Assembly (NCBI RefSeq): GCF_000246855.1
Contig: NC_016609.1
Coordinates: 8,940,744 to 9,004,743 of the forward strand
Direction of reading: 5' to 3'
DNA length: 64,000 nucleotides
Origin: Niastella koreensis GR20-10
GTDB lineage: Bacteria; Bacteroidota; Bacteroidia; Chitinophagales; Chitinophagaceae
Below are positions 1 to 64,000 of the stretch, piece by piece (positions within the stretch are counted from its first letter, which is position 1; every line of letters begins with the position of its first letter). The notes below the pieces were generated by a model. The model was not told the DNA's origin. It saw only the letters and a list, made by a program, of their open reading frames with translations, and did no database searches. The position numbers and the translations under genes are program-made.

Positions 1-136
1 AGGTGTAATCAACACATTGTCAGGTTAAAAGGGTAGTAAAAATCCGCCTGTAAAAATATTTTCTACCCGGGAACAATTTACGAACCACGAACACCGTTAG
101 TATATCGGTTTTTCATAGGATATTGGATTTTTAACG

Positions 137-169
137 GGCCTGGATTTCTATCCGGGCCTTCTTGTTTTT
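137..169 (+). terminator. Rho-independent terminator of an upstream gene
   Basis: A stem of GGCCTGGAT and ATCCGGGCC (one mismatch) with loop TTCT is followed by a T-rich run ending in TTTTT. It faces the plus strand and probably ends a gene lying left of the window. The rest of bases 1-309 shows no gene; it is AT-rich leader sequence before the CvpA-CAP gene. Confidence 0.6.
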
Positions 170-309
170 AACAGTTTCCTTCGGCTAAAAATGTAGATAT
201 TTAGCAACAATACGATCCGCCCCCAGGTAAATCTTCCGGACCCATACCAGTAAACTACAATCCGTACAGTGAGCATGGTTTTTTAGTATTAATAACAAAG
301 GTTGCAAGT

Positions 310-1263
310 ATGAATCTGATCGATTTTCTGCTACTGTTAATAGTAGCCTATGGTATGTGGGATGGCTGGCAAAAAGGTTTTATCGTGGAACTATTGTACC
401 TGATGGGCCTTATTGTAAGCATTGCAGTAACCTTTTTATTTTATCCTTACCCTACTATTTTTATCAACAAATATATTCCTGCACTCGGCTCCTGGGCATT
501 GCCGCTGGCTTTTATAATTACATATGTACTAATGCGGGTAATTACAAATGTGCTTATCAATAAAACATTGTACAGAATTCCGGTGGAGGCGCATGGCCGC
601 TGGGATAACAAGATGCTGGGTTTAATACCCGGTTTTGTAAATGGTGTTACCCATGCAGTAATTGTGGCTGCCCTGTTGCTGGCCCTGCCCATCAGTAATA
701 ACATCTCCAACACAACCCGCCAAAGCCGCTTTGTAGTTATGTTGTCGGTGCCGGCCGAGTTGATAGAAACCAAATTATCGCTGGTATTTACTGAAGTGGA
801 AAGAACCATGAACCGGTTAACGGTAAAGCCCGGTTCCAATGAAACGGTCATCCTTCCCTTTAAAGTGATGGCGCCGCCACCCCGGCCCGATCTGGAAACA
901 CTGATGTTGAGCTGGGTAAATGCCGAGCGGATAAAAGCGGGCTTGAATACCCTGAAACTGGATCGGGAATTAACCGAGGTTGGCCGCAAGCATTCGATCG
1001 ATATGTTTCAACGAGGTTATTTTTCACACGTGTCGCCCGACGGGAAAGGACCCTTTGACCGCATGAAAGAGGATAGGGTGCAATTCACCAATGCCGGGGA
1101 GAACATTGCACTGGCGCCCACCTTGGATATTGCACATAATGGATTAATGCATTCGCCGGGGCACCGCGCTAACATCCTCCGGCCCGAATTTGGCCGTTTG
1201 GGTATTGGAATAGTAGATGGCGGTAAGTATGGGCTCATGATATCACAGGAATTCAGAAATTAG
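310..1263 (+). CDS. CvpA family membrane protein fused to a CAP/SCP domain
   Basis: 317 residues. Residues 1 to about 165 look like CvpA: an opening helix LIDFLLLLIVAYGMWDGWQKG typical of the family, then further hydrophobic segments around 24-46, 60-80 and 105-125. Residues about 195-315 are a CAP (cysteine-rich secretory protein/PR-1) domain, visible from WVNAERIKAGL, the SHVSPDGKGPFDRM stretch, AGENIA, and the HSPGHRANIL signature. CvpA proteins are inner-membrane proteins linked to colicin V export and envelope stress; CAP domains are secreted and often bind lipids or envelope ligands. The order suggests a membrane anchor presenting the CAP domain in the periplasm (inference). ATG start at 310; no exact -7 box was seen just upstream. 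The gene stands alone. Family assignment is firm, the biological role is unknown. Confidence 0.9.
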   Translation: MNLIDFLLLLIVAYGMWDGWQKGFIVELLYLMGLIVSIAVTFLFYPYPTIFINKYIPALGSWALPLAFIITYVLMRVITNVLINKTLYRIPVEAHGRWDNKMLGLIPGFVNGVTHAVIVAALLLALPISNNISNTTRQSRFVVMLSVPAELIETKLSLVFTEVERTMNRLTVKPGSNETVILPFKVMAPPPRPDLETLMLSWVNAERIKAGLNTLKLDRELTEVGRKHSIDMFQRGYFSHVSPDGKGPFDRMKEDRVQFTNAGENIALAPTLDIAHNGLMHSPGHRANILRPEFGRLGIGIVDGGKYGLMISQEFRN

Positions 1264-1335
1264 TTTACAGTTCATAGTTTACAGTTTACTGTTCGGGAAT
1301 AACAGAGAACTCTGAACAGAGAACTGAGAGCAGTA

Positions 1336-1506
1336 TTATTTCCCTCCAAAAAGCTTACTGATAATCCAAAATATCAACCCTATTACCAATACTACTAAGA
1401 ATATCCCCCACCACATACCCGCTTTAAAAATGCCTTCAACAGCGGCGCAACCTGAATAAAACAAGGTCATCAGCAGAAAACATAAGCCGTAATATTTCTT
1501 TATCAT
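1336..1506 (-). CDS. Small lipoprotein-like membrane protein (56 aa)
   Basis: An ATG at 1506 gives 56 residues: a signal-peptide-like start with a lipobox-like LFYSGC, then a strongly hydrophobic segment (WWGIFLVVLVIGLIFWII) and the basic tail SKLFGGK. An upstream in-frame TTG at 1521 would add five residues and is less likely. Very small proteins of this shape are common in Bacteroidota and are often mislabelled as phosphatidate cytidylyltransferase; nothing here supports that activity. It is a stand-alone gene between the CvpA-CAP gene and proB. Likely a real small membrane protein of unknown function. Confidence 0.65.
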   Translation of the reverse strand: MIKKYYGLCFLLMTLFYSGCAAVEGIFKAGMWWGIFLVVLVIGLIFWIISKLFGGK

Positions 1507-1657
1507 AACACGAGATTTCAAGTATTAACTAAAACTATGTGCCGGTTATAATATGTTGACATTCATTTATTTGGTATTGCTTTTTGTGGAGTTATTTGCA
1601 CAATATGCTAACATCTGGAAGTTGAATTAGTGATTAGGAAACGTCGAACTTTGAACT

Positions 1658-1685
1658 TTGAACTGGGAACTATGAGCTAAATTTG
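1658..1685 (+). promoter_or_regulatory. proB promoter: TTG-N17-TAAATTTG
   Basis: TTG at 1658-1660 and TAAATTTG at 1678-1685 are separated by 17 bases, matching the Bacteroidota sigma-A consensus (TTG-N17-19-TAnnTTTG). The box ends three bases before the ATG at 1689, so the mRNA should be leaderless or nearly so. The TTG lies inside a GAACTTTGAACTTTGAACT repeat. Confidence 0.65.
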
Positions 1686-1688
1686 CGC

Positions 1689-2723
1689 ATGCAAAAACCG
1701 GTTATTGTAATAAAGCTAGGCACGGCGGTGATAACGAATGAGGAGGGCGTAATCAGTCATACCATTATAAAGAAGGTGGCGTCGGAAGTTGCGGAGCTGT
1801 TTCATACGCATCGAGTAGTGTTGGTATCGAGTGGGGCCGTGGGCAGCGGAAAAGTATTTATTCAAAATTACAAGGGCAGTATTACTGAACGTAAGGCGGC
1901 AGCAGCCGTAGGCAATCCTTTGCTGATCCAATTATACCAGAAACAATTTTCCAAATTCGATATTCCGGTGGCGCAAGCGCTTTGCGAACGGCACCATTTC
2001 AGCAACCGGTTTCAGTTTGTTCAGTTAAAAGAAACCTTTGAAGCCTTTTGGCAGAACGGTATTTTACCTATTGTGAATGAAAACGACCTGGTAAGCAATG
2101 TGGAGCTTAAGTTCAGCGACAACGACGAGCTGGCCACCCTCATTGCCGTAGGTTTTGATGCAGAAACCCTGGTGATCTGTACTTCCGTGGGCGGTTTTAT
2201 GGATGATGCCAAAAACATTATTCCCCGGGTAGAAAAGATCGACAACAAAGTGCTGGGTTATGTTCAAACCAGTAAAAGCAGTCTTGGTTTGGGTGGCATG
2301 ACCTCCAAACTTACTTTTACCCGGCTCGCTACATCCCTGGGCATTCAGGTAATCATCTGCGGACTAAAAGGGTCAACGCCATTTGCCGATGCGTTGGCCG
2401 GTAAAAACGGAACTACCTTTGTATCGCAGGAATCGAATTTAAAGGCCCGCCAAAAATGGCTGGCCAGCGGTTCTATTACCCTCGGCACGCTGTCGGTTGA
2501 TAAAGGCGCCGTCAGGGCCTTGCAACAACGCCGCAGTTTGTTAACTGTTGGAGTAACCAATGTGCAGGGAAAATTTGCAGCGGGTGAAGTAGTGCAGATA
2601 AAAGATGAAGAAGAAAGCATCATTGGCGTAGCCAAAGTAAAACTGGATGCCGGCGCTATCCGCGATGGCATTTCACAAAAGAATGTACTGGCGGCGCATG
2701 CCGACGATATTGTAATATTTTAA
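1689..2723 (+). CDS. proB: Glutamate 5-kinase (ProB)
   Basis: Phosphorylates L-glutamate with ATP to gamma-glutamyl phosphate, the first step of proline synthesis, in the cytosol. The amino-acid kinase fold is clear: VIKLGTAVITN near the start, LVSSGAVGSG (nucleotide/substrate loop), PIVNENDLVS and FSDNDELA, and the GLGGMTSKL loop. Residues from about 260 are a C-terminal extension resembling a PUA domain (residues SITLGTLSVDKGA onward), as in full-length ProB. The start is the ATG at 1689; an in-frame TTG at 1683 overlaps the -7 box and is unlikely. proA follows after 10 bases, so the two form an operon that carries out the first two steps of the pathway. Confidence 0.95.
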   Translation: MQKPVIVIKLGTAVITNEEGVISHTIIKKVASEVAELFHTHRVVLVSSGAVGSGKVFIQNYKGSITERKAAAAVGNPLLIQLYQKQFSKFDIPVAQALCERHHFSNRFQFVQLKETFEAFWQNGILPIVNENDLVSNVELKFSDNDELATLIAVGFDAETLVICTSVGGFMDDAKNIIPRVEKIDNKVLGYVQTSKSSLGLGGMTSKLTFTRLATSLGIQVIICGLKGSTPFADALAGKNGTTFVSQESNLKARQKWLASGSITLGTLSVDKGAVRALQQRRSLLTVGVTNVQGKFAAGEVVQIKDEEESIIGVAKVKLDAGAIRDGISQKNVLAAHADDIVIF

Positions 2724-2733
2724 TTGAGACCTG

Positions 2734-3978
2734 ATGAGCAGTAGTGTACAACAATCGATAATCAAGACCTGGAAAGCCGCCATCAACCTGCGGCAGGCGA
2801 CCGATAAACAACTGAAAGCTGTTTTATTACAACTGGCCGATGAACTGGAGAAGAACAGCGCGGCCATTATTAAAGCGAATAAGCTGGACGTAGAAAAGCA
2901 GGACCCCAACAATCCCAGGGTAGACAGGCTGTTGTTGAATAAGGAACGCATCGCGGGTATTGCCAACGCCATTCGCAATATCAGCAAGTTGCCTAACCCT
3001 GCCGGGAAAACGCTGGAAAAGCGCAAACTGGATAATGGGTTGTTACTGCATAAGATCGCAGTGCCCCTGGGTGTGGTGGGCGCTATTTATGAATCAAGAC
3101 CCAACGTAACATACGATATTGCGGCGCTTTGCATCCGCAGCCAGAACGGTTGCGTGCTCAAAGGCAGCAGCGAAGCAGATAATTCAAACCAGGCCGCCAT
3201 CCGCCTCATTAAAAAAGTACTGAAGGCAAATGACATCGATCCCGATTGTGTGACCCTGCTGCCCTCAGAGCGTGAAACCGTACAGGAATTATTTACCGCT
3301 ACCAAATATGTAGATGTACTGATTCCCCGTGGTTCCGAATCGCTGATCCAGTTTGTAAGAAAGAACAGCCTGGTACCAGTGATTGAAACCGGCGCCGGCG
3401 TATGCCATGTGTATGTGGAGAAAGAAGCTTCCATTAAGAAAGCGGTAGATATTGTAGTAAATGCCAAGGTATCGCGCCCATCGGTGTGCAATGCCATGGA
3501 TACGGTGATTGTTGATGAAGCTGTAGCGCCCGCTTTCCTGAAACAGTTGCAACCAAAGTTCAATGAGCACCAGGTAGAAATATTTGCCGATGCCAAATCG
3601 CATAAATTATTAAAAGGCTATCCTCATTTACAACAGGCCACTCCTGAAGATTTTGACCGGGAATTCCAAAGCCTGAAATGTGCAGTAAAGGTGGTGAAGA
3701 ACATCGATGAAGCGCTGGACCACATTCGCGAACATTCTACCAAACACAGCGAAGCTATTGTGAGCAATAACAAAAAGAATTGCGCCCGCTTTTTACAGGA
3801 AGTAGATGCGGCCGCTGTGTACACCAATGCCAGCACCCGGTTTACCGATGGGGAAGAAATGGGCCTCGGCGCCGAAATCGGCATCTCCACCCAAAAATTG
3901 CATGCCCGCGGTCCTTTTGCTTTGGAGAAATTGGTTACTGAGAAGTGGTTGCTACAGGGTAATGGACAAGTTAGATAA
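2734..3978 (+). CDS. proA: Gamma-glutamyl phosphate reductase (ProA)
   Basis: NADPH-dependent reduction of gamma-glutamyl phosphate to glutamate semialdehyde, which cyclises to pyrroline-5-carboxylate. 414 residues, the normal ProA length. Family landmarks: VPLGVVGAIYESRPNVT, the KGSSEA loop, VIETGAGVCHVYVE, and the active-site cysteine in SRPSVCNAMDT. The C-terminal LGAEIGISTQKLHARGPFAL is diagnostic. It follows proB by 10 bases in the same operon. No proC is present in this window. Confidence 0.97.
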   Translation: MSSSVQQSIIKTWKAAINLRQATDKQLKAVLLQLADELEKNSAAIIKANKLDVEKQDPNNPRVDRLLLNKERIAGIANAIRNISKLPNPAGKTLEKRKLDNGLLLHKIAVPLGVVGAIYESRPNVTYDIAALCIRSQNGCVLKGSSEADNSNQAAIRLIKKVLKANDIDPDCVTLLPSERETVQELFTATKYVDVLIPRGSESLIQFVRKNSLVPVIETGAGVCHVYVEKEASIKKAVDIVVNAKVSRPSVCNAMDTVIVDEAVAPAFLKQLQPKFNEHQVEIFADAKSHKLLKGYPHLQQATPEDFDREFQSLKCAVKVVKNIDEALDHIREHSTKHSEAIVSNNKKNCARFLQEVDAAAVYTNASTRFTDGEEMGLGAEIGISTQKLHARGPFALEKLVTEKWLLQGNGQVR

Positions 3979-3989
3979 TATATTAATGA

Positions 3990-4160
3990 AAACAGCCTGG
4001 AGCTGTAACACGCGCCGCCCGGTTACTGGAAAAAAGCCAGTACAACATTTCAGAAATCGCCTACGAAGTTGGTTTCAACAATCCCAAATACTTCGCCCGC
4101 ACTTTTAAGAAAGAATTCGGACTACTACCCTCAGAGTATGCACAAAAAGGGAAAGCATAG
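3990..4160 (+). pseudogene. Remnant of an AraC-family regulator (C-terminal HTH only)
   Basis: In frame from about 4011 to the TAG at 4158-4160 the DNA reads ARAARLLEKSQYNISEIAYE then VGFNNPKYFARTFKKEFG and LLPSEYAQKGKA. This is the second helix-turn-helix of AraC/XylS regulators, with the classic ISEIAYEVGF.NPKYFARTFKKEFG signature. No start codon or first helix-turn-helix precedes it; a stop (TGA at 3987) lies just upstream in frame. It starts only a few bases after the proA stop. The tail of a once larger regulator survives, probably after a deletion. Confidence 0.8.
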
Positions 4161-4182
4161 TTTGGGCCTTTTTCACTACTGC

Positions 4183-4518
4183 CTACTGCCTTTGATGTCC
4201 CGGTGCATAATCCCTGGCAGATTGATCCCCATGCAATTTCTTCTCCTGTCCTGGAGGTAAACGGTGATGTTTTCCATGATGGTGATCGTCATGGTCTTCA
4301 TCCCGGTCGTCATCGTCATCATCATCGTGTTCGTGTTTATGATGCCGCCCTTTGTGGTCTTCCTCGTCATCGGACCCATGGTGGTCAGGAGTTTGCGATT
4401 GGGGAGTGGCAGGTTGCGGAGTTTCCGTGGGCGTGGAAGAGTTTTCTGTTGCCGTTTTATGTTTACAGCTGCTTCCAATCAGTACAAGCAATGCCAGCAC
4501 AAAATGTTTAGCGTTCAT
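4183..4518 (-). CDS. His/Asp-rich putative lipoprotein
   Basis: 111 residues starting at ATG 4518. A signal peptide ends in the lipobox LIGSSC, so the mature protein is probably lipid-anchored at Cys18. Then come a Thr/Pro/Gln-rich linker, a low-complexity run of histidines and aspartates over residues about 46-84, and a C-terminal motif RLPPGQEKKLHGDQSARDYA. That PPGQxKK...SA..APG tail recurs in small Bacteroidota lipoproteins that are often misnamed quinol oxidase subunit 4. The His/Asp run suggests metal binding (inference from composition). Stand-alone gene, convergent with the AraC remnant. Plus-strand reading frames over it are shadows caused by the repetitive sequence. Confidence 0.75.
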   Translation of the reverse strand: MNAKHFVLALLVLIGSSCKHKTATENSSTPTETPQPATPQSQTPDHHGSDDEEDHKGRHHKHEHDDDDDDDRDEDHDDHHHGKHHRLPPGQEKKLHGDQSARDYAPGHQRQ

Positions 4519-4669
4519 TTTCTTAGGGTATTGAATTTTGAGAAGGCAAGTATAGTATTAATTATTTTATAATACAATTATCGGGTTCCAGGTTTCAAGA
4601 TACAGGTTGCAGGGATGGCGTCGAAAAAGCCTTGTAACCTGAAACCTGAAACAGACTTTTATATCTTGT
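4519..4669. other. Gap with imperfect inverted repeat
   Basis: Between the lipoprotein gene and the GH31 remnant lies an imperfect inverted repeat: CAGGTTTCAAGATACAGG at about 4590 and its approximate complement CCTTGTAACCTGAAACCTG at about 4631-4649. It could fold into a long hairpin. It belongs to the low-complexity intergenic sequence found throughout the window. No gene is seen. Confidence 0.4.
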
Positions 4670-4960
4670 CAGTAGCCTATTCACAACAGAAGATGGCGTG
4701 GTCGTAAGAATTGACCAGCCCCAGGCAGGCGGAGCCCCGGCAATGTAAAACTGCAGGTGGTGAACGATAACATCATTCACGTTACCGCCGCTGCCGGTGA
4801 TTCCTTTTCTGCAGCCCCCGGTTTAATGACCAATGTTCAAAAACGTTATCCCGAATAGAAGCTGGAAGAACAGGGCGATTGGCTGGTGTTACAAACCGCC
4901 AGTTTGCGGGCTGCTACCGTTCAATATGTTGGAGAACAGCAGGCTTTAACCATGAAGTAA
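4670..4960 (+). pseudogene. Decayed N-terminal fragment of a GH31 glycosidase
   Basis: Two reading frames joined by a frameshift near 4740 read like the N-terminal beta-sandwich of GH31 alpha-xylosidases. The first gives TTEDGVVVRIDQPQAGGAPA; the second gives VKLQVVNDNIIHVTAAAG followed by DSFSAAPGLM. The second frame has an in-frame TAG at 4856-4858, then continues LEEQGDWLVLQTASLRAATV and stops at 4958-4960. No signal peptide, start codon or catalytic barrel remains. GH31 assignment is from recalled family features (LQVVNDNIIRVT-type strand, L.TA.L.A.V strand), so it is probable, not proven. Confidence 0.6.
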
Positions 4961-5550
4961 ACATTTTAGTACCCAGAAAAGCACATTTTACTACCCTCAT
5001 ATTTTATAGCAACCGGTATTTTAGCTACCTGAAATTCTTTTAAAAGGGGCGCCTGATAACACCCCTGTTGCTGAACGATTGCTAGCCATTGCCTTTTCCA
5101 TTTCCAGGTTGTTCGGGAGTACCGGGCAACCTGGAATTTTTTTAGGCCATCCTGGAAAATATACGATTGGATCGACCCGAAAATCCCGTATTTCCCGAAA
5201 ACTATCTTATTCCTTGCAATGCAGACAGTTATCGGCAGAAAATGCCCGTTCTCCACAATAAAATGTTAAAAGAACAGTTGTTAGTTTGGTGGTGAGACAT
5301 AATTAAATAATGCTTGTTGCGTTTAAGCATAAGTATAGGTTAAACCAGGGGCGATCTTGTAGGGCCGGATACTGTCAAAACCCGGGAACTAAGTATTATT
5401 CTTACTTATACGTACTTAATTATTAGTAACGCGCGTTATATATATTACGCATTGAATAATATGGAACATGTGCAAAGCGACAATCAATGCCCCGTGGCTA
5501 CAGAACCAGAGCGTTCATCGATTTTCAAATTACATTAATCAATAACTGAG
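4961..5550. other. AT-rich intergenic region upstream of the first aldo/keto reductase
   Basis: No convincing gene is present in these 590 bases. The last 170 are AT-rich and hold a perfect 12-bp palindrome, TAACGCGCGTTA, at 5427-5438 that could be an operator for the reductase gene. A short frame at 5461 (25 codons, MEHVQSDNQCPVATEPER...) ends 12 bases before the reductase ATG region; it has no recognisable similarity and is left uncalled. Confidence 0.4.
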
Positions 5551-6546
5551 ATGGCATATACCCCGTCTTCGACCCGTTACGATTCCATGACGTACAATCG
5601 TTGCGGCAACAGCGGCTTATTGTTACCGGCTTTGTCGCTCGGGTTATGGCATAATTTCGGCGGAGTAGACGATTTCAAAAAAGCACGCCATATAGTTAGG
5701 CATGCATTTGACAAAGGCATTACCCACTTTGACCTGGCGAATAACTACGGGCCACCGCCCGGATCAGCCGAGGAGAATTTTGGGACTATGTTGAAGAAAG
5801 ATTTCTCGGGTTACCTGCGCGATGAGTTGATCATTTCATCAAAGGCAGGATACCTGATGTGGCCGGGACCTTACGGCAATTGGGGATCGAGAAAATACCT
5901 GATGGCAAGCCTCGATCAAAGTTTGAAACGGATGCGGTTGAACTATGTTGACATTTTTTACTCGCACCGGCCAGACCCTGATACACCGCTGGAAGAAACG
6001 ATGATGGCACTGCATGATATAGTAAAAAGTGGAAAGGCTTTATATGCAGGCATCTCTAACTATCCGGCAGCAGAAGCAAAAAGAGCGTTTGAGATTTTGA
6101 AAAAGGCAGGCACCCCCTGTTTGATTCATCAGCCGAAATATTCGATGTTTGAAAGATGGGTGGAAGGCGGTTTGCTCGATGTGCTGGAAGAATACGGTGT
6201 AGGTTGTATTCCGTTCTCCCCACTGGCGCAGGGCATGTTAACCGACAGGTATTTAAAAGGTATACCAGAAGATTCAAGAGCATCAAAAGAACATGGCTTT
6301 TTAAAGGCGAATGAAATAACGCCCGAGAGAATTGAACGAATAAAAAAGCTGAATGAAATAGCGAGACGCCGTAACCAGTCGCTGGCGCAAATGGCCTTAA
6401 GCTGGTTGCTGAAAGACAAACGGGTAACAACTGTATTGATCGGCGTAAGCTCATCGGAGCAGTTGGATAATAACCTGGCCTGTCTTGCCAACCGGCAGTT
6501 CTCATCTGCAGAACTTAGTGAGATTGAATTGATATTGAAGGGATAA
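5551..6546 (+). CDS. Aldo/keto reductase, L-glyceraldehyde 3-phosphate reductase type
   Basis: 331-residue soluble NADPH-dependent oxidoreductase. The AKR catalytic tetrad is visible: Asp and Tyr in THFDLANNYGPP, Lys in IISSKAGY and His in IFYSHRPDPDTP. The opening MTYNRCGNSGLLLPALSLGLWHNFG, the NNYGPPPGSAEENFG loop and WPGPYGNWGSRKYL match the YghZ/Gpr subgroup, which reduces L-glyceraldehyde 3-phosphate and methylglyoxal-like aldehydes. The C-terminal cofactor-binding stretch VLIGVSSSEQLDNN is intact. ATG at 5551. It may help detoxify reactive aldehydes (inference from the subgroup). Single-gene unit, with the secreted GH2-like gene 384 bases downstream. Confidence 0.9.
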   Translation: MAYTPSSTRYDSMTYNRCGNSGLLLPALSLGLWHNFGGVDDFKKARHIVRHAFDKGITHFDLANNYGPPPGSAEENFGTMLKKDFSGYLRDELIISSKAGYLMWPGPYGNWGSRKYLMASLDQSLKRMRLNYVDIFYSHRPDPDTPLEETMMALHDIVKSGKALYAGISNYPAAEAKRAFEILKKAGTPCLIHQPKYSMFERWVEGGLLDVLEEYGVGCIPFSPLAQGMLTDRYLKGIPEDSRASKEHGFLKANEITPERIERIKKLNEIARRRNQSLAQMALSWLLKDKRVTTVLIGVSSSEQLDNNLACLANRQFSSAELSEIELILKG

Positions 6547-6929
6547 AATGCAGATATGAATGCAAAATATTTTGCTAAACGGTATGCAACATATAACTAT
6601 AGTAAAAGGTTTTAGAACGCTTAGACAAAACAAAATTTAGTATTATATTGCACCGTTCGTAAAAGCTACCTATAGATTTTTCCTGTAATGCAATGTGTGC
6701 GCGGCTTTTAATTGAAACAGCAACAGTACCATTTCTGTTCAAGGTAAAGCAGGTTAGCATAAAACATGTTACAGCTATAGGGAACCGTATAACCCCGCCA
6801 ACCCAACAACCGCATGGAATAACCGCCGAGGTATTCTTTTGCTGCTGGCGAGTTATATAGACAATCTGGTCAGTAGTTTTTACATGGGTCTGATATCTTA
6901 TTTAGTAGCTACTTATCCATACACCTGAA
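6547..6929. other. 383-bp leader region of the GH2-like gene
   Basis: No gene was found. The region is AT-rich and contains TTTAGTATTATATTGCACC around 6635-6655, a loose -7-like match. A long untranslated leader for the following gene is possible. Nothing else was recognised. Confidence 0.35.
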
Positions 6930-9266
6930 ATGAAAAAGACTATCCTGCATTTGTTGATCATGCATGGGATTTTAACCCAGGCGCTTGCACAGGGAAGTGC
7001 AACCTCCCAATTAGGGGCCGCTAATGACCATTCCACGCTGTGGGGGTCTTATTCAGCGAACGAGCGTGTTAATAATATTAAGACCAAGATCCCGCTGCCA
7101 GGTTTACTGGGTCAGCAGGGACTGGGAAATAATACTACCGGCACCGCTGCCCATGTTAAAGCATTTGAATCTTATATAGAACGGGTAACCATCGATGCTA
7201 AAGCCTCAGGTGATTTCACCATGCAGGTGTTTAGTAAAGGCCTGCAGCCTAATGAAACCATCGAGATGCAGGTATTCGATCCTACCGGTAAAGCGTTAGG
7301 CGAACCTTCTCAGGTTACTGCCACGGAGAATGCTGAAATAAAAAAGCAGTTCTCTCTGATCAGGACATGGAACCCTGAGAACCCGCACATGTATCAAATC
7401 GTATTAACATTAAAGGACGCCACTGGACAAGTTATTTACACTTTTTATAAAAAATTCGGTTTCAGATCAGTTGAGTCAAAGGCTGATGGTATTTATGTAA
7501 ACGGTACGAAAGTTATCTTCAAAGGGATGAACTGTCGCAGTGCCAACCTGGGCAACTACAGAACATCTGAAGAAGCTTACCTGGCCGACATCAATATCAT
7601 GAAAGACCTGAACATGAACGCCGTTCGGTTGTCATACTATCCTGTTGACCCATTGTACTTCGACCTGTGTGATTCGATTGGTTTGTTTGTAATCAGTGAA
7701 TTGCCTGGTTCTGATAAAAGAATGGTGAAGGATATCGTATTCAGCGGTCTTAACCACCCTTCAGTGATCTGTTGGTCAACCGGGCCCGACCTGGCCGCCA
7801 ACAAAGAACTGGATAAGGAATTTTCTACTTACGACGTACAAAACCGCTATGTTATCCATCCGGTAAGTAAAGATAAAAAGAGCTCCGACTTCAATACAGT
7901 TGCCAACTCTATCTTATACGGTACTGAAGCATTCACTCCTGTTGAAATCGGTAACGGTATCTTCAACGGTGGCCGTGCAGCCGGTTTGGATGAGTTCTGG
8001 ACTGAAATGAGCAAATCGAATAAATTCTCCGGTAGCTTCCTGGCCACATACAAAGACGACAACGGTATTGAATCAGCCAGCGGCTTCGATCCCAAATCAA
8101 AAGATAAATGGGCGAGCTATTATGCTATCAAAGAAATCTGGTCACCATTGGCTTTCAATATCAGTCAGCTCCCTGCCAGCTGGAATGGTGTTATCAATAT
8201 TGAGAACAAATTCCTGTATACCAACCTGAGCAGGTTGAAGTTCAACTGGAAGCTGGTATTGTTCCCCAAAGCAACTCAGAAAACGCTGGATCCACTGGTG
8301 GTTGAACAAGGTACTTTAGCATCACCTTACACCGGACCTGGTGAAAAAGCTGATCTGAAATTCACTTTCCAGAACCAGTTCACTGTATGTGATGCCCTGC
8401 AACTGCAGGTACTGGATGCACGCGATAAAGAAATATATACCTACACTTTCCAGATCCGCAAACCTGTGGATGTGGTGGCAACCAGCCCCGAAGTAGCTTC
8501 TATCTCTACCATTATGCGTACAGAAGAAACAGACTTCCTGTCACTGGTATGCGATGGTATCAACTATATCTTCGATAAAAAGACCGGCAACCTTACCAAA
8601 GTATATGTTGGTAAACGTGACCTGGCATTTACCGGTCCTTTCCTGGCAGGTATTCACAGCGGTTATACCCTGGCCGACTTCAAACATCTGGTAAAAGACA
8701 ACACCCACACCGTGGAGGTTTCTTATAAAGGCGAGAGTAATTTATGGGTTAAATGGACATTCCACACCGGTGAATTGCCTCGTATGGAATACTCATACTC
8801 TATGAAACCCGTTGGCGAATATCAGGGTATCACTTTCAAATATCCTGAAGATAAGATCACTGGTATGAAGTGGATGGGCCGCGGTCCTTTCCAGGTTTGG
8901 AAAAACCGTCAGAAAGGACAACAAATAGGTGTGTGGGAAAGATCGAACAAGAGCAATGTGAACAATGCTGAATATAAAGGGTACCATTCCGACGTATACT
9001 GGGTACAGTACCAGACAAACATGGGTAACTTCACCCTGTATACCGATCAGCCAAATTTGTACCTGCAATTGTTCAGCCCATTGAAACAGGGCGCCCTGTT
9101 GAATGAATTCGCTTCAGCTCCGTTCCCGGATAATGGTAACATCGGCTTTATGAACCAGATCAGTGGTTTGAGCACTAAACCTGCTGACGCTGCTCCGGGT
9201 AACAAGAGCCTGAAGAGCGCTAATGACTCATACAGCGGTTCACTTTATTTCGATTTCAGATGGTAA
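6930..9266 (+). CDS. Secreted GH2-like protein, putative pseudo-beta-galactosidase
   Basis: 778 residues. Signal peptide 1-20 (MKKTILHLLIMHGILTQALAQ). Residues about 60-180 form GH2 sandwich domains ending in the hallmark KKFGFRSVESKADGIYVNG; 185-400 are a GH2 TIM barrel (KVIFKGMNCRSAN, MKDLNMNAVRLSYYP, NHPSVICWSTG); about 535-770 resemble the beta-galactosidase small-chain domain (GMKWMGRGPFQVWKNRQKG). In active GH2 enzymes the acid/base Glu lies in NHPSVI.WS.GNE; here that spot reads GPDL, with Pro286-Asp287. A candidate nucleophile, Glu339 in FTPVEIGNG, remains. It may bind sugars without hydrolysis, or have altered chemistry. Codon choice (CGT, GGT, CTG, AAC, ACC) looks more biased than in the neighbours, hinting at high expression. 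A strong terminator follows. Confidence 0.85.
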   Translation: MKKTILHLLIMHGILTQALAQGSATSQLGAANDHSTLWGSYSANERVNNIKTKIPLPGLLGQQGLGNNTTGTAAHVKAFESYIERVTIDAKASGDFTMQVFSKGLQPNETIEMQVFDPTGKALGEPSQVTATENAEIKKQFSLIRTWNPENPHMYQIVLTLKDATGQVIYTFYKKFGFRSVESKADGIYVNGTKVIFKGMNCRSANLGNYRTSEEAYLADINIMKDLNMNAVRLSYYPVDPLYFDLCDSIGLFVISELPGSDKRMVKDIVFSGLNHPSVICWSTGPDLAANKELDKEFSTYDVQNRYVIHPVSKDKKSSDFNTVANSILYGTEAFTPVEIGNGIFNGGRAAGLDEFWTEMSKSNKFSGSFLATYKDDNGIESASGFDPKSKDKWASYYAIKEIWSPLAFNISQLPASWNGVINIENKFLYTNLSRLKFNWKLVLFPKATQKTLDPLVVEQGTLASPYTGPGEKADLKFTFQNQFTVCDALQLQVLDARDKEIYTYTFQIRKPVDVVATSPEVASISTIMRTEETDFLSLVCDGINYIFDKKTGNLTKVYVGKRDLAFTGPFLAGIHSGYTLADFKHLVKDNTHTVEVSYKGESNLWVKWTFHTGELPRMEYSYSMKPVGEYQGITFKYPEDKITGMKWMGRGPFQVWKNRQKGQQIGVWERSNKSNVNNAEYKGYHSDVYWVQYQTNMGNFTLYTDQPNLYLQLFSPLKQGALLNEFASAPFPDNGNIGFMNQISGLSTKPADAAPGNKSLKSANDSYSGSLYFDFRW

Positions 9267-9296
9267 TGTAGCACTACTAAAGAATATACCTGAAGA

Positions 9297-9330
9297 GTGG
9301 CCCTGATAGCATCGGGGCCACTTTTATTTT
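9297..9330 (+). terminator. Terminator of the GH2-like gene
   Basis: Stem GTGGCCCTGAT / ATCGGGGCCAC with one mismatch and a three-base loop, followed by TTTTATTTT. It lies 31 bases after the GH2-like stop codon. Confidence 0.85.
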
Positions 9331-9418
9331 GTACCCGCCCTCCGCGTGTCGCTGTAGCTTTAGCGGGGCGCAAGCTTTAGGAAAGGAGGATTATACCCTA
9401 TAGTATTACCTTTATAGC

Positions 9419-10315
9419 ATGGAATACGTTCAATTGGGAAAAACCGATATGCGCATCAGCCGCATTGCTTTTGGTTGCATGTCATTGGGTGATGAGGATG
9501 CTGCCAATGAAAAGATTGTACACCGCGCGCTTGACCTTGGGGTCAACTTCTTCGATACGGCCGATCTGTATGCAAAGGGAATGAATGAACTGTCGGTTGG
9601 TAAAGCGCTAAAACCATACCGCGATAAAGTATACATCGCCACCAAAGTTGGCAATCAATGGCGGGCCGATGGCAGCGGCTGGGACTGGAACCCGCGTAAA
9701 GAATATATTTTAGCCCAGGCAGAAAAGAGTTTGCAACGATTGAATCTTGATTATATCGATCTGTACCAGTTACATGGCGGCACCATCGATGACCCTATTG
9801 ATGAATCTATTGAAGCGTTTGAACTGTTGAAGCAACAGGGCAAGATCAGGCATTACGGCATTTCATCCATTCGCCCCAATGTGATCAGGGAATATATTAA
9901 ACGCTCGAATATAGTAAGCGTGATGATGCAATACAGTCTGCTCGACCGCCGCCCCGAAGAAACCTGTTTATCATTATTACAGGAAAACAATATTGGGGTG
10001 CTGGCCCGCGGCGCGGTAGCGCAGGGATTACTGGTAGATAAACCATCGAAACCGTATTTGAATTATTCCTCACAGGAAGTAGAAAAGGCCGCTGACGCCG
10101 TAAAAGAACGCTCAAATAACCAACGCAATACCGCTCAAACGGCTTTAAGATACGTTTTACATCACCCGGCCATTTCCTCTGCCGTAGCTGGTATAAGAAC
10201 TATACAGCAATTAGAAGAAGCTGTAGCAGTTTTTAACACCCCTTTACTTACCCCAAACGATCTTTCTGCTTTACAACAGGCTGTTGTTGCCAATAAGTAT
10301 GAGCAGCATAGATAG
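9419..10315 (+). CDS. Aldo/keto reductase
   Basis: 298-residue soluble AKR. Catalytic residues: Asp and Tyr in NFFDTADLYAKGMNE, Lys in VYIATKVGNQW, His in DLYQLHGGTIDDP. The barrel continues to the cofactor loop SAVAGIRTIQQLEEA. It groups with the general predicted-oxidoreductase branch of AKR (YdbC/PdxI-like in shape), distinct from the longer reductase at 5.6 kb. The ATG at 9419 follows TACCTTTA at 9407-9414 by four bases, one mismatch from the TAnnTTTG box, so the mRNA may be leaderless. Single gene; its substrate cannot be told from sequence. Confidence 0.88.
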   Translation: MEYVQLGKTDMRISRIAFGCMSLGDEDAANEKIVHRALDLGVNFFDTADLYAKGMNELSVGKALKPYRDKVYIATKVGNQWRADGSGWDWNPRKEYILAQAEKSLQRLNLDYIDLYQLHGGTIDDPIDESIEAFELLKQQGKIRHYGISSIRPNVIREYIKRSNIVSVMMQYSLLDRRPEETCLSLLQENNIGVLARGAVAQGLLVDKPSKPYLNYSSQEVEKAADAVKERSNNQRNTAQTALRYVLHHPAISSAVAGIRTIQQLEEAVAVFNTPLLTPNDLSALQQAVVANKYEQHR

Positions 10316-10373
10316 TTTATAGTTGAATGTTCAAAGTTTAAAATTCAACATTCATACCCGAAGTGGCGGGTCC

Positions 10374-10585
10374 GTAAGTTCTTAAGTTATTAGGTTCTTG
10401 AGTTCCGGCACCCCACGAACTTAATAACCTACGAACCTAATAACCTACTAACATAACTCCATTAAAGAGGCCCAGGCTGTTTAAAACAACCTGGGCCTCT
10501 TTATTTATGTATTCCATATTAACTTGTCAACGTGTTAACCTGTCAACTTCCTTTATTAACATTATCAACTCTATCAACCCTATCA
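10374..10585 (+). repeat. Composite intergenic repeat, copy A
   Basis: Three parts follow each other: a ~70-bp segment (GTAAGTTCTTAAGTTATTAG... to about 10446), a perfect 10-bp hairpin GAGGCCCAGG/CCTGGGCCTC at 10467-10499, and a tail of GTTAAC/GTCAAC units. An inverted copy is at 53374-53567; in the first segment the two differ at only about three of some 70 positions by eye. It fills the gap between two convergent genes. Confidence 0.85.
10464..10506. terminator. Two-way terminator between convergent genes
   Basis: Arms 10467-10476 and 10490-10499 pair perfectly (GAGGCCCAGG / CCTGGGCCTC). AAA precedes and TTTATTT follows, so it can serve the reductase gene on plus and the giant secreted protein on minus. 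The same hairpin recurs at 53453-53483. Confidence 0.8.
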
Positions 10586-10586
10586 A

Positions 10587-13500
10587 CTATCTAATCAACG
10601 TAATATCCCCCGTCTTCCGCAACTTATTCCCGTCAAAAAACTCCACATCCAATGTATACGCATACACGTCCATTGGTTGCAACTGACCGTTATAAGTACC
10701 ATTCCAGGCGGCACGGCGGTCATGCGTTTCAAACACCAGCTTGCCCCAGCGATTGTAAATTCTCCAGGTCATTTTAGCAATCCCAAAGCCGGTTACAGAA
10801 ATATAACCATTGCGGCCAAAGCGGCCGGGCGTAAAGGCATTGGGCACATCCAGCAGCGGATCTATCAATGCATCTACCTGTTTACAAGCTGTATCGGTAC
10901 ACCCGCTTTCCGAGGTGGCAATCAAACAGGCCTCAAAAGTGCCGGTAGCGTTATATTGATGGCTTACGGTATCGGCTGTATTTTTAGAAACAGTCTCGTC
11001 GTCGCCAAATTCCCATTTGTATGAAACAGCTCCTGATGACAGATTGGTAAAGATGATTGGCTTGTTAACCGATGGGGGCACCGGAGCAAAAGAAAAATCA
11101 GCTACAGGTTTGGGATATACCTTTATATCCAGGAAAGTAGAATCTTCCTTGTTACAGGTACTGGTATCAACAACCTTCAGGGTTACATGATAGGTGCCCA
11201 CATTCGGATATAAATGCACCGGGTTTACGTCATTTGATTGGGTGCCATCGCCAAAATCCCAATAGAAATCCGTACCGGCCAGCGAGGTATTATTGAAGAC
11301 GGCGGTATAGGGCGCACAACCATAAGTGGGTGTTTCAAACTTGGCTTTTACCAACGGCGATACACGCAGTTCTTTCACCAGGCTATCCGGCGCATTACAA
11401 TACGCCGTATCGGTTAAGATAAGCCTTGTCTGGTATGTGCCGGCTGCAGCAAAAGAATGCGTTATAATGCTATCTCCGGGCGTTACCCTCGTACCATCGC
11501 CAAAATCCCAGGTAAAGCTGCTTGCCTTAAAGGGTTTCCGCGCTGGAAATATAGATGTGTTCACAAACTCATAGAGCAGTGATTGACAGGGCGGCAATTT
11601 CCTGGCGGTAAAGTCAATATCGGCCGGGTCGTCACGTACATGGATAGTCAGGAACGCGGTATCGCTGATGTTACAACTTGCGGAGTCAATGGCAATGAGC
11701 CCGATCTTATAAACGCCCACTGCCCCAAAGGTGTGGGTAACGTTATAACTTGTGGTCACCTGGTCGGGTGAGCCATCGCCGAAACTCCAGATGTATTGCC
11801 GCGCATCGCGGACGGTATCTTTAAAAGTAAGAGTGAAAGGCACACAGCCTACGGTATCGAAATTCCCTTTGAAATAAGCTTTGGGACCGGAAGCCACGCC
11901 GGAAAAGTTCAGCAGGATCTTTAATGCGCCCAGGTTACAACCGCCTGTGCCTGCACCATTCTTTGGCGCCCATACGCCACTGGTAGTAACATAAGGTTTG
12001 GTAATAGGCAAATCGGGCATGCTGCCATAACAGTTGGCGCAAATGGCCTGGTAAATGGCGCCCTGTTTATCAAAACGGCTCGTGCCGCCATCAACGTGCT
12101 CACCCAAACCGCCATCCTGTCCAAAGAAGGAACCATACAGCAATGATTGCGCATCTCTTTTCAATACTATGAAATAAAAATCGCGGTTATCAGTAGAATT
12201 TTTCAGCGCATCGGGCGTAATAGGCATGCCCCTGGTGCCGGCCAGGTCATAAGGGTCGGCCTGGGTAGAAGCAGGTAAATACCAGCCACCCCAGCCGGAT
12301 ACATATACATTCTCACAACGGTCAACCAGGAAGGCCACCGGCGAAATGTTCGGCTTTCCGCCCGATCCAAACGTGGTGGAATATTGTATAGTGGAAAGAT
12401 CAGTACTTAATTTGACAATGAACTGTTTGGTGCCGGCATTACTGTAAGCGGCGTTTATCACCGGCCAATCGCCACGCGTAACCCCCAGTACATAAGGATA
12501 ATTATTCCTGTCGAACTGAATGCCGTAAATAATATCCGATTGGCCGGTACCCAGGTATACGGTTTTCTTCTGCGTGGTGCCATCGTTCGAAATAATGGTC
12601 ACAAATCCATCGATATAGCCATTATTCTTACCGCCTAAAACCGAGGAGCCTGGTGTGCCGGAAGCCTGGGGAAAATCACCGCTTTCGGTTCCGCCTGCTA
12701 CATAAATGTCATTGTTAAGCGGGTTCAATGCCAGTACGAAGGCGGCATCATTGGCTGTACCACCCAGAAAAGAGCTCCAGATGATGCTATTACAGGTAGG
12801 ATCTATTTTCAGCACCACCCCATCCTGCGCGCCTTTTTTCTTGGGTTGGAAAACATTGGGGGTAGTGTAAAAATTGTCTGATTGTGATTGTCCGGCCACG
12901 TAAATAAAACCCGCATTATCGATAATCACTTCACTGTGCCCATCGTCTCCATAGTTCCTGAGCAGCGAGTTTATTTTATGGCCGCCAGTAAGCATCTGGT
13001 CTTCAATATTCACCCCGTCATTACCGGTGCCGCCAATCCGCAGGGAGCCTACAATTCCACTACCGGTAGTATTCAACTTGGTAACGAACATATCGCAGGC
13101 GCCGCCAGGTCCCATCAACGTACTGCCCCCGGTACCAGGAAAGTCGGTGGAATAGGTTCTTCCCAAAACTACCAGCTCACCTTGTGCATCGCAATACAAA
13201 CTATGCGGAAACTCGTCGTTGCTGCCACCGAGATAGGTAGCATATACGCGGCTGGCGCCATTGGGACTGAATTTAAAAATGCCGATATCTATACCCCGTT
13301 TGCCACCACGCGTCCAGGTGGTTTTATAAGCACCGGGGGAAGTAGGAAAACCAGGGTTGAATGAAATGCTGCCAGAGAAAAAAGATCCATCGGGACCGGG
13401 CGTAGCCGTAAAACCCCATTCATCGGAAGTGCTGCCGGTAAAAGAAGAAAAGATGATGGTAGGATCGATCACCAGCGTACTGGTTTTATCGTATGTGCTG

Positions 13501-14237
13501 GTTTTAAAACGTACTGTTTTCCCATCTATCTGGTAGGCGCAGGGCGTTTCCTGCCGGCCCTTCACTTTATCAAACAGGTAGGAGTAAGGGTATAGTTCCT
13601 TTACATCGCCCAAACTTGTTTTAATAACCAGTTCGCTTTTTTTGATAGACAGTTTATCGGCCCCATCGTATTGCATGGCAATTTTGCTTACATCGCCACC
13701 GGGGTTTACAATGATATCGTATTTCAACCGGCCGCTTTCAGAATAATAGCGTACGTCGATATTGGGATACACGTTTTTATAGATCACCGCCAGGCAGCTT
13801 TTTACCCCTGTGCGCCATTTGGTTTGGTCGTTGCCGATCAAATAATTGGTGTAGCCGGGTAATATTTTATCAGGAACAATTTCAGGATTGGCAGCTCCGC
13901 CAACGAATTGCACCTTGTATGCATGGGAGTGAACGGTAAGCGGCGCATCTGTTTCGTTTGTTTGTATGCGGGCATTGGCTTTTTGTTCAGGCGGTGCTGC
14001 ATGACCATGCAGTTGCTCCAGGTCGGCCACATTGTGTTGCACCACCGTAAAACCATTTTTTTGCAGGTAAAAATTACCCGCAGGCAACAAGCCTTTAAAG
14101 GTGATCTCTTTTTCCCACTGTCCGTTATTTTCAACAAATTCAAAAGTCGCAGGTGATTGCGCAGCCACTCGTATAACGCCGGTAAGAAGCAGCGCTATAA
14201 CCATCAGTCTTTTCCTAACCAAAATTTGTGTTTTCAA
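10587..14237 (-). CDS. Giant secreted protein: beta-propeller, PKD repeats, T9SS type B sorting domain
   Basis: 1,216 residues. Signal peptide about 1-26 (ending RVAAQ). Residues about 30-780 carry SBBP-type beta-propeller repeats (YATYLGGSNDEFPHSL, IWSSFLGGTANDAAFV, VYVSGWGGWYLP) with a conserved QAICANCYG. Four PKD-like domains follow at about 785-1150, each with a W.FGDG or W.FGD core (YIWSFGDGSP, FTWDFGDGT, FYWDFGDGT, YKWEFGDDE). The end, DVPNAFTPGRFGRNGYISV...RIYNRWGKLVFET...YAYTLDVEF, is the gliding-motility-type (type B) C-terminal domain that directs export by the type IX system. Start: TTG 14237, or TTG 14222 giving MVRKRLMVIALLL. It follows the PorP gene and is paralogous to the gene at 15.7-19.4 kb. 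Likely a surface adhesin or filament protein. Confidence 0.92.
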   Translation of the reverse strand: MKTQILVRKRLMVIALLLTGVIRVAAQSPATFEFVENNGQWEKEITFKGLLPAGNFYLQKNGFTVVQHNVADLEQLHGHAAPPEQKANARIQTNETDAPLTVHSHAYKVQFVGGAANPEIVPDKILPGYTNYLIGNDQTKWRTGVKSCLAVIYKNVYPNIDVRYYSESGRLKYDIIVNPGGDVSKIAMQYDGADKLSIKKSELVIKTSLGDVKELYPYSYLFDKVKGRQETPCAYQIDGKTVRFKTSTYDKTSTLVIDPTIIFSSFTGSTSDEWGFTATPGPDGSFFSGSISFNPGFPTSPGAYKTTWTRGGKRGIDIGIFKFSPNGASRVYATYLGGSNDEFPHSLYCDAQGELVVLGRTYSTDFPGTGGSTLMGPGGACDMFVTKLNTTGSGIVGSLRIGGTGNDGVNIEDQMLTGGHKINSLLRNYGDDGHSEVIIDNAGFIYVAGQSQSDNFYTTPNVFQPKKKGAQDGVVLKIDPTCNSIIWSSFLGGTANDAAFVLALNPLNNDIYVAGGTESGDFPQASGTPGSSVLGGKNNGYIDGFVTIISNDGTTQKKTVYLGTGQSDIIYGIQFDRNNYPYVLGVTRGDWPVINAAYSNAGTKQFIVKLSTDLSTIQYSTTFGSGGKPNISPVAFLVDRCENVYVSGWGGWYLPASTQADPYDLAGTRGMPITPDALKNSTDNRDFYFIVLKRDAQSLLYGSFFGQDGGLGEHVDGGTSRFDKQGAIYQAICANCYGSMPDLPITKPYVTTSGVWAPKNGAGTGGCNLGALKILLNFSGVASGPKAYFKGNFDTVGCVPFTLTFKDTVRDARQYIWSFGDGSPDQVTTSYNVTHTFGAVGVYKIGLIAIDSASCNISDTAFLTIHVRDDPADIDFTARKLPPCQSLLYEFVNTSIFPARKPFKASSFTWDFGDGTRVTPGDSIITHSFAAAGTYQTRLILTDTAYCNAPDSLVKELRVSPLVKAKFETPTYGCAPYTAVFNNTSLAGTDFYWDFGDGTQSNDVNPVHLYPNVGTYHVTLKVVDTSTCNKEDSTFLDIKVYPKPVADFSFAPVPPSVNKPIIFTNLSSGAVSYKWEFGDDETVSKNTADTVSHQYNATGTFEACLIATSESGCTDTACKQVDALIDPLLDVPNAFTPGRFGRNGYISVTGFGIAKMTWRIYNRWGKLVFETHDRRAAWNGTYNGQLQPMDVYAYTLDVEFFDGNKLRKTGDITLIR

Positions 14238-14291
14238 GGTATTAATAAAGAGGAAGGTTGGTGCAATGATATTGGTTAAATGCTTTTAAGT

Positions 14292-15395
14292 TTAATATTT
14301 AAAAGATGGACACATGGATTGTCTTCTATCCCCGTTGTAATCATTATAGAACCCGTTCTGCATCAACGCAAATTCAAAAGCACCGCGGGAATGATTGTAC
14401 TGATTCAGGGAAGAAGTGGTAGCATCATAGGTGAACATCAGTTTCAGGCTTTTCCATACATACCCGATCATTGGAATAAACGCATCGCCTTTCCGGTAAT
14501 ACAACCCGCCGATCAGCTGGCTTTCCCCATCGCCCGATAAATTGTATTGAACATTACCTCCGCCTACCAATTCGCTTGTTTTTGTGGTAAAGCTATAATA
14601 GGCCATGGGATTTATGATAACCTGGTCGTTTAATTTTATACTGGCATTACCAAAGGCATTATACCGTTTGGCAATATTGCCGTCTGCACCGGCTGCAGGA
14701 TCATCGTTCTTGAAAAACGATTCCCGGGGCGAGTTGAGGTGCCATACAGAAATACCGCCATTGATGTACAGTTTATCGGTAGGAAAGTAGGCGTAGTTAA
14801 GACCTACCTGCATATCGAAGTAATTGATATTGGGGTTGTCGAGCACCACACTGGTAGGCAGGTTGCTGTCGAAGAACTTGCCATCGAACTGATCGGGAAA
14901 TTTGAGATTGGCGGTATTGATGCGCTTATTGGCCCAGCCAACATTCATCCCGAAAGATAACAGGTGCGCTACCCCCAGCATCTGGTGATAGGCCGCAGAA
15001 CCAAATACCTTGGTAGAAGTTAAACCGCCGGAACCTGCTACATCGCGTAAAATGAGGCCGCCTAATCCCAGCCAGCCGCTTTCTATCCGGTCCCTGAACA
15101 CCTGGGCGTCGCCCCAGATACTCATGGTTTTGTACGGCACACTCATGATCGATGACCATTGATTACGGTAATTAACGCCTAAACGGTAGTCGGCATCGGG
15201 AATAAAGCCGGTATTTGCCGGATTTGTAGAGAGCGGGGAATTGAACCATTGCGAAAAATGCATGTCTTGCGCCGAGGCCTGATAAAAGAAGCTCATTACA
15301 CAGGCCAGCGGCAACAACACCGCCTTCAGAAACAGGATCTTTGTTTCTCGGTTCACAGGAGACCAGGCTCTTTTTTTAGTTATAATTTTCTTCAT
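14292..15395 (-). CDS. PorP/SprF family type IX secretion membrane protein
   Basis: 367 residues. The signal peptide runs to about residue 42 (YQASAQ) and is followed by the family hallmark DMHFSQWFNSPLSTNPANTGF. The rest is a series of amphipathic beta strands typical of an outer-membrane barrel (YRLGVNYRNQWSS, LTSTKVFGSAAYHQML, LYINGGISVWHL, PMAYYSFTT), ending in a short soluble tail. PorP/SprF proteins assist secretion or attachment of type B type IX cargo. It lies between two such cargo genes on the same strand, 54 bases from the downstream one, so it probably serves both. TAATTTTA lies just upstream, one mismatch from the -7 box. Confidence 0.92.
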   Translation of the reverse strand: MKKIITKKRAWSPVNRETKILFLKAVLLPLACVMSFFYQASAQDMHFSQWFNSPLSTNPANTGFIPDADYRLGVNYRNQWSSIMSVPYKTMSIWGDAQVFRDRIESGWLGLGGLILRDVAGSGGLTSTKVFGSAAYHQMLGVAHLLSFGMNVGWANKRINTANLKFPDQFDGKFFDSNLPTSVVLDNPNINYFDMQVGLNYAYFPTDKLYINGGISVWHLNSPRESFFKNDDPAAGADGNIAKRYNAFGNASIKLNDQVIINPMAYYSFTTKTSELVGGGNVQYNLSGDGESQLIGGLYYRKGDAFIPMIGYVWKSLKLMFTYDATTSSLNQYNHSRGAFEFALMQNGFYNDYNGDRRQSMCPSFKY

Positions 15396-15600
15396 AAACC
15401 ACCCGTCTAAAATTACAATTTGTTAAATGACCTTAAAGCTTTTCCCAGGCTTTAACGTATTATTATCAAAACGCTGAACGCTAAAGGCTTAACGCATAAC
15501 GCTGCATTCTTATCACCTTCAGCATTTTGTATAAAAGGGTGTTTCACAGGTAATGTTTGTTCGTATATTTCATGTTGTTTGTTGCGGTTATTACTAAAGT

Positions 15601-15685
15601 CGGCAATCCGCAGCGCGGCCTCCTCTATCAACCTTATCAACCCTGTCAACTTTCTCCATGTTAACGTGCCAACCTGTTAACCCCG
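15601..15685 (-). repeat. GTTGACAGG/GTTAACAGG low-complexity repeat after the upstream cargo gene
   Basis: Read on the minus strand just past the stop codon of the 15.7-19.4 kb gene, short units such as GTTAACAGG, GTTGGCACG, GTTAACATG, GTTGACAGG and GTTGATAAG follow each other. This matches the tail of the composite repeat at 10.5 and 53.4 kb but lacks its hairpin. The rest of 15396-15600 shows no gene. Confidence 0.6.
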
Positions 15686-18600
15686 TCACCTGATCAACGT
15701 AATATCTCCCGTCTTCCTCAGTTTCCTTCCATCCGAAAACTCCACATCCAACGTGTAAGCATACACATCCATCGGCTGCAGCGTTCCCTTATAAGTACCA
15801 TCCCAACCTGCCTTCCGGTTGCTGGTTTCAAAAATTAATTGTCCCCACCGGTTATAAATCTTCCAGGTCATTTTGGCAATACCAAAACCCTGTACATTGA
15901 TGTAGGAATTGCGGCCAAACCTGCCCGGCGTAAAGGCATTCGGTACATCCAGCAACGGATCAATGATCGCTTCTACCGGTTTACAGATCGTATCACTACA
16001 TTCAAATTCGTTGAAGGTAATGAGACAGGCGTTAAAGGTACCCGTTTCATTGTATTGATGCGATGCTGTATCCATCGTCTTCTTCTCAGTAGAATCGCCA
16101 TCACCAAATAACCACACATACCGCGCACCGCCGCTGGATAAGTTGGTAAAGATGGTCGGTTTATTCGTTACCGGCGGTATCGGCGCCACCGAGAAGTTGG
16201 CCAATGGCAATGGATGCACGCCGATATCCATGTATGTTGAATCAATGATGTTACAGGTGCTGCTGTCAATCGCAATCAATGAAACCCGATAAGTACCTAT
16301 GTTATTGTATACGTGTACCGGATTAATTTCGTTGGATTTAGGGCTGCCATCGCCAAAATCCCAGATAAATTGCGACCCGGCCAGCGATGTATTATTGAAA
16401 ATTGCGGTATAAGGTGCACAACCGGACGACGGCGTTTCAAACTTAGCCTTCACCAGCGGCGATACGCGCAACTCCTTCACCACCGAATCGGGCGAATTAC
16501 AATAACTGGTATCCTCCAGAATCAGTTTGGTTTGATAGGTGCCTGCAGCGGCAAACGCATGTTGAACGGAGTCGGGGGCAGGCGTTATGCGGGTACCATC
16601 TCCAAAATCCCAGGTAAAGCTGTTGGGGTTATAAGGTTTGCCTGGCGGGAAGGTGCTTGTACTCACAAATTTATAGTTCAACGACTGGCACGGTGGTAAT
16701 TTGGTGGCCAGGAAGTCGATATTGGCTTTGTCACTCCGTACATGAATGGTCACATAAGCCGTATCCCTGATGTTACAGGTGGTTGAATCGATCCCGATCA
16801 GCCGCACCCGGTAATCGCCTACTGCGTTGAAAGTATGCGAAACAGATTTATCAGTGGTTGTTACATCTGGCGTACCATCGGCAAAAGACCACACATAACT
16901 TTTGGCATTGAGAACGGTATCTTTCAGCGTAACAGTAAATGGTACGCAACCAAGGGTATCAACCACGCCATTGTAGTAAGACCTTGCTCCGGCGGCAACT
17001 CCGGCAAAGTTAAACGAGATCTTGGCCGCGGCCAGGTTACAGTTGCTGGTGCCGGTACCATTTACAGGCCCCCATACCCCCGGCGTGATAGGAAAGGGTA
17101 CCGAAATATTGCCTACCGCATTGCCAAAACAGTTGGCGCAAATAGCCTGGTAAATCACGCCTTGCGCGTCGTACCGGCTGGTACCGCCATCAACGTGTTC
17201 ACCCTCCCCGCCGCTTTGGCCAAAAAAACTGCCATACAGCAGCGAGGCCGCATCTTTTTTAATAACTATAAAATAGAAATCGTGGTTATCGGTAATTGTT
17301 TTCAGTGCATCGGGCGTGATAGGCATGCCGGCCACACCGGCCATATTGAACGGGTCGCGACCGCTGGATGAGATCCAGCCTCCCCAGCCGGAAATGTACA
17401 CGTTCTCGCAACGGTCTACCAGGAAGGCAACAGGCGAAATGTTCGGCCTTGCTGTACCGGCGCCGAAGGTGGTTGAATACTGAAAGCCCGACAGATCGAG
17501 TTTCAGCTTGGCAACAAACTGCTTGGTATTATCGGTGCCATAAGCGGCGTTCACCCTGGGCCAGGTACCTTCTGAAATCCCCATGATATAGGGCATATTA
17601 AATTTGTCGAACTTGATGCCATACACCGCATCAAAACCGTTGGTGCCCATATAACTGCTTCGCACAATGGACGACCCGTCGTTGGCTATCTCTGCCACAA
17701 ACCCATCAACGGAAGGGCCATTGGCATTGTGCGTATTGTTAGGTTGATAAACCCCGTTTTTATTGCCTGGTAAATTGGTGCTGTTGGTGGCACCGCCAAC
17801 AAAAATATTATTAGTGGCAGGGTTAATGGCAATCACAAACGCCCCATCGTCACCATCGCCGCCCAGGTAGCTGCTCCAGATAACGTTGTTACAGGAAGGG
17901 TCTATTTTCATCACCACACCATCCTGTCTGCCGCCGGGGCTGGGGCCAAATACAGAACCTATGATCTTGAAATTATCAGAACGCGACTGTGCGGCCACGT
18001 AAATATTGTTGCTGCCATCCAACGCTACTTCGCTGCGCGAATCGTCGCCATAAAACCGCAGGGTAGAAGATAAATTGATGGAACCGCCTTCCTGCATATC
18101 GCTGATGTTAACGCCGTCGGCGCCGCTGCCGCCAATGCGCAGCGAACCAATAAGGGCGGTACCGGTTGCATTGAATTTGGTAACGCAAATATCGGCGCCG
18201 CCGCCGGGGCCTATTAAAGCACCGGGATATTTTGAGGAATAGGTTCTTCCCATAACTACCAGGTTACCCTGTGGGTCACAGATAAGACTATGCGGATAAT
18301 CATTTCCTTCGCCACCCAGGTAGGTAGCGTACATCCGTTGCGTTCCGTCGGCACTGAATTTAAAAATGCCCATATCCACACCGCCATTGGCCGAACCGCC
18401 CTGGAAGGTGGTTTGATACGCGCCCGGGGATACCGGGAACCCGTTGCCAAATACAATACCACCGGAGTATAAAGAACCATCAGGGCCAGGCGTGGCCGTA
18501 AACCCATATTGCCCCGCTTTACTGCCGGTGAAAGAGCAGAAGATGAGGGTGGGGTCAATAATAAGGGTGTTGGTTTTTGAGTAATTGCCAACACTAAAAC

Positions 18601-19372
18601 GAACAATGTTTTTATCAAGCACATAGGAACAGGTTGTTTCCTGTTTGCCTTTTAACCGATCGAACTGGTAAGTATAGGGGTATAATTCCTTTACATCCCC
18701 AACCGATGTTTTTATAATCAGTTCTTTGTTTCTGATCTGTAGTTTATCCGCCCCGTCGTACCGCATTTGAATGTTGTTTACATCACCGCCGGGATTTACA
18801 ATAAGATCGTATTTCAATTGCCCGTTCTCCGAATAATAACGGACATCTATATTTGGATAAACGTTTTTATACAGCACTGCTCCGTAGATCTTCACATTGG
18901 TGGCCCATTTGGAGCGGTCGTTGCCAATAAAATAATTGCTGTAGGTAGAAAAAGCTTTGTCGGGCACTATTTCAGGATTGGCGGCAGCGCCTACAAAGGT
19001 AACCTGGTAGGCATGTGAGTGAATAACATAGCTGGGATAGTTGGGGTTTGACCCGCCGCCACCGTCATTGCCCGGTTTTTCGGGGTCGTAGGTAGCTATA
19101 CGGGCGGCGTCTTGCGAAGCACCGGCATTGCCCTCCATAGCACCATGTGACCGTTGAAAAAAGCGCAGCAGGTCGGTGGTATTGTGTTGTGCAACGGTAA
19201 AACCGTTAGGGTGCAGGTAAAATTCACCTGCAGGCAATTCTCCCCTGAATTTTATTTTACTTTCCCACTGGCCTTTGTTCTCAGTAAACTCAAAGGTAGA
19301 TGGCGTACCCTGAGCAAACGTTTCAAAGGCTGTAATGGTAAGAAAAAGTATGAGTAAACTATTCCTGCCCAA
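15686..19372 (-). CDS. Giant secreted protein, paralogue of the 10.6-14.2 kb gene
   Basis: 1,228 residues with the same architecture over its whole length: signal peptide 1-20 (LTITAFETFAQ), the FEFTENKGQWESKIKFRGEL opening, propeller repeats (YATYLGGEGNDYPHSL, IWSSYLGGDGDDGAFV, VYISGWGGWI), QAICANCFG, four PKD-like domains (YVWSFADGTP, FTWDFGDGT, FIWDFGDGSP, YVWLFGDGD) and the type B type IX sorting domain. It differs by a Gly/Asn-rich insert at about residues 83-115. The only in-frame start is TTG at 19372, because a TAA precedes it by six codons. With the PorP gene and its sister it forms a duplicated export module. Cargo function (adhesion, matrix, motility) is inferred from the architecture. 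Confidence 0.92.
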   Translation of the reverse strand: MGRNSLLILFLTITAFETFAQGTPSTFEFTENKGQWESKIKFRGELPAGEFYLHPNGFTVAQHNTTDLLRFFQRSHGAMEGNAGASQDAARIATYDPEKPGNDGGGGSNPNYPSYVIHSHAYQVTFVGAAANPEIVPDKAFSTYSNYFIGNDRSKWATNVKIYGAVLYKNVYPNIDVRYYSENGQLKYDLIVNPGGDVNNIQMRYDGADKLQIRNKELIIKTSVGDVKELYPYTYQFDRLKGKQETTCSYVLDKNIVRFSVGNYSKTNTLIIDPTLIFCSFTGSKAGQYGFTATPGPDGSLYSGGIVFGNGFPVSPGAYQTTFQGGSANGGVDMGIFKFSADGTQRMYATYLGGEGNDYPHSLICDPQGNLVVMGRTYSSKYPGALIGPGGGADICVTKFNATGTALIGSLRIGGSGADGVNISDMQEGGSINLSSTLRFYGDDSRSEVALDGSNNIYVAAQSRSDNFKIIGSVFGPSPGGRQDGVVMKIDPSCNNVIWSSYLGGDGDDGAFVIAINPATNNIFVGGATNSTNLPGNKNGVYQPNNTHNANGPSVDGFVAEIANDGSSIVRSSYMGTNGFDAVYGIKFDKFNMPYIMGISEGTWPRVNAAYGTDNTKQFVAKLKLDLSGFQYSTTFGAGTARPNISPVAFLVDRCENVYISGWGGWISSSGRDPFNMAGVAGMPITPDALKTITDNHDFYFIVIKKDAASLLYGSFFGQSGGEGEHVDGGTSRYDAQGVIYQAICANCFGNAVGNISVPFPITPGVWGPVNGTGTSNCNLAAAKISFNFAGVAAGARSYYNGVVDTLGCVPFTVTLKDTVLNAKSYVWSFADGTPDVTTTDKSVSHTFNAVGDYRVRLIGIDSTTCNIRDTAYVTIHVRSDKANIDFLATKLPPCQSLNYKFVSTSTFPPGKPYNPNSFTWDFGDGTRITPAPDSVQHAFAAAGTYQTKLILEDTSYCNSPDSVVKELRVSPLVKAKFETPSSGCAPYTAIFNNTSLAGSQFIWDFGDGSPKSNEINPVHVYNNIGTYRVSLIAIDSSTCNIIDSTYMDIGVHPLPLANFSVAPIPPVTNKPTIFTNLSSGGARYVWLFGDGDSTEKKTMDTASHQYNETGTFNACLITFNEFECSDTICKPVEAIIDPLLDVPNAFTPGRFGRNSYINVQGFGIAKMTWKIYNRWGQLIFETSNRKAGWDGTYKGTLQPMDVYAYTLDVEFSDGRKLRKTGDITLIR

Positions 19373-19612
19373 TGCCTGTCGTTTTCGTTAGTTAGTTAAT
19401 ATAGAAAGTAATCCCTTACACTGCGCAGTAGAATATTAAAAGCATATTAAACCTTGCAGTATATATAGCAATAGATGGAAATAACAATGTTATGGTACTA
19501 TCAATATGTACAAACCTTAACTCAAAGTAAACAGTTGGGCATTTACAATGTCCCTTGGCAGGGGATTGCAAATTGCGTGAAATAGCAGTGTTGGTTTATG
19601 TTACTAACATAC

Positions 19613-21673
19613 CTACGAAATCTTGCTCCAGGCGGTTTTTCCCTGAAGCGATTGCAGGTAATTTTTTAGCTGCAAATTTGTTGCCGAAGCCAGGTCAGGG
19701 TCTGCATCAAGTACACGTTCGGCAGCTTCGCGGGCAATCTCCAGCCACTTTCTGTCCTGAACGATACTTGCCAGTTTAAAATTCAATGCCCCGCTTTGCC
19801 GGGTGCCTTCAATATCGCCGGGACCACGCAGCTCAAGATCTTTCTCTGCTATCTTGAAACCGTCATTCGTAGCACACATAGTGTTTAACCGTTCCCGGGC
19901 ATCATTGTTCAGTTTTGAACCGGATAATAAAATACAAAAACTTTTTTCACTTCCCCGGCCTACACGGCCACGTAACTGGTGCAATTGGGATAAACCAAAT
20001 TTCTCCGCATTTTCTATCACCATTACGCTGGCATTAGGTACATCAACGCCTACTTCAATAACCGTTGTGCCCACCATAATCTGCGTGTCGCCGGTTTTAA
20101 AGCGATGCATATTGGTATTACGAATTTCCTGCGTTTGCTGCCCGTGCACCATACTGATCCAGTACTTTGGTTCAGGAAAGTATGCCTGCACATTTTCATA
20201 ACCCTTCATCAGGTTTTCGTAATCCAGTTTCTCCGATTCTTCAATGAGCGGAAATACAATATAAGCCTGCCGTCCTTTCGTAATTTCTGCCTTTATAAAA
20301 TCCATTACCTGGCTGCGAACCGTCTCATAACGATGTACGGTTAAAATAGGCTTACGGTTGGGTGGCAGCTCATCTATGATGCTCGTATCAAGGTCGCCAT
20401 AGGCCGTCATGGCCAGGGTGCGCGGTATAGGCGTTGCCGTCATTACCAGCACATGCGGCGGAATGGCGCCTTTGCTCCACAACTTCGCGCGTTGCGCTAC
20501 GCCAAACCGGTGCTGTTCATCGATGATGGCCAGTCCCAGGTTTTTAAATTTCACCGTATCCTCCAGTATGGCATGGGTGCCCACCACAAAATGGATGGTG
20601 CCCTCCTCCAAACCCTTTAAAATCTCTTTACGTTCTTTGGTCTTTGTAGAACCTGTAAGCATACGCACCTTCACCGGCAGTTCACTCAACAGTTTGCTGA
20701 TGCTGTTGAAATGTTGCTGGGTCAATATTTCGGTAGGGGCCAGTAAACAGCCCTGGTAACCGTTATCGATGGCCAGCAGTAGTACCAGCAAGGCTACAAT
20801 GGTTTTACCACTACCTACATCACCCTGCAGCAGGCGGTTCATTTGTTTGCCGCTGCCTGTATCGCGTCTGATTTCTTTTATTACTCTTTTTTGTGCGCCC
20901 GTTAATTCAAAGGGCAGGTATTTTTCATAGAAGGTATTGAAGATCTCGCCCACCTGGCCAAACACTATTCCTTTTGAATACCGGTGCCGTTGCTGTCGCA
21001 ACAAACCCATCCTGATCTGGGCAATGAAAAACTCTTCAAACTTCAGCCGGTTTATTGCCTGCTGCCATGTTTCCAGGTCGGGCGGAAAATGCATGTTCAC
21101 AAAAGCTTTGAAACGAGGCATCAGTTGCAGGGGTTGCAGCACCGTTTCCGGCAGTATTTCCGGAATGTTATTTTCCTGTAGTAATTTAATCAAAGTTTCT
21201 GTAAAATGGCCTATCTGCCGGCCACCCATTCCCCGGGATTTTAATTTTTCTGTGCTGGGATAAACAGGTTCCAGCGTGCGCTGACCCTCCAACTTCTCTC
21301 TGCTAAAGGTTTCCAGCTCGGGATGGGTAATCTGGGGCGTGCCCTGAAAGAAACTTACTTTACCGTAAACCAAATAGGTTTGGCCAATGGTAAGGCTCTT
21401 CTGGATCCAGTTAATACCCTGAAACCATACCAGTTCAATAATGCCCGTGCTGTCCCGTAATTCGGCCACCAGGCGCTTGCCTCGTTTCTCGCCCATTAAA
21501 CCGGTGCTTTTAAGCACGCCGGCAATTTGAATGAAGTCGGTTTGCGGCGTAATGTCCCGTATCTGGTTCACCTTGGTTTTATCCAGGTGGCGATAGGGCA
21601 CCAGTTCAAGCAGATCTTTAAAGGAGAATACATTCAGCTCCTTTTTGAGCAGGTCGGCCCGTTGCGGCCCCAC
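19613..21673 (-). CDS. recG: ATP-dependent DNA helicase RecG
   Basis: Branch-migration helicase for stalled forks and recombination intermediates. An N-terminal wedge/OB domain (about 25-180: RGKRLVAELRDSTGIIELVWFQG) precedes a superfamily 2 helicase core: Walker A LLQGDVGSGKTIVAL, LAPTEILTQQ, DEQHRFGVAQR (DEAD-box type), MTATPIPRTLA, and the C-terminal Q.RGRVGRG motif. 686 residues from the GTG at 21673. However, the conserved start NPIEYLKGVGPQR is coded upstream in the same frame with no ATG, GTG or TTG before a TAA at 21736-21734. The real start is probably the ATC at 21724 (see finding), which would give about 703 residues. Downstream lies the giant-protein gene, 240 bases on. Confidence 0.95.
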   Translation of the reverse strand: MGPQRADLLKKELNVFSFKDLLELVPYRHLDKTKVNQIRDITPQTDFIQIAGVLKSTGLMGEKRGKRLVAELRDSTGIIELVWFQGINWIQKSLTIGQTYLVYGKVSFFQGTPQITHPELETFSREKLEGQRTLEPVYPSTEKLKSRGMGGRQIGHFTETLIKLLQENNIPEILPETVLQPLQLMPRFKAFVNMHFPPDLETWQQAINRLKFEEFFIAQIRMGLLRQQRHRYSKGIVFGQVGEIFNTFYEKYLPFELTGAQKRVIKEIRRDTGSGKQMNRLLQGDVGSGKTIVALLVLLLAIDNGYQGCLLAPTEILTQQHFNSISKLLSELPVKVRMLTGSTKTKERKEILKGLEEGTIHFVVGTHAILEDTVKFKNLGLAIIDEQHRFGVAQRAKLWSKGAIPPHVLVMTATPIPRTLAMTAYGDLDTSIIDELPPNRKPILTVHRYETVRSQVMDFIKAEITKGRQAYIVFPLIEESEKLDYENLMKGYENVQAYFPEPKYWISMVHGQQTQEIRNTNMHRFKTGDTQIMVGTTVIEVGVDVPNASVMVIENAEKFGLSQLHQLRGRVGRGSEKSFCILLSGSKLNNDARERLNTMCATNDGFKIAEKDLELRGPGDIEGTRQSGALNFKLASIVQDRKWLEIAREAAERVLDADPDLASATNLQLKNYLQSLQGKTAWSKIS

Positions 21674-21728
21674 ACCTTTCAGGTATTCAATGGGATTGGC
21701 TAATATGTCTACTGATCGGCTGATGGCG

Positions 21729-21736
21729 CAAATTTA
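21729..21736 (-). promoter_or_regulatory. -7 box TAAATTTG of recG
   Basis: On the minus strand TAAATTTG is followed by CGCC and then ATC. This is the same layout as TAAATTTG-CGC-ATG in proB and TAACTTTG-TACC-ATG in the epimerase gene. No TTG was seen at 17-19 bases upstream. Confidence 0.5.
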
Positions 21737-22009
21737 ATGGAAAAGGCAACAAGGCAGCGAGGGAACAAGGCAAAAGTCCAAAGGTAAAAGCCCAAAGGCA
21801 AAAGCCTAAAGGTGTATTCGCTTTCAGCTTTAAGCTTTCGGCTTTCAGCCCTGTATTTGCTTACACAACATTAATCCCCGCCCACATTAAAAAGCAACAG
21901 CAAATTTTAATCCCTTGTTACAGAGGTGTTAAGGAATGCAAATTGCAAACATTGTGGAGTAAACCTTGTTTCAAATATACATTCTCACAATGTTAAAATA
22001 ATGTAGGTT
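21737..22009. other. Low-complexity divergent gap between recG and the DUF4136 gene
   Basis: The first ~110 bases are near-repeats of AAGGCAAAAGTCCAAAGGTAAAAGCC and CTTTCAGCTTTAAGC type. The remainder is AT-rich, with no gene and no exact -7 box before the ATG at 22010. Confidence 0.4.
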
Positions 22010-22630
22010 ATGAAGAAAATAGTGATTCCTGTGCTAATGGCAGCTGGTATACTTGCTATGACCAGCTGTAAGAAAGATGTGGTCAAGAATCTCCAGGGTG
22101 ATGAAGGGCAGATCTACGTCACCAACCACTCCGACTCCGTTAACTTCTCTTCGTTTAAAACATTCAGCATTGCCGATTCGGTAGCTGTAATCGAAAACAA
22201 CCGGCTTTATGGGTATGAGCTGTCCGGTTCCGATGCAGCGTACATTCAGGCGGTAAAAGACCAGCTAACCCAGCGCGGGTATACGCTGGTAAACAAAAAT
22301 CAGAACCCCGATTTGGGTATTACCATAAGCCAGGTGTACAGCACCAGTACCGGGGTAATTGATTATGGCTCTTATTATGGCGGCTACGATCCCTACTACT
22401 GGGGTTATGGCGGGTATGGCTACTATTATCCCTCGTATTATGGAACCTATTCCATTACCGAAGGGGCTATGTCTATCGACGCCTTCGATCTGAAAGATGC
22501 CAATGAGTCGAAATCGATAAAAGACGTCTGGAGCGGCCTGCTCAGGGGCTCAGGCGTATTCAGCGTTTCGGCCGCTAATAACGGGGTAAAAGCGCTGTTC
22601 GACCAAAGCAGCTACTTTAAAGCCAACTGA
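22010..22630 (+). CDS. DUF4136 domain lipoprotein
   Basis: 206 residues. Signal peptide with lipobox LAMTSCKKD (Cys20). The mature part opens like DUF4136 proteins: a DSVNFSSFKTFSIAD stretch, then YIQAVKDQLTQRGYTLVNKNQNPDLGITISQVY. A Tyr/Gly-rich segment (GGYDPYYWGYGGYGYYYPSYYG) sits at about 123-145. The C-terminus, DLKDANESKSIKDVWSGLLRGSGVF, is also typical. The family is lipid-anchored in the envelope and of unknown function. It is followed 37 bases later by an outer-membrane barrel gene, probably in one operon. Confidence 0.82.
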   Translation: MKKIVIPVLMAAGILAMTSCKKDVVKNLQGDEGQIYVTNHSDSVNFSSFKTFSIADSVAVIENNRLYGYELSGSDAAYIQAVKDQLTQRGYTLVNKNQNPDLGITISQVYSTSTGVIDYGSYYGGYDPYYWGYGGYGYYYPSYYGTYSITEGAMSIDAFDLKDANESKSIKDVWSGLLRGSGVFSVSAANNGVKALFDQSSYFKAN

Positions 22631-22667
22631 TTTCTATTCCAATTATGAATTTAAAAATATTACAGAT

Positions 22668-23303
22668 ATGAAAACACAGTTTAGAACGGCTATGCTATTG
22701 ATTGCCAGTCTGTTCTTCGTGGCCTTGATCCCCTTTAACAGCAAGGCCCAGGAACGGCGGTTGCAGCTCGACCTTAATTATGCGGTGGGTATTCCCGGCA
22801 ACTCGTTTAAGAACGATGCCATTGAAAAAACATCCACCCGTGGCTGGACGGCCAACCTGTTGTATAACATCAACCCCCATATTTCGGTAGGGGTGGGTAC
22901 TGGTTTCCAGGATTTCTATCAAAAGTATCCCCGTTCCGTGTATAAAGTAGACGGGGGCGATGTTTCAGCCGTGTTAACCAATTCCATTCAAACCGTGCCC
23001 ATCCTGGCGCAGTTTCAATACCGGTTATTGCCGGGTAAAACGGTTCAACCCTATGTTGGCGTAGGCGTTGGCGGCAATTTTATCATGTTCGACCAGTACC
23101 TGGGTGAATTTGACAATTCAAAGTCAAGCTTCAAATTCGCCGCCCGGCCCGAAGTGGGGGTATTTGTTCCCTTCCGCAAAGATGGGCCTGCCGGTATTCA
23201 CCTGTTTGGCGACTACAACTATATGCCATACAAAATGGATGGTGTTGAAAACCTGAATAACTGGGGAGCAGGGATAGGGGTAAAATTTCCCTTAGGTTCT
23301 TAG
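22668..23303 (+). CDS. Outer-membrane beta-barrel protein
   Basis: 211 residues. The signal peptide ends near SKAQ (residue 27). The mature protein is a small barrel with alternating strands: LQLDLNYAVGIPG, TANLLYNINPHISVGVGTGFQDF, ILAQFQYRLLPGKTVQPYVGVGVGGNFIMF, FKFAARPEVGVFVPF, AGIHLFGDYNYMPYK and a closing GAGIGVKFPL. This resembles the OmpA/OmpW-like porin family of Bacteroidota. It follows the DUF4136 lipoprotein gene, which suggests a joint envelope role (inference). Confidence 0.8.
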   Translation: MKTQFRTAMLLIASLFFVALIPFNSKAQERRLQLDLNYAVGIPGNSFKNDAIEKTSTRGWTANLLYNINPHISVGVGTGFQDFYQKYPRSVYKVDGGDVSAVLTNSIQTVPILAQFQYRLLPGKTVQPYVGVGVGGNFIMFDQYLGEFDNSKSSFKFAARPEVGVFVPFRKDGPAGIHLFGDYNYMPYKMDGVENLNNWGAGIGVKFPLGS

Positions 23304-23329
23304 TTCAAAGGTTAACATTCAAAGTTTTT

Positions 23330-23357
23330 AGCCCTGCCGCTTAGGTGGGGCTTTTTT
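23330..23357 (+). terminator. Terminator after the barrel gene
   Basis: AGCCCTGCC and GGTGGGGCT pair imperfectly around GCTTA and are followed by TTTTTT, 26 bases beyond the stop codon. A REP-like palindrome (TCCGCCCGCCGGCGGAT) lies at about 23400-23416. Confidence 0.6.
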
Positions 23358-23477
23358 GTTGGCCGGCACCTGAATGCCTGTTAAGCTTCCGTTGCGCGTG
23401 TCCGCCCGCCGGCGGATCGCACTCTTGTACGTTCTGTTCGCTTTTGGACCCGAAGAATGCTCACTACTCACCACTCA

Positions 23478-24029
23478 CTAATTCAGCTGTGGGTCCACTG
23501 GAAAATTAGCCATCATTTCATAATCGCCACCTAAGTGTTTGAGGGATTCCTTCCAGATTTCATCGGCTTTGCGGTGGAACACCAGCTTGCGGGTTGCCTG
23601 GGCGGTAAGCCATGATTTTTCTTTCAATTCATCATTTAACTGACCGCTGCCCCAGCCGGAATAACCTATAAAAAACCGGATCTTTGTAGTATCAATAGAG
23701 CCGGCTTTAATGAGGGTGATAGCTGTTTCAAAATCGCCACCCCAGTAAATGCCATCCAGCACTTCATAGCTGCCGGGGATCAGGTCGGGATATTGATGTA
23801 AAAAGTGAATAGTATCCATTTGAACCGGACCACCATAAAAGACAGGCAATTTTAATTCATCCAGGTCATTCATCAGCTCATTCAGGGTGTGGCCAAACAC
23901 ACGGTTTATCACAAAACCAAAACTGCCTTCATCCTGGTGATCACATAAGAAAACAACAGTGCGGCTAAAATTCGGGTCCTTCAAAAAAGGCTCAGCTATA
24001 AGTAATATGCCTGGTCCTGGGTTTACCAT
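23478..24029 (-). CDS. YqgE/AlgH family protein
   Basis: 183 residues, normal for the family. Hallmarks: PGPGILLIAEPFLKDPNFSRTVVFLCDHQDEGSFGFVINR at the start, VFYGGPVQMDTIHFLH in the middle, and RFFIGYSGWGSGQLNDEL near the end. The role of YqgE is not established; in Gram-negatives it is a soluble single-domain protein often near ruvX. Here it is alone, convergent with the barrel gene and divergent from the histidine kinase gene. Confidence 0.92.
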   Translation of the reverse strand: MVNPGPGILLIAEPFLKDPNFSRTVVFLCDHQDEGSFGFVINRVFGHTLNELMNDLDELKLPVFYGGPVQMDTIHFLHQYPDLIPGSYEVLDGIYWGGDFETAITLIKAGSIDTTKIRFFIGYSGWGSGQLNDELKEKSWLTAQATRKLVFHRKADEIWKESLKHLGGDYEMMANFPVDPQLN

Positions 24030-24214
24030 ATCCTGAAATTAATATTTAAAACGGGTACAGAAAATGATTGTTCAAAAATTTTAGCGATTCCATAAAACTT
24101 TTATAAGTTAGTGGCTTGCTAAAGTTTCCGCCCTTAAAAGGTGCAAACTTGGTAAATCTAAGTTAAACCATAGGCTACGAAATCCGTGCCATGGGAGCAA
24201 CTAAATACGTTTAT

Positions 24215-24222
24215 TAAATTTG
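24215..24222 (+). promoter_or_regulatory. -7 box TAAATTTG upstream of the histidine kinase gene
   Basis: An exact TAnnTTTG match 84 bases before the ATG at 24307. No TTG at the usual distance was seen, so the promoter is tentative. Confidence 0.4.
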
Positions 24223-24306
24223 CCGGTTACTAAAATTATCTGCATGGGATGTTGAGATTTCCCATAGATCTGGAGAAGAAAAGTAGTAAAGGATAACCGG
24301 TAGATA

Positions 24307-25731
24307 ATGACAACAGCGGCGTTATTAAAACCTAAGACATTGCAGTTAAGGAAAATTTTTCCTGTCATCATTGTGTTAATCAGCTTATCGCTGATTGGAA
24401 CCATTTACGTACAGTACAGCTGGTTACGTACCATGCTGGTTGACAAGCATGAAGAGTTCAGGTATAAACTGATCCGTGGTATTAACGAGGTAGGGGTGAA
24501 CCTGATGGAACAAAAGAACTCCCTGCCATCGCTTAAGAACTACCGCGTGCGTCCCGATTTCAGCCTGCAGGCAGAACAGTTCAGATCAGAACTGATGCGC
24601 CCCCCAACCATTGCCCAGAAGTTTACTGAACAGGAAGTGGCGGACAAACTACACAAAGCCTTTGCTTCGCAGGGGTTAAAAGAGGTGAAGTTTGAGTTTG
24701 CCATTACCAGCAATGTAAACCTGCTTTCATACGAAATAAAATCACGGGCCTTTTTAAACCAGGTAGAAGATACGGCAAGCGACCGCAACCTGGTGTTATA
24801 TTATATTTTTCAGCCGCCCAGTGGCAGTGATCTCGAGAACCTGGTGCCCGAAGAAGTAATGACGGTCATAGTTCCCAATGTAAAAAAAGTAGTCCTGAAC
24901 GATATGCGGTGGATGATTGTGGGTGCGGTATTCTTCACCCTCATGATCATCACGGCCTTTTATATTACGGTAAATGCGTTGTTGCGACAGAAGAAACTAA
25001 GTGAAATAAAGAACGACTTTATCAATAATATGACGCACGAGTTCAAAACGCCGCTGGCCACCATTTCGCTGGCGGTGGATGCCCTGCGCAACGATAAAGT
25101 GGCCCAGGACCGCGAGAAAATGAACTACTTCAGCAGTATTATTAAAGAAGAGAACAAACGCATGAACAAGCATGTGGAAACCATTCTGCAGGCAGCCGTA
25201 ATGGACCGCCAGGAATTGACGCTGAACAAGGTGCCGCTGCATGTACACAATCTTATTCATGAGATCATGGATAACTACAAACTGCAACTGGAAGAAAAAG
25301 GCGCCCGTGCCGAACTGAGCCTCGATGCCCGTTTCGATTTTGTGGAAGCCGACCAGGTGCACTTCCGTAACCTGATCTCAAACCTGGTTGACAATGCGGT
25401 TAAATATTCAAAGGACAATCTCTTAATAAAAATCGCCACCTATAATACCAATAAGTTCATTGGCATACGCATTGAAGACAATGGTATTGGTATGAGTAAA
25501 GAAACCGTGAGGCGGATATTTGAAAAATTCTATCGCGCCCACACGGGTAATCTCCATAATGTAAAAGGCTTCGGTTTGGGCTTAAGCTATGTTAAGACCG
25601 TAGTTGATGCTCATGATGGTAAGATCAAGGTTGACAGTATACTGGGCAAAGGCTCGGCCTTCAACCTCGAAATACCGCTGATCAAAGACAGTGCTACTGC
25701 CGAAACAACAAACAGCCATCGCCATAACTAA
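24307..25731 (+). CDS. Sensor histidine kinase (orphan)
   Basis: 474 residues. A first membrane segment lies at about 18-36 (VIIVLISLSLIGTIYVQYSWL), a periplasmic sensor part at about 40-195, and a second membrane segment at about 200-222 (WMIVGAVFFTLMIITAFYI). The HisKA domain carries the phosphoacceptor His244 in MTHEFKTPLATI. The HATPase domain shows the N box NLVDNAVKYS, the G1 box DNGIGM and GFGLGLSYV. The layout resembles Bacteroides RprX-type kinases. No response regulator lies next to it; the following gene, queA, is on the opposite strand and overlaps its 3' end by 38 bases. The signal is unknown. Confidence 0.92.
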   Translation: MTTAALLKPKTLQLRKIFPVIIVLISLSLIGTIYVQYSWLRTMLVDKHEEFRYKLIRGINEVGVNLMEQKNSLPSLKNYRVRPDFSLQAEQFRSELMRPPTIAQKFTEQEVADKLHKAFASQGLKEVKFEFAITSNVNLLSYEIKSRAFLNQVEDTASDRNLVLYYIFQPPSGSDLENLVPEEVMTVIVPNVKKVVLNDMRWMIVGAVFFTLMIITAFYITVNALLRQKKLSEIKNDFINNMTHEFKTPLATISLAVDALRNDKVAQDREKMNYFSSIIKEENKRMNKHVETILQAAVMDRQELTLNKVPLHVHNLIHEIMDNYKLQLEEKGARAELSLDARFDFVEADQVHFRNLISNLVDNAVKYSKDNLLIKIATYNTNKFIGIRIEDNGIGMSKETVRRIFEKFYRAHTGNLHNVKGFGLGLSYVKTVVDAHDGKIKVDSILGKGSAFNLEIPLIKDSATAETTNSHRHN

Positions 25732-26923
25732 GAAAACGGAATTCGTTTTCTAACGCATACGTATATATTTTTCGCCAGTCGTTACCCACAAAGGCTGCTA
25801 CCAATAGCAGCAGGGTGGATTGCGGCTGGTGAAAATTGGTCACCAGCGCCCGTGGTATTTGAAAGGTATAACCCGGGGCAATCAACAAAGAAGTTTTGGT
25901 GATAATGCGGTCCGTTGAATGCGCGTGCATATACTGCAACAGGCTTTCCAGGGCTGTTTTGGCGGCAACCCGTTTCCCCTCCATTTCATACGGGTCCCAC
26001 TGATGCACTACCAGCTCTTCCAACGGAAGATTGGGTTGATGCACCGTTTTCACCCCCAGCCAGTACAGGCTTTCGATAGTACGCAGGGAGGTGGTGCCCA
26101 CTACTGTGATGTGTTTATCGAGGTACTGTAAAATACGTTCAATAGCGCCGGTACTAACATCAATGAACTCTGCATGCATGGGATGTTCGCCCATGGTTTC
26201 GCTCTTCACCGGTTTAAAGGTGCCGGCGCCTACATGCAGGGTAACATATTCCCGTTGAATGTGTTTATGGTCCAGCTGGTTAAACAAAGCATCGGTAAAA
26301 TGCAAACCTGCTGTGGGGGCAGCCACCGAACCTTCGGTATTGGCATAAATGGTTTGATACCGGTCGCTGTCGGCCTGTTCCGCTTCGCGTTTTATATACG
26401 GGGGCAGGGGAATATTGCCGGCAACATGTAATACTTCTGCAAAGGTGAGCCCTTCGGGCGTCCAGGATAATTCAATCGCAAAGCTGTCTTTTTCTTTACC
26501 CAGGTAGCGGGCGTGCAGGATAATCTCCTCACCGTTCCAGCTCATTTTCTTTTCCAGGATCTGACCGGGCTTCCACTTGCTGGCGCCCCCGATAAGGCAG
26601 ATCCAGGTAACGCTACCCTTTTGGGTCATGGCAGTGGTCATGTCGGCATACTGCGGCGGCGGTTCCAGGCAAAAGATCTCCACTACGGCGCCGGTTGGTT
26701 TTTGAAACAACAGGCGGGCGGCCACCACTTTGGTGTTATTGAAAATCAGCAGGGAATCGGGCGGTAAGTGCTGGTAAATGTCCCGGTAAATGCTTTCCTG
26801 AATAGCTCCTTCTTTGTAAATGAGGAGGCGGGAACTGTCTCTTTCGGGGAGCGGGTACCGGGCAATTTGTTGCTCAGGCAGCTCATAGGTAAAATCGTGA
26901 ACTGATAGTTCTTTTGGATGCAT
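25694..26923 (-). CDS. queA: S-adenosylmethionine:tRNA ribosyltransferase-isomerase (QueA)
   Basis: Transfers and isomerises the ribosyl part of SAM onto 7-aminomethyl-deazaguanine in tRNA, giving epoxyqueuosine. The N-terminus FTYELPEQQIARYPLPERDSSRLL, VFNNTKVVAARLL, GSVAAPTAGLHFT, LHVGAGTFKPV and TNFHQPQSTLLLLVAAFVG are all QueA signatures. The ATG at 26923 gives 410 residues, starting MHPKELSVHDF. A longer frame back to 27013 would run through a TATCTTTG promoter box at 26962-26969, so the shorter start is preferred. No other queuosine genes are nearby. Its 3' end overlaps the histidine kinase gene tail to tail. Confidence 0.95.
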   Translation of the reverse strand: MHPKELSVHDFTYELPEQQIARYPLPERDSSRLLIYKEGAIQESIYRDIYQHLPPDSLLIFNNTKVVAARLLFQKPTGAVVEIFCLEPPPQYADMTTAMTQKGSVTWICLIGGASKWKPGQILEKKMSWNGEEIILHARYLGKEKDSFAIELSWTPEGLTFAEVLHVAGNIPLPPYIKREAEQADSDRYQTIYANTEGSVAAPTAGLHFTDALFNQLDHKHIQREYVTLHVGAGTFKPVKSETMGEHPMHAEFIDVSTGAIERILQYLDKHITVVGTTSLRTIESLYWLGVKTVHQPNLPLEELVVHQWDPYEMEGKRVAAKTALESLLQYMHAHSTDRIITKTSLLIAPGYTFQIPRALVTNFHQPQSTLLLLVAAFVGNDWRKIYTYALENEFRFLSYGDGCLLFRQ

Positions 26924-26961
26924 CTTATTAGGCGGCCAACTGCCGCGGTTTTGATGAGGTG

Positions 26962-26969
26962 CAAAGATA
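26962..26969 (-). promoter_or_regulatory. -7 box TATCTTTG of queA
   Basis: Exact TAnnTTTG match on the minus strand, 38 bases before the queA ATG at 26923. It supports that start over the longer reading frame. Confidence 0.5.
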
Positions 26970-27184
26970 AGCGACTCCGCGTGAAATTGCAATGGGGTGG
27001 TGGTCGGGGGCAATTAAGCAGATGGAGGCATGCAAATACCGGCAGTGACAATTGAAATGCTGTGTGTACAAGGGTTTTATCAGTACAAGTGACAATTAAA
27101 CCTAACTAAAAATATGTATAAAAACTATCAACAATTAGTAAGAAGTTGATAAGGATTTAGTTTTTATTTAATTCAAAAATAATA

Positions 27185-27291
27185 TTGACACGTATTTAAA
27201 TTGTACGTAACTTAGTGGCATAGGATAAGGTTTAATGGTTAATGGTATTTGATTAGTGCAGCCTCCCCTCCGGGAGGCTTTTTTATTTTTT
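27185..27291 (+). ncRNA. Candidate small RNA with its own terminator
   Basis: TTG at 27185-27187 and TAACTTAG at 27208-27215 (one mismatch from TAnnTTTG, spacing 20) could start a transcript near 27220. About 40 bases later a perfect 8-bp stem AGCCTCCC/GGGAGGCT is followed by TTTTTTATTTTTT. No open frame longer than 11 codons lies between. No known RNA family was recognised. Seen directly: the terminator. Inferred: the RNA. Confidence 0.4.
27260..27291 (+). terminator. Strong orphan terminator
   Basis: Arms 27260-27267 and 27272-27279 pair perfectly around loop CTCC, followed by a long T run. It faces plus, yet no plus-strand gene ends nearby: the nearest upstream plus gene ends at 25731. 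Confidence 0.85.
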
Positions 27292-27518
27292 CCTTCGCAG
27301 CATATACTTATCAGCCACAAGCTTCGAGCCACATACTGCAGTGAGCCATTAAAACAGCATAACTTAATAGCTAATTAATTTAATTACCCAGTTACCACTA
27401 ACTCATCGCACCCCGTATTTGTCTTTAAACAATCCAGTTAGGCATATAAAGCTGCTTTACTAATACACCAGGTCTATCTCGGATCCAGGCCAGCTCCGGG
27501 TTGGCTGTATCAACGTCC

Positions 27519-27592
27519 CGTACATGTGCCGTACATATTTCGTACATGTCTCGTATATGTCCCGTTCCTTTATAGGTACGAAACATGTACGG
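27519..27592. repeat. 11-bp tandem repeat CGTACATGT with inverted copy
   Basis: CGTACAT or CGTATAT begins at 27519, 27530, 27541 and 27552, an exact 11-bp period. At 27575-27592, GGTACGAAACATGTACGG reads as the same motif inverted. The period is about one helical turn, as in stacked operator sites. A minus-strand reading frame across it (27425-27628) has no family features and is not called. Confidence 0.7.
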
Positions 27593-27715
27593 AAGACTTA
27601 TGAAAGGCATTCGTGTTAAACAGGACACATTTATTGAGCCGGTACGGACCTGGCATGATACCGCCTTAATACCAATGCGATCGATTCACCCGTTTTAATG
27701 AAGTAGTTTTAAAAA

Positions 27716-28132
27716 TCAGCGGCCCCTTAATTCTTTTCTAACAACCAGTTTAAGTCCGCTCCATTGGTCTGAAACGGCACAAACTTTTACATCAACCAGG
27801 TCGTGTTGGAGGGCATAATTGCGGATGGTATCTTCTGTAACATCAGTGGCAATGCCGGCGCTTTTTTTATACCAGCTTACCCAGATTATTACGGTAGGGT
27901 TGGCTTTGTAAATAGCAACCAAATCTTTAAAAATGGCAATGAATTGACTGGCAGAAGTAACAAAGGCATGAACAAAATGAGGGGTTTCCCTGGCAGGTTT
28001 TTTTACCAGCTGCGGTCGGATGTCGGTTATCAACCAATCGAAATAGGCCGCCGGTGCATTGAACAGCAATACTTTCATTGAAGGAGTAATGCCCAGTTTT
28101 TTGATTAATGGCGTGCCGGAGTAACCTGGCAT
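27716..28132 (-). CDS. DUF3052-like protein
   Basis: 138 residues. The start MPGYSGTPLIKKLGITPSMK and the SWYKKSAGIATDVTEDTIRNYAL stretch match the DUF3052 group of small cytosolic proteins. LVDVKVCAVSDQWSGLKLVVRK near the end is also typical. Function unknown. ATG at 28132. Single gene, divergent from mraZ across a 586-bp regulatory gap. Confidence 0.8.
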   Translation of the reverse strand: MPGYSGTPLIKKLGITPSMKVLLFNAPAAYFDWLITDIRPQLVKKPARETPHFVHAFVTSASQFIAIFKDLVAIYKANPTVIIWVSWYKKSAGIATDVTEDTIRNYALQHDLVDVKVCAVSDQWSGLKLVVRKELRGR

Positions 28133-28294
28133 TGAGTGATTTTAAAATTATGAATATGGAATGCCGAATTTTAGAGATTGGAATCGGGTTTTTAAATTAT
28201 GAATTCCAAGACGAACGTTTGCAATCATCAATTGAAATTTTTGAATAAGCAAACCGGTACCTGGTAACTGGCAAACCGGTAACTCACAAAGTCC

Positions 28295-28674
28295 TCCCAT
28301 TTTCTCCCACCAATCCGGTTTTCCGATTCAGAATTGACACTTTTCCCCACCAAACCAATCAGCCCGATAGCCATTTCCCCCTTTTTACCACCATAATAAA
28401 CGGTCACTTAGGAGCTATTTTCGGGCATTTTTGGACCGTCTATGGTCCCTTTTGGTCGTTTCGAAGGCAAAAAACAGCACCAAAATCACACTTTCCCATC
28501 AAATTCACAGCTTACGCACAGTTATGCACATGTATCCACATGCTTATGCACATGCTTTTGGCTGACTAATAGGTGGAAACCCGCAGAAACCAATGGTATT
28601 CACCTGTATACAAATAAAATTCCTTGTGGAAAAAATAATTTTTCACAATCTAAGTAAGAAAGTGGGAAAAAGTG
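28295..28674. promoter_or_regulatory. MraZ-like repeats upstream of mraZ
   Basis: Three similar sites: GTGGGAGAAAATGGGA on minus at 28295-28310, GTGGGGAAAAGTG on minus at 28338-28350, and GTGGGAAAAAGTG on plus at 28662-28674, 45 bases before the mraZ ATG. Known MraZ proteins bind TGGGN repeats spaced five bases apart upstream of their own gene. The first site has TGGGA-N5-TGGGA exactly. Autoregulation of the division cluster is inferred. Confidence 0.5.
28512..28633. promoter_or_regulatory. Cluster of DnaA-box-like 9-mers (candidate origin or DnaA-controlled promoter)
   Basis: TTATGCACA at 28522-28530 and 28544-28552 fits the DnaA consensus TTWTNCACA perfectly. TTACGCACA at 28512-28520 and GTATCCACA at 28532-28540 have one mismatch each. 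Starts are spaced 10, 10 and 12 bases. A fifth perfect site, TTTTCCACA, lies on minus at 28625-28633, beside an AT-rich stretch (28631-28660). The rest of 28133-28718 shows no gene. Confidence 0.55.
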
Positions 28675-28718
28675 TTATTTTGTGTAGGTATTAGACAAAT
28701 AGATGCAACTCATTGTAA

Positions 28719-29180
28719 ATGATACAATTTCTCGGAGAATACGAAGCAACCCTGGACGCAAAAGGGCGTTTTCTCCTACCGGCAGGCATTAAAAAGCAGA
28801 TCCCGGAGGATGCTGGAGAGCAATTTGTCATAGCTAGAGGTTTTGAAAAATGTTTGACTTTATATCCCAAAAAAAACTGGGATCCTATACTGGCCGAACT
28901 GAGTAAAGTTAGCGAATACAAGGCCGAAAATAGAGAGTTCTTAAGATATTTCACAATGGGTGCTTCACTATGTGATCTGGATTCTGCAGGAAGAATGTTA
29001 GTACCACCCAATTTAAAAGCCCACGCGGGGCTCGAAAAAGATATAGTACTGGTTTCTGTTATCAATAAAATTGAAATCTGGGATAAAGTTAAGTACCAAC
29101 AGTTCTTTGAGTCTTTTACACCGGAAAAGTACAGCGATCTGGCAGAGCGGGTAATGGGTGGTCAAAATACACAAATGTAA
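28719..29180 (+). CDS. mraZ: Division/cell wall cluster regulator MraZ
   Basis: 153 residues with two AbrB-like MraZ halves: residues 1-75 (MIQFLGEYEATLDAKGRFLLPAGIKKQI, then FVIARGFEKCLTLYP) and 76-150 (FTMGASLCDLDSAGRMLVPPNLKAHAGL, then DIVLVSVINKIEIWD). MraZ is a DNA-binding repressor of its own operon that also associates with the nucleoid. It is the first gene of the dcw cluster; rsmH starts three bases after its stop. MraZ-like repeats lie just upstream, consistent with autoregulation. Confidence 0.95.
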   Translation: MIQFLGEYEATLDAKGRFLLPAGIKKQIPEDAGEQFVIARGFEKCLTLYPKKNWDPILAELSKVSEYKAENREFLRYFTMGASLCDLDSAGRMLVPPNLKAHAGLEKDIVLVSVINKIEIWDKVKYQQFFESFTPEKYSDLAERVMGGQNTQM

Positions 29181-29183
29181 TTT

Positions 29184-30107
29184 ATGAGTGAGCCTGTTTA
29201 CCATGTACCGGTTTTATTGCAAGAGGTGATCGACGGTTTACACATCCGCCCCGATGGGGTGTATGTTGATTGTACCTTTGGTGGCGGCGGACATTCCCTG
29301 GAAATTCTCAAACACCTCAATGCCGATGGGCGGATGGTTGTTTTTGACCAGGATGCAGATGCCCGGAAAAATGTGCCAGCTGATGATCGTATCATTTTCG
29401 TTCCGCACAATTTCAGGCATTTGCAGCGGTTTTGCCGGCTGCATAAAATAACCCAGGTAGATGGCATTCTGGCCGACCTTGGGGTTAGCAGTCACCAGTT
29501 CGATACCGCCGACCGCGGGTTCAGCACCCGTTTTGAAGGCGACCTGGATATGCGGATGGACCAACGCCAGGAACGCACCGCTTTTGAAGTGGTGAATACC
29601 TACACCGAACAGCAGTTGCACAAATTGTTTGAACAGTATGGCGAGGTTACCAATTCAAAAACACTGGCCAAAACCATTGTTCAGGTTCGAAAAACCGTTT
29701 CGCTTAAAACCATCTCTAACTTTAAACAGGCGCTTCATTCCGTGGTGAAAGGAAATCCTAACAAGTACTTTGCCCAGGTATTTCAGGCTTTGCGTATTGA
29801 AGTAAATGATGAACTAGGCGCATTGAAAGACATGCTGCAACAGGTTCCCCCCCTGTTAAAACCCGCCGGACGTGTAGCAATTATAACGTTTCACTCACTG
29901 GAAGACCGGATCGTAAAGAACTTCTTTCGCAAAGGGAATTTTGAAGATGAAGAGGTGGAAACCGATGCATTTGGCCGGGCAACAACCACACCACCACTCA
30001 AAGCAGTAACAAAAAAGCCAATCGTTCCTACAGATGCGGAGATGAAGAGAAATCCCAGAGCACGTAGTGCCAGGTTGAGGGTAGCGGAGAAGATAGAGGA
30101 ACAATAG
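29184..30107 (+). CDS. rsmH: 16S rRNA (cytosine(1402)-N(4))-methyltransferase
   Basis: 307 residues. SAM-dependent methylation of C1402 in 16S rRNA. Family marks: YHVPVLLQEVIDGL at the start, the SAM loop VDCTFGGGGHS, the acidic residue in VVFDQDADA, GILADLGVSSHQFD, RGFSTRFEGDLDMRMD and FHSLEDRIVKNFF. It lies three bases after mraZ. The following 239 bases hold low-complexity sequence (CAATAGGCAATAGACAATAGGC type) before ftsL. Confidence 0.97.
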   Translation: MSEPVYHVPVLLQEVIDGLHIRPDGVYVDCTFGGGGHSLEILKHLNADGRMVVFDQDADARKNVPADDRIIFVPHNFRHLQRFCRLHKITQVDGILADLGVSSHQFDTADRGFSTRFEGDLDMRMDQRQERTAFEVVNTYTEQQLHKLFEQYGEVTNSKTLAKTIVQVRKTVSLKTISNFKQALHSVVKGNPNKYFAQVFQALRIEVNDELGALKDMLQQVPPLLKPAGRVAIITFHSLEDRIVKNFFRKGNFEDEEVETDAFGRATTTPPLKAVTKKPIVPTDAEMKRNPRARSARLRVAEKIEEQ

Positions 30108-30346
30108 GCAATAGACAATAGGCAAAAGAAAAATAGATTTTGAGCGAAGCAGAAGAGAAGTCGTGAAACTGGGATGTAGGGTACACTTGCCAATTGCAAA
30201 TTGTCGATTGACAATTGATTTAAGAGTGTTCTCATAATAAAGGGTATTAGAAATTGCAATTATTCTAATTTAATTACGCCTCGTGAATTAAGCTTTCATT
30301 AGCGGTTAGACGGATAGCACCTGTCTGACCGCTATTTGATTAAAAA

Positions 30347-30688
30347 ATGAGTGAAGAAAAAGAAATATCGCGCAGAAGAAGACAACGGAAGCGGTTGTTC
30401 GGGTACAGGTGGATAGTGAAGAATCTGCCTTTCTTCCTTTTCCTGGCAATGCTGGCCATTGTGTACATCGCGAACGGGCATTATGCCGATAACACGGTAC
30501 GCAACATCAACAAAGTGAACCGCGAGCTGAAGGAACTGCAATACGAATACAATTATCTGAAAGGCCAGGTAATGTTTCGCAGCAAGCAAAGTGAAATGGC
30601 GAGGTCAGTTGAACCATTGGGGCTAAAAGAGTTGACCGTTCCGCCGGCGATGTTAGTGGATTCAACGGGAAATGAAGAGAGAAATTAG
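30347..30688 (+). CDS. ftsL: FtsL-like cell division protein
   Basis: 113 residues: a basic cytoplasmic start (SRRRRQRKRLFGYRW), one membrane span at about 26-44 (LPFFLFLAMLAIVYIANG) and a periplasmic coiled coil (NTVRNINKVNRELKELQYEYNYLKGQVMF). Size, topology and position between rsmH and the transpeptidase gene fit FtsL, the divisome scaffold that bridges FtsQ and FtsI/FtsW. FtsL sequences diverge strongly, so the call leans on context. ATG at 30347. Confidence 0.85.
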   Translation: MSEEKEISRRRRQRKRLFGYRWIVKNLPFFLFLAMLAIVYIANGHYADNTVRNINKVNRELKELQYEYNYLKGQVMFRSKQSEMARSVEPLGLKELTVPPAMLVDSTGNEERN

Positions 30689-30792
30689 GAATGAAGAATT
30701 AAAAATGAAAAATCAGAAAGTAAAAGGATAGTAGTGGGAATGGAATATAGTGAGGCAATTGCCGATTGCGGATTGCCGATTGCCGATTGAAC

Positions 30793-32916
30793 ATGGAAGT
30801 TAAAAAGGACATATTATGGCGGGTGTACGTAGCCTTTCTGGGCATCGTGGTTTTCAGTTTGTTAATACTGGGCCGCGCCGTGTACATTCAGCAGGTGCAG
30901 GGGCCTTACTGGCGTGAACAGGCAAAAGAGCAACAACAGAAATTTGTAGAGATAGATGCACAACGCGGCACCATTTACAGCGAAGACGGCCGCATGCTCA
31001 GCACCTCTACGCCGTATTTCGATATCTATATTGATTTTGCAGCAGAAGGATTGCGCGATAAAGGTGGAAAGCGGTTTGAGGATAACCTGGATTCATTATC
31101 CATAGGACTGGCAGCCATGTTTCCTGAAAAAAATATAGCATCGTGGCGTAAAGAGTTGAAAACCGGTTACCGGAAAAAGAACCGGTACTATTTGTTAAAA
31201 AAGAACCTGACATTCCAGGAATATAAACAGTTACGTAGTTTGCCATTGGTGCGTGAAGGAAAAAACAAAAGCGGTTTTATTGCTGATGTAAAAGACAAAA
31301 GAATGAACCCCTTTGGCCTGCTGGCAAACAGAACCATCGGGTTATCACGCGAATACATGGATAGTGGCGGTGTAATGCGTAGTATGAATGTGGGTTTGGA
31401 AAAAACATACGATGAACAACTACGCGGTGAAAGTGGAAAACGTTTGATGAGAAAAATTGCCGCCGGCGTGTTTGCCCCGGTAGATGGCTCGGAAATTGAA
31501 CCACAGAACGGAAGAGATATTATTACCACCCTGGATGTAAACATCCAGGACATTACGGAGAATGCTTTGAAAAACGTGCTGGAAGCAAATCAATGTGAAT
31601 ATGGCACTTGTGTGGTAATGGAAGTAGCAACCGGAAAAATAAAGGCCATTGCTAACCTGAGCCGCAGGGAGGATGGCAGTTACTGGGAAAACTTTAATTA
31701 CGCCATTCAGGCATCGGAGCCAGGTTCAACATTTAAACTGGCAACCATGTTGTCGCTGCTCGAAGACCAATTGGTAACTTTGCAGCAACACATCGATCTC
31801 GAAGGCGGAAGCTGGAATGTAAACGGAAGAACGGTATACGATACAGAAGATCATGGAACAGACGCCACCGTAAAACATGCATTTGAACTAAGCTCGAATG
31901 TAGGTATGGCAAAACTGGCAATGACCTACTACGGAAAAAATCCGACCCGGTTTGTAAATCACATTAAGAAACTGCGATTCGATCAGCAAACAGGTATTGA
32001 CCTGATGGGCGAATCAAGACCAGTAGTAAAAACGCCCAAATCAAAAACATGGAGTTCCACGTCGTTACCATGGATGAGTTTTGGGTACGAAGTACTGGTG
32101 AGCCCATTGCAAACATTGATGTTATACAATGCAGTGGCGAACAATGGCAAAATGATGAAGCCTTACCTGGTAAATGCAGTAATGGAAAATGGGGCGAAGG
32201 TGAAGGAGAATCAGCCGGAGGTGTTGGAGGAAGCAATTTGCAGCGACAAAACATTGAAGCTCTTAAAAGAATGCCTGGAAGGTGTTTGTACCGATGGCAC
32301 TGCCGCTGAATTACTAAGAGGCGCGCCGTATAAAGCAGCCGGTAAAACCGGAACCGCTTTAATGGCCAATGGTCCCAACGGGTACGCGGATAAAATTTAT
32401 CAGTCGTCATTCGCTGGTTATTTTCCGGCCAACCATCCGCAATACAGTTGTATTGTAGTGATCCGGAACAAACCACATGCACCGGTTTATTATGGCGCCA
32501 AAATAGCCGGACCGGTATTTAAAGAGATCGCTGATAAATTGTATGCGCAACATGCCGATCAGGGCATCAGACAACTGGCTATTAAAAAAGACAGCAGCAA
32601 TTATCAATACGCCGGCGCTACTGAAGATATTAAAGAGGTGATGGAAACGCTGAAGATGAAGTACCGTGATTCGGCAAAAGCAGATGAATGGTCGAAGCTG
32701 GCAATGGTGAATGAACAACCGGTGTTAAGCAAAAGAACGGTAGCGAATAATATTATGCCCGACATGCGGGGGATGGGTTTAAAAGACGCCTTGTTTTTGC
32801 TGGAGAACAGAAAATTGAAAGTAGCGTTTCATGGCCGCGGAAAAGTAACAAGCCAGAGCATTGAACCGGGCACCTATGTAAACGCACATCAAACAATAAA
32901 CCTGGAATTGAATTAA
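30793..32916 (+). CDS. ftsI: Division transpeptidase (penicillin-binding protein, FtsI type) with PASTA domain
   Basis: Cross-links septal peptidoglycan. 707 residues from ATG 30793 (MEVKKDILW); a TTG 27 bases upstream lies inside a GATTGCC repeat and is rejected. One membrane span at about 9-32, an N-terminal dimerisation domain from QRGTIYSEDGRML onward, then a transpeptidase domain with catalytic Ser312 in GSTFK (SxxK), SSN at 367-369 and KTG at 518-520. The last ~65 residues, from NNIMPDMRGMGLKDALFLLENRKLKVAFHG, form a PASTA domain, found in SpoVD/PBP2-type enzymes. murE starts 13 bases downstream. Confidence 0.95.
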   Translation: MEVKKDILWRVYVAFLGIVVFSLLILGRAVYIQQVQGPYWREQAKEQQQKFVEIDAQRGTIYSEDGRMLSTSTPYFDIYIDFAAEGLRDKGGKRFEDNLDSLSIGLAAMFPEKNIASWRKELKTGYRKKNRYYLLKKNLTFQEYKQLRSLPLVREGKNKSGFIADVKDKRMNPFGLLANRTIGLSREYMDSGGVMRSMNVGLEKTYDEQLRGESGKRLMRKIAAGVFAPVDGSEIEPQNGRDIITTLDVNIQDITENALKNVLEANQCEYGTCVVMEVATGKIKAIANLSRREDGSYWENFNYAIQASEPGSTFKLATMLSLLEDQLVTLQQHIDLEGGSWNVNGRTVYDTEDHGTDATVKHAFELSSNVGMAKLAMTYYGKNPTRFVNHIKKLRFDQQTGIDLMGESRPVVKTPKSKTWSSTSLPWMSFGYEVLVSPLQTLMLYNAVANNGKMMKPYLVNAVMENGAKVKENQPEVLEEAICSDKTLKLLKECLEGVCTDGTAAELLRGAPYKAAGKTGTALMANGPNGYADKIYQSSFAGYFPANHPQYSCIVVIRNKPHAPVYYGAKIAGPVFKEIADKLYAQHADQGIRQLAIKKDSSNYQYAGATEDIKEVMETLKMKYRDSAKADEWSKLAMVNEQPVLSKRTVANNIMPDMRGMGLKDALFLLENRKLKVAFHGRGKVTSQSIEPGTYVNAHQTINLELN

Positions 32917-32929
32917 TAAAACAGATAAC

Positions 32930-34393
32930 GTGACACTGCAGGATATATTATATAAAGTAAGCATTCGCTCGGTACAGGGTAACACCGGTATACCCGTGCG
33001 TGACCTGCAGCTGGATTCACGGAAGGTAAGCGAAGGATCGATTTTCATTGCAGTGAAAGGTACTGCCAATGATGGTCATCAATACATTGACCAGGTGATT
33101 ATGCAGGGTGCAGCAGGTATTATCTGCGAAACCATGCCGGCTGAATTGAAAGAAGGAATAACCTATGTGCAGGTAGAGAACAGTGCAGCCGCAGCCGGTT
33201 ATATGGCGCATAACTTTTACGGGCAGCCATCCGAAAAGATCCAGCTCGTAGGCGTTACCGGCACCAACGGTAAAACCACCATTGCAACCTTATTATTCAA
33301 GCTCTTTACATCATTGGGATATAAGTGTGGTTTGTTAAGCACGGTTCAAAACCATATTGGTAATGAAGTGGTGCCAGCTACCCATACCACGCCGGATGCG
33401 ATTTCGCTGAATGCCTTGCTGCAACAAATGGTGAACAGCGGCTGCTCACATGTATTCATGGAAACCAGCTCGCACGCCATTCATCAGCATCGCATCACCG
33501 GGTTAAAGTATGCAGGCGGTTTGTTCAGCAATATCACCCACGATCACCTGGATTATCACAAAACATTTGATGAATACATCCGGGTAAAGAAATCGTTCTT
33601 CGACTCGCTGCCTTCTGACGCATTTGCGATTTCAAATGCCGATGATAAACGTGGTCAGGTGATGCTGCAAAACACCCATGCGCACAAATACCTGTACAGC
33701 CTGCGCACGATGGCCGAGTTCAAAGGAAAGATCCTGGAAAACAGGCTTACCGGTTTGGTTATGACCATCAATGACCAGGAAGTACACTTCCGCCTCATTG
33801 GTGAGTTCAATGCCTACAACCTGCTGGCCGTGTACGGCGCCGCTATCTGTTTGGGTGAAGATAAACAGGAAGTATTGCGGTGTTTGAGTGAGATCACCGG
33901 TGCAGAAGGCCGCTTTGATTATATTATTTCGCCCAACCAGCATATAATCGGGATTGTAGATTATGCGCACACCCCCGATGCATTGCTGAATGTGTTGCTG
34001 ACTATAAAAAAATTACGCGAAGGGCACGAGCAGATCATCACGGTGGTAGGTTGTGGCGGTGACCGCGACAAAACCAAACGCCCGGTGATGGCAGAAGTGA
34101 CCTGCGAGCACAGTGATAAAGTAGTGTTCACCAGCGATAACCCACGCAGCGAAGATCCGATGCAGATTTTAACTGACATGGAGACCGGGTTGAACACCGC
34201 CGCAAAAAGAAAATATGTATCAGTGGTTGATCGCAAGGAAGCCATTAAACTGGCAGTGAGCATGGCAAAACCGGGAGACATTGTATTGATAGCAGGCAAG
34301 GGCCACGAAAAATATCAGGAGATCAAAGGAGTTAAACATCCTTTCGACGATAAGCAGGTGATGCGGGAAATGTTTGAGCTGTATGAAAAATAG
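32930..34393 (+). CDS. murE: UDP-MurNAc-L-Ala-D-Glu:meso-diaminopimelate ligase (MurE)
   Basis: 487 residues, GTG start. Adds the third residue of the peptidoglycan stem in the cytosol. The N-terminal substrate domain (RDLQLDSRKVSEGSIFIAVKG) is followed by the P-loop GVTGTNGKTTIA, HTTPDAISL, METSSHAIHQHR and NITHDHLDYHKTFDEY, and the C-terminal domain with GRFD and DYAHTPDAL. The specificity loop reads TSDNPRSEDP: DNPR is the meso-DAP form, while lysine-adding enzymes carry DNPA or similar. So the organism probably has meso-DAP peptidoglycan. Confidence 0.97.
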   Translation: MTLQDILYKVSIRSVQGNTGIPVRDLQLDSRKVSEGSIFIAVKGTANDGHQYIDQVIMQGAAGIICETMPAELKEGITYVQVENSAAAAGYMAHNFYGQPSEKIQLVGVTGTNGKTTIATLLFKLFTSLGYKCGLLSTVQNHIGNEVVPATHTTPDAISLNALLQQMVNSGCSHVFMETSSHAIHQHRITGLKYAGGLFSNITHDHLDYHKTFDEYIRVKKSFFDSLPSDAFAISNADDKRGQVMLQNTHAHKYLYSLRTMAEFKGKILENRLTGLVMTINDQEVHFRLIGEFNAYNLLAVYGAAICLGEDKQEVLRCLSEITGAEGRFDYIISPNQHIIGIVDYAHTPDALLNVLLTIKKLREGHEQIITVVGCGGDRDKTKRPVMAEVTCEHSDKVVFTSDNPRSEDPMQILTDMETGLNTAAKRKYVSVVDRKEAIKLAVSMAKPGDIVLIAGKGHEKYQEIKGVKHPFDDKQVMREMFELYEK

Positions 34394-34426
34394 CGATGAC
34401 GAGAGCGTACACCTAAAAATACCAAT

Positions 34427-35713
34427 ATGCTGTACCATTTAATTGATTGGCTGAAGGCTTTGGGGGTTAAGATTCCGGGGAATGCACTGTTTCAGTTCAT
34501 TACATCCCGGGTATTACTGGCGGTTATTTTGTCGCTGGTGATATCAGCCGTGTTTGGAAAAAAGTTCATCAATTACCTGCGTAAAAAACAGGTAGGGGAA
34601 ACAGTGCGCGATCTGGGCCTGGCGGGCGAGCAACAGAAAAAAGGAACGCCAACAATGGGTGGTTTCATTATCATCACCGCCATTCTGGTTCCCACGCTGC
34701 TCCTGGCCGATCTGAATAAGGCATATATCCGGCTCATGCTGTTTGCCACCGTATGGCTGGGCCTGATAGGATTTATAGATGATTACCTGAAACTGCGCGC
34801 CAAAAAGCTGGCCCAGCAACAAGGTATTGCATATAAGAAAGGTGATAAAGACGGGTTGGCCGGTTGGTTTAAAATTGGCGGTCAGGTAGTGCTGGGTTTT
34901 GTGGTAGCCATGACGCTGTTGTTCAATAACAATACCAAAGCATGGCGCGAGTTTACCGGTGATAATTTACCCTCCGATACCAGTACGGTAAAGATCCACC
35001 GGGTGCCCATCGATAACCGGGAGCGGGTATTTGTGGAAGCAAATGAACCCATTACCACCATCCCGTTTGTAAAATCGCACGAGTTCAACTATTCAAAGCT
35101 GTTACCAGCCGGGTTACGCGCTTTTACGTGGATCCTGTATGCGATCATTGTAATTGTGATTGTAACTGCCGTATCAAACGGCGCCAATATAACCGATGGA
35201 ATTGATGGGTTGGCAACGGGAACGAGTGCCATCATTGGGGCGTGTTTGGGCATATTTGCGTATGCCAGTGGCAACATCAGGTTTGCAGAATACCTGAACA
35301 TCATGTATATCCCCAACCTGGGTGAGCTGAGTATTTTCATTGGTGCGTTAATTGGGGCTTGCGTAGGGTTTTTGTGGTACAATGCCTATCCCGCGCAGGT
35401 GTTTATGGGTGATACGGGAAGTTTGACCCTGGGCGGTATCATTGCAGCGCTGGCGATCATTGTGCGGAAAGAATTACTGATCCCGATCTTCTGTGGCGTA
35501 TTCCTGGTAGAGAATCTGAGTGTGATCTTACAGGTATCGTATTTCAAATACACAAAACGGAAATATGGTGAGGGCAAACGAATCTTCCTGATGAGCCCGC
35601 TGCACCACCACTACCAGAAACTGGGGTATCATGAGTCGAAGATCGTAACAAGGTTCTGGATTGTAACTATTCTGTGCATCGTGTTTGCGATAGTGACTTT
35701 AAAAGTAAGATAA
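34427..35713 (+). CDS. mraY: Phospho-N-acetylmuramoyl-pentapeptide transferase (MraY)
   Basis: Inner-membrane enzyme that makes lipid I from undecaprenyl phosphate. Marks: [26 protein letters not shown] (the DDY metal site), [33 protein letters not shown] and [11 protein letters not shown]. About ten hydrophobic spans. At 428 residues it is longer than the ~360 of E. coli; the extra is an external loop at about residues 175-225 ([10 protein letters not shown]... to ...[10 protein letters not shown]), as usual in Bacteroidota. The following 211 bases before murD hold no gene. Confidence 0.97.
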
Positions 35714-35942
35714 TAAAAAGCGTGATCGGTTAGCCGGTACCTTAAAAAACATAGTAAGTGCATTACTGAAAAACCACCACTCTGAATTTCCACTTAAGGA
35801 AAACCAGTCATAGTAGTAGGTAGGAGTGTGGTAGAGCAGTAAAGATTCAAACTATCGAAGAACCCCCTTTAATCCGGTTTATCCCTGATTAATAATAAAG
35901 TTGTCCCGATAACCTCGGGATGTAATGGAGTTAGTAATTACA

Positions 35943-37283
35943 ATGAGTAAGCGTTTGGTAATACTTGGGGCCGGCGAAAGCGGCGTAGGCACTGCCATCC
36001 TTGGCAGGAAGCAGGGGTATGATGTATTTGTATCGGACGGTGGGCCAGTTAAAGAGAAGTACCAGGAAGAGCTGAATAAGTATGGAATAGCGTGGGAAGC
36101 AAATCAACATACCGAAGAAAAGATTTTGAATGCAGATGAAGTGATGAAGAGTCCGGGCATTCCTGAAAAGAACGAGTTGGTAAAGAAGATCAGGAAAAAA
36201 GGAATACCGGTTATCAGTGAAATTGAATTTGCATATCGCTACAAAGGCAACAGTAAGATCATTGGCATTACCGGTAGTAACGGAAAAACAACTACGACGT
36301 CGCTCATGTACCACATTTGCAAAACAGCAGGGTTGGACTGTGCGCTCGTAGGAAACATCGGGTATTCATTTGCGAAACAGGTAGCGGAAGATCCAAAGCC
36401 ATTGTATGTGGCCGAGATCAGCAGCTTTCAGTTAGATGATATCCAAACGTTCAGACCGGATGTAGCAATACTCACCAATATCTCAGAAGACCATTTGGAT
36501 CGCTATGATTACCGGTTCGAGAATTATATACACAGTAAGTTCAGGATTGCGGAGAACCAAACAGCGCAGGACTATTTCATTTACTGTGCCGATGACCAGG
36601 TGACCATGCAATACTTAGAGAAATATTCCATCAAATCTAACCCATTACCATTCAGTATGAGTAAAGAATTACCCCAGGGCGGCTTTATCAGGAACGGACA
36701 GATGACTGTAACAGTTGACGATGAGAAGATGCAAATGAATGTGAGCGATTTTACATTAAAGGGCAAACACAACCAGAATAATACAATGGCAGCAGCATTA
36801 GGTGGTGCAACGATGGGGATCCGCAAGGAGAAGATCCGCGTAGCCGTTCAAACATTTGAGTCGCTGGCACACAGAATGGAGCCGGTGTCTACAGTGCGTG
36901 GTGTTGAATTTATCAACGACAGCAAAGCCACCAATGTGAACAGCACCTGGTTTGCGCTGGAAAGCATGGAGCGCCCTACTATTTTGATTTTGGGTGGAGT
37001 AGATAAAGGAAATGATTATTCAGTTCTGTTAGAACTCGTTCGCGAAAAAGTAAAAGCGATCGTTTGTCTGGGAACTGATAATCGCAAAATACACGAAGCA
37101 TTTAAAAACGATGTACAGCTGATAGTGAATACCGGCAGTGCAGACGAAGCAGTAAAAGCGGCATTTCATTTTGCCAGTCCCGGCGATACCGTGTTGTTAA
37201 GTCCGGCCTGCGCCAGCTTCGACCTGTTCAAGAACTATGAAGATCGTGGCGATCAGTTCAAACAGGCCGTTCGCGAATTATGA
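35943..37283 (+). CDS. murD: UDP-MurNAc-L-Ala:D-glutamate ligase (MurD)
   Basis: Adds D-glutamate to the peptidoglycan precursor. Starts MSKRLVILGAGESGVGTAILG at ATG 35943; an ATG at 35925 would add six residues (MELVIT), which is less typical for the family. P-loop GITGSNGKTTTTS, the catalytic stretch ISSFQLDDI, NISEDHLDRYD, LKGKHNQNNTMAA, FINDSKATN and LSPACASFDLFKNYEDRGDQF. About 446 residues, the normal length. It follows mraY after a 211-229 bp gap and precedes ftsW by 68 bases. Confidence 0.96.
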   Translation: MSKRLVILGAGESGVGTAILGRKQGYDVFVSDGGPVKEKYQEELNKYGIAWEANQHTEEKILNADEVMKSPGIPEKNELVKKIRKKGIPVISEIEFAYRYKGNSKIIGITGSNGKTTTTSLMYHICKTAGLDCALVGNIGYSFAKQVAEDPKPLYVAEISSFQLDDIQTFRPDVAILTNISEDHLDRYDYRFENYIHSKFRIAENQTAQDYFIYCADDQVTMQYLEKYSIKSNPLPFSMSKELPQGGFIRNGQMTVTVDDEKMQMNVSDFTLKGKHNQNNTMAAALGGATMGIRKEKIRVAVQTFESLAHRMEPVSTVRGVEFINDSKATNVNSTWFALESMERPTILILGGVDKGNDYSVLLELVREKVKAIVCLGTDNRKIHEAFKNDVQLIVNTGSADEAVKAAFHFASPGDTVLLSPACASFDLFKNYEDRGDQFKQAVREL

Positions 37284-37351
37284 ATTGCAAGTAACGAAGG
37301 AGAGGGGTGAGAAGTAAGTACACTGGAAAAGACATTTCTGTTATATAGATA

Positions 37352-38839
37352 ATGACGGGAGCAAATGACATATCGTTGAAAGGAGCCAATCTGCCTAACG
37401 GCAGCCGGGCTACCGGCGGCTTGCTGAGTAAAACCAAGGGTGATAAAGTTATCTGGGCAATAGTAGTTGTGCTGGCCCTGGTATCTATGCTGGCCGTATA
37501 CAGTTCTACCGGCTTACTGGCATATAAGTATAACCGCGGCACGGAAGTATACCTGTTTAAACAGGTAATGTTTACCGCCGTTGGCCTGGGCATCATATAT
37601 TTTTCGCACCGGGTAAATTATACGTTGTGGAGCAGGGTAGCGCGCATCTTATTCATGGTGTCTATACCATTATTAATATACACCTTATTTTTTGGATTGA
37701 AATTGAATGAAGGTAGCCGCTGGATCCGGTTACCTATCATCAATTTAACGTTTCAAACTTCCGATCTGGCCAAGCTGTCGCTGTTCATGTTCCTGAGCCG
37801 GCTGCTGAGCAAGAAACAGGATGTGATCAAGGATTTCAAAAAGGGATACATTCCGGTGATAATACCGGTAGGCATTGTTTGTGTGCTGATTGCCCCCGCT
37901 AACCTGTCCACTGCATTGCTCACGGGTGCTACCAGCATGTTGCTGTTATTTATAGGTCGCGTAAGCACCAAACACCTGTTGATGACCGTAGGTGTAGCTT
38001 TAATACCGGTAGCCTTACTGGTATTACTGGCCGTTGGGTTCTATGATAAAAAAGAAGAGAAATGTGCAGAGCTGCCTTTCTTCTTACATATTGCCCGCGT
38101 GCCCACCTGGATAAGCCGGGTGCAGAATTTTATATATGACAGCAAGCAGGTTGACAAAGATGAAAATTACCAGATAAACCAGTCGAAGATCGCTATTGCA
38201 AAAGGCGGACTGCTGGGACTGGGACCCGGTAACAGCCAGACGCGGAACTTTTTACCGCATCCGTATTCGGATTTCATTTTTGCCATTATCATTGAAGAGT
38301 ATGGACTGGCGGGAGGCGGTTTTCTGATCTTTATCTACCTGTTATTCCTGTTAAGGAGTATCAAAATATTTAAAAAATGCCCTTATGCTTTTGGGGCATT
38401 TCTGGCGTTGGGGTTAAGCTTCACGCTGGTAATACAGGCACTGATAAATATGGCGGTTACGGTGAACCTGTTCCCCGTAACCGGGGTAACCTTACCACTG
38501 GTAAGTATGGGCGGAAGCTCCTTCCTGTTCACCTGTTTGGCCATCGGGATTATTTTAAGTGTGGCCCGCAATGTGGAGGCACTGGAAGCCCCCTCTAACT
38601 CTCCGCTGGCTAGCGGAGGAGGAAAAAAGACACCCTCCGCCAAAAAGCAAAAGGTTGATGTTGCAGAAGAGGCAGAAGTGGAAGAAGAAGTGCCAGAAGC
38701 AATCAAGAAGCCAAAAGGAACAAAGAAGAAGGAGAAAGTAGAAACTACTGAAGAGAAGGCAGCGAAGTTGGCAGCATTGAAACCACTAACGGATGTTGCC
38801 ATGAGTGATTGGACGAAAGAAAGTGAGCCTAAAAAATAA
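37352..38839 (+). CDS. ftsW: Septal glycan polymerase FtsW
   Basis: SEDS-family membrane glycosyltransferase that polymerises lipid II at the septum with FtsI. 495 residues. Ten or so membrane spans between about 30 and 405. Family marks: VYSSTGLLAYKYNRG, LNEGSRWIRLP, FQTSDLAKLSLFMFLSR, GGLLGLGPGNSQTRNFLPHPYSDFIFAII and FPVTGVTLPLVSMGGSS. After residue 410 comes a ~85-residue soluble tail rich in Lys and Glu (KKPKGTKKKEKVETTEEKAA). The start of the tail (SNSPLASGGGKK) is coded by a palindromic repeat at 38601-38618 (see finding). Confidence 0.95.
   Translation: MTGANDISLKGANLPNGSRATGGLLSKTKGDKVIWAIVVVLALVSMLAVYSSTGLLAYKYNRGTEVYLFKQVMFTAVGLGIIYFSHRVNYTLWSRVARILFMVSIPLLIYTLFFGLKLNEGSRWIRLPIINLTFQTSDLAKLSLFMFLSRLLSKKQDVIKDFKKGYIPVIIPVGIVCVLIAPANLSTALLTGATSMLLLFIGRVSTKHLLMTVGVALIPVALLVLLAVGFYDKKEEKCAELPFFLHIARVPTWISRVQNFIYDSKQVDKDENYQINQSKIAIAKGGLLGLGPGNSQTRNFLPHPYSDFIFAIIIEEYGLAGGGFLIFIYLLFLLRSIKIFKKCPYAFGAFLALGLSFTLVIQALINMAVTVNLFPVTGVTLPLVSMGGSSFLFTCLAIGIILSVARNVEALEAPSNSPLASGGGKKTPSAKKQKVDVAEEAEVEEEVPEAIKKPKGTKKKEKVETTEEKAAKLAALKPLTDVAMSDWTKESEPKK
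38601..38618. repeat. Palindromic element inside ftsW
   Basis: Perfect 7-bp arms CTCCGCT / AGCGGAG around GGCT, in frame within the variable tail of FtsW (SPLASGGG). Similar GC-rich hairpins are scattered between genes here (23400, 56728, 62028). Confidence 0.7.
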
Positions 38840-38847
38840 AATGTGCA

Positions 38848-39996
38848 ATGAGCGAAGTACAAAAACAATCAGTTGGTTCACATTTCCCCCCCACCGGGGG
38901 GGCCAGGGGGGGCCGGATCATCATAGCAGGCGGAGGAACGGGCGGGCATATTTTTCCCGCAGTGGCAATTGCACATGCATTGCGTAAGCTGCAACCAGGC
39001 ATTGATATCCTGTTTGTGGGCGCTAAAGGAAAAATGGAAATGGAAAAAGTGCCGCAGGCGGGGTATGAAATAAAAGGACTGGATATAGCCGGTTTTAACA
39101 GAAGTTCTTTGATTAAAAATATCGGACTGCCATTTAAACTGATAAAAAGTTTCTGGCAGGTACGAAGCATCATCAAAACGTTTCAACCCGATGCCGTGAT
39201 TGGTGTGGGTGGTTATTCAAGTTTTCCGGTATTGCGCTATGCGCAGGCCCAGGGAATTGCCACCTTCATTCATGAAGCCAACTCCTTCGCCGGTAAATCG
39301 AATATTATGCTGGGCAAAAAGGCCAGTAAAATATTTGTGGCTACCGACGGGATGGAAAAATTCTTTCCGGCTGAAAAGATCATGATAACGGGTAACCCGG
39401 TACGGCAGAACATTGTCAACAACATCATCAGCCGGAGTGAGGGCATTCAGTTCTTTGGGTTGGAACCGGCGAAGAAAACAGTTTTTGTTACAGGTGGTAG
39501 TCTGGGCGCCAAAGGCATTAACGAAGCGATAGATGCCGGCATTGCAGCCTTTGCACAAAACAATGTGCAGCTGATCTGGCAAACGGGGAAGCCCTATGCG
39601 GATAGAGCCAGCGCGATAGCTGTAGAAAACAAAAACATCTGGGCCAATAGTTTTATCACGCAAATGGAATATGCCTATGCTGCTGCAGATATAGTGATAT
39701 CCAGATCGGGCGCCATGTCGGTAGCGGAATTATGTGTAGCCAAAAAGCCGGTGATCTTTGTACCCTTTCCGTTTGCCGCAGAAGACCATCAAACCGCCAA
39801 TGCGCAAAACCTAGTAAACAAACAGGCCGGTTTAATGATAAAGGACAGTGAGGCGAAAGAGAAGTTGGTTGCTAAAGCAATTGCTCTTGCTGGTGATGAG
39901 CAGCAACAGAATATGCTGAAAGGGAATATTGCCAAGTTGGCTATTACGAATGCCGATGAGGTGGTGGCTAAGGAGATATTGAGGTTGATTAGTTAA
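38848..39996 (+). CDS. murG: UDP-GlcNAc transferase MurG
   Basis: Adds GlcNAc to lipid I to form lipid II, on the inner face of the membrane. 382 residues. The conserved start RIIIAGGGTGGHIFPA is at about residue 23, so there is a ~22-residue extension. Most of it (FPPTGGARGG) comes from a C7-ACC-G7 hairpin at 38886-38902 inserted in frame. Further marks: GVGGYSSFPVL, HEANSFAGKSN, TGNPVRQNI, VTGGSLGAKGINEA, ISRSGAMSVAEL and PFPFAAEDHQTANA. ATG eight bases after the ftsW stop. Confidence 0.96.
   Translation: MSEVQKQSVGSHFPPTGGARGGRIIIAGGGTGGHIFPAVAIAHALRKLQPGIDILFVGAKGKMEMEKVPQAGYEIKGLDIAGFNRSSLIKNIGLPFKLIKSFWQVRSIIKTFQPDAVIGVGGYSSFPVLRYAQAQGIATFIHEANSFAGKSNIMLGKKASKIFVATDGMEKFFPAEKIMITGNPVRQNIVNNIISRSEGIQFFGLEPAKKTVFVTGGSLGAKGINEAIDAGIAAFAQNNVQLIWQTGKPYADRASAIAVENKNIWANSFITQMEYAYAAADIVISRSGAMSVAELCVAKKPVIFVPFPFAAEDHQTANAQNLVNKQAGLMIKDSEAKEKLVAKAIALAGDEQQQNMLKGNIAKLAITNADEVVAKEILRLIS
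38886..38912. repeat. GC-rich hairpin element inside the murG N-terminus
   Basis: Seven C, ACC, seven G, CCA, seven G: the first two blocks form a perfect hairpin and the third repeats the arm. It encodes PPTGGARGG in frame and lies just before the conserved MurG domain. Confidence 0.8.
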
Positions 39997-40043
39997 CAAG
40001 TTGACAAGTTAACAGGTTCACGATTAAAGATTCACGAAACACA

Positions 40044-41432
40044 ATGGTTGATATAAAGGACATAAATAAAGTATACTTCTTAGGAATCGGAGGCATAGGG
40101 ATGAGTGCTTTAGCCAGGTATTTCAAATTTCATGGCAAAGAAGTAAGTGGGTACGATAAAACGGAAACGCCACTTACCAAACAATTGGTGAACGAAGGTA
40201 TTCCCGTGCATTATGACGATAACCTGGAGCTGGCGCCAAAAGATGCACAATTAATAGTGTATACACCGGCGATACCAAAGGGACATACCGAATTTATGTA
40301 CTACCAGCAAAACAACTATCCGCTGTTAAAGCGAAGTGAAGTGCTGGGCGCCATAACAAGAAGTTCTTTTAATATCTGCGTGGCAGGCACGCATGGCAAA
40401 ACGACCATCACTACCATGGTGGCGCACATTCTGCGGCACAGCGAGTATGGCTGCAACGCATTTTTAGGCGGCATTGCCGTGAATTACAACAGCAACTACT
40501 GGAGTAATGAACGCGATACCTGTGTGGTGGAAGCCGATGAGTATGACCGCAGCTTTTTACGGTTAACACCGGATGTTGCTGTGATCAGCGCTATGGATCC
40601 CGATCACCTGGACATTTACGGCACTACGGCCGCCATGGAAGACGCGTTCATTGAATTTGCCGGTAAAATAAAACCTGGTGGGGTATTGATAAGCAAATTT
40701 GGTTTGCCAAGAGGAAAGGACCTGAAAGCTCCCAACCAGCTTACCTACCATTTGAACAATACGCAGGCTGACATCTATGCCAGTAATATTCAAATGCAAC
40801 ATGGTACTTATGTATTTGATGTGCAGGTAAAAGACTGGAAGCTTACCAACGTGGTGTTGAATATGGGCGGCTTACACAATATAGAGAATGTGATAGCGGC
40901 CGTAGCCATCGCCCACCGCCTTGGTATATCAGACGAAAAGATAAAGGCGGCAGTGGAAGCATTCCGGGGAGTAAGAAGAAGATTTGAATATGTGATAAAA
41001 GATAAGCAAATAACATTTGTAGACGATTATGCCCATCATCCTGAGGAATTGCGGGCATTGATAACCGGGGCCAAAGGCTTGTTTGGGAATATGAAGTGTA
41101 CGGTGCTGTTTCAGCCACACCTGTTCACCCGCACAAGAGACCTGGCCACTGAGTTTGCCGAAGTGCTGGATATGGCGGATGAAGTAGTGCTGTTGCCTAT
41201 TTACCCGGCAAGGGAATTACCGATCCCGGGTGTAACCAGCAATACGATCCTGGATAAAATGAAAAATGATCATAAACAGGTGTTGAACAAAGAGCAGTTG
41301 TTGCAGTGGGTGAAAGAGCAGCCGGGTGGTTCATCAACCAATACCGGGAACGGTTGGTTATTGATAACTGCCGGGGCCGGCGACATAGATACCCTGGTTC
41401 AACCCATTAAGCAGATCATTGAAAAGAAATAA
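40044..41432 (+). CDS. murC: UDP-MurNAc:L-alanine ligase (MurC)
   Basis: Adds the first amino acid of the stem peptide. 462 residues. Starts with the Rossmann loop YFLGIGGIGMSALARYF; P-loop AGTHGKTTITTM; VVEADEYDRSFLRL; SAMDPDHLDIYGT; RRFEYV; FVDDYAHHPEELRALI; LFQPHLFTRT. ATG at 40044, 47 bases after murG; the gap is GTTAACAAGTTGACAAG-type repeat. Its TAA is immediately followed by the ftsQ frame. Confidence 0.97.
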   Translation: MVDIKDINKVYFLGIGGIGMSALARYFKFHGKEVSGYDKTETPLTKQLVNEGIPVHYDDNLELAPKDAQLIVYTPAIPKGHTEFMYYQQNNYPLLKRSEVLGAITRSSFNICVAGTHGKTTITTMVAHILRHSEYGCNAFLGGIAVNYNSNYWSNERDTCVVEADEYDRSFLRLTPDVAVISAMDPDHLDIYGTTAAMEDAFIEFAGKIKPGGVLISKFGLPRGKDLKAPNQLTYHLNNTQADIYASNIQMQHGTYVFDVQVKDWKLTNVVLNMGGLHNIENVIAAVAIAHRLGISDEKIKAAVEAFRGVRRRFEYVIKDKQITFVDDYAHHPEELRALITGAKGLFGNMKCTVLFQPHLFTRTRDLATEFAEVLDMADEVVLLPIYPARELPIPGVTSNTILDKMKNDHKQVLNKEQLLQWVKEQPGGSSTNTGNGWLLITAGAGDIDTLVQPIKQIIEKK

Positions 41433-42215
41433 TTGACAAAAGTGAAAAAGAAGCGCGCTATCAGAAAACCCCTACTGGCAATCTTCTGGCTGTTAATAGC
41501 AGCTGGTACTTTGGTATTGCTGGGAGCGGCTATGAAAGCGCAGAGCAATAAAACGTGCAGGGGGCAGGAGATCCGCATCGAGGGTAAAGCCAATGAATGG
41601 TTCCTCGATAAAAAAGACATCACCACCTTATTATCCAACCAGGGCAGCATCAAAGGCCGGGCGATAAAAAGTTTTGACCTGCGCCGCATGGAGAACCAGT
41701 TGAAGAGTAATGTGTGGGTGAAAGATGCAGAATTGTTCTTTGATAACAGCCGGGTATTGCAGGTGCGTGTAGAAGAGCGCGTACCCGTGGCCAGGGTATT
41801 TACAATTGCGGGCAATAGCTTTTATATTGATAGCAGCGGCGAAAAGCTGCCGCTGTCTGACAAGTTCTCGGCCCGGGTGCCCGTGGTGACCGGCTTTCCC
41901 TCAGAAAAAGATAAACTAACCGGAGCAGATAGTGTGATGATGCGGGAGATCATTAATGTAAGCAATTACCTGCTGCATGATGAATTCTGGATGGCACAGG
42001 TTTCGCAGATAGACATCCAACCCGATCGCACATTCGACATGATTCCCGTGGTAGGCAACCATATCATTGAATTTGGAGATGGTACCGATTGCGATAAAAA
42101 GTTTAAAAGGTTGCTGTTGTTTTACCAGCAGGTGTTGAGCAAAACAGGCATGGATGTGTACCAAAAGGTGAATGTACAATACGCACGACAGGTAATTGGA
42201 GTGAAGGGAACGTAA
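41433..42215 (+). CDS. ftsQ: Cell division protein FtsQ
   Basis: 260 residues. A basic start, one membrane span at about 14-34 (LLAIFWLLIAAGTLVLLGAAM), then a POTRA-like region (GQEIRIEGKANEWFLDKKDITTLL) and the beta domain with LQVRVEERVPVARVF and DIQPDRTFDMIPVVGNHIIEFG. FtsQ connects cytoplasmic and periplasmic divisome proteins. The frame opens with TTG at 41433 straight after the murC stop; a GTG at 41442 (MKKKRAIRK) is the likelier start. ftsA follows after 84 bases. Confidence 0.9.
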   Translation: MTKVKKKRAIRKPLLAIFWLLIAAGTLVLLGAAMKAQSNKTCRGQEIRIEGKANEWFLDKKDITTLLSNQGSIKGRAIKSFDLRRMENQLKSNVWVKDAELFFDNSRVLQVRVEERVPVARVFTIAGNSFYIDSSGEKLPLSDKFSARVPVVTGFPSEKDKLTGADSVMMREIINVSNYLLHDEFWMAQVSQIDIQPDRTFDMIPVVGNHIIEFGDGTDCDKKFKRLLLFYQQVLSKTGMDVYQKVNVQYARQVIGVKGT

Positions 42216-42299
42216 GAAGAAAGAGGTTACTCATATATTACGAAGATTGAAGAATTATATATAAGCACTCCCTATACAACAACTAAAAACAGGATAGAT

Positions 42300-43679
42300 A
42301 TGCAACACGAACAACAACCCATCATCGTCGGACTGGACATCGGTACGACAAAAATTGCCGCGATTGCCGGTCGAAAGAACGAGTTCGGCAAGCTGGAGAT
42401 CCTCGGTTTCGGCCGGGCCAACTCCAACGGTGTTAAGCACGGACAGGTGCTTAATATCGACGAAACCATCAAGGCCATTACCATGGCCCTTGAAAACTGT
42501 TATGCATCAAATCCCGGTTTGGAAATATCTGAAGTATATGTTGGTATTGCAGGTCATCATATAAAAAGCCTGCAAACCCGTGGTGATATTGTGCGTCAGA
42601 ACAACGACGATGAAATTTCGCAACGTGAGATCGATCAGCTGATCAATGACCAATATAAAACTTACATTCCTGCCGGTGATCAGATCATCGATGTGATACC
42701 ACAGGAGTTCACAGTTGATAATTTTCAAAATATTCCTAACCCAATTGGCTATGGTGGCGTGAAAATTGGTGCTAATTTCCACATCATCACCGGCGACAAA
42801 AATGCCATCCGCAATATTACCCGTGCAGTTGATAAAAGCGGACTGAAAACAAAGGACCTGGTATTGCAACCACTGGCATCTGCCGCCGCAGTTATGGGTA
42901 TAGAAGACCTGGAAGCTGGTGTAGCCATCGTTGATATTGGGGGTGGTACAACCGATCTGGCAGTGTTCTATGAAGGGATCTTAAAACATACCGCTGTTAT
43001 TCCATTCGGTGGCGAGAACATTACCAACGATATTAAAACCGGTTTGGGGGTGTTGAAAACACAGGCTGAACAAATGAAAGTTCAGTTTGGAAGCGCCCTG
43101 GCCAATGAAGCCCGCAGCAATGCCTTCATTACCATTCCCGGTTTACGTGGAATGCCCGCCAAAGAGATCAGTGTAAAGAACCTGGCGAACATCATCCAGG
43201 CGCGGATGAGTGAGATCATGGATTTTGTTACTTATCATTTGAAGCAAGTTGGCCTGGATAACCGCATGCTGAATGGTGGTATCGTATTAACCGGTGGTGG
43301 TTCACAATTAAAACATCTGATTCAGTTAACAGAATATGTAACCGGTTTGAACGCCCGCATCGGTTTCCCAACAGAACACCTGGCTGCCGGGCATATTGAA
43401 GAACTGGCACGCCCAACGTATTCAACCTGTATCGGTCTTATTATGAAAGGCTACAGCGATTATGAAAATCATCGCAAGCAGTTCGAAAGCCAGTTCAGGA
43501 AAATGGAGATCCCCGAAAACCTGCGCAAGACAGAACTGGTAGAAGAAGATGCTTTTGATGAAGAGGAAGAACTGCAAACAGAAAAATTAAAGAACCGCAA
43601 GGGTATAAAAGACTTCTGGGGCAAGTTCAAAGATGGGATCATTGAGTTGTTCAAGGAAGAAGAAGATCACGCGTTATAA
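42300..43679 (+). CDS. ftsA: Cell division protein FtsA
   Basis: Actin-like ATPase that ties FtsZ filaments to the membrane. 459 residues. Phosphate-1 motif IVGLDIGTTKIAAIAG; SHS2 domain at about 85-160 (VYVGIAGHHIKSLQTRG); phosphate-2 VAIVDIGGGTTDLAVF; adenosine motif GGIVLTGGGSQLKHL. The acidic linker EEDAFDEEEELQTEKLK leads to a C-terminal stretch FWGKFKDGIIELFKEEE that could be the amphipathic membrane-targeting helix. ATG at 42300. Confidence 0.97.
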   Translation: MQHEQQPIIVGLDIGTTKIAAIAGRKNEFGKLEILGFGRANSNGVKHGQVLNIDETIKAITMALENCYASNPGLEISEVYVGIAGHHIKSLQTRGDIVRQNNDDEISQREIDQLINDQYKTYIPAGDQIIDVIPQEFTVDNFQNIPNPIGYGGVKIGANFHIITGDKNAIRNITRAVDKSGLKTKDLVLQPLASAAAVMGIEDLEAGVAIVDIGGGTTDLAVFYEGILKHTAVIPFGGENITNDIKTGLGVLKTQAEQMKVQFGSALANEARSNAFITIPGLRGMPAKEISVKNLANIIQARMSEIMDFVTYHLKQVGLDNRMLNGGIVLTGGGSQLKHLIQLTEYVTGLNARIGFPTEHLAAGHIEELARPTYSTCIGLIMKGYSDYENHRKQFESQFRKMEIPENLRKTELVEEDAFDEEEELQTEKLKNRKGIKDFWGKFKDGIIELFKEEEDHAL

Positions 43680-43870
43680 TTAATTGATATAACAGTTCCG
43701 GCCCGCGTTACCAATCAACCTATTGAAAAAGAAAATCCGGGGAATATGAAAAATGCCAGCATTACAATGGGTAAACCATTACAATGCAAATTTGTTAAAC
43801 TAACCCGTTATTCTTAATCTGGTCTCAGCAGCGAGTGAGGGTGGCTGGTGGGGCTGTTAAACAGTAAGCT

Positions 43871-45703
43871 ATGATTCATTTTGATTTACCGAAGGAAAAA
43901 TCATCTATACTAAAAGTTATAGGTGTAGGAGGTGGCGGTAGTAATGCGGTTAACCACATGTACAGCCAGCAGATCGAGGGCGTAAATTTTATCATTTGTA
44001 ATACCGATGCCCAGGCTATAGCCAGAAGCCAGGTGCCTAATAAAGTGCAGTTGGGCCCTCACCTTACCCAGGGATTGGGAGCAGGAGCTAATCCTGAGAT
44101 TGGCCGTCAGGCTACAGAAGAAAGCCTGGAAGAGCTGAAGCGTATTTTGGAAGTAAATACCAAAATGGCGTTTATTACTGCAGGTATGGGTGGTGGAACC
44201 GGTACCGGTGGCGCCCCTATTATAGCCAAAATATGTAAAGATTTAGGTATACTTACTGTAGGTATTGTAACTACCCCCTTTTCATACGAAGGCCCCAAGC
44301 GCCAGGCGCAGGCCGAAAATGGTATCAGGCAACTGAAACAGTCGGTTGATACCCTGCTGGTGATAAGCAACGACAAACTGCGTCACCAGTTTGGTAACCT
44401 GAAAATGAAAGACGCCTTTTCCAAAGCCGATAATGTATTGTCAACCGCCGCCAGATGTATTACAGATGTAATTAACAGCACCGGTCAGATCAACGTTGAC
44501 TTTGCCGACGTATGTACCATTATGCGTAACGGTGGGGTGGCTATTCTTGGTAGTGCTCAAACAAGGGGTGAAGACCGCGCCATCCGTTGTATCGAAGAAG
44601 CGCTGAATTCACCATTGCTGAATGATAATGACATCCGTGGCGCCAAATGGATCCTGATCAATATCAATTCTTCCGAAGGCGACCATGAGTTCACGATGGA
44701 TGAGGTGGAGATCATTCAAAATTATTTATTAAGCCAGGCCGGGGAAGATACCGACGTGATACTGGGTATGGGATATGATAATACCCTGGGTGATAAAATA
44801 GGTATTACCCTGATAGCCACTGGTTTTGAACATAAAGACCCTTTTAAGAAAGCCACACCTGTAGTGGAGCCAAAGAAGGATGAAAAGATCCTGCTTTCCT
44901 TAAACCAACAACCGGAAAAACCAAAAAAGCAACAGCCGGTTGTTGAACAGCAGGGAGAGAAAGGTGATCTTGAGATCAAACCTGAACTGGCGCCCCGGTT
45001 GGTCGATGGCGATGCTACCGTTACCGAACCAACGATGGAACTTTATACGCAGGAAGAAGTTGGTAAAAATACTGTGGATAAAAATGAAACGCCGGAAAGG
45101 ATCGAATGGGTACTTTCGCAACCATCCGACCCTGTGCCAACTACACAACAACAAGCACAAAAAAATCAAAATAATTCTTCGGTGTCTGCAGCATCCGGAG
45201 GATACTTGGCCAAGCCTTCCAATATTTATGCAGAGCCGAAAACAAACGAATCCAAACCAGAACAGTTACCTGTGAAGGAACCTGTCAGAAACACCAGTGC
45301 AAAACCGGTCCAGGAAGATGATGATTCCAATGACCTGCATCTGGTTTTCAAAGATGATATTTCAGCGACGGATGTGCCTGGGGCCTACCATTCTCAACCC
45401 CCTGTTAGTGGCGGCAATATTTCTGCAGAGGACCTGGCGATGCTAGACGAAGCAGAAGAACAAAAACGCCGAGCTGCCGAACGAATACAGAAATTAAGAA
45501 ATCTGTCGTTCAACATTAACGGAGCAGACCCTAACAACGAGTTTGAAACTGTGCCGGCATACATCCGCCGCAATTTGGAATTGTATAACACTTTTTCAAG
45601 CGTAGAAAACTTCTACAGCAAGTATGAAGTGAAAACCGATGAAAATAATAATACCCAGATTTCCACGCTGAACACGTTTTTAGATGGAAAGAAACCGGAT
45701 TAA
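43871..45703 (+). CDS. ftsZ: Cell division protein FtsZ with long C-terminal region
   Basis: Tubulin-like GTPase forming the Z ring. 610 residues. The GTPase core spans about 10-325: KVIGVGGGGSNAVNHM, the tubulin signature GGGTGTG at 107-113, TPFSYEGPKR, NDKLRHQFGNL and NVDFADVCTIM. From about 335 the protein is a long, low-complexity Gln/Pro/Glu/Lys linker. The conserved partner-binding peptide appears as TVPAYIRRNLELYN at about 558-571, but about 40 further residues follow it (FSSVENFYSKYEV...LDGKKPD), as is common in Bacteroidota. The 191 bases upstream hold no gene. Last gene of the cluster. Confidence 0.97.
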   Translation: MIHFDLPKEKSSILKVIGVGGGGSNAVNHMYSQQIEGVNFIICNTDAQAIARSQVPNKVQLGPHLTQGLGAGANPEIGRQATEESLEELKRILEVNTKMAFITAGMGGGTGTGGAPIIAKICKDLGILTVGIVTTPFSYEGPKRQAQAENGIRQLKQSVDTLLVISNDKLRHQFGNLKMKDAFSKADNVLSTAARCITDVINSTGQINVDFADVCTIMRNGGVAILGSAQTRGEDRAIRCIEEALNSPLLNDNDIRGAKWILININSSEGDHEFTMDEVEIIQNYLLSQAGEDTDVILGMGYDNTLGDKIGITLIATGFEHKDPFKKATPVVEPKKDEKILLSLNQQPEKPKKQQPVVEQQGEKGDLEIKPELAPRLVDGDATVTEPTMELYTQEEVGKNTVDKNETPERIEWVLSQPSDPVPTTQQQAQKNQNNSSVSAASGGYLAKPSNIYAEPKTNESKPEQLPVKEPVRNTSAKPVQEDDDSNDLHLVFKDDISATDVPGAYHSQPPVSGGNISAEDLAMLDEAEEQKRRAAERIQKLRNLSFNINGADPNNEFETVPAYIRRNLELYNTFSSVENFYSKYEVKTDENNNTQISTLNTFLDGKKPD

Positions 45704-45833
45704 TGATAGTTGTTTAGTATCCTGTCCCGCCCAACGTGCTACCTGTTTATATTGAGAGTAAAGGTTCATTGAACAGGGGTACCGGGTTTAAATCGATTGT
45801 TTTAACACAGCGATTGTTGTTTTTAGTTGTAGT

Positions 45834-45860
45834 CCCCCCGACTAATCGGGGGGATTTTTT
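45834..45860 (+). terminator. Terminator of the dcw cluster
   Basis: Perfect 8-bp stem CCCCCCGA / TCGGGGGG around CTAA, followed by ATTTTTT. It lies about 130 bases past the ftsZ stop codon and closes the long plus-strand run from mraZ. Confidence 0.9.
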
Positions 45861-45942
45861 ATTAATATTGAATATCGAATGATGAATATTGAATGTTGAA
45901 GGGAAGGCGGGGAAAACCCTTTCACGTTTCACGACTTGCATC

Positions 45943-45969
45943 TTGTATCCGATTCAACTCCTAACTTTG
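45943..45969 (+). promoter_or_regulatory. Promoter TTG-N16-TAACTTTG of the epimerase gene
   Basis: TTG at 45943-45945 and TAACTTTG at 45962-45969. The box ends four bases before the ATG at 45974, so the transcript should be leaderless, as for proB. Confidence 0.6.
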
Positions 45970-45973
45970 TACC

Positions 45974-46900
45974 ATGGCAACAATCCTAATCACCGGCGGA
46001 ACAGGCACAATAGGCAAAAGCCTGAGTAAATTCTTAGTGGAAAAACAACACGAAGTAATTATTCTCACCCGTAATCCCCGGCCGGCAACAGGCGCCATTT
46101 CTTACGCCGCCTGGGACCCCGCCAATCAGACCATTGATATTGATGCGTTGCAAAAAGCAGATTTTATCATTAACCTGGCAGGGGCCGGTGTAGCCGATAA
46201 ACGCTGGACCAAAAAACGCAAACAGGAAATTGTTGACAGCCGCGTGCAAAGCGGCCAGGTGTTGGTAAAAGCCATGCAACAAAATACCAATAAAGTGCAG
46301 GCTGTTATCAGCATAAGCGGTATTGGCTGGTATGGCGATGATAAGAAGAGAAACCCCTCGCAAAAATTCTTTAGTGAAGGCGATCCTGCTGATCCTGGTT
46401 TCCTGGGTGATACCTGTGTTAAATGGGAAAACGCCATTAAACCGGTAACTGCCCTGAATAAACGCCTGGTTATCTTCCGCACCGGTATTGTATTAAGCAA
46501 TGAAGGCGGAGCCCTGGCAGAATTTCAAAAGCCCATCAAGGCCGGTCTTGCTACCTTATTTGGCAATGGTGAACAGGTTACCAGCTGGATCCATATCGAT
46601 GATGTATGCCGCTTGTTCTTGTATGCCATAGAAAAAGAAAGAGTAAGAGGTGAATACAATGTAGTGGCGCCGGAACCGGTAACCAATAAACACCTGATGC
46701 TTACCCTGGCTAAAAAAATGAAAGGGAAGTTTTTTATTCCTGTCTATGTACCTTCTTTTGTATTGAAACTGGTGTTAGGTGAATTGAGTATAGAGATCCT
46801 GAAAAGCGCCCGGGTAAGCTGTGAAAAGATAAAAAGCGGCGGCTTCCAGTTTTTATTTCCAACCCTGGAAGTGGCGCTCGATGACCTGCTGAAAAAATAA
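45974..46900 (+). CDS. TIGR01777 (SDR39U1) family NAD-dependent epimerase-like protein
   Basis: 308 residues. Rossmann loop TILITGGTGTIGKSL; KADFIINLAGAGVADKRWTKKRKQEIVDSR; SISGIGWYGD; FRTGIVLSNEGGALAEFQKP; SWIHIDDVCRLFLYAIE; and the C-terminal DUF1731-type VPSFVLKLVLGELSIEILKSARV. The family is an atypical short-chain dehydrogenase (YfcH-like) of unknown substrate. ATG at 45974 with a close promoter box. Convergent with the ABC permease gene: their stop codons abut at 46900/46901. Confidence 0.92.
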   Translation: MATILITGGTGTIGKSLSKFLVEKQHEVIILTRNPRPATGAISYAAWDPANQTIDIDALQKADFIINLAGAGVADKRWTKKRKQEIVDSRVQSGQVLVKAMQQNTNKVQAVISISGIGWYGDDKKRNPSQKFFSEGDPADPGFLGDTCVKWENAIKPVTALNKRLVIFRTGIVLSNEGGALAEFQKPIKAGLATLFGNGEQVTSWIHIDDVCRLFLYAIEKERVRGEYNVVAPEPVTNKHLMLTLAKKMKGKFFIPVYVPSFVLKLVLGELSIEILKSARVSCEKIKSGGFQFLFPTLEVALDDLLKK

Positions 46901-47704
46901 CTACATATCGTCTGTCTGGAATTTCTTGATCGTTATAAACAGGTACGCTGCCAGGTATACAACAGAGGTAATAAATACAGCGGTATAATTGGGTTCAGTA
47001 GCCAATAGTTTCTTAGCCAATCCCTGAATATACGGGAACGGCACCATAATATCGGTTGTTTCCAATGGCAAATACCGGCCGGTATAGTTGGCGAACTTGT
47101 TTAAGACCATTACAAGAATCTGTTCCAACACGGTGGAGTACGCGAAGAACACGCCAATGGCGAGCGCGCCTCTTTTAAATAAAACTCCCATCAGCAAGGC
47201 TACCATAATATAACTCATCGCCTGAAACAGGTAATACCCTATATAAGAGAATCCTTCAAAGCTGAACGAAGCGTCGCCCGACATAAAACCAAAGATAGTA
47301 GCGGTGATGACTACCGTAACGGTAGAGATAACAGCAAGCACCGCTGCAAACAGGATCTTGGAAGTAATGAATTGCCGGCGCGTTAAGCCATCGATGACGT
47401 TCTGCCGGTGGGTTTTAAAACTGTATTCGTTGGTTACAGTAAGGATCATGATCAACCCGGGAATGAACAACAGCCAGCTGCTTACATGCGCCGCTGCCTG
47501 CCAAACTGTTGGGAAGGAGTAGGGTGGGTTGCCCAGCACCATGGCTGCAATACCTTTTGCCTGCCTTTCATCATAGATGTACACCTGAATACGGTATATA
47601 ATATAGTTAGCGCCAAAGATGGTGGCCAGGTAAATGCAAAACAGGATCCAGAAAGCACGATAGTTCTTCAGCTTCATCCATTCCAATGCTAATAATTGCC
47701 CCAT
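46901..47704 (-). CDS. ABC transporter permease
   Basis: 267 residues with about six membrane spans (for example AFWILFCIYLATIFGANYIIY, SWLLFIPGLIMILTV, ILFAAVLAVISTVTVVI, ALLMGVLFKRGALAIGVFF, VYLAAYLFITI). The MGQLLALEWMKLKNYRAFWIL opening is typical of ABC-2 type permeases. It starts one base after the ATPase gene stop, so the pair is translationally coupled. Together they form an exporter-type ABC system; the substrate cannot be inferred. Confidence 0.88.
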   Translation of the reverse strand: MGQLLALEWMKLKNYRAFWILFCIYLATIFGANYIIYRIQVYIYDERQAKGIAAMVLGNPPYSFPTVWQAAAHVSSWLLFIPGLIMILTVTNEYSFKTHRQNVIDGLTRRQFITSKILFAAVLAVISTVTVVITATIFGFMSGDASFSFEGFSYIGYYLFQAMSYIMVALLMGVLFKRGALAIGVFFAYSTVLEQILVMVLNKFANYTGRYLPLETTDIMVPFPYIQGLAKKLLATEPNYTAVFITSVVYLAAYLFITIKKFQTDDM

Positions 47705-47705
47705 G

Positions 47706-48602
47706 TTATTTAGTGTTTTGCGTCAATTCAAAGAATTTGGTTTCCAGGCTTTTTTTGCGAAGCCGCAGGTGTTGAAGCGTTACACCCTGTTCAAAACAAT
47801 ACCGGTTCAATGCATCCAGCGAGGCGACGCCCGGGGGGAAGATCAGTTCAACATACGGATCGTTCGCCGTTACTTTTTTGGCGCCGGGGTAATGTTGCAA
47901 TATGCTTTGCAATTGCTGCATATCGGCGGCGGCGGTTTCTACAATTTCATCGGTGATCAGGATCTCATCCACATGCCCATGGGTAAGTAGCGTGCCTTTT
48001 TGCAGAATGGCTACATGGGTGCAAACTTTCTCTACTTCATCCAGCAGGTGGCTGGCCATGATAATGGTTTTGCCAGCCTTGTACAGCTTTTTAATCAGTT
48101 CCCGGGTTTCGGCAATACCTACGGGATCGAGGCCATTGGTGGGTTCATCAAAGATAAGCACATCGGGGTCGCCGAGCAGACTGCTGGCAATGGCCAGCCG
48201 TTGTTTCATACCCAGTGAATAGGTGCTGAATTTCGAGAACTTGCGTTGTTCCAGGTTCACCAGTTCCAGCACCCGGTCAATGTCTGCTTTGCCCCGTTGT
48301 TTTATGGTGGCGGCTATATTTAAATTTTGTACTGCGTTCAGGTAGTGATAAAAATTGGGTGTTTCCAGCAGGGTACCTATTTGTTGGCGGTGCGCATGCG
48401 TGGGCGCCTCATCAAACAGTTTAAACGAACCGGAGCTGGCTTTTAAAACATTCAGGATAATGCCCAGCAGGGTCGTTTTTCCGCTGCCGTTAGGCCCCAG
48501 GATACCGAAGACCGATCCTTTGGGAACGGAAAAGGAAACCCCATTTAATGCCTGGATAGGGCCGTAGTTTTTATGTAGATTCTCAACGGTAAGAATTGCC
48601 AT
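47706..48602 (-). CDS. ABC transporter ATP-binding protein
   Basis: 298 residues. Walker A GPNGSGKTTLLGI; signature YSLGMKQRLAIA; Walker B DVLIFDEPTNGLDPVG; switch histidine in IIMASHLLDE. The C-terminal ~80 residues (HVDEILITDEIVETAAADMQ onward) form the extra domain usual in ATPases that pair with ABC-2 permeases (CcmA/NatA-like). Upstream gene of a two-gene operon with the permease. Confidence 0.95.
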   Translation of the reverse strand: MAILTVENLHKNYGPIQALNGVSFSVPKGSVFGILGPNGSGKTTLLGIILNVLKASSGSFKLFDEAPTHAHRQQIGTLLETPNFYHYLNAVQNLNIAATIKQRGKADIDRVLELVNLEQRKFSKFSTYSLGMKQRLAIASSLLGDPDVLIFDEPTNGLDPVGIAETRELIKKLYKAGKTIIMASHLLDEVEKVCTHVAILQKGTLLTHGHVDEILITDEIVETAAADMQQLQSILQHYPGAKKVTANDPYVELIFPPGVASLDALNRYCFEQGVTLQHLRLRKKSLETKFFELTQNTK

Positions 48603-48684
48603 GTTTACCTGTTTAACGGGTGTTGAAAGTATGTCGCAGTAGTCAGTTAAATATTACCTGTGGATAGCAGAAATAATCAGGTAT

Positions 48685-49350
48685 TTATTTAGCCGGGGGT
48701 GTATGCTTTTCATGATACAGGCTGGTAAAATCGCCCACCACCGCTTTTCCATTGTTGAAGAACAGTTTGTGCAATTTTAAGTCCCCCACATCGCTGGCCA
48801 GCACTTTACGGTGAACGGGGTTCATGGTGCCGCCATTGGTATTATCGCCGGCCAAGGCTTGGGGATTGTATTGAAAAGACGGGTCAACTATGGTGCCGCG
48901 GGGATACATAATGCCGGGAATGCCCTTTCCCCTGATGTCGAGTTTATTGGGGTGAACCAGTCCTAAGGTGTGCCCATATTCATGGGGCGCCGTAGTGGAA
49001 GTTTGTAAAAGATTATCCAGTTTAAAATAACCGGTATTGCTGCCAATGCCATCAACAAATGAGATGTTGCCATTGGCATATTCTTCAATACGAAAAAAAT
49101 TATAGCGGGGGTTATCGTTGTACCATACCTTTTCGGGATTAAGGCCCGGCTCGTAAATGCCATCAATTTCAAATTGAACGGTATACACCTCGCCCTGGAT
49201 CTTTACCTGGGCCTGGGGTTCATTCCAGTGTTTGCCAATGTCGTTGGCAATTTGCCAGGAAAGATCTTTACTGGCTGCCTCTCCGTAAAAGAAGATCACA
49301 GAATGAATGATGAGCTGATTGGTGATTGTATGTAGTTCAGCCTCTCCCAT
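48685..49350 (-). CDS. Metzincin-like zinc metalloprotease
   Basis: 221 residues. The zinc signature HEYGHTLGLVH (His123, Glu124, His127, His133) matches HExxHxxGxxH of metzincins; GIMYPRG about 25 residues later would be the Met-turn. No clear signal peptide is seen: the start MGEAELHTITNQLIIHSVIFFYG is mildly hydrophobic. The protease seems cytosolic or leaderless-secreted. Upstream LSWQIANDIGKHWNEPQ and FEIDGIYEP fit the N-terminal sheet of such folds. The gene stands alone; substrate unknown. Confidence 0.75.
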   Translation of the reverse strand: MGEAELHTITNQLIIHSVIFFYGEAASKDLSWQIANDIGKHWNEPQAQVKIQGEVYTVQFEIDGIYEPGLNPEKVWYNDNPRYNFFRIEEYANGNISFVDGIGSNTGYFKLDNLLQTSTTAPHEYGHTLGLVHPNKLDIRGKGIPGIMYPRGTIVDPSFQYNPQALAGDNTNGGTMNPVHRKVLASDVGDLKLHKLFFNNGKAVVGDFTSLYHEKHTPPAK

Positions 49351-49451
49351 TATAGGTGCATAAGTTATTTAATGAATGACTACTGATCAATAGTGAAAGG
49401 GCAGAGGGAAGAACTTGTCAACGTGTTAACTCGTAAATTCACCACCAATTT

Positions 49452-49486
49452 AAATAAAAAAGGCGCTCCGATGGATCGGAACGCCT
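49452..49486 (-). terminator. Terminator of the beta-oxidation gene
   Basis: Stem AGGCGTTCCGAT/ATCGGAGCGCCT (one mismatch) read on minus, followed by TTTTTATTTA, 31 bases beyond the stop codon at 49517. Confidence 0.85.
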
Positions 49487-49516
49487 AATTTTCTCATGTG
49501 ACGCCTAGATTTGTTA

Positions 49517-51898
49517 TCAATTGCGGATCGGCTTTCCGCCCTTTAAAACGCTTTGAATTCTTTCCAGGGTTTTCTTCTCTCCGCAAAGTGAAAGAAAAGC
49601 TTCCCTTTCAAGATCCAGTAAATATTTTTCAGATACCAAAGTCGGTTCGCTTAAATCGCCTCCGCACATAACGTACGCCAGTTTTTTGGCTACTGTTACA
49701 TCGTGATCGGTTGCGTAGTTGGCCCGCCACATGCCATTGATACCGGCATATAAAGCTCCCAGCGCCGAACGGCCCAGTACCTTTATATCGGCACGTTGTA
49801 CCGGGGTAACATACCCACTGTCGAACAGTTCGATCACACTCTTTTTGGCTTCAGCTATACGACGGCCCTGGTTCATTACTATTTCGTCTTTTCCTTTACG
49901 TAAAATGCCCAGTTCAAATCCTTCTGCGGCTGAGGTAGCCACTTTGGCCGTTGCTATGGTAAGAAATCGGTTTTTAAGCGTAATGGTGTCCGGTTCATCT
50001 TCATGCATTTCATCGGCTGCGCGTAATACAAATTCTTTGGTACCGCCTCCGCCGGGGATAAGGCCCACACCTAATTCAACCAACCCGATATAGGTTTCTG
50101 CGGCAGCACACACTTTGTCGGCATGCAAGCTCATTTCACAGGCGCCACCCAAAGCCAGGGCGTGAGGCGCCACTACTACCGGAACCGAGGAATAACGTAC
50201 CCTCATCATGGTATTCTGGAACATCCGGATAGCCATATCCAGCTCGTCATATTCCTGCTCTATAGCAAACATAAAAATCATGCCTACATTGGCGCCTGCG
50301 CTAAAGTTGGGGCCTTCGTTGGCAATAACCAGTCCTTTATATTGCTCTTCTGCTTTTGCAATTGATTTTTGAATGGCTTCTATTACTTCGCCACCCATGC
50401 TCCCCATTTTGGTGTACCATTCCAGTCCTAACACATCATCGCCCAAATGGTAGAGTCGGCAGTTGCTGTTTTTCCATACAGTTTGGTTCTCAAAATTTTT
50501 CATCACTATAAATGCATTGCCGCCAGGCAGTGATTTATAGGATTTTGAGGCCACATCGTAATACAGCCGCTTGCCATTTTCAACTTTATAGAAGCTTTTT
50601 ACGCCGGCTGCCAGCATTTCGTTTACCCAGGGGGCAACAGCATAACTGGCTTCCTTCATTTTCTTAACTGTGCCCTCAACACCCAGTACATCCCAGCTTT
50701 CAAAGGCGCCAATTTCCCAGCCAAAACCGGCCATCATGGCGTCGTCAACGCGATAAATCTCGTCAGAGATCTCGGGTATACGGTGCGAGATATACGAAAA
50801 CAGCCCGTAATGAAAATGACGATAGAATTCACCCGCTTTATCGGTTCCGGCAACCAACGCCTTCAACCTTGTGTTAAGGTCGTCGATGGGTTTGGCCGCT
50901 TCAACCGTTGCAAATTTTGCTTTGGCGCGGGGTTTATATTCAAATGTTTTTAGATCGAGGGTAAATATCTCCTTTTCGCCTTTCTCCCCTTTCTTCTTGG
51001 AGAAAAAGCCCTGTCCGGTTTTATCGCCCAGCTGGTTGCTGGTTACCATTTTCTCTAACCAGGCAGGGATGATAAACGTATCCCGGTGCTCATCGTTGGG
51101 ACAGTTATCGTACACGCCTTTGGCAACTTTTACCAGGGTATCAATACCCACTACATCGGCTGTTCTGAAAGTGGCCGATTTGGGACGGCCAATGATGGGA
51201 CCGGTCAGCGCATCCACTTCGTCGATGGTGAGGCCCATTTTATCAACCAGGCCAAAGATGGCCATGATGCCATATACGCCAATGCGGTTGGCAATGAATG
51301 CAGGCGTGTCCTTACACAACACGGTGGTTTTACCTAAATACAGGTCGCCATATTGCATCAGGAAATCAACAACGGCTGCATCAGTATATGGTGTTGGAAT
51401 TATTTCGAGTAACCGTAAATACCGGGGAGGGTTGAAAAAGTGGGTTCCGCAGAAGTGTTTTTTGAAGTCATCGCTCCGGCCTTCGGCCATCAGGTGAATA
51501 GGAATACCTGATGTATTGGAGGTGATAAGTGTGCCCGGCGTGCGGTATCGCTCTACTTCTGCAAAAATCTGTTGTTTAATATCAAGTCTTTCTACCACTA
51601 CCTCTATTATCCAGTCGCACCCGGTAATATCCTTCATATTATCGGTGAAATTACCGGTGGTGATCTTCTTCACCACATCTTTGGTGTAAACAGGAGAAGG
51701 GTTACTTTTTAAAGCAGCTTGCAGTGCATCGTTAACCAGTTTATTACGGGCGGCCTTGTTATTACTTTCCACAGCTTCCTTCGGCACTATGTCTAATAAC
51801 AACACCTGTACGCCGGCGCCTGCAAAATGACAGGCTATGCGCGATCCCATAACTCCACTGCCCAAAACGGCTACTTTTTTAATGATTCGTTTAGTCAT
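49517..51898 (-). CDS. 3-hydroxyacyl-CoA dehydrogenase / enoyl-CoA hydratase fusion
   Basis: 793 residues, a FadN/YusL-type beta-oxidation enzyme. The N-terminal half is the dehydrogenase: Rossmann loop VAVLGSGVMGSRIACHFAGAG, GTHFFNPPRYLRLLEIIP, LCKDTPAFIANRIGVYG and DKTGQGFFSKKK. The C-terminal ~330 residues are a crotonase domain: FSAGANVGMI, HALALGGACEMSLHADKV and GLVELGVGLIPGGGGTKEF (catalytic Glu region). This order (dehydrogenase first) is the reverse of E. coli FadB. A thiolase or acyl-CoA dehydrogenase gene usually sits next to it, but none does here. ATG 51898 with a good promoter. Confidence 0.95.
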   Translation of the reverse strand: MTKRIIKKVAVLGSGVMGSRIACHFAGAGVQVLLLDIVPKEAVESNNKAARNKLVNDALQAALKSNPSPVYTKDVVKKITTGNFTDNMKDITGCDWIIEVVVERLDIKQQIFAEVERYRTPGTLITSNTSGIPIHLMAEGRSDDFKKHFCGTHFFNPPRYLRLLEIIPTPYTDAAVVDFLMQYGDLYLGKTTVLCKDTPAFIANRIGVYGIMAIFGLVDKMGLTIDEVDALTGPIIGRPKSATFRTADVVGIDTLVKVAKGVYDNCPNDEHRDTFIIPAWLEKMVTSNQLGDKTGQGFFSKKKGEKGEKEIFTLDLKTFEYKPRAKAKFATVEAAKPIDDLNTRLKALVAGTDKAGEFYRHFHYGLFSYISHRIPEISDEIYRVDDAMMAGFGWEIGAFESWDVLGVEGTVKKMKEASYAVAPWVNEMLAAGVKSFYKVENGKRLYYDVASKSYKSLPGGNAFIVMKNFENQTVWKNSNCRLYHLGDDVLGLEWYTKMGSMGGEVIEAIQKSIAKAEEQYKGLVIANEGPNFSAGANVGMIFMFAIEQEYDELDMAIRMFQNTMMRVRYSSVPVVVAPHALALGGACEMSLHADKVCAAAETYIGLVELGVGLIPGGGGTKEFVLRAADEMHEDEPDTITLKNRFLTIATAKVATSAAEGFELGILRKGKDEIVMNQGRRIAEAKKSVIELFDSGYVTPVQRADIKVLGRSALGALYAGINGMWRANYATDHDVTVAKKLAYVMCGGDLSEPTLVSEKYLLDLEREAFLSLCGEKKTLERIQSVLKGGKPIRN

Positions 51899-51927
51899 AA
51901 AAAAATAGTTAGCTAAACAACTATTTC

Positions 51928-51957
51928 CAAAGATAACGATTTATACGAACCAACCAA
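51928..51957 (-). promoter_or_regulatory. Promoter TTG-N19-TATCTTTG of the beta-oxidation gene
   Basis: On the minus strand TTG (51957-51955), 19 bases, then TATCTTTG (51935-51928), ending 29 bases before the ATG at 51898. Confidence 0.6.
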
Positions 51958-52051
51958 GAGCTTTTTATAAATTAGCCAATTCATAAGAGCCGGTGCGTTT
52001 GGTAAGTATTTGTATAAGTTATTGGCTCTCCGTTTAAAAATTGCCATAAAC

Positions 52052-53368
52052 ATGCGTAACGATGCGCTTAAAATTTTTACCGCAGGGGTACGGGCAGTAC
52101 AACCGCAATATTTATTACCCAGGCATATGCGCTGGCAGCACGACCAACTGCAGTTGGGCGACCGGCTTTTTAACAAGCCTGATATAAATAAAGTATATGT
52201 TATAGGGGCCGGTAAGGCCAGCGCTGCCATGGCCCGGGAAACGGAAACCATCCTCGGCAGCCGCATAGATGCAGGTATTATTGTTACAAAATACGAACAC
52301 AGTTTTCCCCTAAAGACCATTCAATGTATTGAGGCGGCGCATCCGGTGCCTGATGATAACAGTGTACTGGCCGGCCGGGAAATGATAAGGCTGCTGAAAA
52401 ATGCTGATGAAAAAGATGTAGTGATCGCTTTAATAAGCGGGGGCGCTTCGGCCCTGCTGGTTGATTGTCCGCCCGGTATTTTGTTGAGTGAGCTGCAGGT
52501 TGTTTTTAACAAGCTGTTACAATCGGGGGCTAATATTGAAGAAATGAATACGGTGCGGAAGCATTTATCGGCCGGGATAAAGGGCGGACAGTTGATGCGT
52601 ACCGCCTGGCCCGCCACGGTGGTTAGTTTTATTTTAAGCGATGTAATTGGCGATCCATTGGATAGTATTGCCAGCGGGCCCACTGTTGCCGACCGCAGCA
52701 CTTTTGCCGATGCCTGGGAAATATTGCGTAAATACCGGTTGGTGGATAAACTACCGGTGAGTATTATCCGTTGGCTGCAATCGGGGTTGAACGCAGCAGT
52801 GGCAGAAACACCCAAGCCGGATGATCCTGTTTTTACAAAGAGTTTTAATTACCTCATTGGCACCAATCGCGTGGCGCTGGATGCCGCCGCCGCTATGGCC
52901 CGGGAGTTACATTATACGCCGGTAATTATTACCGATTGCCTGCAAGGGGAGGCACGCGATAAAGCCAGGGAGCTGGTAGCCTATGTTCAACAATTTGCGG
53001 GACCACGTCCCGCTTGTTTATTATTGGGAGGCGAAACAACCGTTACTATCAAAAACCCAGGTAAGGGGGGGCGCAACCAGGAGTTTGCGCTGGCAGCCAT
53101 GGTTGCGTTGCAACAGGCTTACCCGGATACCGATCAAATACCGGTTATACTCAGCGCCGGCACCGATGGTACCGATGGCCCTACCAATGCCGCGGGAGCC
53201 GTAGTTGATAAAGGCGTGCTGCAACTGGCCGCCCAACGGGCACTGCTATCTGAAAAGTATTTAGAACAAAACGATTCCTGGAATTTCTTTAATCAAACCA
53301 ACGGGCTTATTATAACGGGGCCTACGCATACTAATGTAATGGATATTGTTGTGGTGCTTATTCCTTAG
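52052..53368 (+). CDS. Glycerate 2-kinase (MOFRL family)
   Basis: About 438 residues from ATG 52052 (MRNDALKIFTAGVRAVQP); a TTG 42 bases upstream is rejected. The N-terminal DUF4147 domain shows VYVIGAGKASAAMAR, CIEAAHPVPDDNS, ALISGGASALLVDCPPG and SDVIGDPLDSIASGPT. The C-terminal MOFRL domain shows LLLGGETTVTIKNPGKGGRNQEFAL and ILSAGTDGTDGPTNAAGA. The family phosphorylates D-glycerate with ATP, linking glycerate to glycolysis. Single gene, divergent from the beta-oxidation gene. Confidence 0.93.
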   Translation: MRNDALKIFTAGVRAVQPQYLLPRHMRWQHDQLQLGDRLFNKPDINKVYVIGAGKASAAMARETETILGSRIDAGIIVTKYEHSFPLKTIQCIEAAHPVPDDNSVLAGREMIRLLKNADEKDVVIALISGGASALLVDCPPGILLSELQVVFNKLLQSGANIEEMNTVRKHLSAGIKGGQLMRTAWPATVVSFILSDVIGDPLDSIASGPTVADRSTFADAWEILRKYRLVDKLPVSIIRWLQSGLNAAVAETPKPDDPVFTKSFNYLIGTNRVALDAAAAMARELHYTPVIITDCLQGEARDKARELVAYVQQFAGPRPACLLLGGETTVTIKNPGKGGRNQEFALAAMVALQQAYPDTDQIPVILSAGTDGTDGPTNAAGAVVDKGVLQLAAQRALLSEKYLEQNDSWNFFNQTNGLIITGPTHTNVMDIVVVLIP

Positions 53369-53373
53369 GGAAA

Positions 53374-53567
53374 TGCAAGGTTGATAGCGTTGATAAAGGA
53401 AGAGGTTGACGGGTTGAAATGTTGACAGGTTAACACGGAATACAAAATAAAGAGGCCCAGGCGGTAATAAACTACCTGGGCCTTTTTATGAGCGTTGTTA
53501 TTAGGTTTGTAGGGTATTAAGTTCGTGGGTTGCCGGAACTCAAGAACCTAATAACTTAAGAACTTAC
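53374..53567 (-). repeat. Composite intergenic repeat, copy B (inverted)
   Basis: Read on minus it has the same three parts in the same order as copy A at 10374-10585: the ~70-bp segment (53567-53497), the AGGCCCAGG hairpin and the GTTAAC/GTCAAC tail. It too fills the gap between two convergent genes. Confidence 0.85.
53451..53488. terminator. Two-way terminator between convergent genes
   Basis: Arms AGGCCCAGG (53453-53461) and CCTGGGCCT (53475-53483) pair perfectly, with AAATAAAG before and TTTTTAT after. It can serve the glycerate kinase gene on plus and the dehydrogenase gene on minus. Confidence 0.8.
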
Positions 53568-53643
53568 GAGCCTGCCTCTTCCAGCCTCGAAAGCTGAACT
53601 TAAAACCCTGAACCTTCAACTTTAAGCTTTCAACCTTAAACTT

Positions 53644-54513
53644 TTAACTATTTTGTCCTCCCTGATAAACAGCACTCCAATCGATCTCAGGATCTTTTTT
53701 AATTAATTCCAGCATATGACGTTTCAACAGATCGCCTAAAGGCATATTTTGGTTTACCTGGCTGGCTTGTGATAATACCAGGTTCAGGTCTTTCAAGCCC
53801 ATGGGTGCACTAAAGGCGGCCGGTTTAAATTGCTGACCTGTTATGATCTTACTGTAGCCCTGATAAATGGGGCTGTTGAAAATTGTTTGTGCGAAGAAGT
53901 TCCACATTTTAGCAGCATCCACCCCACTGTTGCTGGCCAGGGCAGCGCTTTCGCCAATAGCCTCCAGGGCGGCGGCAATAGTAAAGTTGCCACACAATTT
54001 AACCGTGTTGGCAGCTGTGATGTTGTCGCCAAAATCCCATACGCCGGCGCCACCGGCATCTTTTAATAACTGTTCAAATTGCTGACGCAGGTTGGCATCA
54101 CCCGATACCACAAAATTCAGCTTGTGGGCACGCGCAGCTTCGGGCCGGCCAAATACGGGTGTTGCCAGGTAATGAGATCCATTTTGTGTATGCAGTTGGC
54201 TCAGTGCTGATGCGGTGAGTGGTAAAATGGTGCTCATGCTCAAATGCACGCCGCCGGGCTGCATGTTATGTACCAATCCATCAGCGCCTTCCGTGATCGT
54301 TTTTAACGCTTTATCATCCGATACCATAGTGATGATGACCGCACATGCCGCTGCCAGTGCTTTTACCGATCCTACTTCAATAGCGCCTTTGTCAACCAAT
54401 GGCTTTGTTTTGGAGGCAGTACGGTTGTATACATACAATTCATGTCCGCTTGCCAGGATGTTTTCTGCTACGGGAGTTCCCAGGTTGCCCAGTCCGATAA
54501 ATCCGATTTTCAT
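53644..54513 (-). CDS. Beta-hydroxyacid dehydrogenase family NAD(P)-dependent oxidoreductase
   Basis: 289 residues. Rossmann loop MKIGFIGLGNLGTPVAENIL; substrate-side stretch VHLSMSTILP; VFGRPEAARAHKLNFVVSG; catalytic lysine region AANTVKLCGNFTIAAALEAIGESAAL; C-terminal FSAPMGLKDLNLVLSQA. This is the 3-hydroxyisobutyrate/glyoxylate-succinic semialdehyde reductase family. Substrate not determinable. It lies downstream of metG on the same strand, but a terminator hairpin at 54536-54569 separates them. Confidence 0.9.
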   Translation of the reverse strand: MKIGFIGLGNLGTPVAENILASGHELYVYNRTASKTKPLVDKGAIEVGSVKALAAACAVIITMVSDDKALKTITEGADGLVHNMQPGGVHLSMSTILPLTASALSQLHTQNGSHYLATPVFGRPEAARAHKLNFVVSGDANLRQQFEQLLKDAGGAGVWDFGDNITAANTVKLCGNFTIAAALEAIGESAALASNSGVDAAKMWNFFAQTIFNSPIYQGYSKIITGQQFKPAAFSAPMGLKDLNLVLSQASQVNQNMPLGDLLKRHMLELIKKDPEIDWSAVYQGGQNS

Positions 54514-54525
54514 AAACTAGTATTT

Positions 54526-54569
54526 AAATAAAGAACCCACTTGCTTTGCCATTGCGCAAAACAAGTGGG
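54526..54569 (-). terminator. Terminator after metG
   Basis: Arms CCCACTTG (54536-54543) and CAAGTGGG (54562-54569) pair perfectly. On the minus strand TTCTTTATTTA follows the hairpin. It sits 22 bases past the metG stop. Confidence 0.75.
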
Positions 54570-54590
54570 GCACAATGGTGAATAAACTAT

Positions 54591-56687
54591 TTAACTCACT
54601 GAAGAACCGTTGTCGATAGCATCGATGGGGTTTACAAAATGCAGTTTGCCTGCTTTGTCTTCCGCCATCAATATCATGCCATTGCTTTCAATACCACGCA
54701 TTTTGCGGGGCGCCAGGTTGGCTACCACCACCACCTGTTTGCCGGTGATGTTTTCGGGTTGAAAATGCTCGGCAATACCCGATACAATGGTACGGGTTTC
54801 AAAACCCAGGTCAACCTGCAGCTTTAACAGCTTGTCGGCCTTTGGCACTTTTTCCGCAGCCACAATGGTGCCTACCCGAAGATCGAGTTTGGCGAAATCG
54901 TCGTACACGATCTGTTCTTTCAATGCATCAGGTTGTGCGTCGACTGCTTTGATGGCTTCCTTTTGTGCTTCGGTTGGTTGCGCTGGTTTAACCAGACCTG
55001 CTTTTAATTTGGTAACCTGTGCTTCAATCTCGGCATCTTCAATTTTACGGAACAGCAATTCAGGCGCCCGTAAGCTATAACCCACACTCAGCAATTTTGT
55101 TTTACCCGCGTTCTCCCAATCCAGCATTTTTTCCACCACCTTCATTTTGTGCAGCATTTTTTTGGCAGTGCTGGGTAGAAACGGATTGATCAGGATCGCC
55201 AGGTTAGCGGTCAGCTGTAAACAAATATGTATGCAATTATCGATCAGTTTTTGTGCTTCAGGATCTTGTTCCAGGCGTTTGGCAACAATCCAGGGTTCTT
55301 TTTCCTGCATGTATTTATTGCCTTTTCTCGCCAGGTCGATTACCTCGGATAATGCATCGCGGAACTTGAAGGCCTCAATATTCTCTTCTACTTTTGCTTT
55401 GGCAACTTCAAATTCGGCCAACAAGGTTTTGTCCGCGTCATCCATTATATCTGCATGCAAAGGTGGCACCTTGCCCCCACACAATTTATGCATGAGTACC
55501 AATGCCCGGTTCTCGAAGTTTCCGAAAACATCACTCAACTCGCCTTTTACCCTTGCCTGAAAATCTTTCCAGGTAAAGTCATTGTCTTTCGTTTCCGGCG
55601 CGTTGGCACACAAAACATATCGTAACATATCTTCACAACCAGGAAAATCTTTTATGTATTCGTGCACCCAAACCGCCCAGTTGCGGCTGGTGCTTACTTT
55701 ATCGCCTTCAATGTTCAGGAATTCGTTGGCGGGCACATTATCGGGCAGTACAAATCCGCCGTGCGCTTTTAACATCGCCGGGAAAATAATACAGTGGAAA
55801 ACGATATTATCCTTTCCAATAAAGTGAACCAGTTTGGTGTCTTCCTTGCACCAGTAATCGGCCCATTCTTCGGTTAATTCCTTGGTGGCGGAAATATAGC
55901 CGATGGGTGCGTCGAACCATACGTACAGGACTTTGCCTTCGGTATCGGGCAGGGGCACTTTTACCCCCCAGCTGCTGTCGCGCGTCATGGCGCGGCTTTG
56001 CAGGCCACTGTCGAGCCAGCTTTTACACTGACCGTATACGTTGTTCTTCCATTCGGTATGTCCTTCCAGGATCCAGCCTTTCAGCCATTCCTCATAGTTC
56101 TGCAGGGGGAAATACCAGTGTTTGGTTTTCCGTTTTACCGGCACGGCATCGCTGAGGGTGCTACGCGGATGGATCAATTGTTCGGGGCTTAATGAAGAAC
56201 CGCAACGTTCGCACTGATCGCCATATGCATTGGGGTTGGCACAAATAGGACAGGTGCCGGTAATATAGCGGTCGGCCAGGAACGTATTGGTTTTTTCATC
56301 ATAGAATTGTTCGGTCTCTTTTTCCTCAAACAACCCGTCGTCGTACAGCTTTTTGAAAAAAGCAGCTGCCGTTTCGTGGTGAACGGGGTTGCTGGTGCGG
56401 GAATAGATATCGAAAGAAATGCCCATTTGTTCAAAGCTTTCCTTGATCTGGGCATGGTACTTATCTACAATCTGTTGCGGGCTAACGCCTTCTTTCATGG
56501 CGCGGATGGTAATAGGAACCCCATGTTCATCACTGCCACCAATGAATTTGATATCTCTTTTCTGCGCCCGTTGGTAACGCACGTAAATATCAGCCGGTAA
56601 ATAGCAGCCTGCCAGGTGACCGATATGCACCGGACCATTGGCGTACGGCAGGGCCGCTGTGACTAAATAGCGCTTAAAATTGCTCAT
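54591..56687 (-). CDS. metG: Methionyl-tRNA synthetase (MetG)
   Basis: Charges tRNA-Met. 698 residues. The class I HIGH motif appears as [20 protein letters not shown]; the zinc knuckle [18 protein letters not shown] has four cysteines; the KMSKS motif is the variant [10 protein letters not shown]. An anticodon-binding domain follows at about 390-550. The last ~110 residues, from [26 protein letters not shown], are a tRNA-binding EMAP-type OB fold, as in dimeric MetG. ATG 56687. The gap upstream (56715-56775) holds REP-like GCCCGCC/GGCGGGT sequence. Confidence 0.97.
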
Positions 56688-56789
56688 TTTGTTAATCGTC
56701 TTTAGAATTCTTGACTATCTGCCCTGGCGCCCGCCGTCTCTGCCGGTTGGCGGATAAGGCGGGTGACAGGGGATTGCAAAAATAACTAA

Positions 56790-57347
56790 TTACTGATTAA
56801 CCACTCCCATCTTGTCGAAACGCAGCCAGGTTTGGCTGATCTTTGAGCCTGGCCGGGAATTACTGGTTTGGGAGCTGTTTATAGGTCGAAGCGTGATGGT
56901 GTACAATTTCTCCTGCCGGGCATCGGGCACCATTTCCAATTGCAGCTGATAGGTGGGGTTGTTGAAATACAGTTTTACCTGCTCATTTTCGGGAGTGGCC
57001 TGTTTAAACTGGAAGTTGTAAAGGGCCACCTGGTTTACTATGTTGGTATAAAAAGAAGCATTGCTGGTGGTGTACACCAGTTTCAGCCCCGATGGGTCGT
57101 TTACCTGGTACAGTTCGGCCATTGTTGGGGCATCGGGTGTTTTACCTGTTTTAAAACTCCATTTTGCTTTGCTCACTAACCCATCGATCTTAGCATATTC
57201 TGCAAAGTAACCCATGGGCGACAGGTACTGGCCCACCCATTCAACCGAAGGGGCTTCCATTACCTGCAATAATTCTTTCAAGCCTACATTTTGGGCAAAG
57301 CAAGGGTGGTAACCTGCCAGCAGGCAGATCAATACTAATTGTTTCAT
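56790..57347 (-). CDS. Secreted protein, possibly LolA-like
   Basis: 185 residues. Signal peptide ends near CFAQ (residue 19). A single-domain, beta-rich protein with stretches ASFYTNIVNQVALYNFQFKQ, VKLYFNNPTYQLQLEMVPD and KLYTITLRPIN. The tail SKISQTWLRFDKMGVV echoes the LolA-type 'W.rFDk.Gvv' end in Bacteroidota outer-membrane carrier proteins, but the match is weak and the function is uncertain. It starts 16 bases after the stop of the 562-residue gene, so it likely belongs to the sigma factor operon. Confidence 0.6.
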   Translation of the reverse strand: MKQLVLICLLAGYHPCFAQNVGLKELLQVMEAPSVEWVGQYLSPMGYFAEYAKIDGLVSKAKWSFKTGKTPDAPTMAELYQVNDPSGLKLVYTTSNASFYTNIVNQVALYNFQFKQATPENEQVKLYFNNPTYQLQLEMVPDARQEKLYTITLRPINSSQTSNSRPGSKISQTWLRFDKMGVVNQ

Positions 57348-57362
57348 GACTGTGTTTTTAGA

Positions 57363-59051
57363 TTATTGTTTTTGAGAGGAGATAAGCGGTTGTAGTTTTT
57401 GTTTGAATTGCTCAGGAGTGGTAGGGGTAAAAATCAGGTCGCTTATAAGAGTATCAGAGGTGGTAAAAGGGTGTATGTTCGATACTACTTTGTCGGCGGT
57501 TACTGCAACGGTTACCAATATAGCTGATTCACCAGCAGGTACCTGTGGAAAATAATCTTTCTGGCCGCTCCAATAAACGCCCTGGACTATAGATTTATTT
57601 TTTGTAAATACCAGTAAACAAACATGATTGCCGGCGGTTGCACCTTTATCGATGTTCACAGTAACATTTACTTTGGGCCGGGGATCGTTCATGAACCTGT
57701 CGCAATTGAACCAGCCAAAATTGCTGATTGTAAAACTATAGGTTTGGGCTAATCTTGATTGCTGTGCGTTATAAAAGGAATCTTCCTTTAGCTCCCTGTC
57801 ATACCTGGCACTATCCGATTCTCCGGTATTTTTTATACGTACAACCTTAACCGTATCATACACCGGTATGGAGTCAATTACAAGTTGTTCGTTTTTATAT
57901 GTCCTTTTGGGAGCGCGTTTTATTTTTATTACATCATAATAACTGCCAAAGCGTTCTTTTAACCGGTCCGTTAATTCTGATTTAGGAATGTCTATACCAC
58001 GCGACACATAAAACCTGGCCGTTGTTTTTTTACCATAACTTACGTTATAAGGTTCTACTTTTTTCAGGTTTAGTTCATAGCCTTTTGGGTTGTCATGGAA
58101 ATTGAGGTTATTATGTAACGGACCCACCGGCAGCCAGTTCAGATTGGTACTGTTTTCATTAGTCTGCGGTTGTTCCTGACCGGCAAACAATTGCATGCTA
58201 TCGTCATAATTGTTGGTGGGTATATTGACGGTGATGGCTTTTTGCGGAGCTATAACAACAGGCTGGCCATCCTGTTCGGCGCTTATATGCACCATACCAC
58301 CTGTGATCAACTGTTGGCCGTTTGAGGTGGTAGTTAGTTTGGCGGCTATGATGTCTTCATACTTATAATATTCGCGCACTATAATTTTTACCGGTCCTGC
58401 TTTGTTTATTAACGTATGGGCAGGAACAAACAACCGCGTGCCTTCCTTAGCTACCAGGGTAGTATCGCGATCGGTGTTGATATAAAACTCCTGTGTTGGT
58501 TTTTCCAGTTGTTGAAAGAATGATTGCAGTAGTTGGGTGGCATCGGGGCTTGAGCTTTCTACCGTATCATTTCCCTTATTGGATACAACCGGGGCGGCAG
58601 GTACCGCGCTAATGAGTATTGGGCCCTGTTCATGTACAGGAACTTTGTTCCGGGCTGCTGTTGGTTGAAACGACAATTCACTTATGGTATCAGACAGGTC
58701 AAGTGGCTTATACTTAATGGCAGGCCGATAATTGGAGTCGGTGTTCGTACTTGCCTGCCGGGTTGTATTTTTAACTACCGTTGTTTGTTTTTTAGTGGGT
58801 GTAGTTATTTTCTTCTTACCATGCCTGAACGGATTGATGGCTACAAGCAGTACTACTACCGCAATTATCCATAGACCCAGTGACCGGGTGATGTGCGTAT
58901 TGCCAGGGGGAAATTTGCCAGGGTCACCACCAGGTTTGTTCAATTGGGTTTTAAATTGCTGCCAGTTCGCTTCTACAGGAAGGTTATCTGGCGAAAACGC
59001 TTCTTCCTTTTGGCGGAAAAAATCATCGATATGTTGGTTGTCAGATAACAT
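57363..59051 (-). CDS. Membrane-anchored partner of the ECF sigma factor (putative anti-sigma)
   Basis: 562 residues. Residues 1-50 are soluble (DNQHIDDFFRQKEEAFSPDNLPVEANWQQFK), followed by one membrane span at about 52-70 (LGLWIIAVVVLLVAINPF) and a ~490-residue outer part rich in beta strands (FYINTDRDTTLVAKEGTRLFVPAHTLI, TFTISNFGWFNCDRF). No FecR or known anti-sigma signature was recognised. The topology (short cytosolic N-terminus, one span, large periplasmic domain) and the 11-bp overlap with the sigma gene suggest a membrane-bound regulator of that sigma factor (inference). The extracytoplasmic domain is of unknown family. Confidence 0.65.
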   Translation of the reverse strand: MLSDNQHIDDFFRQKEEAFSPDNLPVEANWQQFKTQLNKPGGDPGKFPPGNTHITRSLGLWIIAVVVLLVAINPFRHGKKKITTPTKKQTTVVKNTTRQASTNTDSNYRPAIKYKPLDLSDTISELSFQPTAARNKVPVHEQGPILISAVPAAPVVSNKGNDTVESSSPDATQLLQSFFQQLEKPTQEFYINTDRDTTLVAKEGTRLFVPAHTLINKAGPVKIIVREYYKYEDIIAAKLTTTSNGQQLITGGMVHISAEQDGQPVVIAPQKAITVNIPTNNYDDSMQLFAGQEQPQTNENSTNLNWLPVGPLHNNLNFHDNPKGYELNLKKVEPYNVSYGKKTTARFYVSRGIDIPKSELTDRLKERFGSYYDVIKIKRAPKRTYKNEQLVIDSIPVYDTVKVVRIKNTGESDSARYDRELKEDSFYNAQQSRLAQTYSFTISNFGWFNCDRFMNDPRPKVNVTVNIDKGATAGNHVCLLVFTKNKSIVQGVYWSGQKDYFPQVPAGESAILVTVAVTADKVVSNIHPFTTSDTLISDLIFTPTTPEQFKQKLQPLISSQKQ

Positions 59052-59595
59052 TGGAGTAGATTTCTTTTTTCAACAGATTTTCCAGTTTGTGTTTCAGCAG
59101 GCGGCGTGCTTCGTTCAGGTGCCATTTTGAGGTACCGCCTGAAATACCCAGCAATTGTCCTATTTCTTCATGTTTATAACCATCCAGTACAAACAGGTTA
59201 AAAACCAGGGCGGTGTTCCGGGGCAGTTCCTGCAGCAGGCCCATGACATCCCGGGCCGAAAGCCGTTCGTAAATGTCGGGGTTAAGTGAAAAACGCTCAT
59301 CGGGCACCTGGTCAATAGAGCTATGGGTGAATTTTGCCTGCCGCCGGCAATGATCGATGCAGGTATTTACAACAATGCGCCGAACCCAGCCCATAAAATC
59401 GCCCCGGCCTTCAAATTGTTGCAAGGTTTTAAACACTTTCAACATGGCTTCGTTGAAGATGGCCGCTGCTTCATCCAGGTCCGTTGCATAACGAATGCAC
59501 AGTTTGAACATACCGGCATGGCAAGCGCGATACAGTTCCTCCTGGCTTTGCGGGTTTTGTTGTTTACAGCCTTGTATAATAGTATTCCAGTGCAA
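59041..59595 (-). CDS. ECF-type RNA polymerase sigma factor
   Basis: 184 residues. Region 2: LYRACHAGMFKLCIRYATDLDEAAAIFNEAMLKVFKTLQQFEGRGDFMGWVRRIVVNTCIDHCRR. Region 4: LLQELPRNTALVFNLFVLDGYKHEEIGQLLGISGGTSKWHLNEARRLLKHKL. A sigma-70 family member of the extracytoplasmic-function type. The only usable in-frame start is TTG at 59595 (MHWNTIIQGC), a weak initiation codon. Its 3' end overlaps the membrane-anchored partner gene by 11 bases, which suggests coupled translation. Confidence 0.93.
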   Translation of the reverse strand: MHWNTIIQGCKQQNPQSQEELYRACHAGMFKLCIRYATDLDEAAAIFNEAMLKVFKTLQQFEGRGDFMGWVRRIVVNTCIDHCRRQAKFTHSSIDQVPDERFSLNPDIYERLSARDVMGLLQELPRNTALVFNLFVLDGYKHEEIGQLLGISGGTSKWHLNEARRLLKHKLENLLKKEIYSNVI

Positions 59596-59682
59596 TTGGT
59601 AAAGGGTTTTTTGCAGGCCCCCTATATTAAGACGAAACAGTAGGTTGAAAAGGTTGGGAAAAAAGGAAAATTCAGTAAAATG

Positions 59683-59853
59683 CTATTTAAGCAGCCAGTA
59701 ACAAAGACCAATCCAAACGGCTGCAAAAAACACAATAGCCAAAATGTCGTTAGAAATTTCAGAAAAGCGTTTTTTACGAACAGCCATTTGATAAACTATC
59801 CAGCCTACAAAGGCTATGGTAATAAACACTGCCTGAATAAGACGAACGTACAT
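59683..59853 (-). CDS. Small membrane protein (56 aa)
   Basis: ATG at 59853 gives MYVRLIQAVFITIAFVGWIV, then YQMAVRKKRFSEISNDILAIVFFAAVWIGLCYWLLK: two hydrophobic spans joined by a basic loop. A longer frame back to 59940 would run into the divergent carboxypeptidase gene at 59926. Family not recognised. Small two-span proteins like this are common in Bacteroidota; reality is likely but not certain. Confidence 0.55.
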   Translation of the reverse strand: MYVRLIQAVFITIAFVGWIVYQMAVRKKRFSEISNDILAIVFFAAVWIGLCYWLLK

Positions 59854-59925
59854 GGCAGTAAAAATAATATTTAGAATTGTTGTCTCATAGAACTTTCCGG
59901 TATATTTAAATATCATATTCAGTAC

Positions 59926-60948
59926 ATGAACCGTAAGCATTTTTTATCTTCTTTCCTGGTGGCCGGTTTGCCCTTACCCGGCTGGTCTGTGTGGAATAAT
60001 GAGGGAGATGACGACGCCCCGGCGGCCATTTTACCCCGTTATTTAAAACCCGGCGATACCATCGGTATTACCTGTCCGGCCGGATTTATTACCCAGCCCG
60101 AAATACAACCCGCCATGCTGCAGATGATAGAGTGGGGGTTTAATATCAAGGTAGGGGACACCGTGGGAAAACAGGATTTTACTTTTGGCGGAACCGATGA
60201 AGAACGGGCGCGCGATTTTCAGCAAATGCTCGACGACCCCAAGGTAAAAGCCATTATGTGTGCCCGTGGGGGCTATGGCTTTGTTCGCATCATAGATAAA
60301 TTGAATTTTTCCAAACTGATTGAACATCCCAAGTGGATCATCGGCTTTAGCGACATTACCGTGTTGCACTGTCACCTGAACCGGAATTACGGCATTGCTT
60401 CCCTCCACTCCAAAATGTGCAACAGTTTTCCCGACGACTGGAATAAAGCCGAACCCATTCAAATTGAAACCATCCTGTCGATAAAACAAGCCCTTACCGG
60501 GCAAAAAATGAAGTATACCACGCCGGTAAATCCCCTGAATAAACCGGGTAAGGCCGAGGGCGCATTGGTGGGCGGTAACCTTAAATTGATTGAAACGCTG
60601 GCCGGCACAAAGTCTGACCTGCACACCGCCAACAAGATCCTGTTTGTAGAAGATACCGGCGAATACCTGTACAGTATAGACCGCATGTTCTGGAACCTGA
60701 AACGTACCGGGAAGCTGGAAAAACTGGCCGGACTGATCGTGGGCGGGTTCAAGATAAAACCCGATGATCCCGGTGAGGAGTTTGGGCGAAACATTGAGGA
60801 TATTGTGCTGGAGAAAGTGAAAGAATACAAATATCCCGTCTGCTTCGACTTCCCCGTTGGCCACCAGCGGAACAATTATGCGTTAAAATGCGGGGTAAAA
60901 CACCGGTTTACCGTTTCTAATGAAGAGGTAATGCTGCAGGAAATTTAA
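59926..60948 (+). CDS. LD-carboxypeptidase (S66 family)
   Basis: 340 residues. Removes the terminal D-amino acid from L,D-linked peptidoglycan peptides, as in cell-wall recycling. Nucleophile Ser142 in IIGFSDITVLH; catalytic Glu in LFVEDTGEYLYSIDRM; His in PVGHQRNNYAL. Further marks: RYLKPGDTIGITCPAGF at the start of the domain and ARGGYGFVRIID. The N-terminus FLSSFLVAGLPLPGWSVW is a mildly hydrophobic leader, so this copy may be exported while its neighbour is not. It forms a tandem pair with the gene 47 bases downstream. Confidence 0.9.
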   Translation: MNRKHFLSSFLVAGLPLPGWSVWNNEGDDDAPAAILPRYLKPGDTIGITCPAGFITQPEIQPAMLQMIEWGFNIKVGDTVGKQDFTFGGTDEERARDFQQMLDDPKVKAIMCARGGYGFVRIIDKLNFSKLIEHPKWIIGFSDITVLHCHLNRNYGIASLHSKMCNSFPDDWNKAEPIQIETILSIKQALTGQKMKYTTPVNPLNKPGKAEGALVGGNLKLIETLAGTKSDLHTANKILFVEDTGEYLYSIDRMFWNLKRTGKLEKLAGLIVGGFKIKPDDPGEEFGRNIEDIVLEKVKEYKYPVCFDFPVGHQRNNYALKCGVKHRFTVSNEEVMLQEI

Positions 60949-60965
60949 GGGTAAAATGGTTTGCT

Positions 60966-60973
60966 TATTTTTG
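60966..60973 (+). promoter_or_regulatory. -7 box TATTTTTG of the second carboxypeptidase gene
   Basis: Exact TAnnTTTG match 22 bases before the ATG at 60996, in the gap between the two paralogues. It suggests that the second copy can be transcribed on its own. Confidence 0.45.
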
Positions 60974-60995
60974 CGCATTCGTAATAATTACAACA

Positions 60996-61904
60996 ATGGT
61001 AAAAGTTCCTCCTTATTTAAAGCCGGGTGATACAATAGCATTGGTTTGTCCTTCAGGGTATATGTCCTTAGAAAAAGCGCAAACCTGTATCGATGTATTA
61101 AAAGAATGGGGCTATAAGGTAAAAGTGGGCACTACGGTTGGCAGCCATTCCACCAATTACTTCTCAGGTACCGACGAGGAACGATTGATAAATTTTCAAC
61201 AGATCCTCGACGACGATTCCGTGAATGCGGTATTGTGTGCCCGGGGAGGATATGGACTAAGCCGCATCATCGATCACATTAGTTTCAGGAAATTTAAGAA
61301 ACACCCTAAATGGATAATAGGGTTTAGCGATATAACCGTTCTGCTTTCCCATATTTATACAAATTTTGAGATTGCTACCATGCACGCACCAATGGCCGGC
61401 GCCTTTAACAACGATGGTTACAGGAACGGGTATGTGCAATCGTTGAAAAACGTGATGGAAGGCAAAAATATTAAGTATGAAGTGCCCGGCCATGAGTTTA
61501 ACCGGAAGGGTGAGGGTATTGGCGAACTGGTTGGGGGTAACCTGGCCATGCTGGCGCATATGGTGGGTACGCCTTCCGATATAAAAACAAAGGGAAGAAT
61601 ATTGTTCCTGGAAGATGTGGGCGAATACCTGTACAATATCGATCGGATGATGCATCAGTTAAAACGCAGCGGCAAGCTCGACAAACTGGCAGGACTGATC
61701 ATCGGCGGGTTTAGCGATACCAAGGATACCGAGCGGCCATTCGGGCAAAATGTATATGAGATCATTCGAGATATAGTGAAGGAGTACGATTATCCGGTTT
61801 GTTTTGGTTTTCCCGTGAGTCATGAAAAAGAGAACTATGCGCTGAAAGTGGGGGTTGGTTATAAATTGAAGGTGGGGAAGTCGAAGACGGTGTTGATAGG
61901 TTGA
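60996..61904 (+). CDS. LD-carboxypeptidase (S66 family), cytosolic paralogue
   Basis: 302 residues with the same motifs as the neighbour: PPYLKPGDTIALVCPSGYMS, ARGGYGLSRIIDHISF, nucleophile Ser111 in IIGFSDITVLLSH, LFLEDVGEYLYNIDRMMH and FPVSHEKENYALKVGVGYKL. No leader sequence, so it is probably cytosolic, as in murein recycling. Its TGA stop overlaps the first unit of an 8-bp tandem repeat at 61901-61972. Confidence 0.92.
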   Translation: MVKVPPYLKPGDTIALVCPSGYMSLEKAQTCIDVLKEWGYKVKVGTTVGSHSTNYFSGTDEERLINFQQILDDDSVNAVLCARGGYGLSRIIDHISFRKFKKHPKWIIGFSDITVLLSHIYTNFEIATMHAPMAGAFNNDGYRNGYVQSLKNVMEGKNIKYEVPGHEFNRKGEGIGELVGGNLAMLAHMVGTPSDIKTKGRILFLEDVGEYLYNIDRMMHQLKRSGKLDKLAGLIIGGFSDTKDTERPFGQNVYEIIRDIVKEYDYPVCFGFPVSHEKENYALKVGVGYKLKVGKSKTVLIG

Positions 61905-61972
61905 CACGTTGACACGTTGACTCGTTGACACGTTAACAAGTTGACGGGTTGACCAGTGAACGAGTTGACCAG
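61901..61972 (+). repeat. 8-bp tandem repeat TTGACACG, nine units
   Basis: Nine adjoining 8-mers: TTGACACG (units 1, 2, 4), TTGACTCG, TTAACAAG, TTGACGGG, TTGACCAG (twice) and TGAACGAG. The first unit contains the stop codon of the preceding gene. Confidence 0.9.
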
Positions 61973-61988
61973 GAAGTTGATAGAGTAG

Positions 61989-62483
61989 ATGGGGAAGGAA
62001 GGCCGCGTTGGGGTGTATTGCTTGCTCCGCCAGCTGGCGCTGCCCCTCCTGGTAGGAACTGCCCGGATTATTCAGGGAATGCTCAATGACAAACCGGTGG
62101 GCTTCCTGATCATACAAATGATCTTCCTGCTGATTGTTTGCTCAATTGTAATGCGAAAACTTTCCCGGAAAGCATTCATGTTTAAAAAGGCCGACTATGC
62201 CAGTGGAGTAAGACAGCATATGAATATGCTATATGAAGATAAAGTAGTGAGTGATTTTGCCACCAGGGGCTATGAGGCCATCAACGGTTTTTCCGATGGA
62301 CTGATGCTGATCGGATTATTTGGTACGCTTCCATTTTGGGAACATATGAATGGAAAAGTAAGCAACTTTATGGCAGACCTGAGTTTTGATTTTACCTACA
62401 ATGCCAGCCACGGTGGCGATGGAAGTGGTTGTGGCAGCAACGTTCAATATTCAACATTACAAAAAAGGTGCGCCCCGCCATGA
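61989..62483 (+). CDS. Small membrane protein, possibly a fragment
   Basis: The open frame is 164 codons; a start at ATG 62079 (MLNDKPVG) is likelier than 61989, because the first part is GC-rich repeat-like sequence with a perfect palindrome CGCCAGCTGGCG at 62028-62039. That gives about 134 residues with one clear membrane span (PVGFLIIQMIFLLIVCSIVM), a soluble part and a Gly/Cys tail (GGDGSGCGS). The tail recalls TIGR04222-type membrane proteins, of which this could be a remnant, but the family is not recognised. Terminator-like sequence follows at about 62467-62497. Confidence 0.45.
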   Translation: MGKEGRVGVYCLLRQLALPLLVGTARIIQGMLNDKPVGFLIIQMIFLLIVCSIVMRKLSRKAFMFKKADYASGVRQHMNMLYEDKVVSDFATRGYEAINGFSDGLMLIGLFGTLPFWEHMNGKVSNFMADLSFDFTYNASHGGDGSGCGSNVQYSTLQKRCAPP

Positions 62484-62558
62484 TGGGACACACCCTTTAT
62501 TCGTCAACTGTTCCAAGCTATAATTTTCTCCTGTGCTGCTGTTGAATGAAAGATTAGA

Positions 62559-62585
62559 TTGCTTCCATAAAGTTCTATAATTTTG
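62559..62585 (+). promoter_or_regulatory. Promoter TTG-N16-TAATTTTG of oxyR
   Basis: TTG at 62559-62561 and TAATTTTG at 62578-62585. The ATG lies at 62636, leaving a leader of about 45 bases that contains the second arm of the operator. Confidence 0.6.
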
Positions 62586-62618
62586 GCGCATAAGTCAAAT
62601 TGATTGATATTATAGAAC
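62572..62618. promoter_or_regulatory. Candidate OxyR autoregulatory operator
   Basis: Perfect 9-bp inverted repeat: GTTCTATAA at 62572-62580 and TTATAGAAC at 62610-62618, 29 bases apart, on either side of the -7 box and expected transcription start. The CTAT/ATAG cores match the ATAG elements bound by OxyR in proteobacteria. Confidence 0.6.
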
Positions 62619-62635
62619 CATAGAGAAAATCTATT

Positions 62636-63571
62636 ATGACCTTTGTACAGTTGGAATACGTGGTAGCAGTAGACACTTACCGGCATTTTGCCACCGCTGC
62701 CGAGCATTGTTTTGTTACCCAGCCTACCTTAAGCATGCAGGTGCAAAAGCTGGAAGAAGAATTGGGCGTAAAACTCTTCGATCGTAGTAAACAACCTGTT
62801 GTGCCTACCGAAATAGGCGTGGAGATCATTGAGCAGGCACGCCGCATTTTGTCGGAAAAGAACGTGATCAACGAAATGGTGCAAGCCAAAAAGGGTATTC
62901 TTACCGGCGAGCTACGCATTGGTATTATACCCACCCTGGCCCCTTATTTACTCCCGCTGTTCATTCAGAGTTTCTACAAAAAATACCCGCATATAAAACT
63001 GGTGGTACAGGAACTGATGACGGAGTACATTGTTACCCGCCTGCGTGAAGGCCGCATCGATGTGGGCATTCTGGTAACGCCGCTGCAGGAAAACGGTATC
63101 AAGGAGCATGTGTTGTTTTATGAAGAGTTGCTGGCCTATGTGTCGCGCAAGAATACAGCGTATAAAAAAACATATGTGTTGCCACAGGACATCGACCCCG
63201 AGAAATTATGGTTGCTGGAAGAAGGGCATTGTTTTCGCTCACAAATTGTAAACCTGTGCGAACTACGCCGGGCCAGTGAAATGGGCACCCATTTCGAATA
63301 CGAGGCCGGCAGTATTGAAACCCTGCGCCGGATGGTGGAACTAAACGATGGCATTACTATTCTGCCCGAACTTACTACGCTCGATATGACTGCCCGTCAG
63401 CTGCAACTCATCAGGCATTTTAAAAAGCCCGCGCCCATGCGCGAGGTGAGCATTGTAGTGCACCGTGATTTTGTAAAAAAGCGCCTGATAGAAGCGCTGA
63501 AAGAAGAGATCATAAACGCGATCCCTGATAAGATAAAGTTGAATAAGGACCTTAACGTGGTACCTATATAG
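62636..63571 (+). CDS. oxyR: Hydrogen peroxide sensor OxyR (LysR family)
   Basis: 311 residues. The N-terminal LysR helix-turn-helix is at about 1-60 (MTFVQLEYVVAVDTYRHFATAAEHCFVTQPTLSMQVQKLEEELG), then the linker helix and a type 2 periplasmic-binding-like domain from about 90. The redox motif LLEEGHCFRSQIVNLCE puts cysteines at residues 199 and 208, the positions and spacing of the E. coli OxyR pair (Cys199-Cys208). The ITILPE stretch near 250 is also typical. Peroxide oxidises this pair and activates transcription. No catalase or peroxidase gene lies beside it in the window. A symmetric operator overlaps its promoter. Confidence 0.95.
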   Translation: MTFVQLEYVVAVDTYRHFATAAEHCFVTQPTLSMQVQKLEEELGVKLFDRSKQPVVPTEIGVEIIEQARRILSEKNVINEMVQAKKGILTGELRIGIIPTLAPYLLPLFIQSFYKKYPHIKLVVQELMTEYIVTRLREGRIDVGILVTPLQENGIKEHVLFYEELLAYVSRKNTAYKKTYVLPQDIDPEKLWLLEEGHCFRSQIVNLCELRRASEMGTHFEYEAGSIETLRRMVELNDGITILPELTTLDMTARQLQLIRHFKKPAPMREVSIVVHRDFVKKRLIEALKEEIINAIPDKIKLNKDLNVVPI

Positions 63572-63665
63572 CCGAAAAATGTCGAATATCGAATATCCAA
63601 TGTCCAATGTTGAAGTGTAAAACATGTATTTACTTCGACATTCGATTTTCAACATTCAATATTCA

Positions 63666-64000
63666 TCATTTCAACAGTGAATCAAGCTTCTGCTTATAAA
63701 CCGGGAAAGTTGGCAGGTCGTTATGATGTCCGCCATCAATGGTAACAAATACATCCTGCGGCTTTAAATATTGCTTTAGCCGGTTGCAATTGCGAATGGG
63801 AATGGTGTTGTCGCTGGTGCCATGAAAAATCACTACCGGGTTGGTGATCTCCTGCAGGTATTGCCAGGTAGGAATTTTAAACTTAATCATATTGTTTACC
63901 GGGTAAACAGGCAGCCAGTTACCAATAAGGGAAGGAAAGCTGTAATACGGCGATTCCAGGATCAATGTTTTACAATCGCGCAGGGTGGCCAGCTGGGCGG
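63666..64000 (-). CDS. Alpha/beta hydrolase, 3' part only (runs off the window)
   Basis: The frame continues to the window edge; its start lies beyond 64000. Readable residues include AQLATLRDCKTLILESPYYS, then FPSLIGNWLPVYPVNN, NPVVIFHGTSDNTIPIRNCN and VTIDGGHHNDLPTFPVY. The HGTSDNTIP loop holds the catalytic Asp, and GGHHN holds the catalytic His, of the alpha/beta hydrolase fold (BAAT/dienelactone-like). The nucleophile must be upstream, outside the window. The 94-base gap after oxyR is AATGTCGAATATCGAATATCC-type repeat. Confidence 0.8.
   Translation of the reverse strand, partial: AQLATLRDCKTLILESPYYSFPSLIGNWLPVYPVNNMIKFKIPTWQYLQEITNPVVIFHGTSDNTIPIRNCNRLKQYLKPQDVFVTIDGGHHNDLPTFPVYKQKLDSLLK

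Follow-up and report, generated by a model that had tools for sequence, protein, structure and literature searches.

Binding of DnaA to the ftsL promoter region has been reported in Bacillus subtilis (Goranov 2005, cited in a passage of PMC8203912), and neither ftsL nor mraZ appears in the main text of an in vitro genome-wide study of that species (PMC4447404). The ftsZ promoter of Caulobacter crescentus is DnaA dependent (Hottes 2005, as cited in the same passages), and the DnaA boxes that lie upstream of Escherichia coli ftsZ, within ftsQA, are described there as irrelevant to ftsZ transcription. In mycoplasmas as in E. coli, the cluster of division and cell wall (dcw) genes is autoregulated by MraZ (PMC8475190; Eraso 2014, as cited). 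In the sections of PMC8959179, PMC12494982, and PMC10449156 that bear on the subject, mraZ and DnaA boxes are treated separately, and a section of PMC4446571 deals with the E. coli mioC promoter. No report of DnaA boxes before mraZ in Bacteroidota was found among the open-access papers listed, which is weak evidence of novelty.

The window, a 64,000-nucleotide stretch of the Niastella koreensis GR20-10 chromosome, contains a tandem array of five co-directional DnaA-box units on the plus strand (28501..28552, steps of 11, 10, 10, and 12 by direct reading) ahead of mraZ. The units are AAATTCACA (28501-28509, at -218 from the mraZ ATG), TTACGCACA (28512-28520, -207), TTATGCACA (28522-28530, -197), GTATCCACA (28532-28540, -187), and TTATGCACA again (28544-28552, -175). 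A gap of ~70 bp separates them from a perfect box in the opposing direction, TTTTCCACA (28625-28633, minus strand, at -94), which lies in a conserved AT-rich block (28599..28646, -120 to -73), and a seventh box, TTTTTCACA (28639-28647, plus strand, at -80), is perfect here and less conserved. The preliminary description had noted four plus-strand boxes with starts 10, 10, and 12 apart and a fifth on the minus strand; their coordinates were confirmed, and two further units, AAATTCACA and TTTTTCACA, belong to the same cluster. The former has two mismatches to TTWTNCACA, and yet its place is conserved in the genus.

Downstream of the array, three units that contain GTG follow one another at 10-bp steps (AAGTGGGAAA AAGTGTTATT TTGTGTA; 28660..28686, plus strand) and form a putative MraZ operator, recognized by its conservation in the genus and its motif likeness. 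These repeats fit AAAGTG[T/G], the MraZ motif given for Mollicutes in a part of PMC8475190, which may differ in this host. Then follows mraZ itself (28719..29180, plus strand; PF02381, E 1.5e-33), the first gene of the dcw cluster, whose start continues on the same strand over 29184..37283 as a run of ORFs, some with Pfam matches: rsmH/mraW from 29184 (Pfam), a short ORF in the ftsL position from 30347 (by appearance and gene order only), a PBP/ftsI-like gene from 30766 (Pfam PBP transpeptidase), a murE-like gene from 32930 (Pfam Mur ligase, the exact ligase name resting on appearance and gene order only), a mraY-like gene from 34427 (appearance and gene order only), and a murD-like gene from 35925 (Pfam reports the Mur ligase family for dcw ORFs, and the name murD comes from appearance and gene order only). 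On the other side, queA (25694-27013; Pfam Queuosine_synth) and a 138-aa ORF from the ORF list (27716..28132) are on the minus strand, so that the divergent layout described earlier holds on Pfam evidence for queA and mraZ, and the DUF3052 label attached to the 138-aa ORF found no Pfam match at E 1e-5. A sigma-70 scan gave no plus-strand match between 28398 and mraZ, and thus no promoter was placed; a search of 28100-28800 for a known RNA element in the mraZ leader gave no Rfam match up to E 0.1.

Compared with the systems above, the locus shares with B. subtilis ftsL the placement of DnaA (here predicted) at a division-gene promoter region, with the difference that the region here is the head of the dcw cluster before mraZ and carries a five-unit phased array plus an opposing box. 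As at C. crescentus ftsZ, the initiator protein would be tied to division-gene expression, although that case concerns another phylum and another gene, and mraZ is not mentioned in the relevant passages of PMC8203912. E. coli likewise has DnaA boxes in its dcw cluster, but there they lie within ftsQA, whereas here they are intergenic and conserved. The MraZ-type operator downstream of the array recalls the autoregulation of E. coli and mycoplasmas; no DnaA array is mentioned for those systems, and the word DnaA is absent from PMC8475190.

The boxes are unusual in their crowding, not in their number. Perfect boxes in the whole window (7 versus 8.65 expected) are not above chance. The 260 bp before mraZ, in contrast, are crowded above chance, as would be expected of an oriC: they have a DnaA-box score of 11 against a shuffle mean of 1.48 and maximum of 8 (0/5000 shuffles reach 11), and they rank first among 15,300 equivalent segments covering 2.0 Mb of the 9.03-Mb chromosome. 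The pattern TTATNCACA-N(1-30)-TTATNCACA on one strand occurs a single time in the 9.03-Mb genome, at the mraZ array, as does a three-unit 10-bp pattern with one mismatch allowed, and the reversed control patterns (tandem pair and three-unit) have zero matches in the whole genome. Pairs of TTATCCACA within 30 bp also had 0 matches in the genome, that pattern being too strict. Perfect tandem pairs are found upstream of mraZ in the single-contig relatives G013 and G027 as well; such pairs are present in 5 of 11 genomes, at mraZ in 2 of those, and in G031, of the same family, only elsewhere.

Conservation in the genus was assessed with nine aligned sequences, our own and eight others (genus member G008 has no mraZ match); close relatives among the matches listed are Niastella and Longitalea. 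All nine align without gaps from the array to the mraZ ATG, with the five array units, some of them imperfect, at identical places. Mean column identity is 50% from -400 to -300, 55% from -300 to -222, and 89% in the array, followed by 64% in the spacer, 91% in the block that holds the -94 box, and 98.5% in the putative MraZ operator (columns -60 to -31). The nine columns of the -94 box are invariant in 9/9 sequences, and the seventh box is perfect in 5/9. Our strict unit finder (NNNTNCACN, steps 9-13) recovers five units in five of the nine, four in one, and three in three; our own unit TTACGCACA fails its T4 rule, and unit 5 is without a core base in one member (TTATTAACA, L094). The TTAT half of the units is largely kept. 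The 9-mers are thus conserved in relatives, with spacing, direction, and distance to mraZ retained.

The arrangement extends through the family. We examined the best 80 of at least 491 relatives by MraZ similarity; as these named loci include same-genus species and many Chitinophaga, they are not independent, and their kinship was checked with one genome per family genus (n = 22). One locus with 48 bp upstream (L200) was left out, giving n = 79. Box scores, to which MraZ repeats reading as one-mismatch boxes contribute in every group, are above those of shuffles (p <= 0.05) in 76/79 named loci (mean 7.2 versus 1.2) and 21/22 family genera; the three failing loci retain the -94 box and two weak units. 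At least three phased units were found by the strict finder in 52/79 named loci (shuffles 0.03%) and in 11 of the 22 genera (shuffles 0%), at least two in 18 of the 22 (shuffles 0.9%), and at most one in the remaining 4. With a less strict finder, in which a skipped unit is tolerated, at least three units are obtained in 61/79, with steps mostly of 10 (66) or 11 (63). The opposing box is present in 76/79 named loci (shuffles 0.4%), in which TGTGGAWAA stands at -92 to -98 as TGTGGAAAA (66 loci) or TGTGGATAA (10 loci), and in 19/22 genera (shuffles 0.2%). Box density is highest within 300 bp of mraZ on its upstream side and falls to 0.2-0.6 per 100 bp per bin farther upstream. A mechanically called ORF of at least 90 aa lies upstream of mraZ in 76 named loci, the nearest being on the minus strand in 57 and on the plus strand in 19. 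Some of these ORFs may be spurious, and the largest group of related ones comprises 27 loci; the array is independent of any one fixed neighbor gene.

Beyond the family the array is not found. For the order we used 18 genomes of other families, a set that omits G056 (weak match), G058 (second of its family), G049 (entered as L114), and G036 and G039 (without a mraZ match). Their score is 4.4 versus 1.2-1.3, with 9 or 10 passing p <= 0.05 depending on the shuffle run; none of the 18 has three or more phased units, and the opposing box is present in 6 (shuffles 0.6%). For the class, 110 genomes had a mraZ match, and we took 40 of them, each from a different family; the score is 3.2 versus 1.3, 12 or 13 pass p <= 0.05 depending on the shuffle run, even two phased units occur in 0/40, and 5/40 have the opposing box (shuffles 1.5%). 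The plus-strand motif TTWTYAACA is found in 27/40 of these other Bacteroidia families, in 1/18 order genomes, and in none of the family sets. It is often AGTTTTCAACAA, is one base off a DnaA box, and stands ~60-105 bp before mraZ (L231-L270), immediately ahead of MraZ-type repeats in the cases inspected. The idea that TTTTCAACA takes the place of the DnaA box in other Bacteroidia found no support, since paired sites occurred in 1 of 10 genomes (8 of the 10 from other families). GTGG repeats like those of the putative MraZ operator are seen in many of the 40 families. In one Bacteroidia sequence (G111:C1:1457722-1458158), the mraZ match is split into two pieces that overlap, and one of them contains an internal TGA.

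The start of chromosome replication can probably be placed elsewhere. The chromosome is one contig of 9,033,684 bases and is numbered from dnaA, whose ORF starts at base 99; the mraZ site, at 8.9693 Mb, is 64.5 kb short of dnaA. GC skew, sampled over 2.0 of the 9.03 Mb, is mostly positive from ~7.84 Mb across the numbering origin as far as ~2.74 Mb and mostly negative over the remainder, with the sampled minimum at ~7.84 Mb, 1.13 Mb from the mraZ site. At this large-scale flip lies the second-densest box cluster (7,836,190-7,836,740; L123 of our genome G000, outside the window), in the 570 bp that separate nadA from a ppiD-like gene, with the end of mnmG ~2.6 kb off. The region is conserved in 10/10 genus sequences and has TTATCCACG, followed 10 bp on by TTTTCCACT (nine sequences) or TTTTCCACC (one); on the other strand, boxes are followed by a TAATAATAATAG run (nine sequences; our own has TAATAGTAATAG) adjoining AT-rich DNA. 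Inspection by eye alone showed a TAATARTAATAG run next to boxes and AT-rich DNA at 7.8362 Mb in all ten sequences, and no conserved equivalent of the TAATARTAATAG type at mraZ, where the AT-rich block lies at the -94 box. Known origins have boxes followed by a DnaA-trio-like run and an AT-rich unwinding element. The 7.836-Mb region appears to resemble this box and DnaA-trio anatomy (the trio is named in a part of PMC7561715), and it is probably the oriC of this genus, 1.2 Mb from dnaA. An oriC at dnaA was considered and rejected, there being no lasting skew change and, upstream of dnaA (around 1 and 9,033,684), no comparable DnaA-box cluster; accordingly, classical DnaA autoregulation is not evident here.

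Large-scale skew was also followed, by sparse sampling, in two single-contig relatives. In G013, where the skew is weak, 12 stretches put the sign change between the samples at 3.0 and 4.0 Mb; the ppiD-like gene of this genome is at 3.71 Mb and its mraZ at 2.21 Mb. In G027, 8 stretches put the change between 1.62 and 2.40 Mb, and the two genes are at 2.27 and 2.76 Mb. Over the 600 bp ahead of the ppiD-like gene, the box score is 14 in G013, 12 in G023, 7 in G031, 6 in G018, 3 in G030, and 1 in G027. As the tandem pairs of G027 that are not at mraZ lie at 2.376 Mb, ~106 kb from the ppiD-like gene and inside the flip interval, the origin need not adjoin that gene everywhere.

Several features point to DnaA as the protein that reads the array. 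Every unit varies at position 5, and 94% of 252 units have A or T at position 3; judged from the letters, this variation follows the DnaA consensus TTWTNCACA, and since units were picked on T4 and CAC6-8, those positions prove nothing. The host DnaA has a Bac_DnaA_C domain (PF08299, E 1.7e-30) with the motif GGRDHTTV, which we take to be the box-recognition signature. The probable oriC uses the same type of box as the array, two of them 10 bp apart in 10/10 genus sequences. Conserved upstream boxes in relatives and a canonical box-recognition domain in the host DnaA are both what would be expected of a DnaA-regulated promoter, and the second of the two readings in the preliminary description, a DnaA-controlled promoter, gains support from the conserved spacing, direction, and distance to mraZ of the 9-mers. 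We therefore consider it quite probable that DnaA oligomerizes on the array and regulates the dcw cluster from beside the putative MraZ operator, and so ties division to initiation.

Chief among the rival binders is MraZ, for which the array would be a distal operator: read as its reverse complement, TGTGNATAA every 10-12 bp, it resembles the GTG repeats of the MraZ box, both showing GTG at ~10-bp steps, and an E. coli MraZ site has been reported to overlap the mioC DnaA box (in a part of PMC4446571). However, the base after GTG in the 252 units is G in 42%, A in 33%, C in 17%, and T in 7%, so that about half have A or C where the Mollicutes motif, which may differ here, has G or T; this argues, though not decisively, against MraZ on the array. 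The retention of the TTAT half in the genus is likewise not what an MraZ operator would predict, and other Bacteroidia families keep MraZ-type repeats without a phased array. We regard a distal MraZ operator as unlikely.

Sites of the datA and DARS kinds serve DnaA titration or ATP hydrolysis. The array could be such a site, setting DnaA activity rather than regulating the dcw cluster, and a dense array away from oriC is what this would need, but a titration site could equally lie in some other place, whereas here the array keeps a constant distance from the mraZ ATG throughout the genus, next to an unconserved upstream flank, and the opposing box stays next to the putative MraZ operator; this explanation, too, is improbable. 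Less probable still is another DNA-binding protein, neither DnaA nor MraZ, as the reader of the repeats: the unit is looser family-wide than the strict consensus (position 1 is T in 50% and C in 32%, position 2 T in 57% and A in 40%) and MraZ repeats share the 10-bp GTG rhythm, but the variation at positions 3 and 5 is that of the DnaA consensus, boxes of this kind occur at the probable oriC, and the host DnaA carries the recognition signature.

That the mraZ site is itself the chromosomal oriC, the other reading offered in the preliminary description, is hardly credible: the densest box cluster of the examined 2.0 Mb, divergent flanking genes, the AT-rich block, dnaA 64.5 kb away, a local skew dip to the left of mraZ (-0.031 to +0.022 at -120 to -70 kb, then +0.068 and +0.118), and a G027 skew that flips across the 20 kb around mraZ (-0.052 to +0.042) speak for it, but beyond ~120 kb to the left the skew is again positive, mostly so back to ~7.84 Mb, the second-densest cluster there is conserved throughout the genus, and the large-scale sign changes in G013 and G027 bracket the ppiD-like gene, not mraZ. 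The rise to the right of the local dip fits the co-directional dcw genes. Of the findings that were to count against any role of the site, the skew minimum does lie elsewhere, with a genus-conserved box cluster beside it, and the origin reading fails on this point; the densest cluster within the 2.0 Mb remains the mraZ array, and its 9-mers are conserved. The array is thus very probably not oriC, and with replication probably starting elsewhere, it most likely lets DnaA control division genes.

Closely spaced imperfect boxes favor cooperative DnaA oligomers, and DnaA on the array would for this reason probably be in the ATP form. ATP-DnaA would load cooperatively on the array and reach the consensus -94 box near the promoter, where it may activate or repress the transcription of mraZ and the dcw cluster, alongside MraZ autoregulation, so that dcw output would follow the level of ATP-DnaA and hence the time of replication initiation. 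More tentatively, and with somewhat more doubt than confidence, we suggest that in Chitinophagaceae an ATP-DnaA filament on the phased array acts together with MraZ at a composite operator to set dcw timing. Under such a composite operator, the array would have been built on an older single opposing box, kept by some other families of the order, and most other Bacteroidia would fill the place of that box with TTWTYAACA.

When bacteria divide relative to the initiation of replication is an old open question, and the array is a compact, conserved candidate link between the two in a phylum for which no such work was found among the open-access papers listed. If DnaA does regulate the dcw cluster from this array, it would constitute a direct, conserved initiation-to-division link in Bacteroidota.
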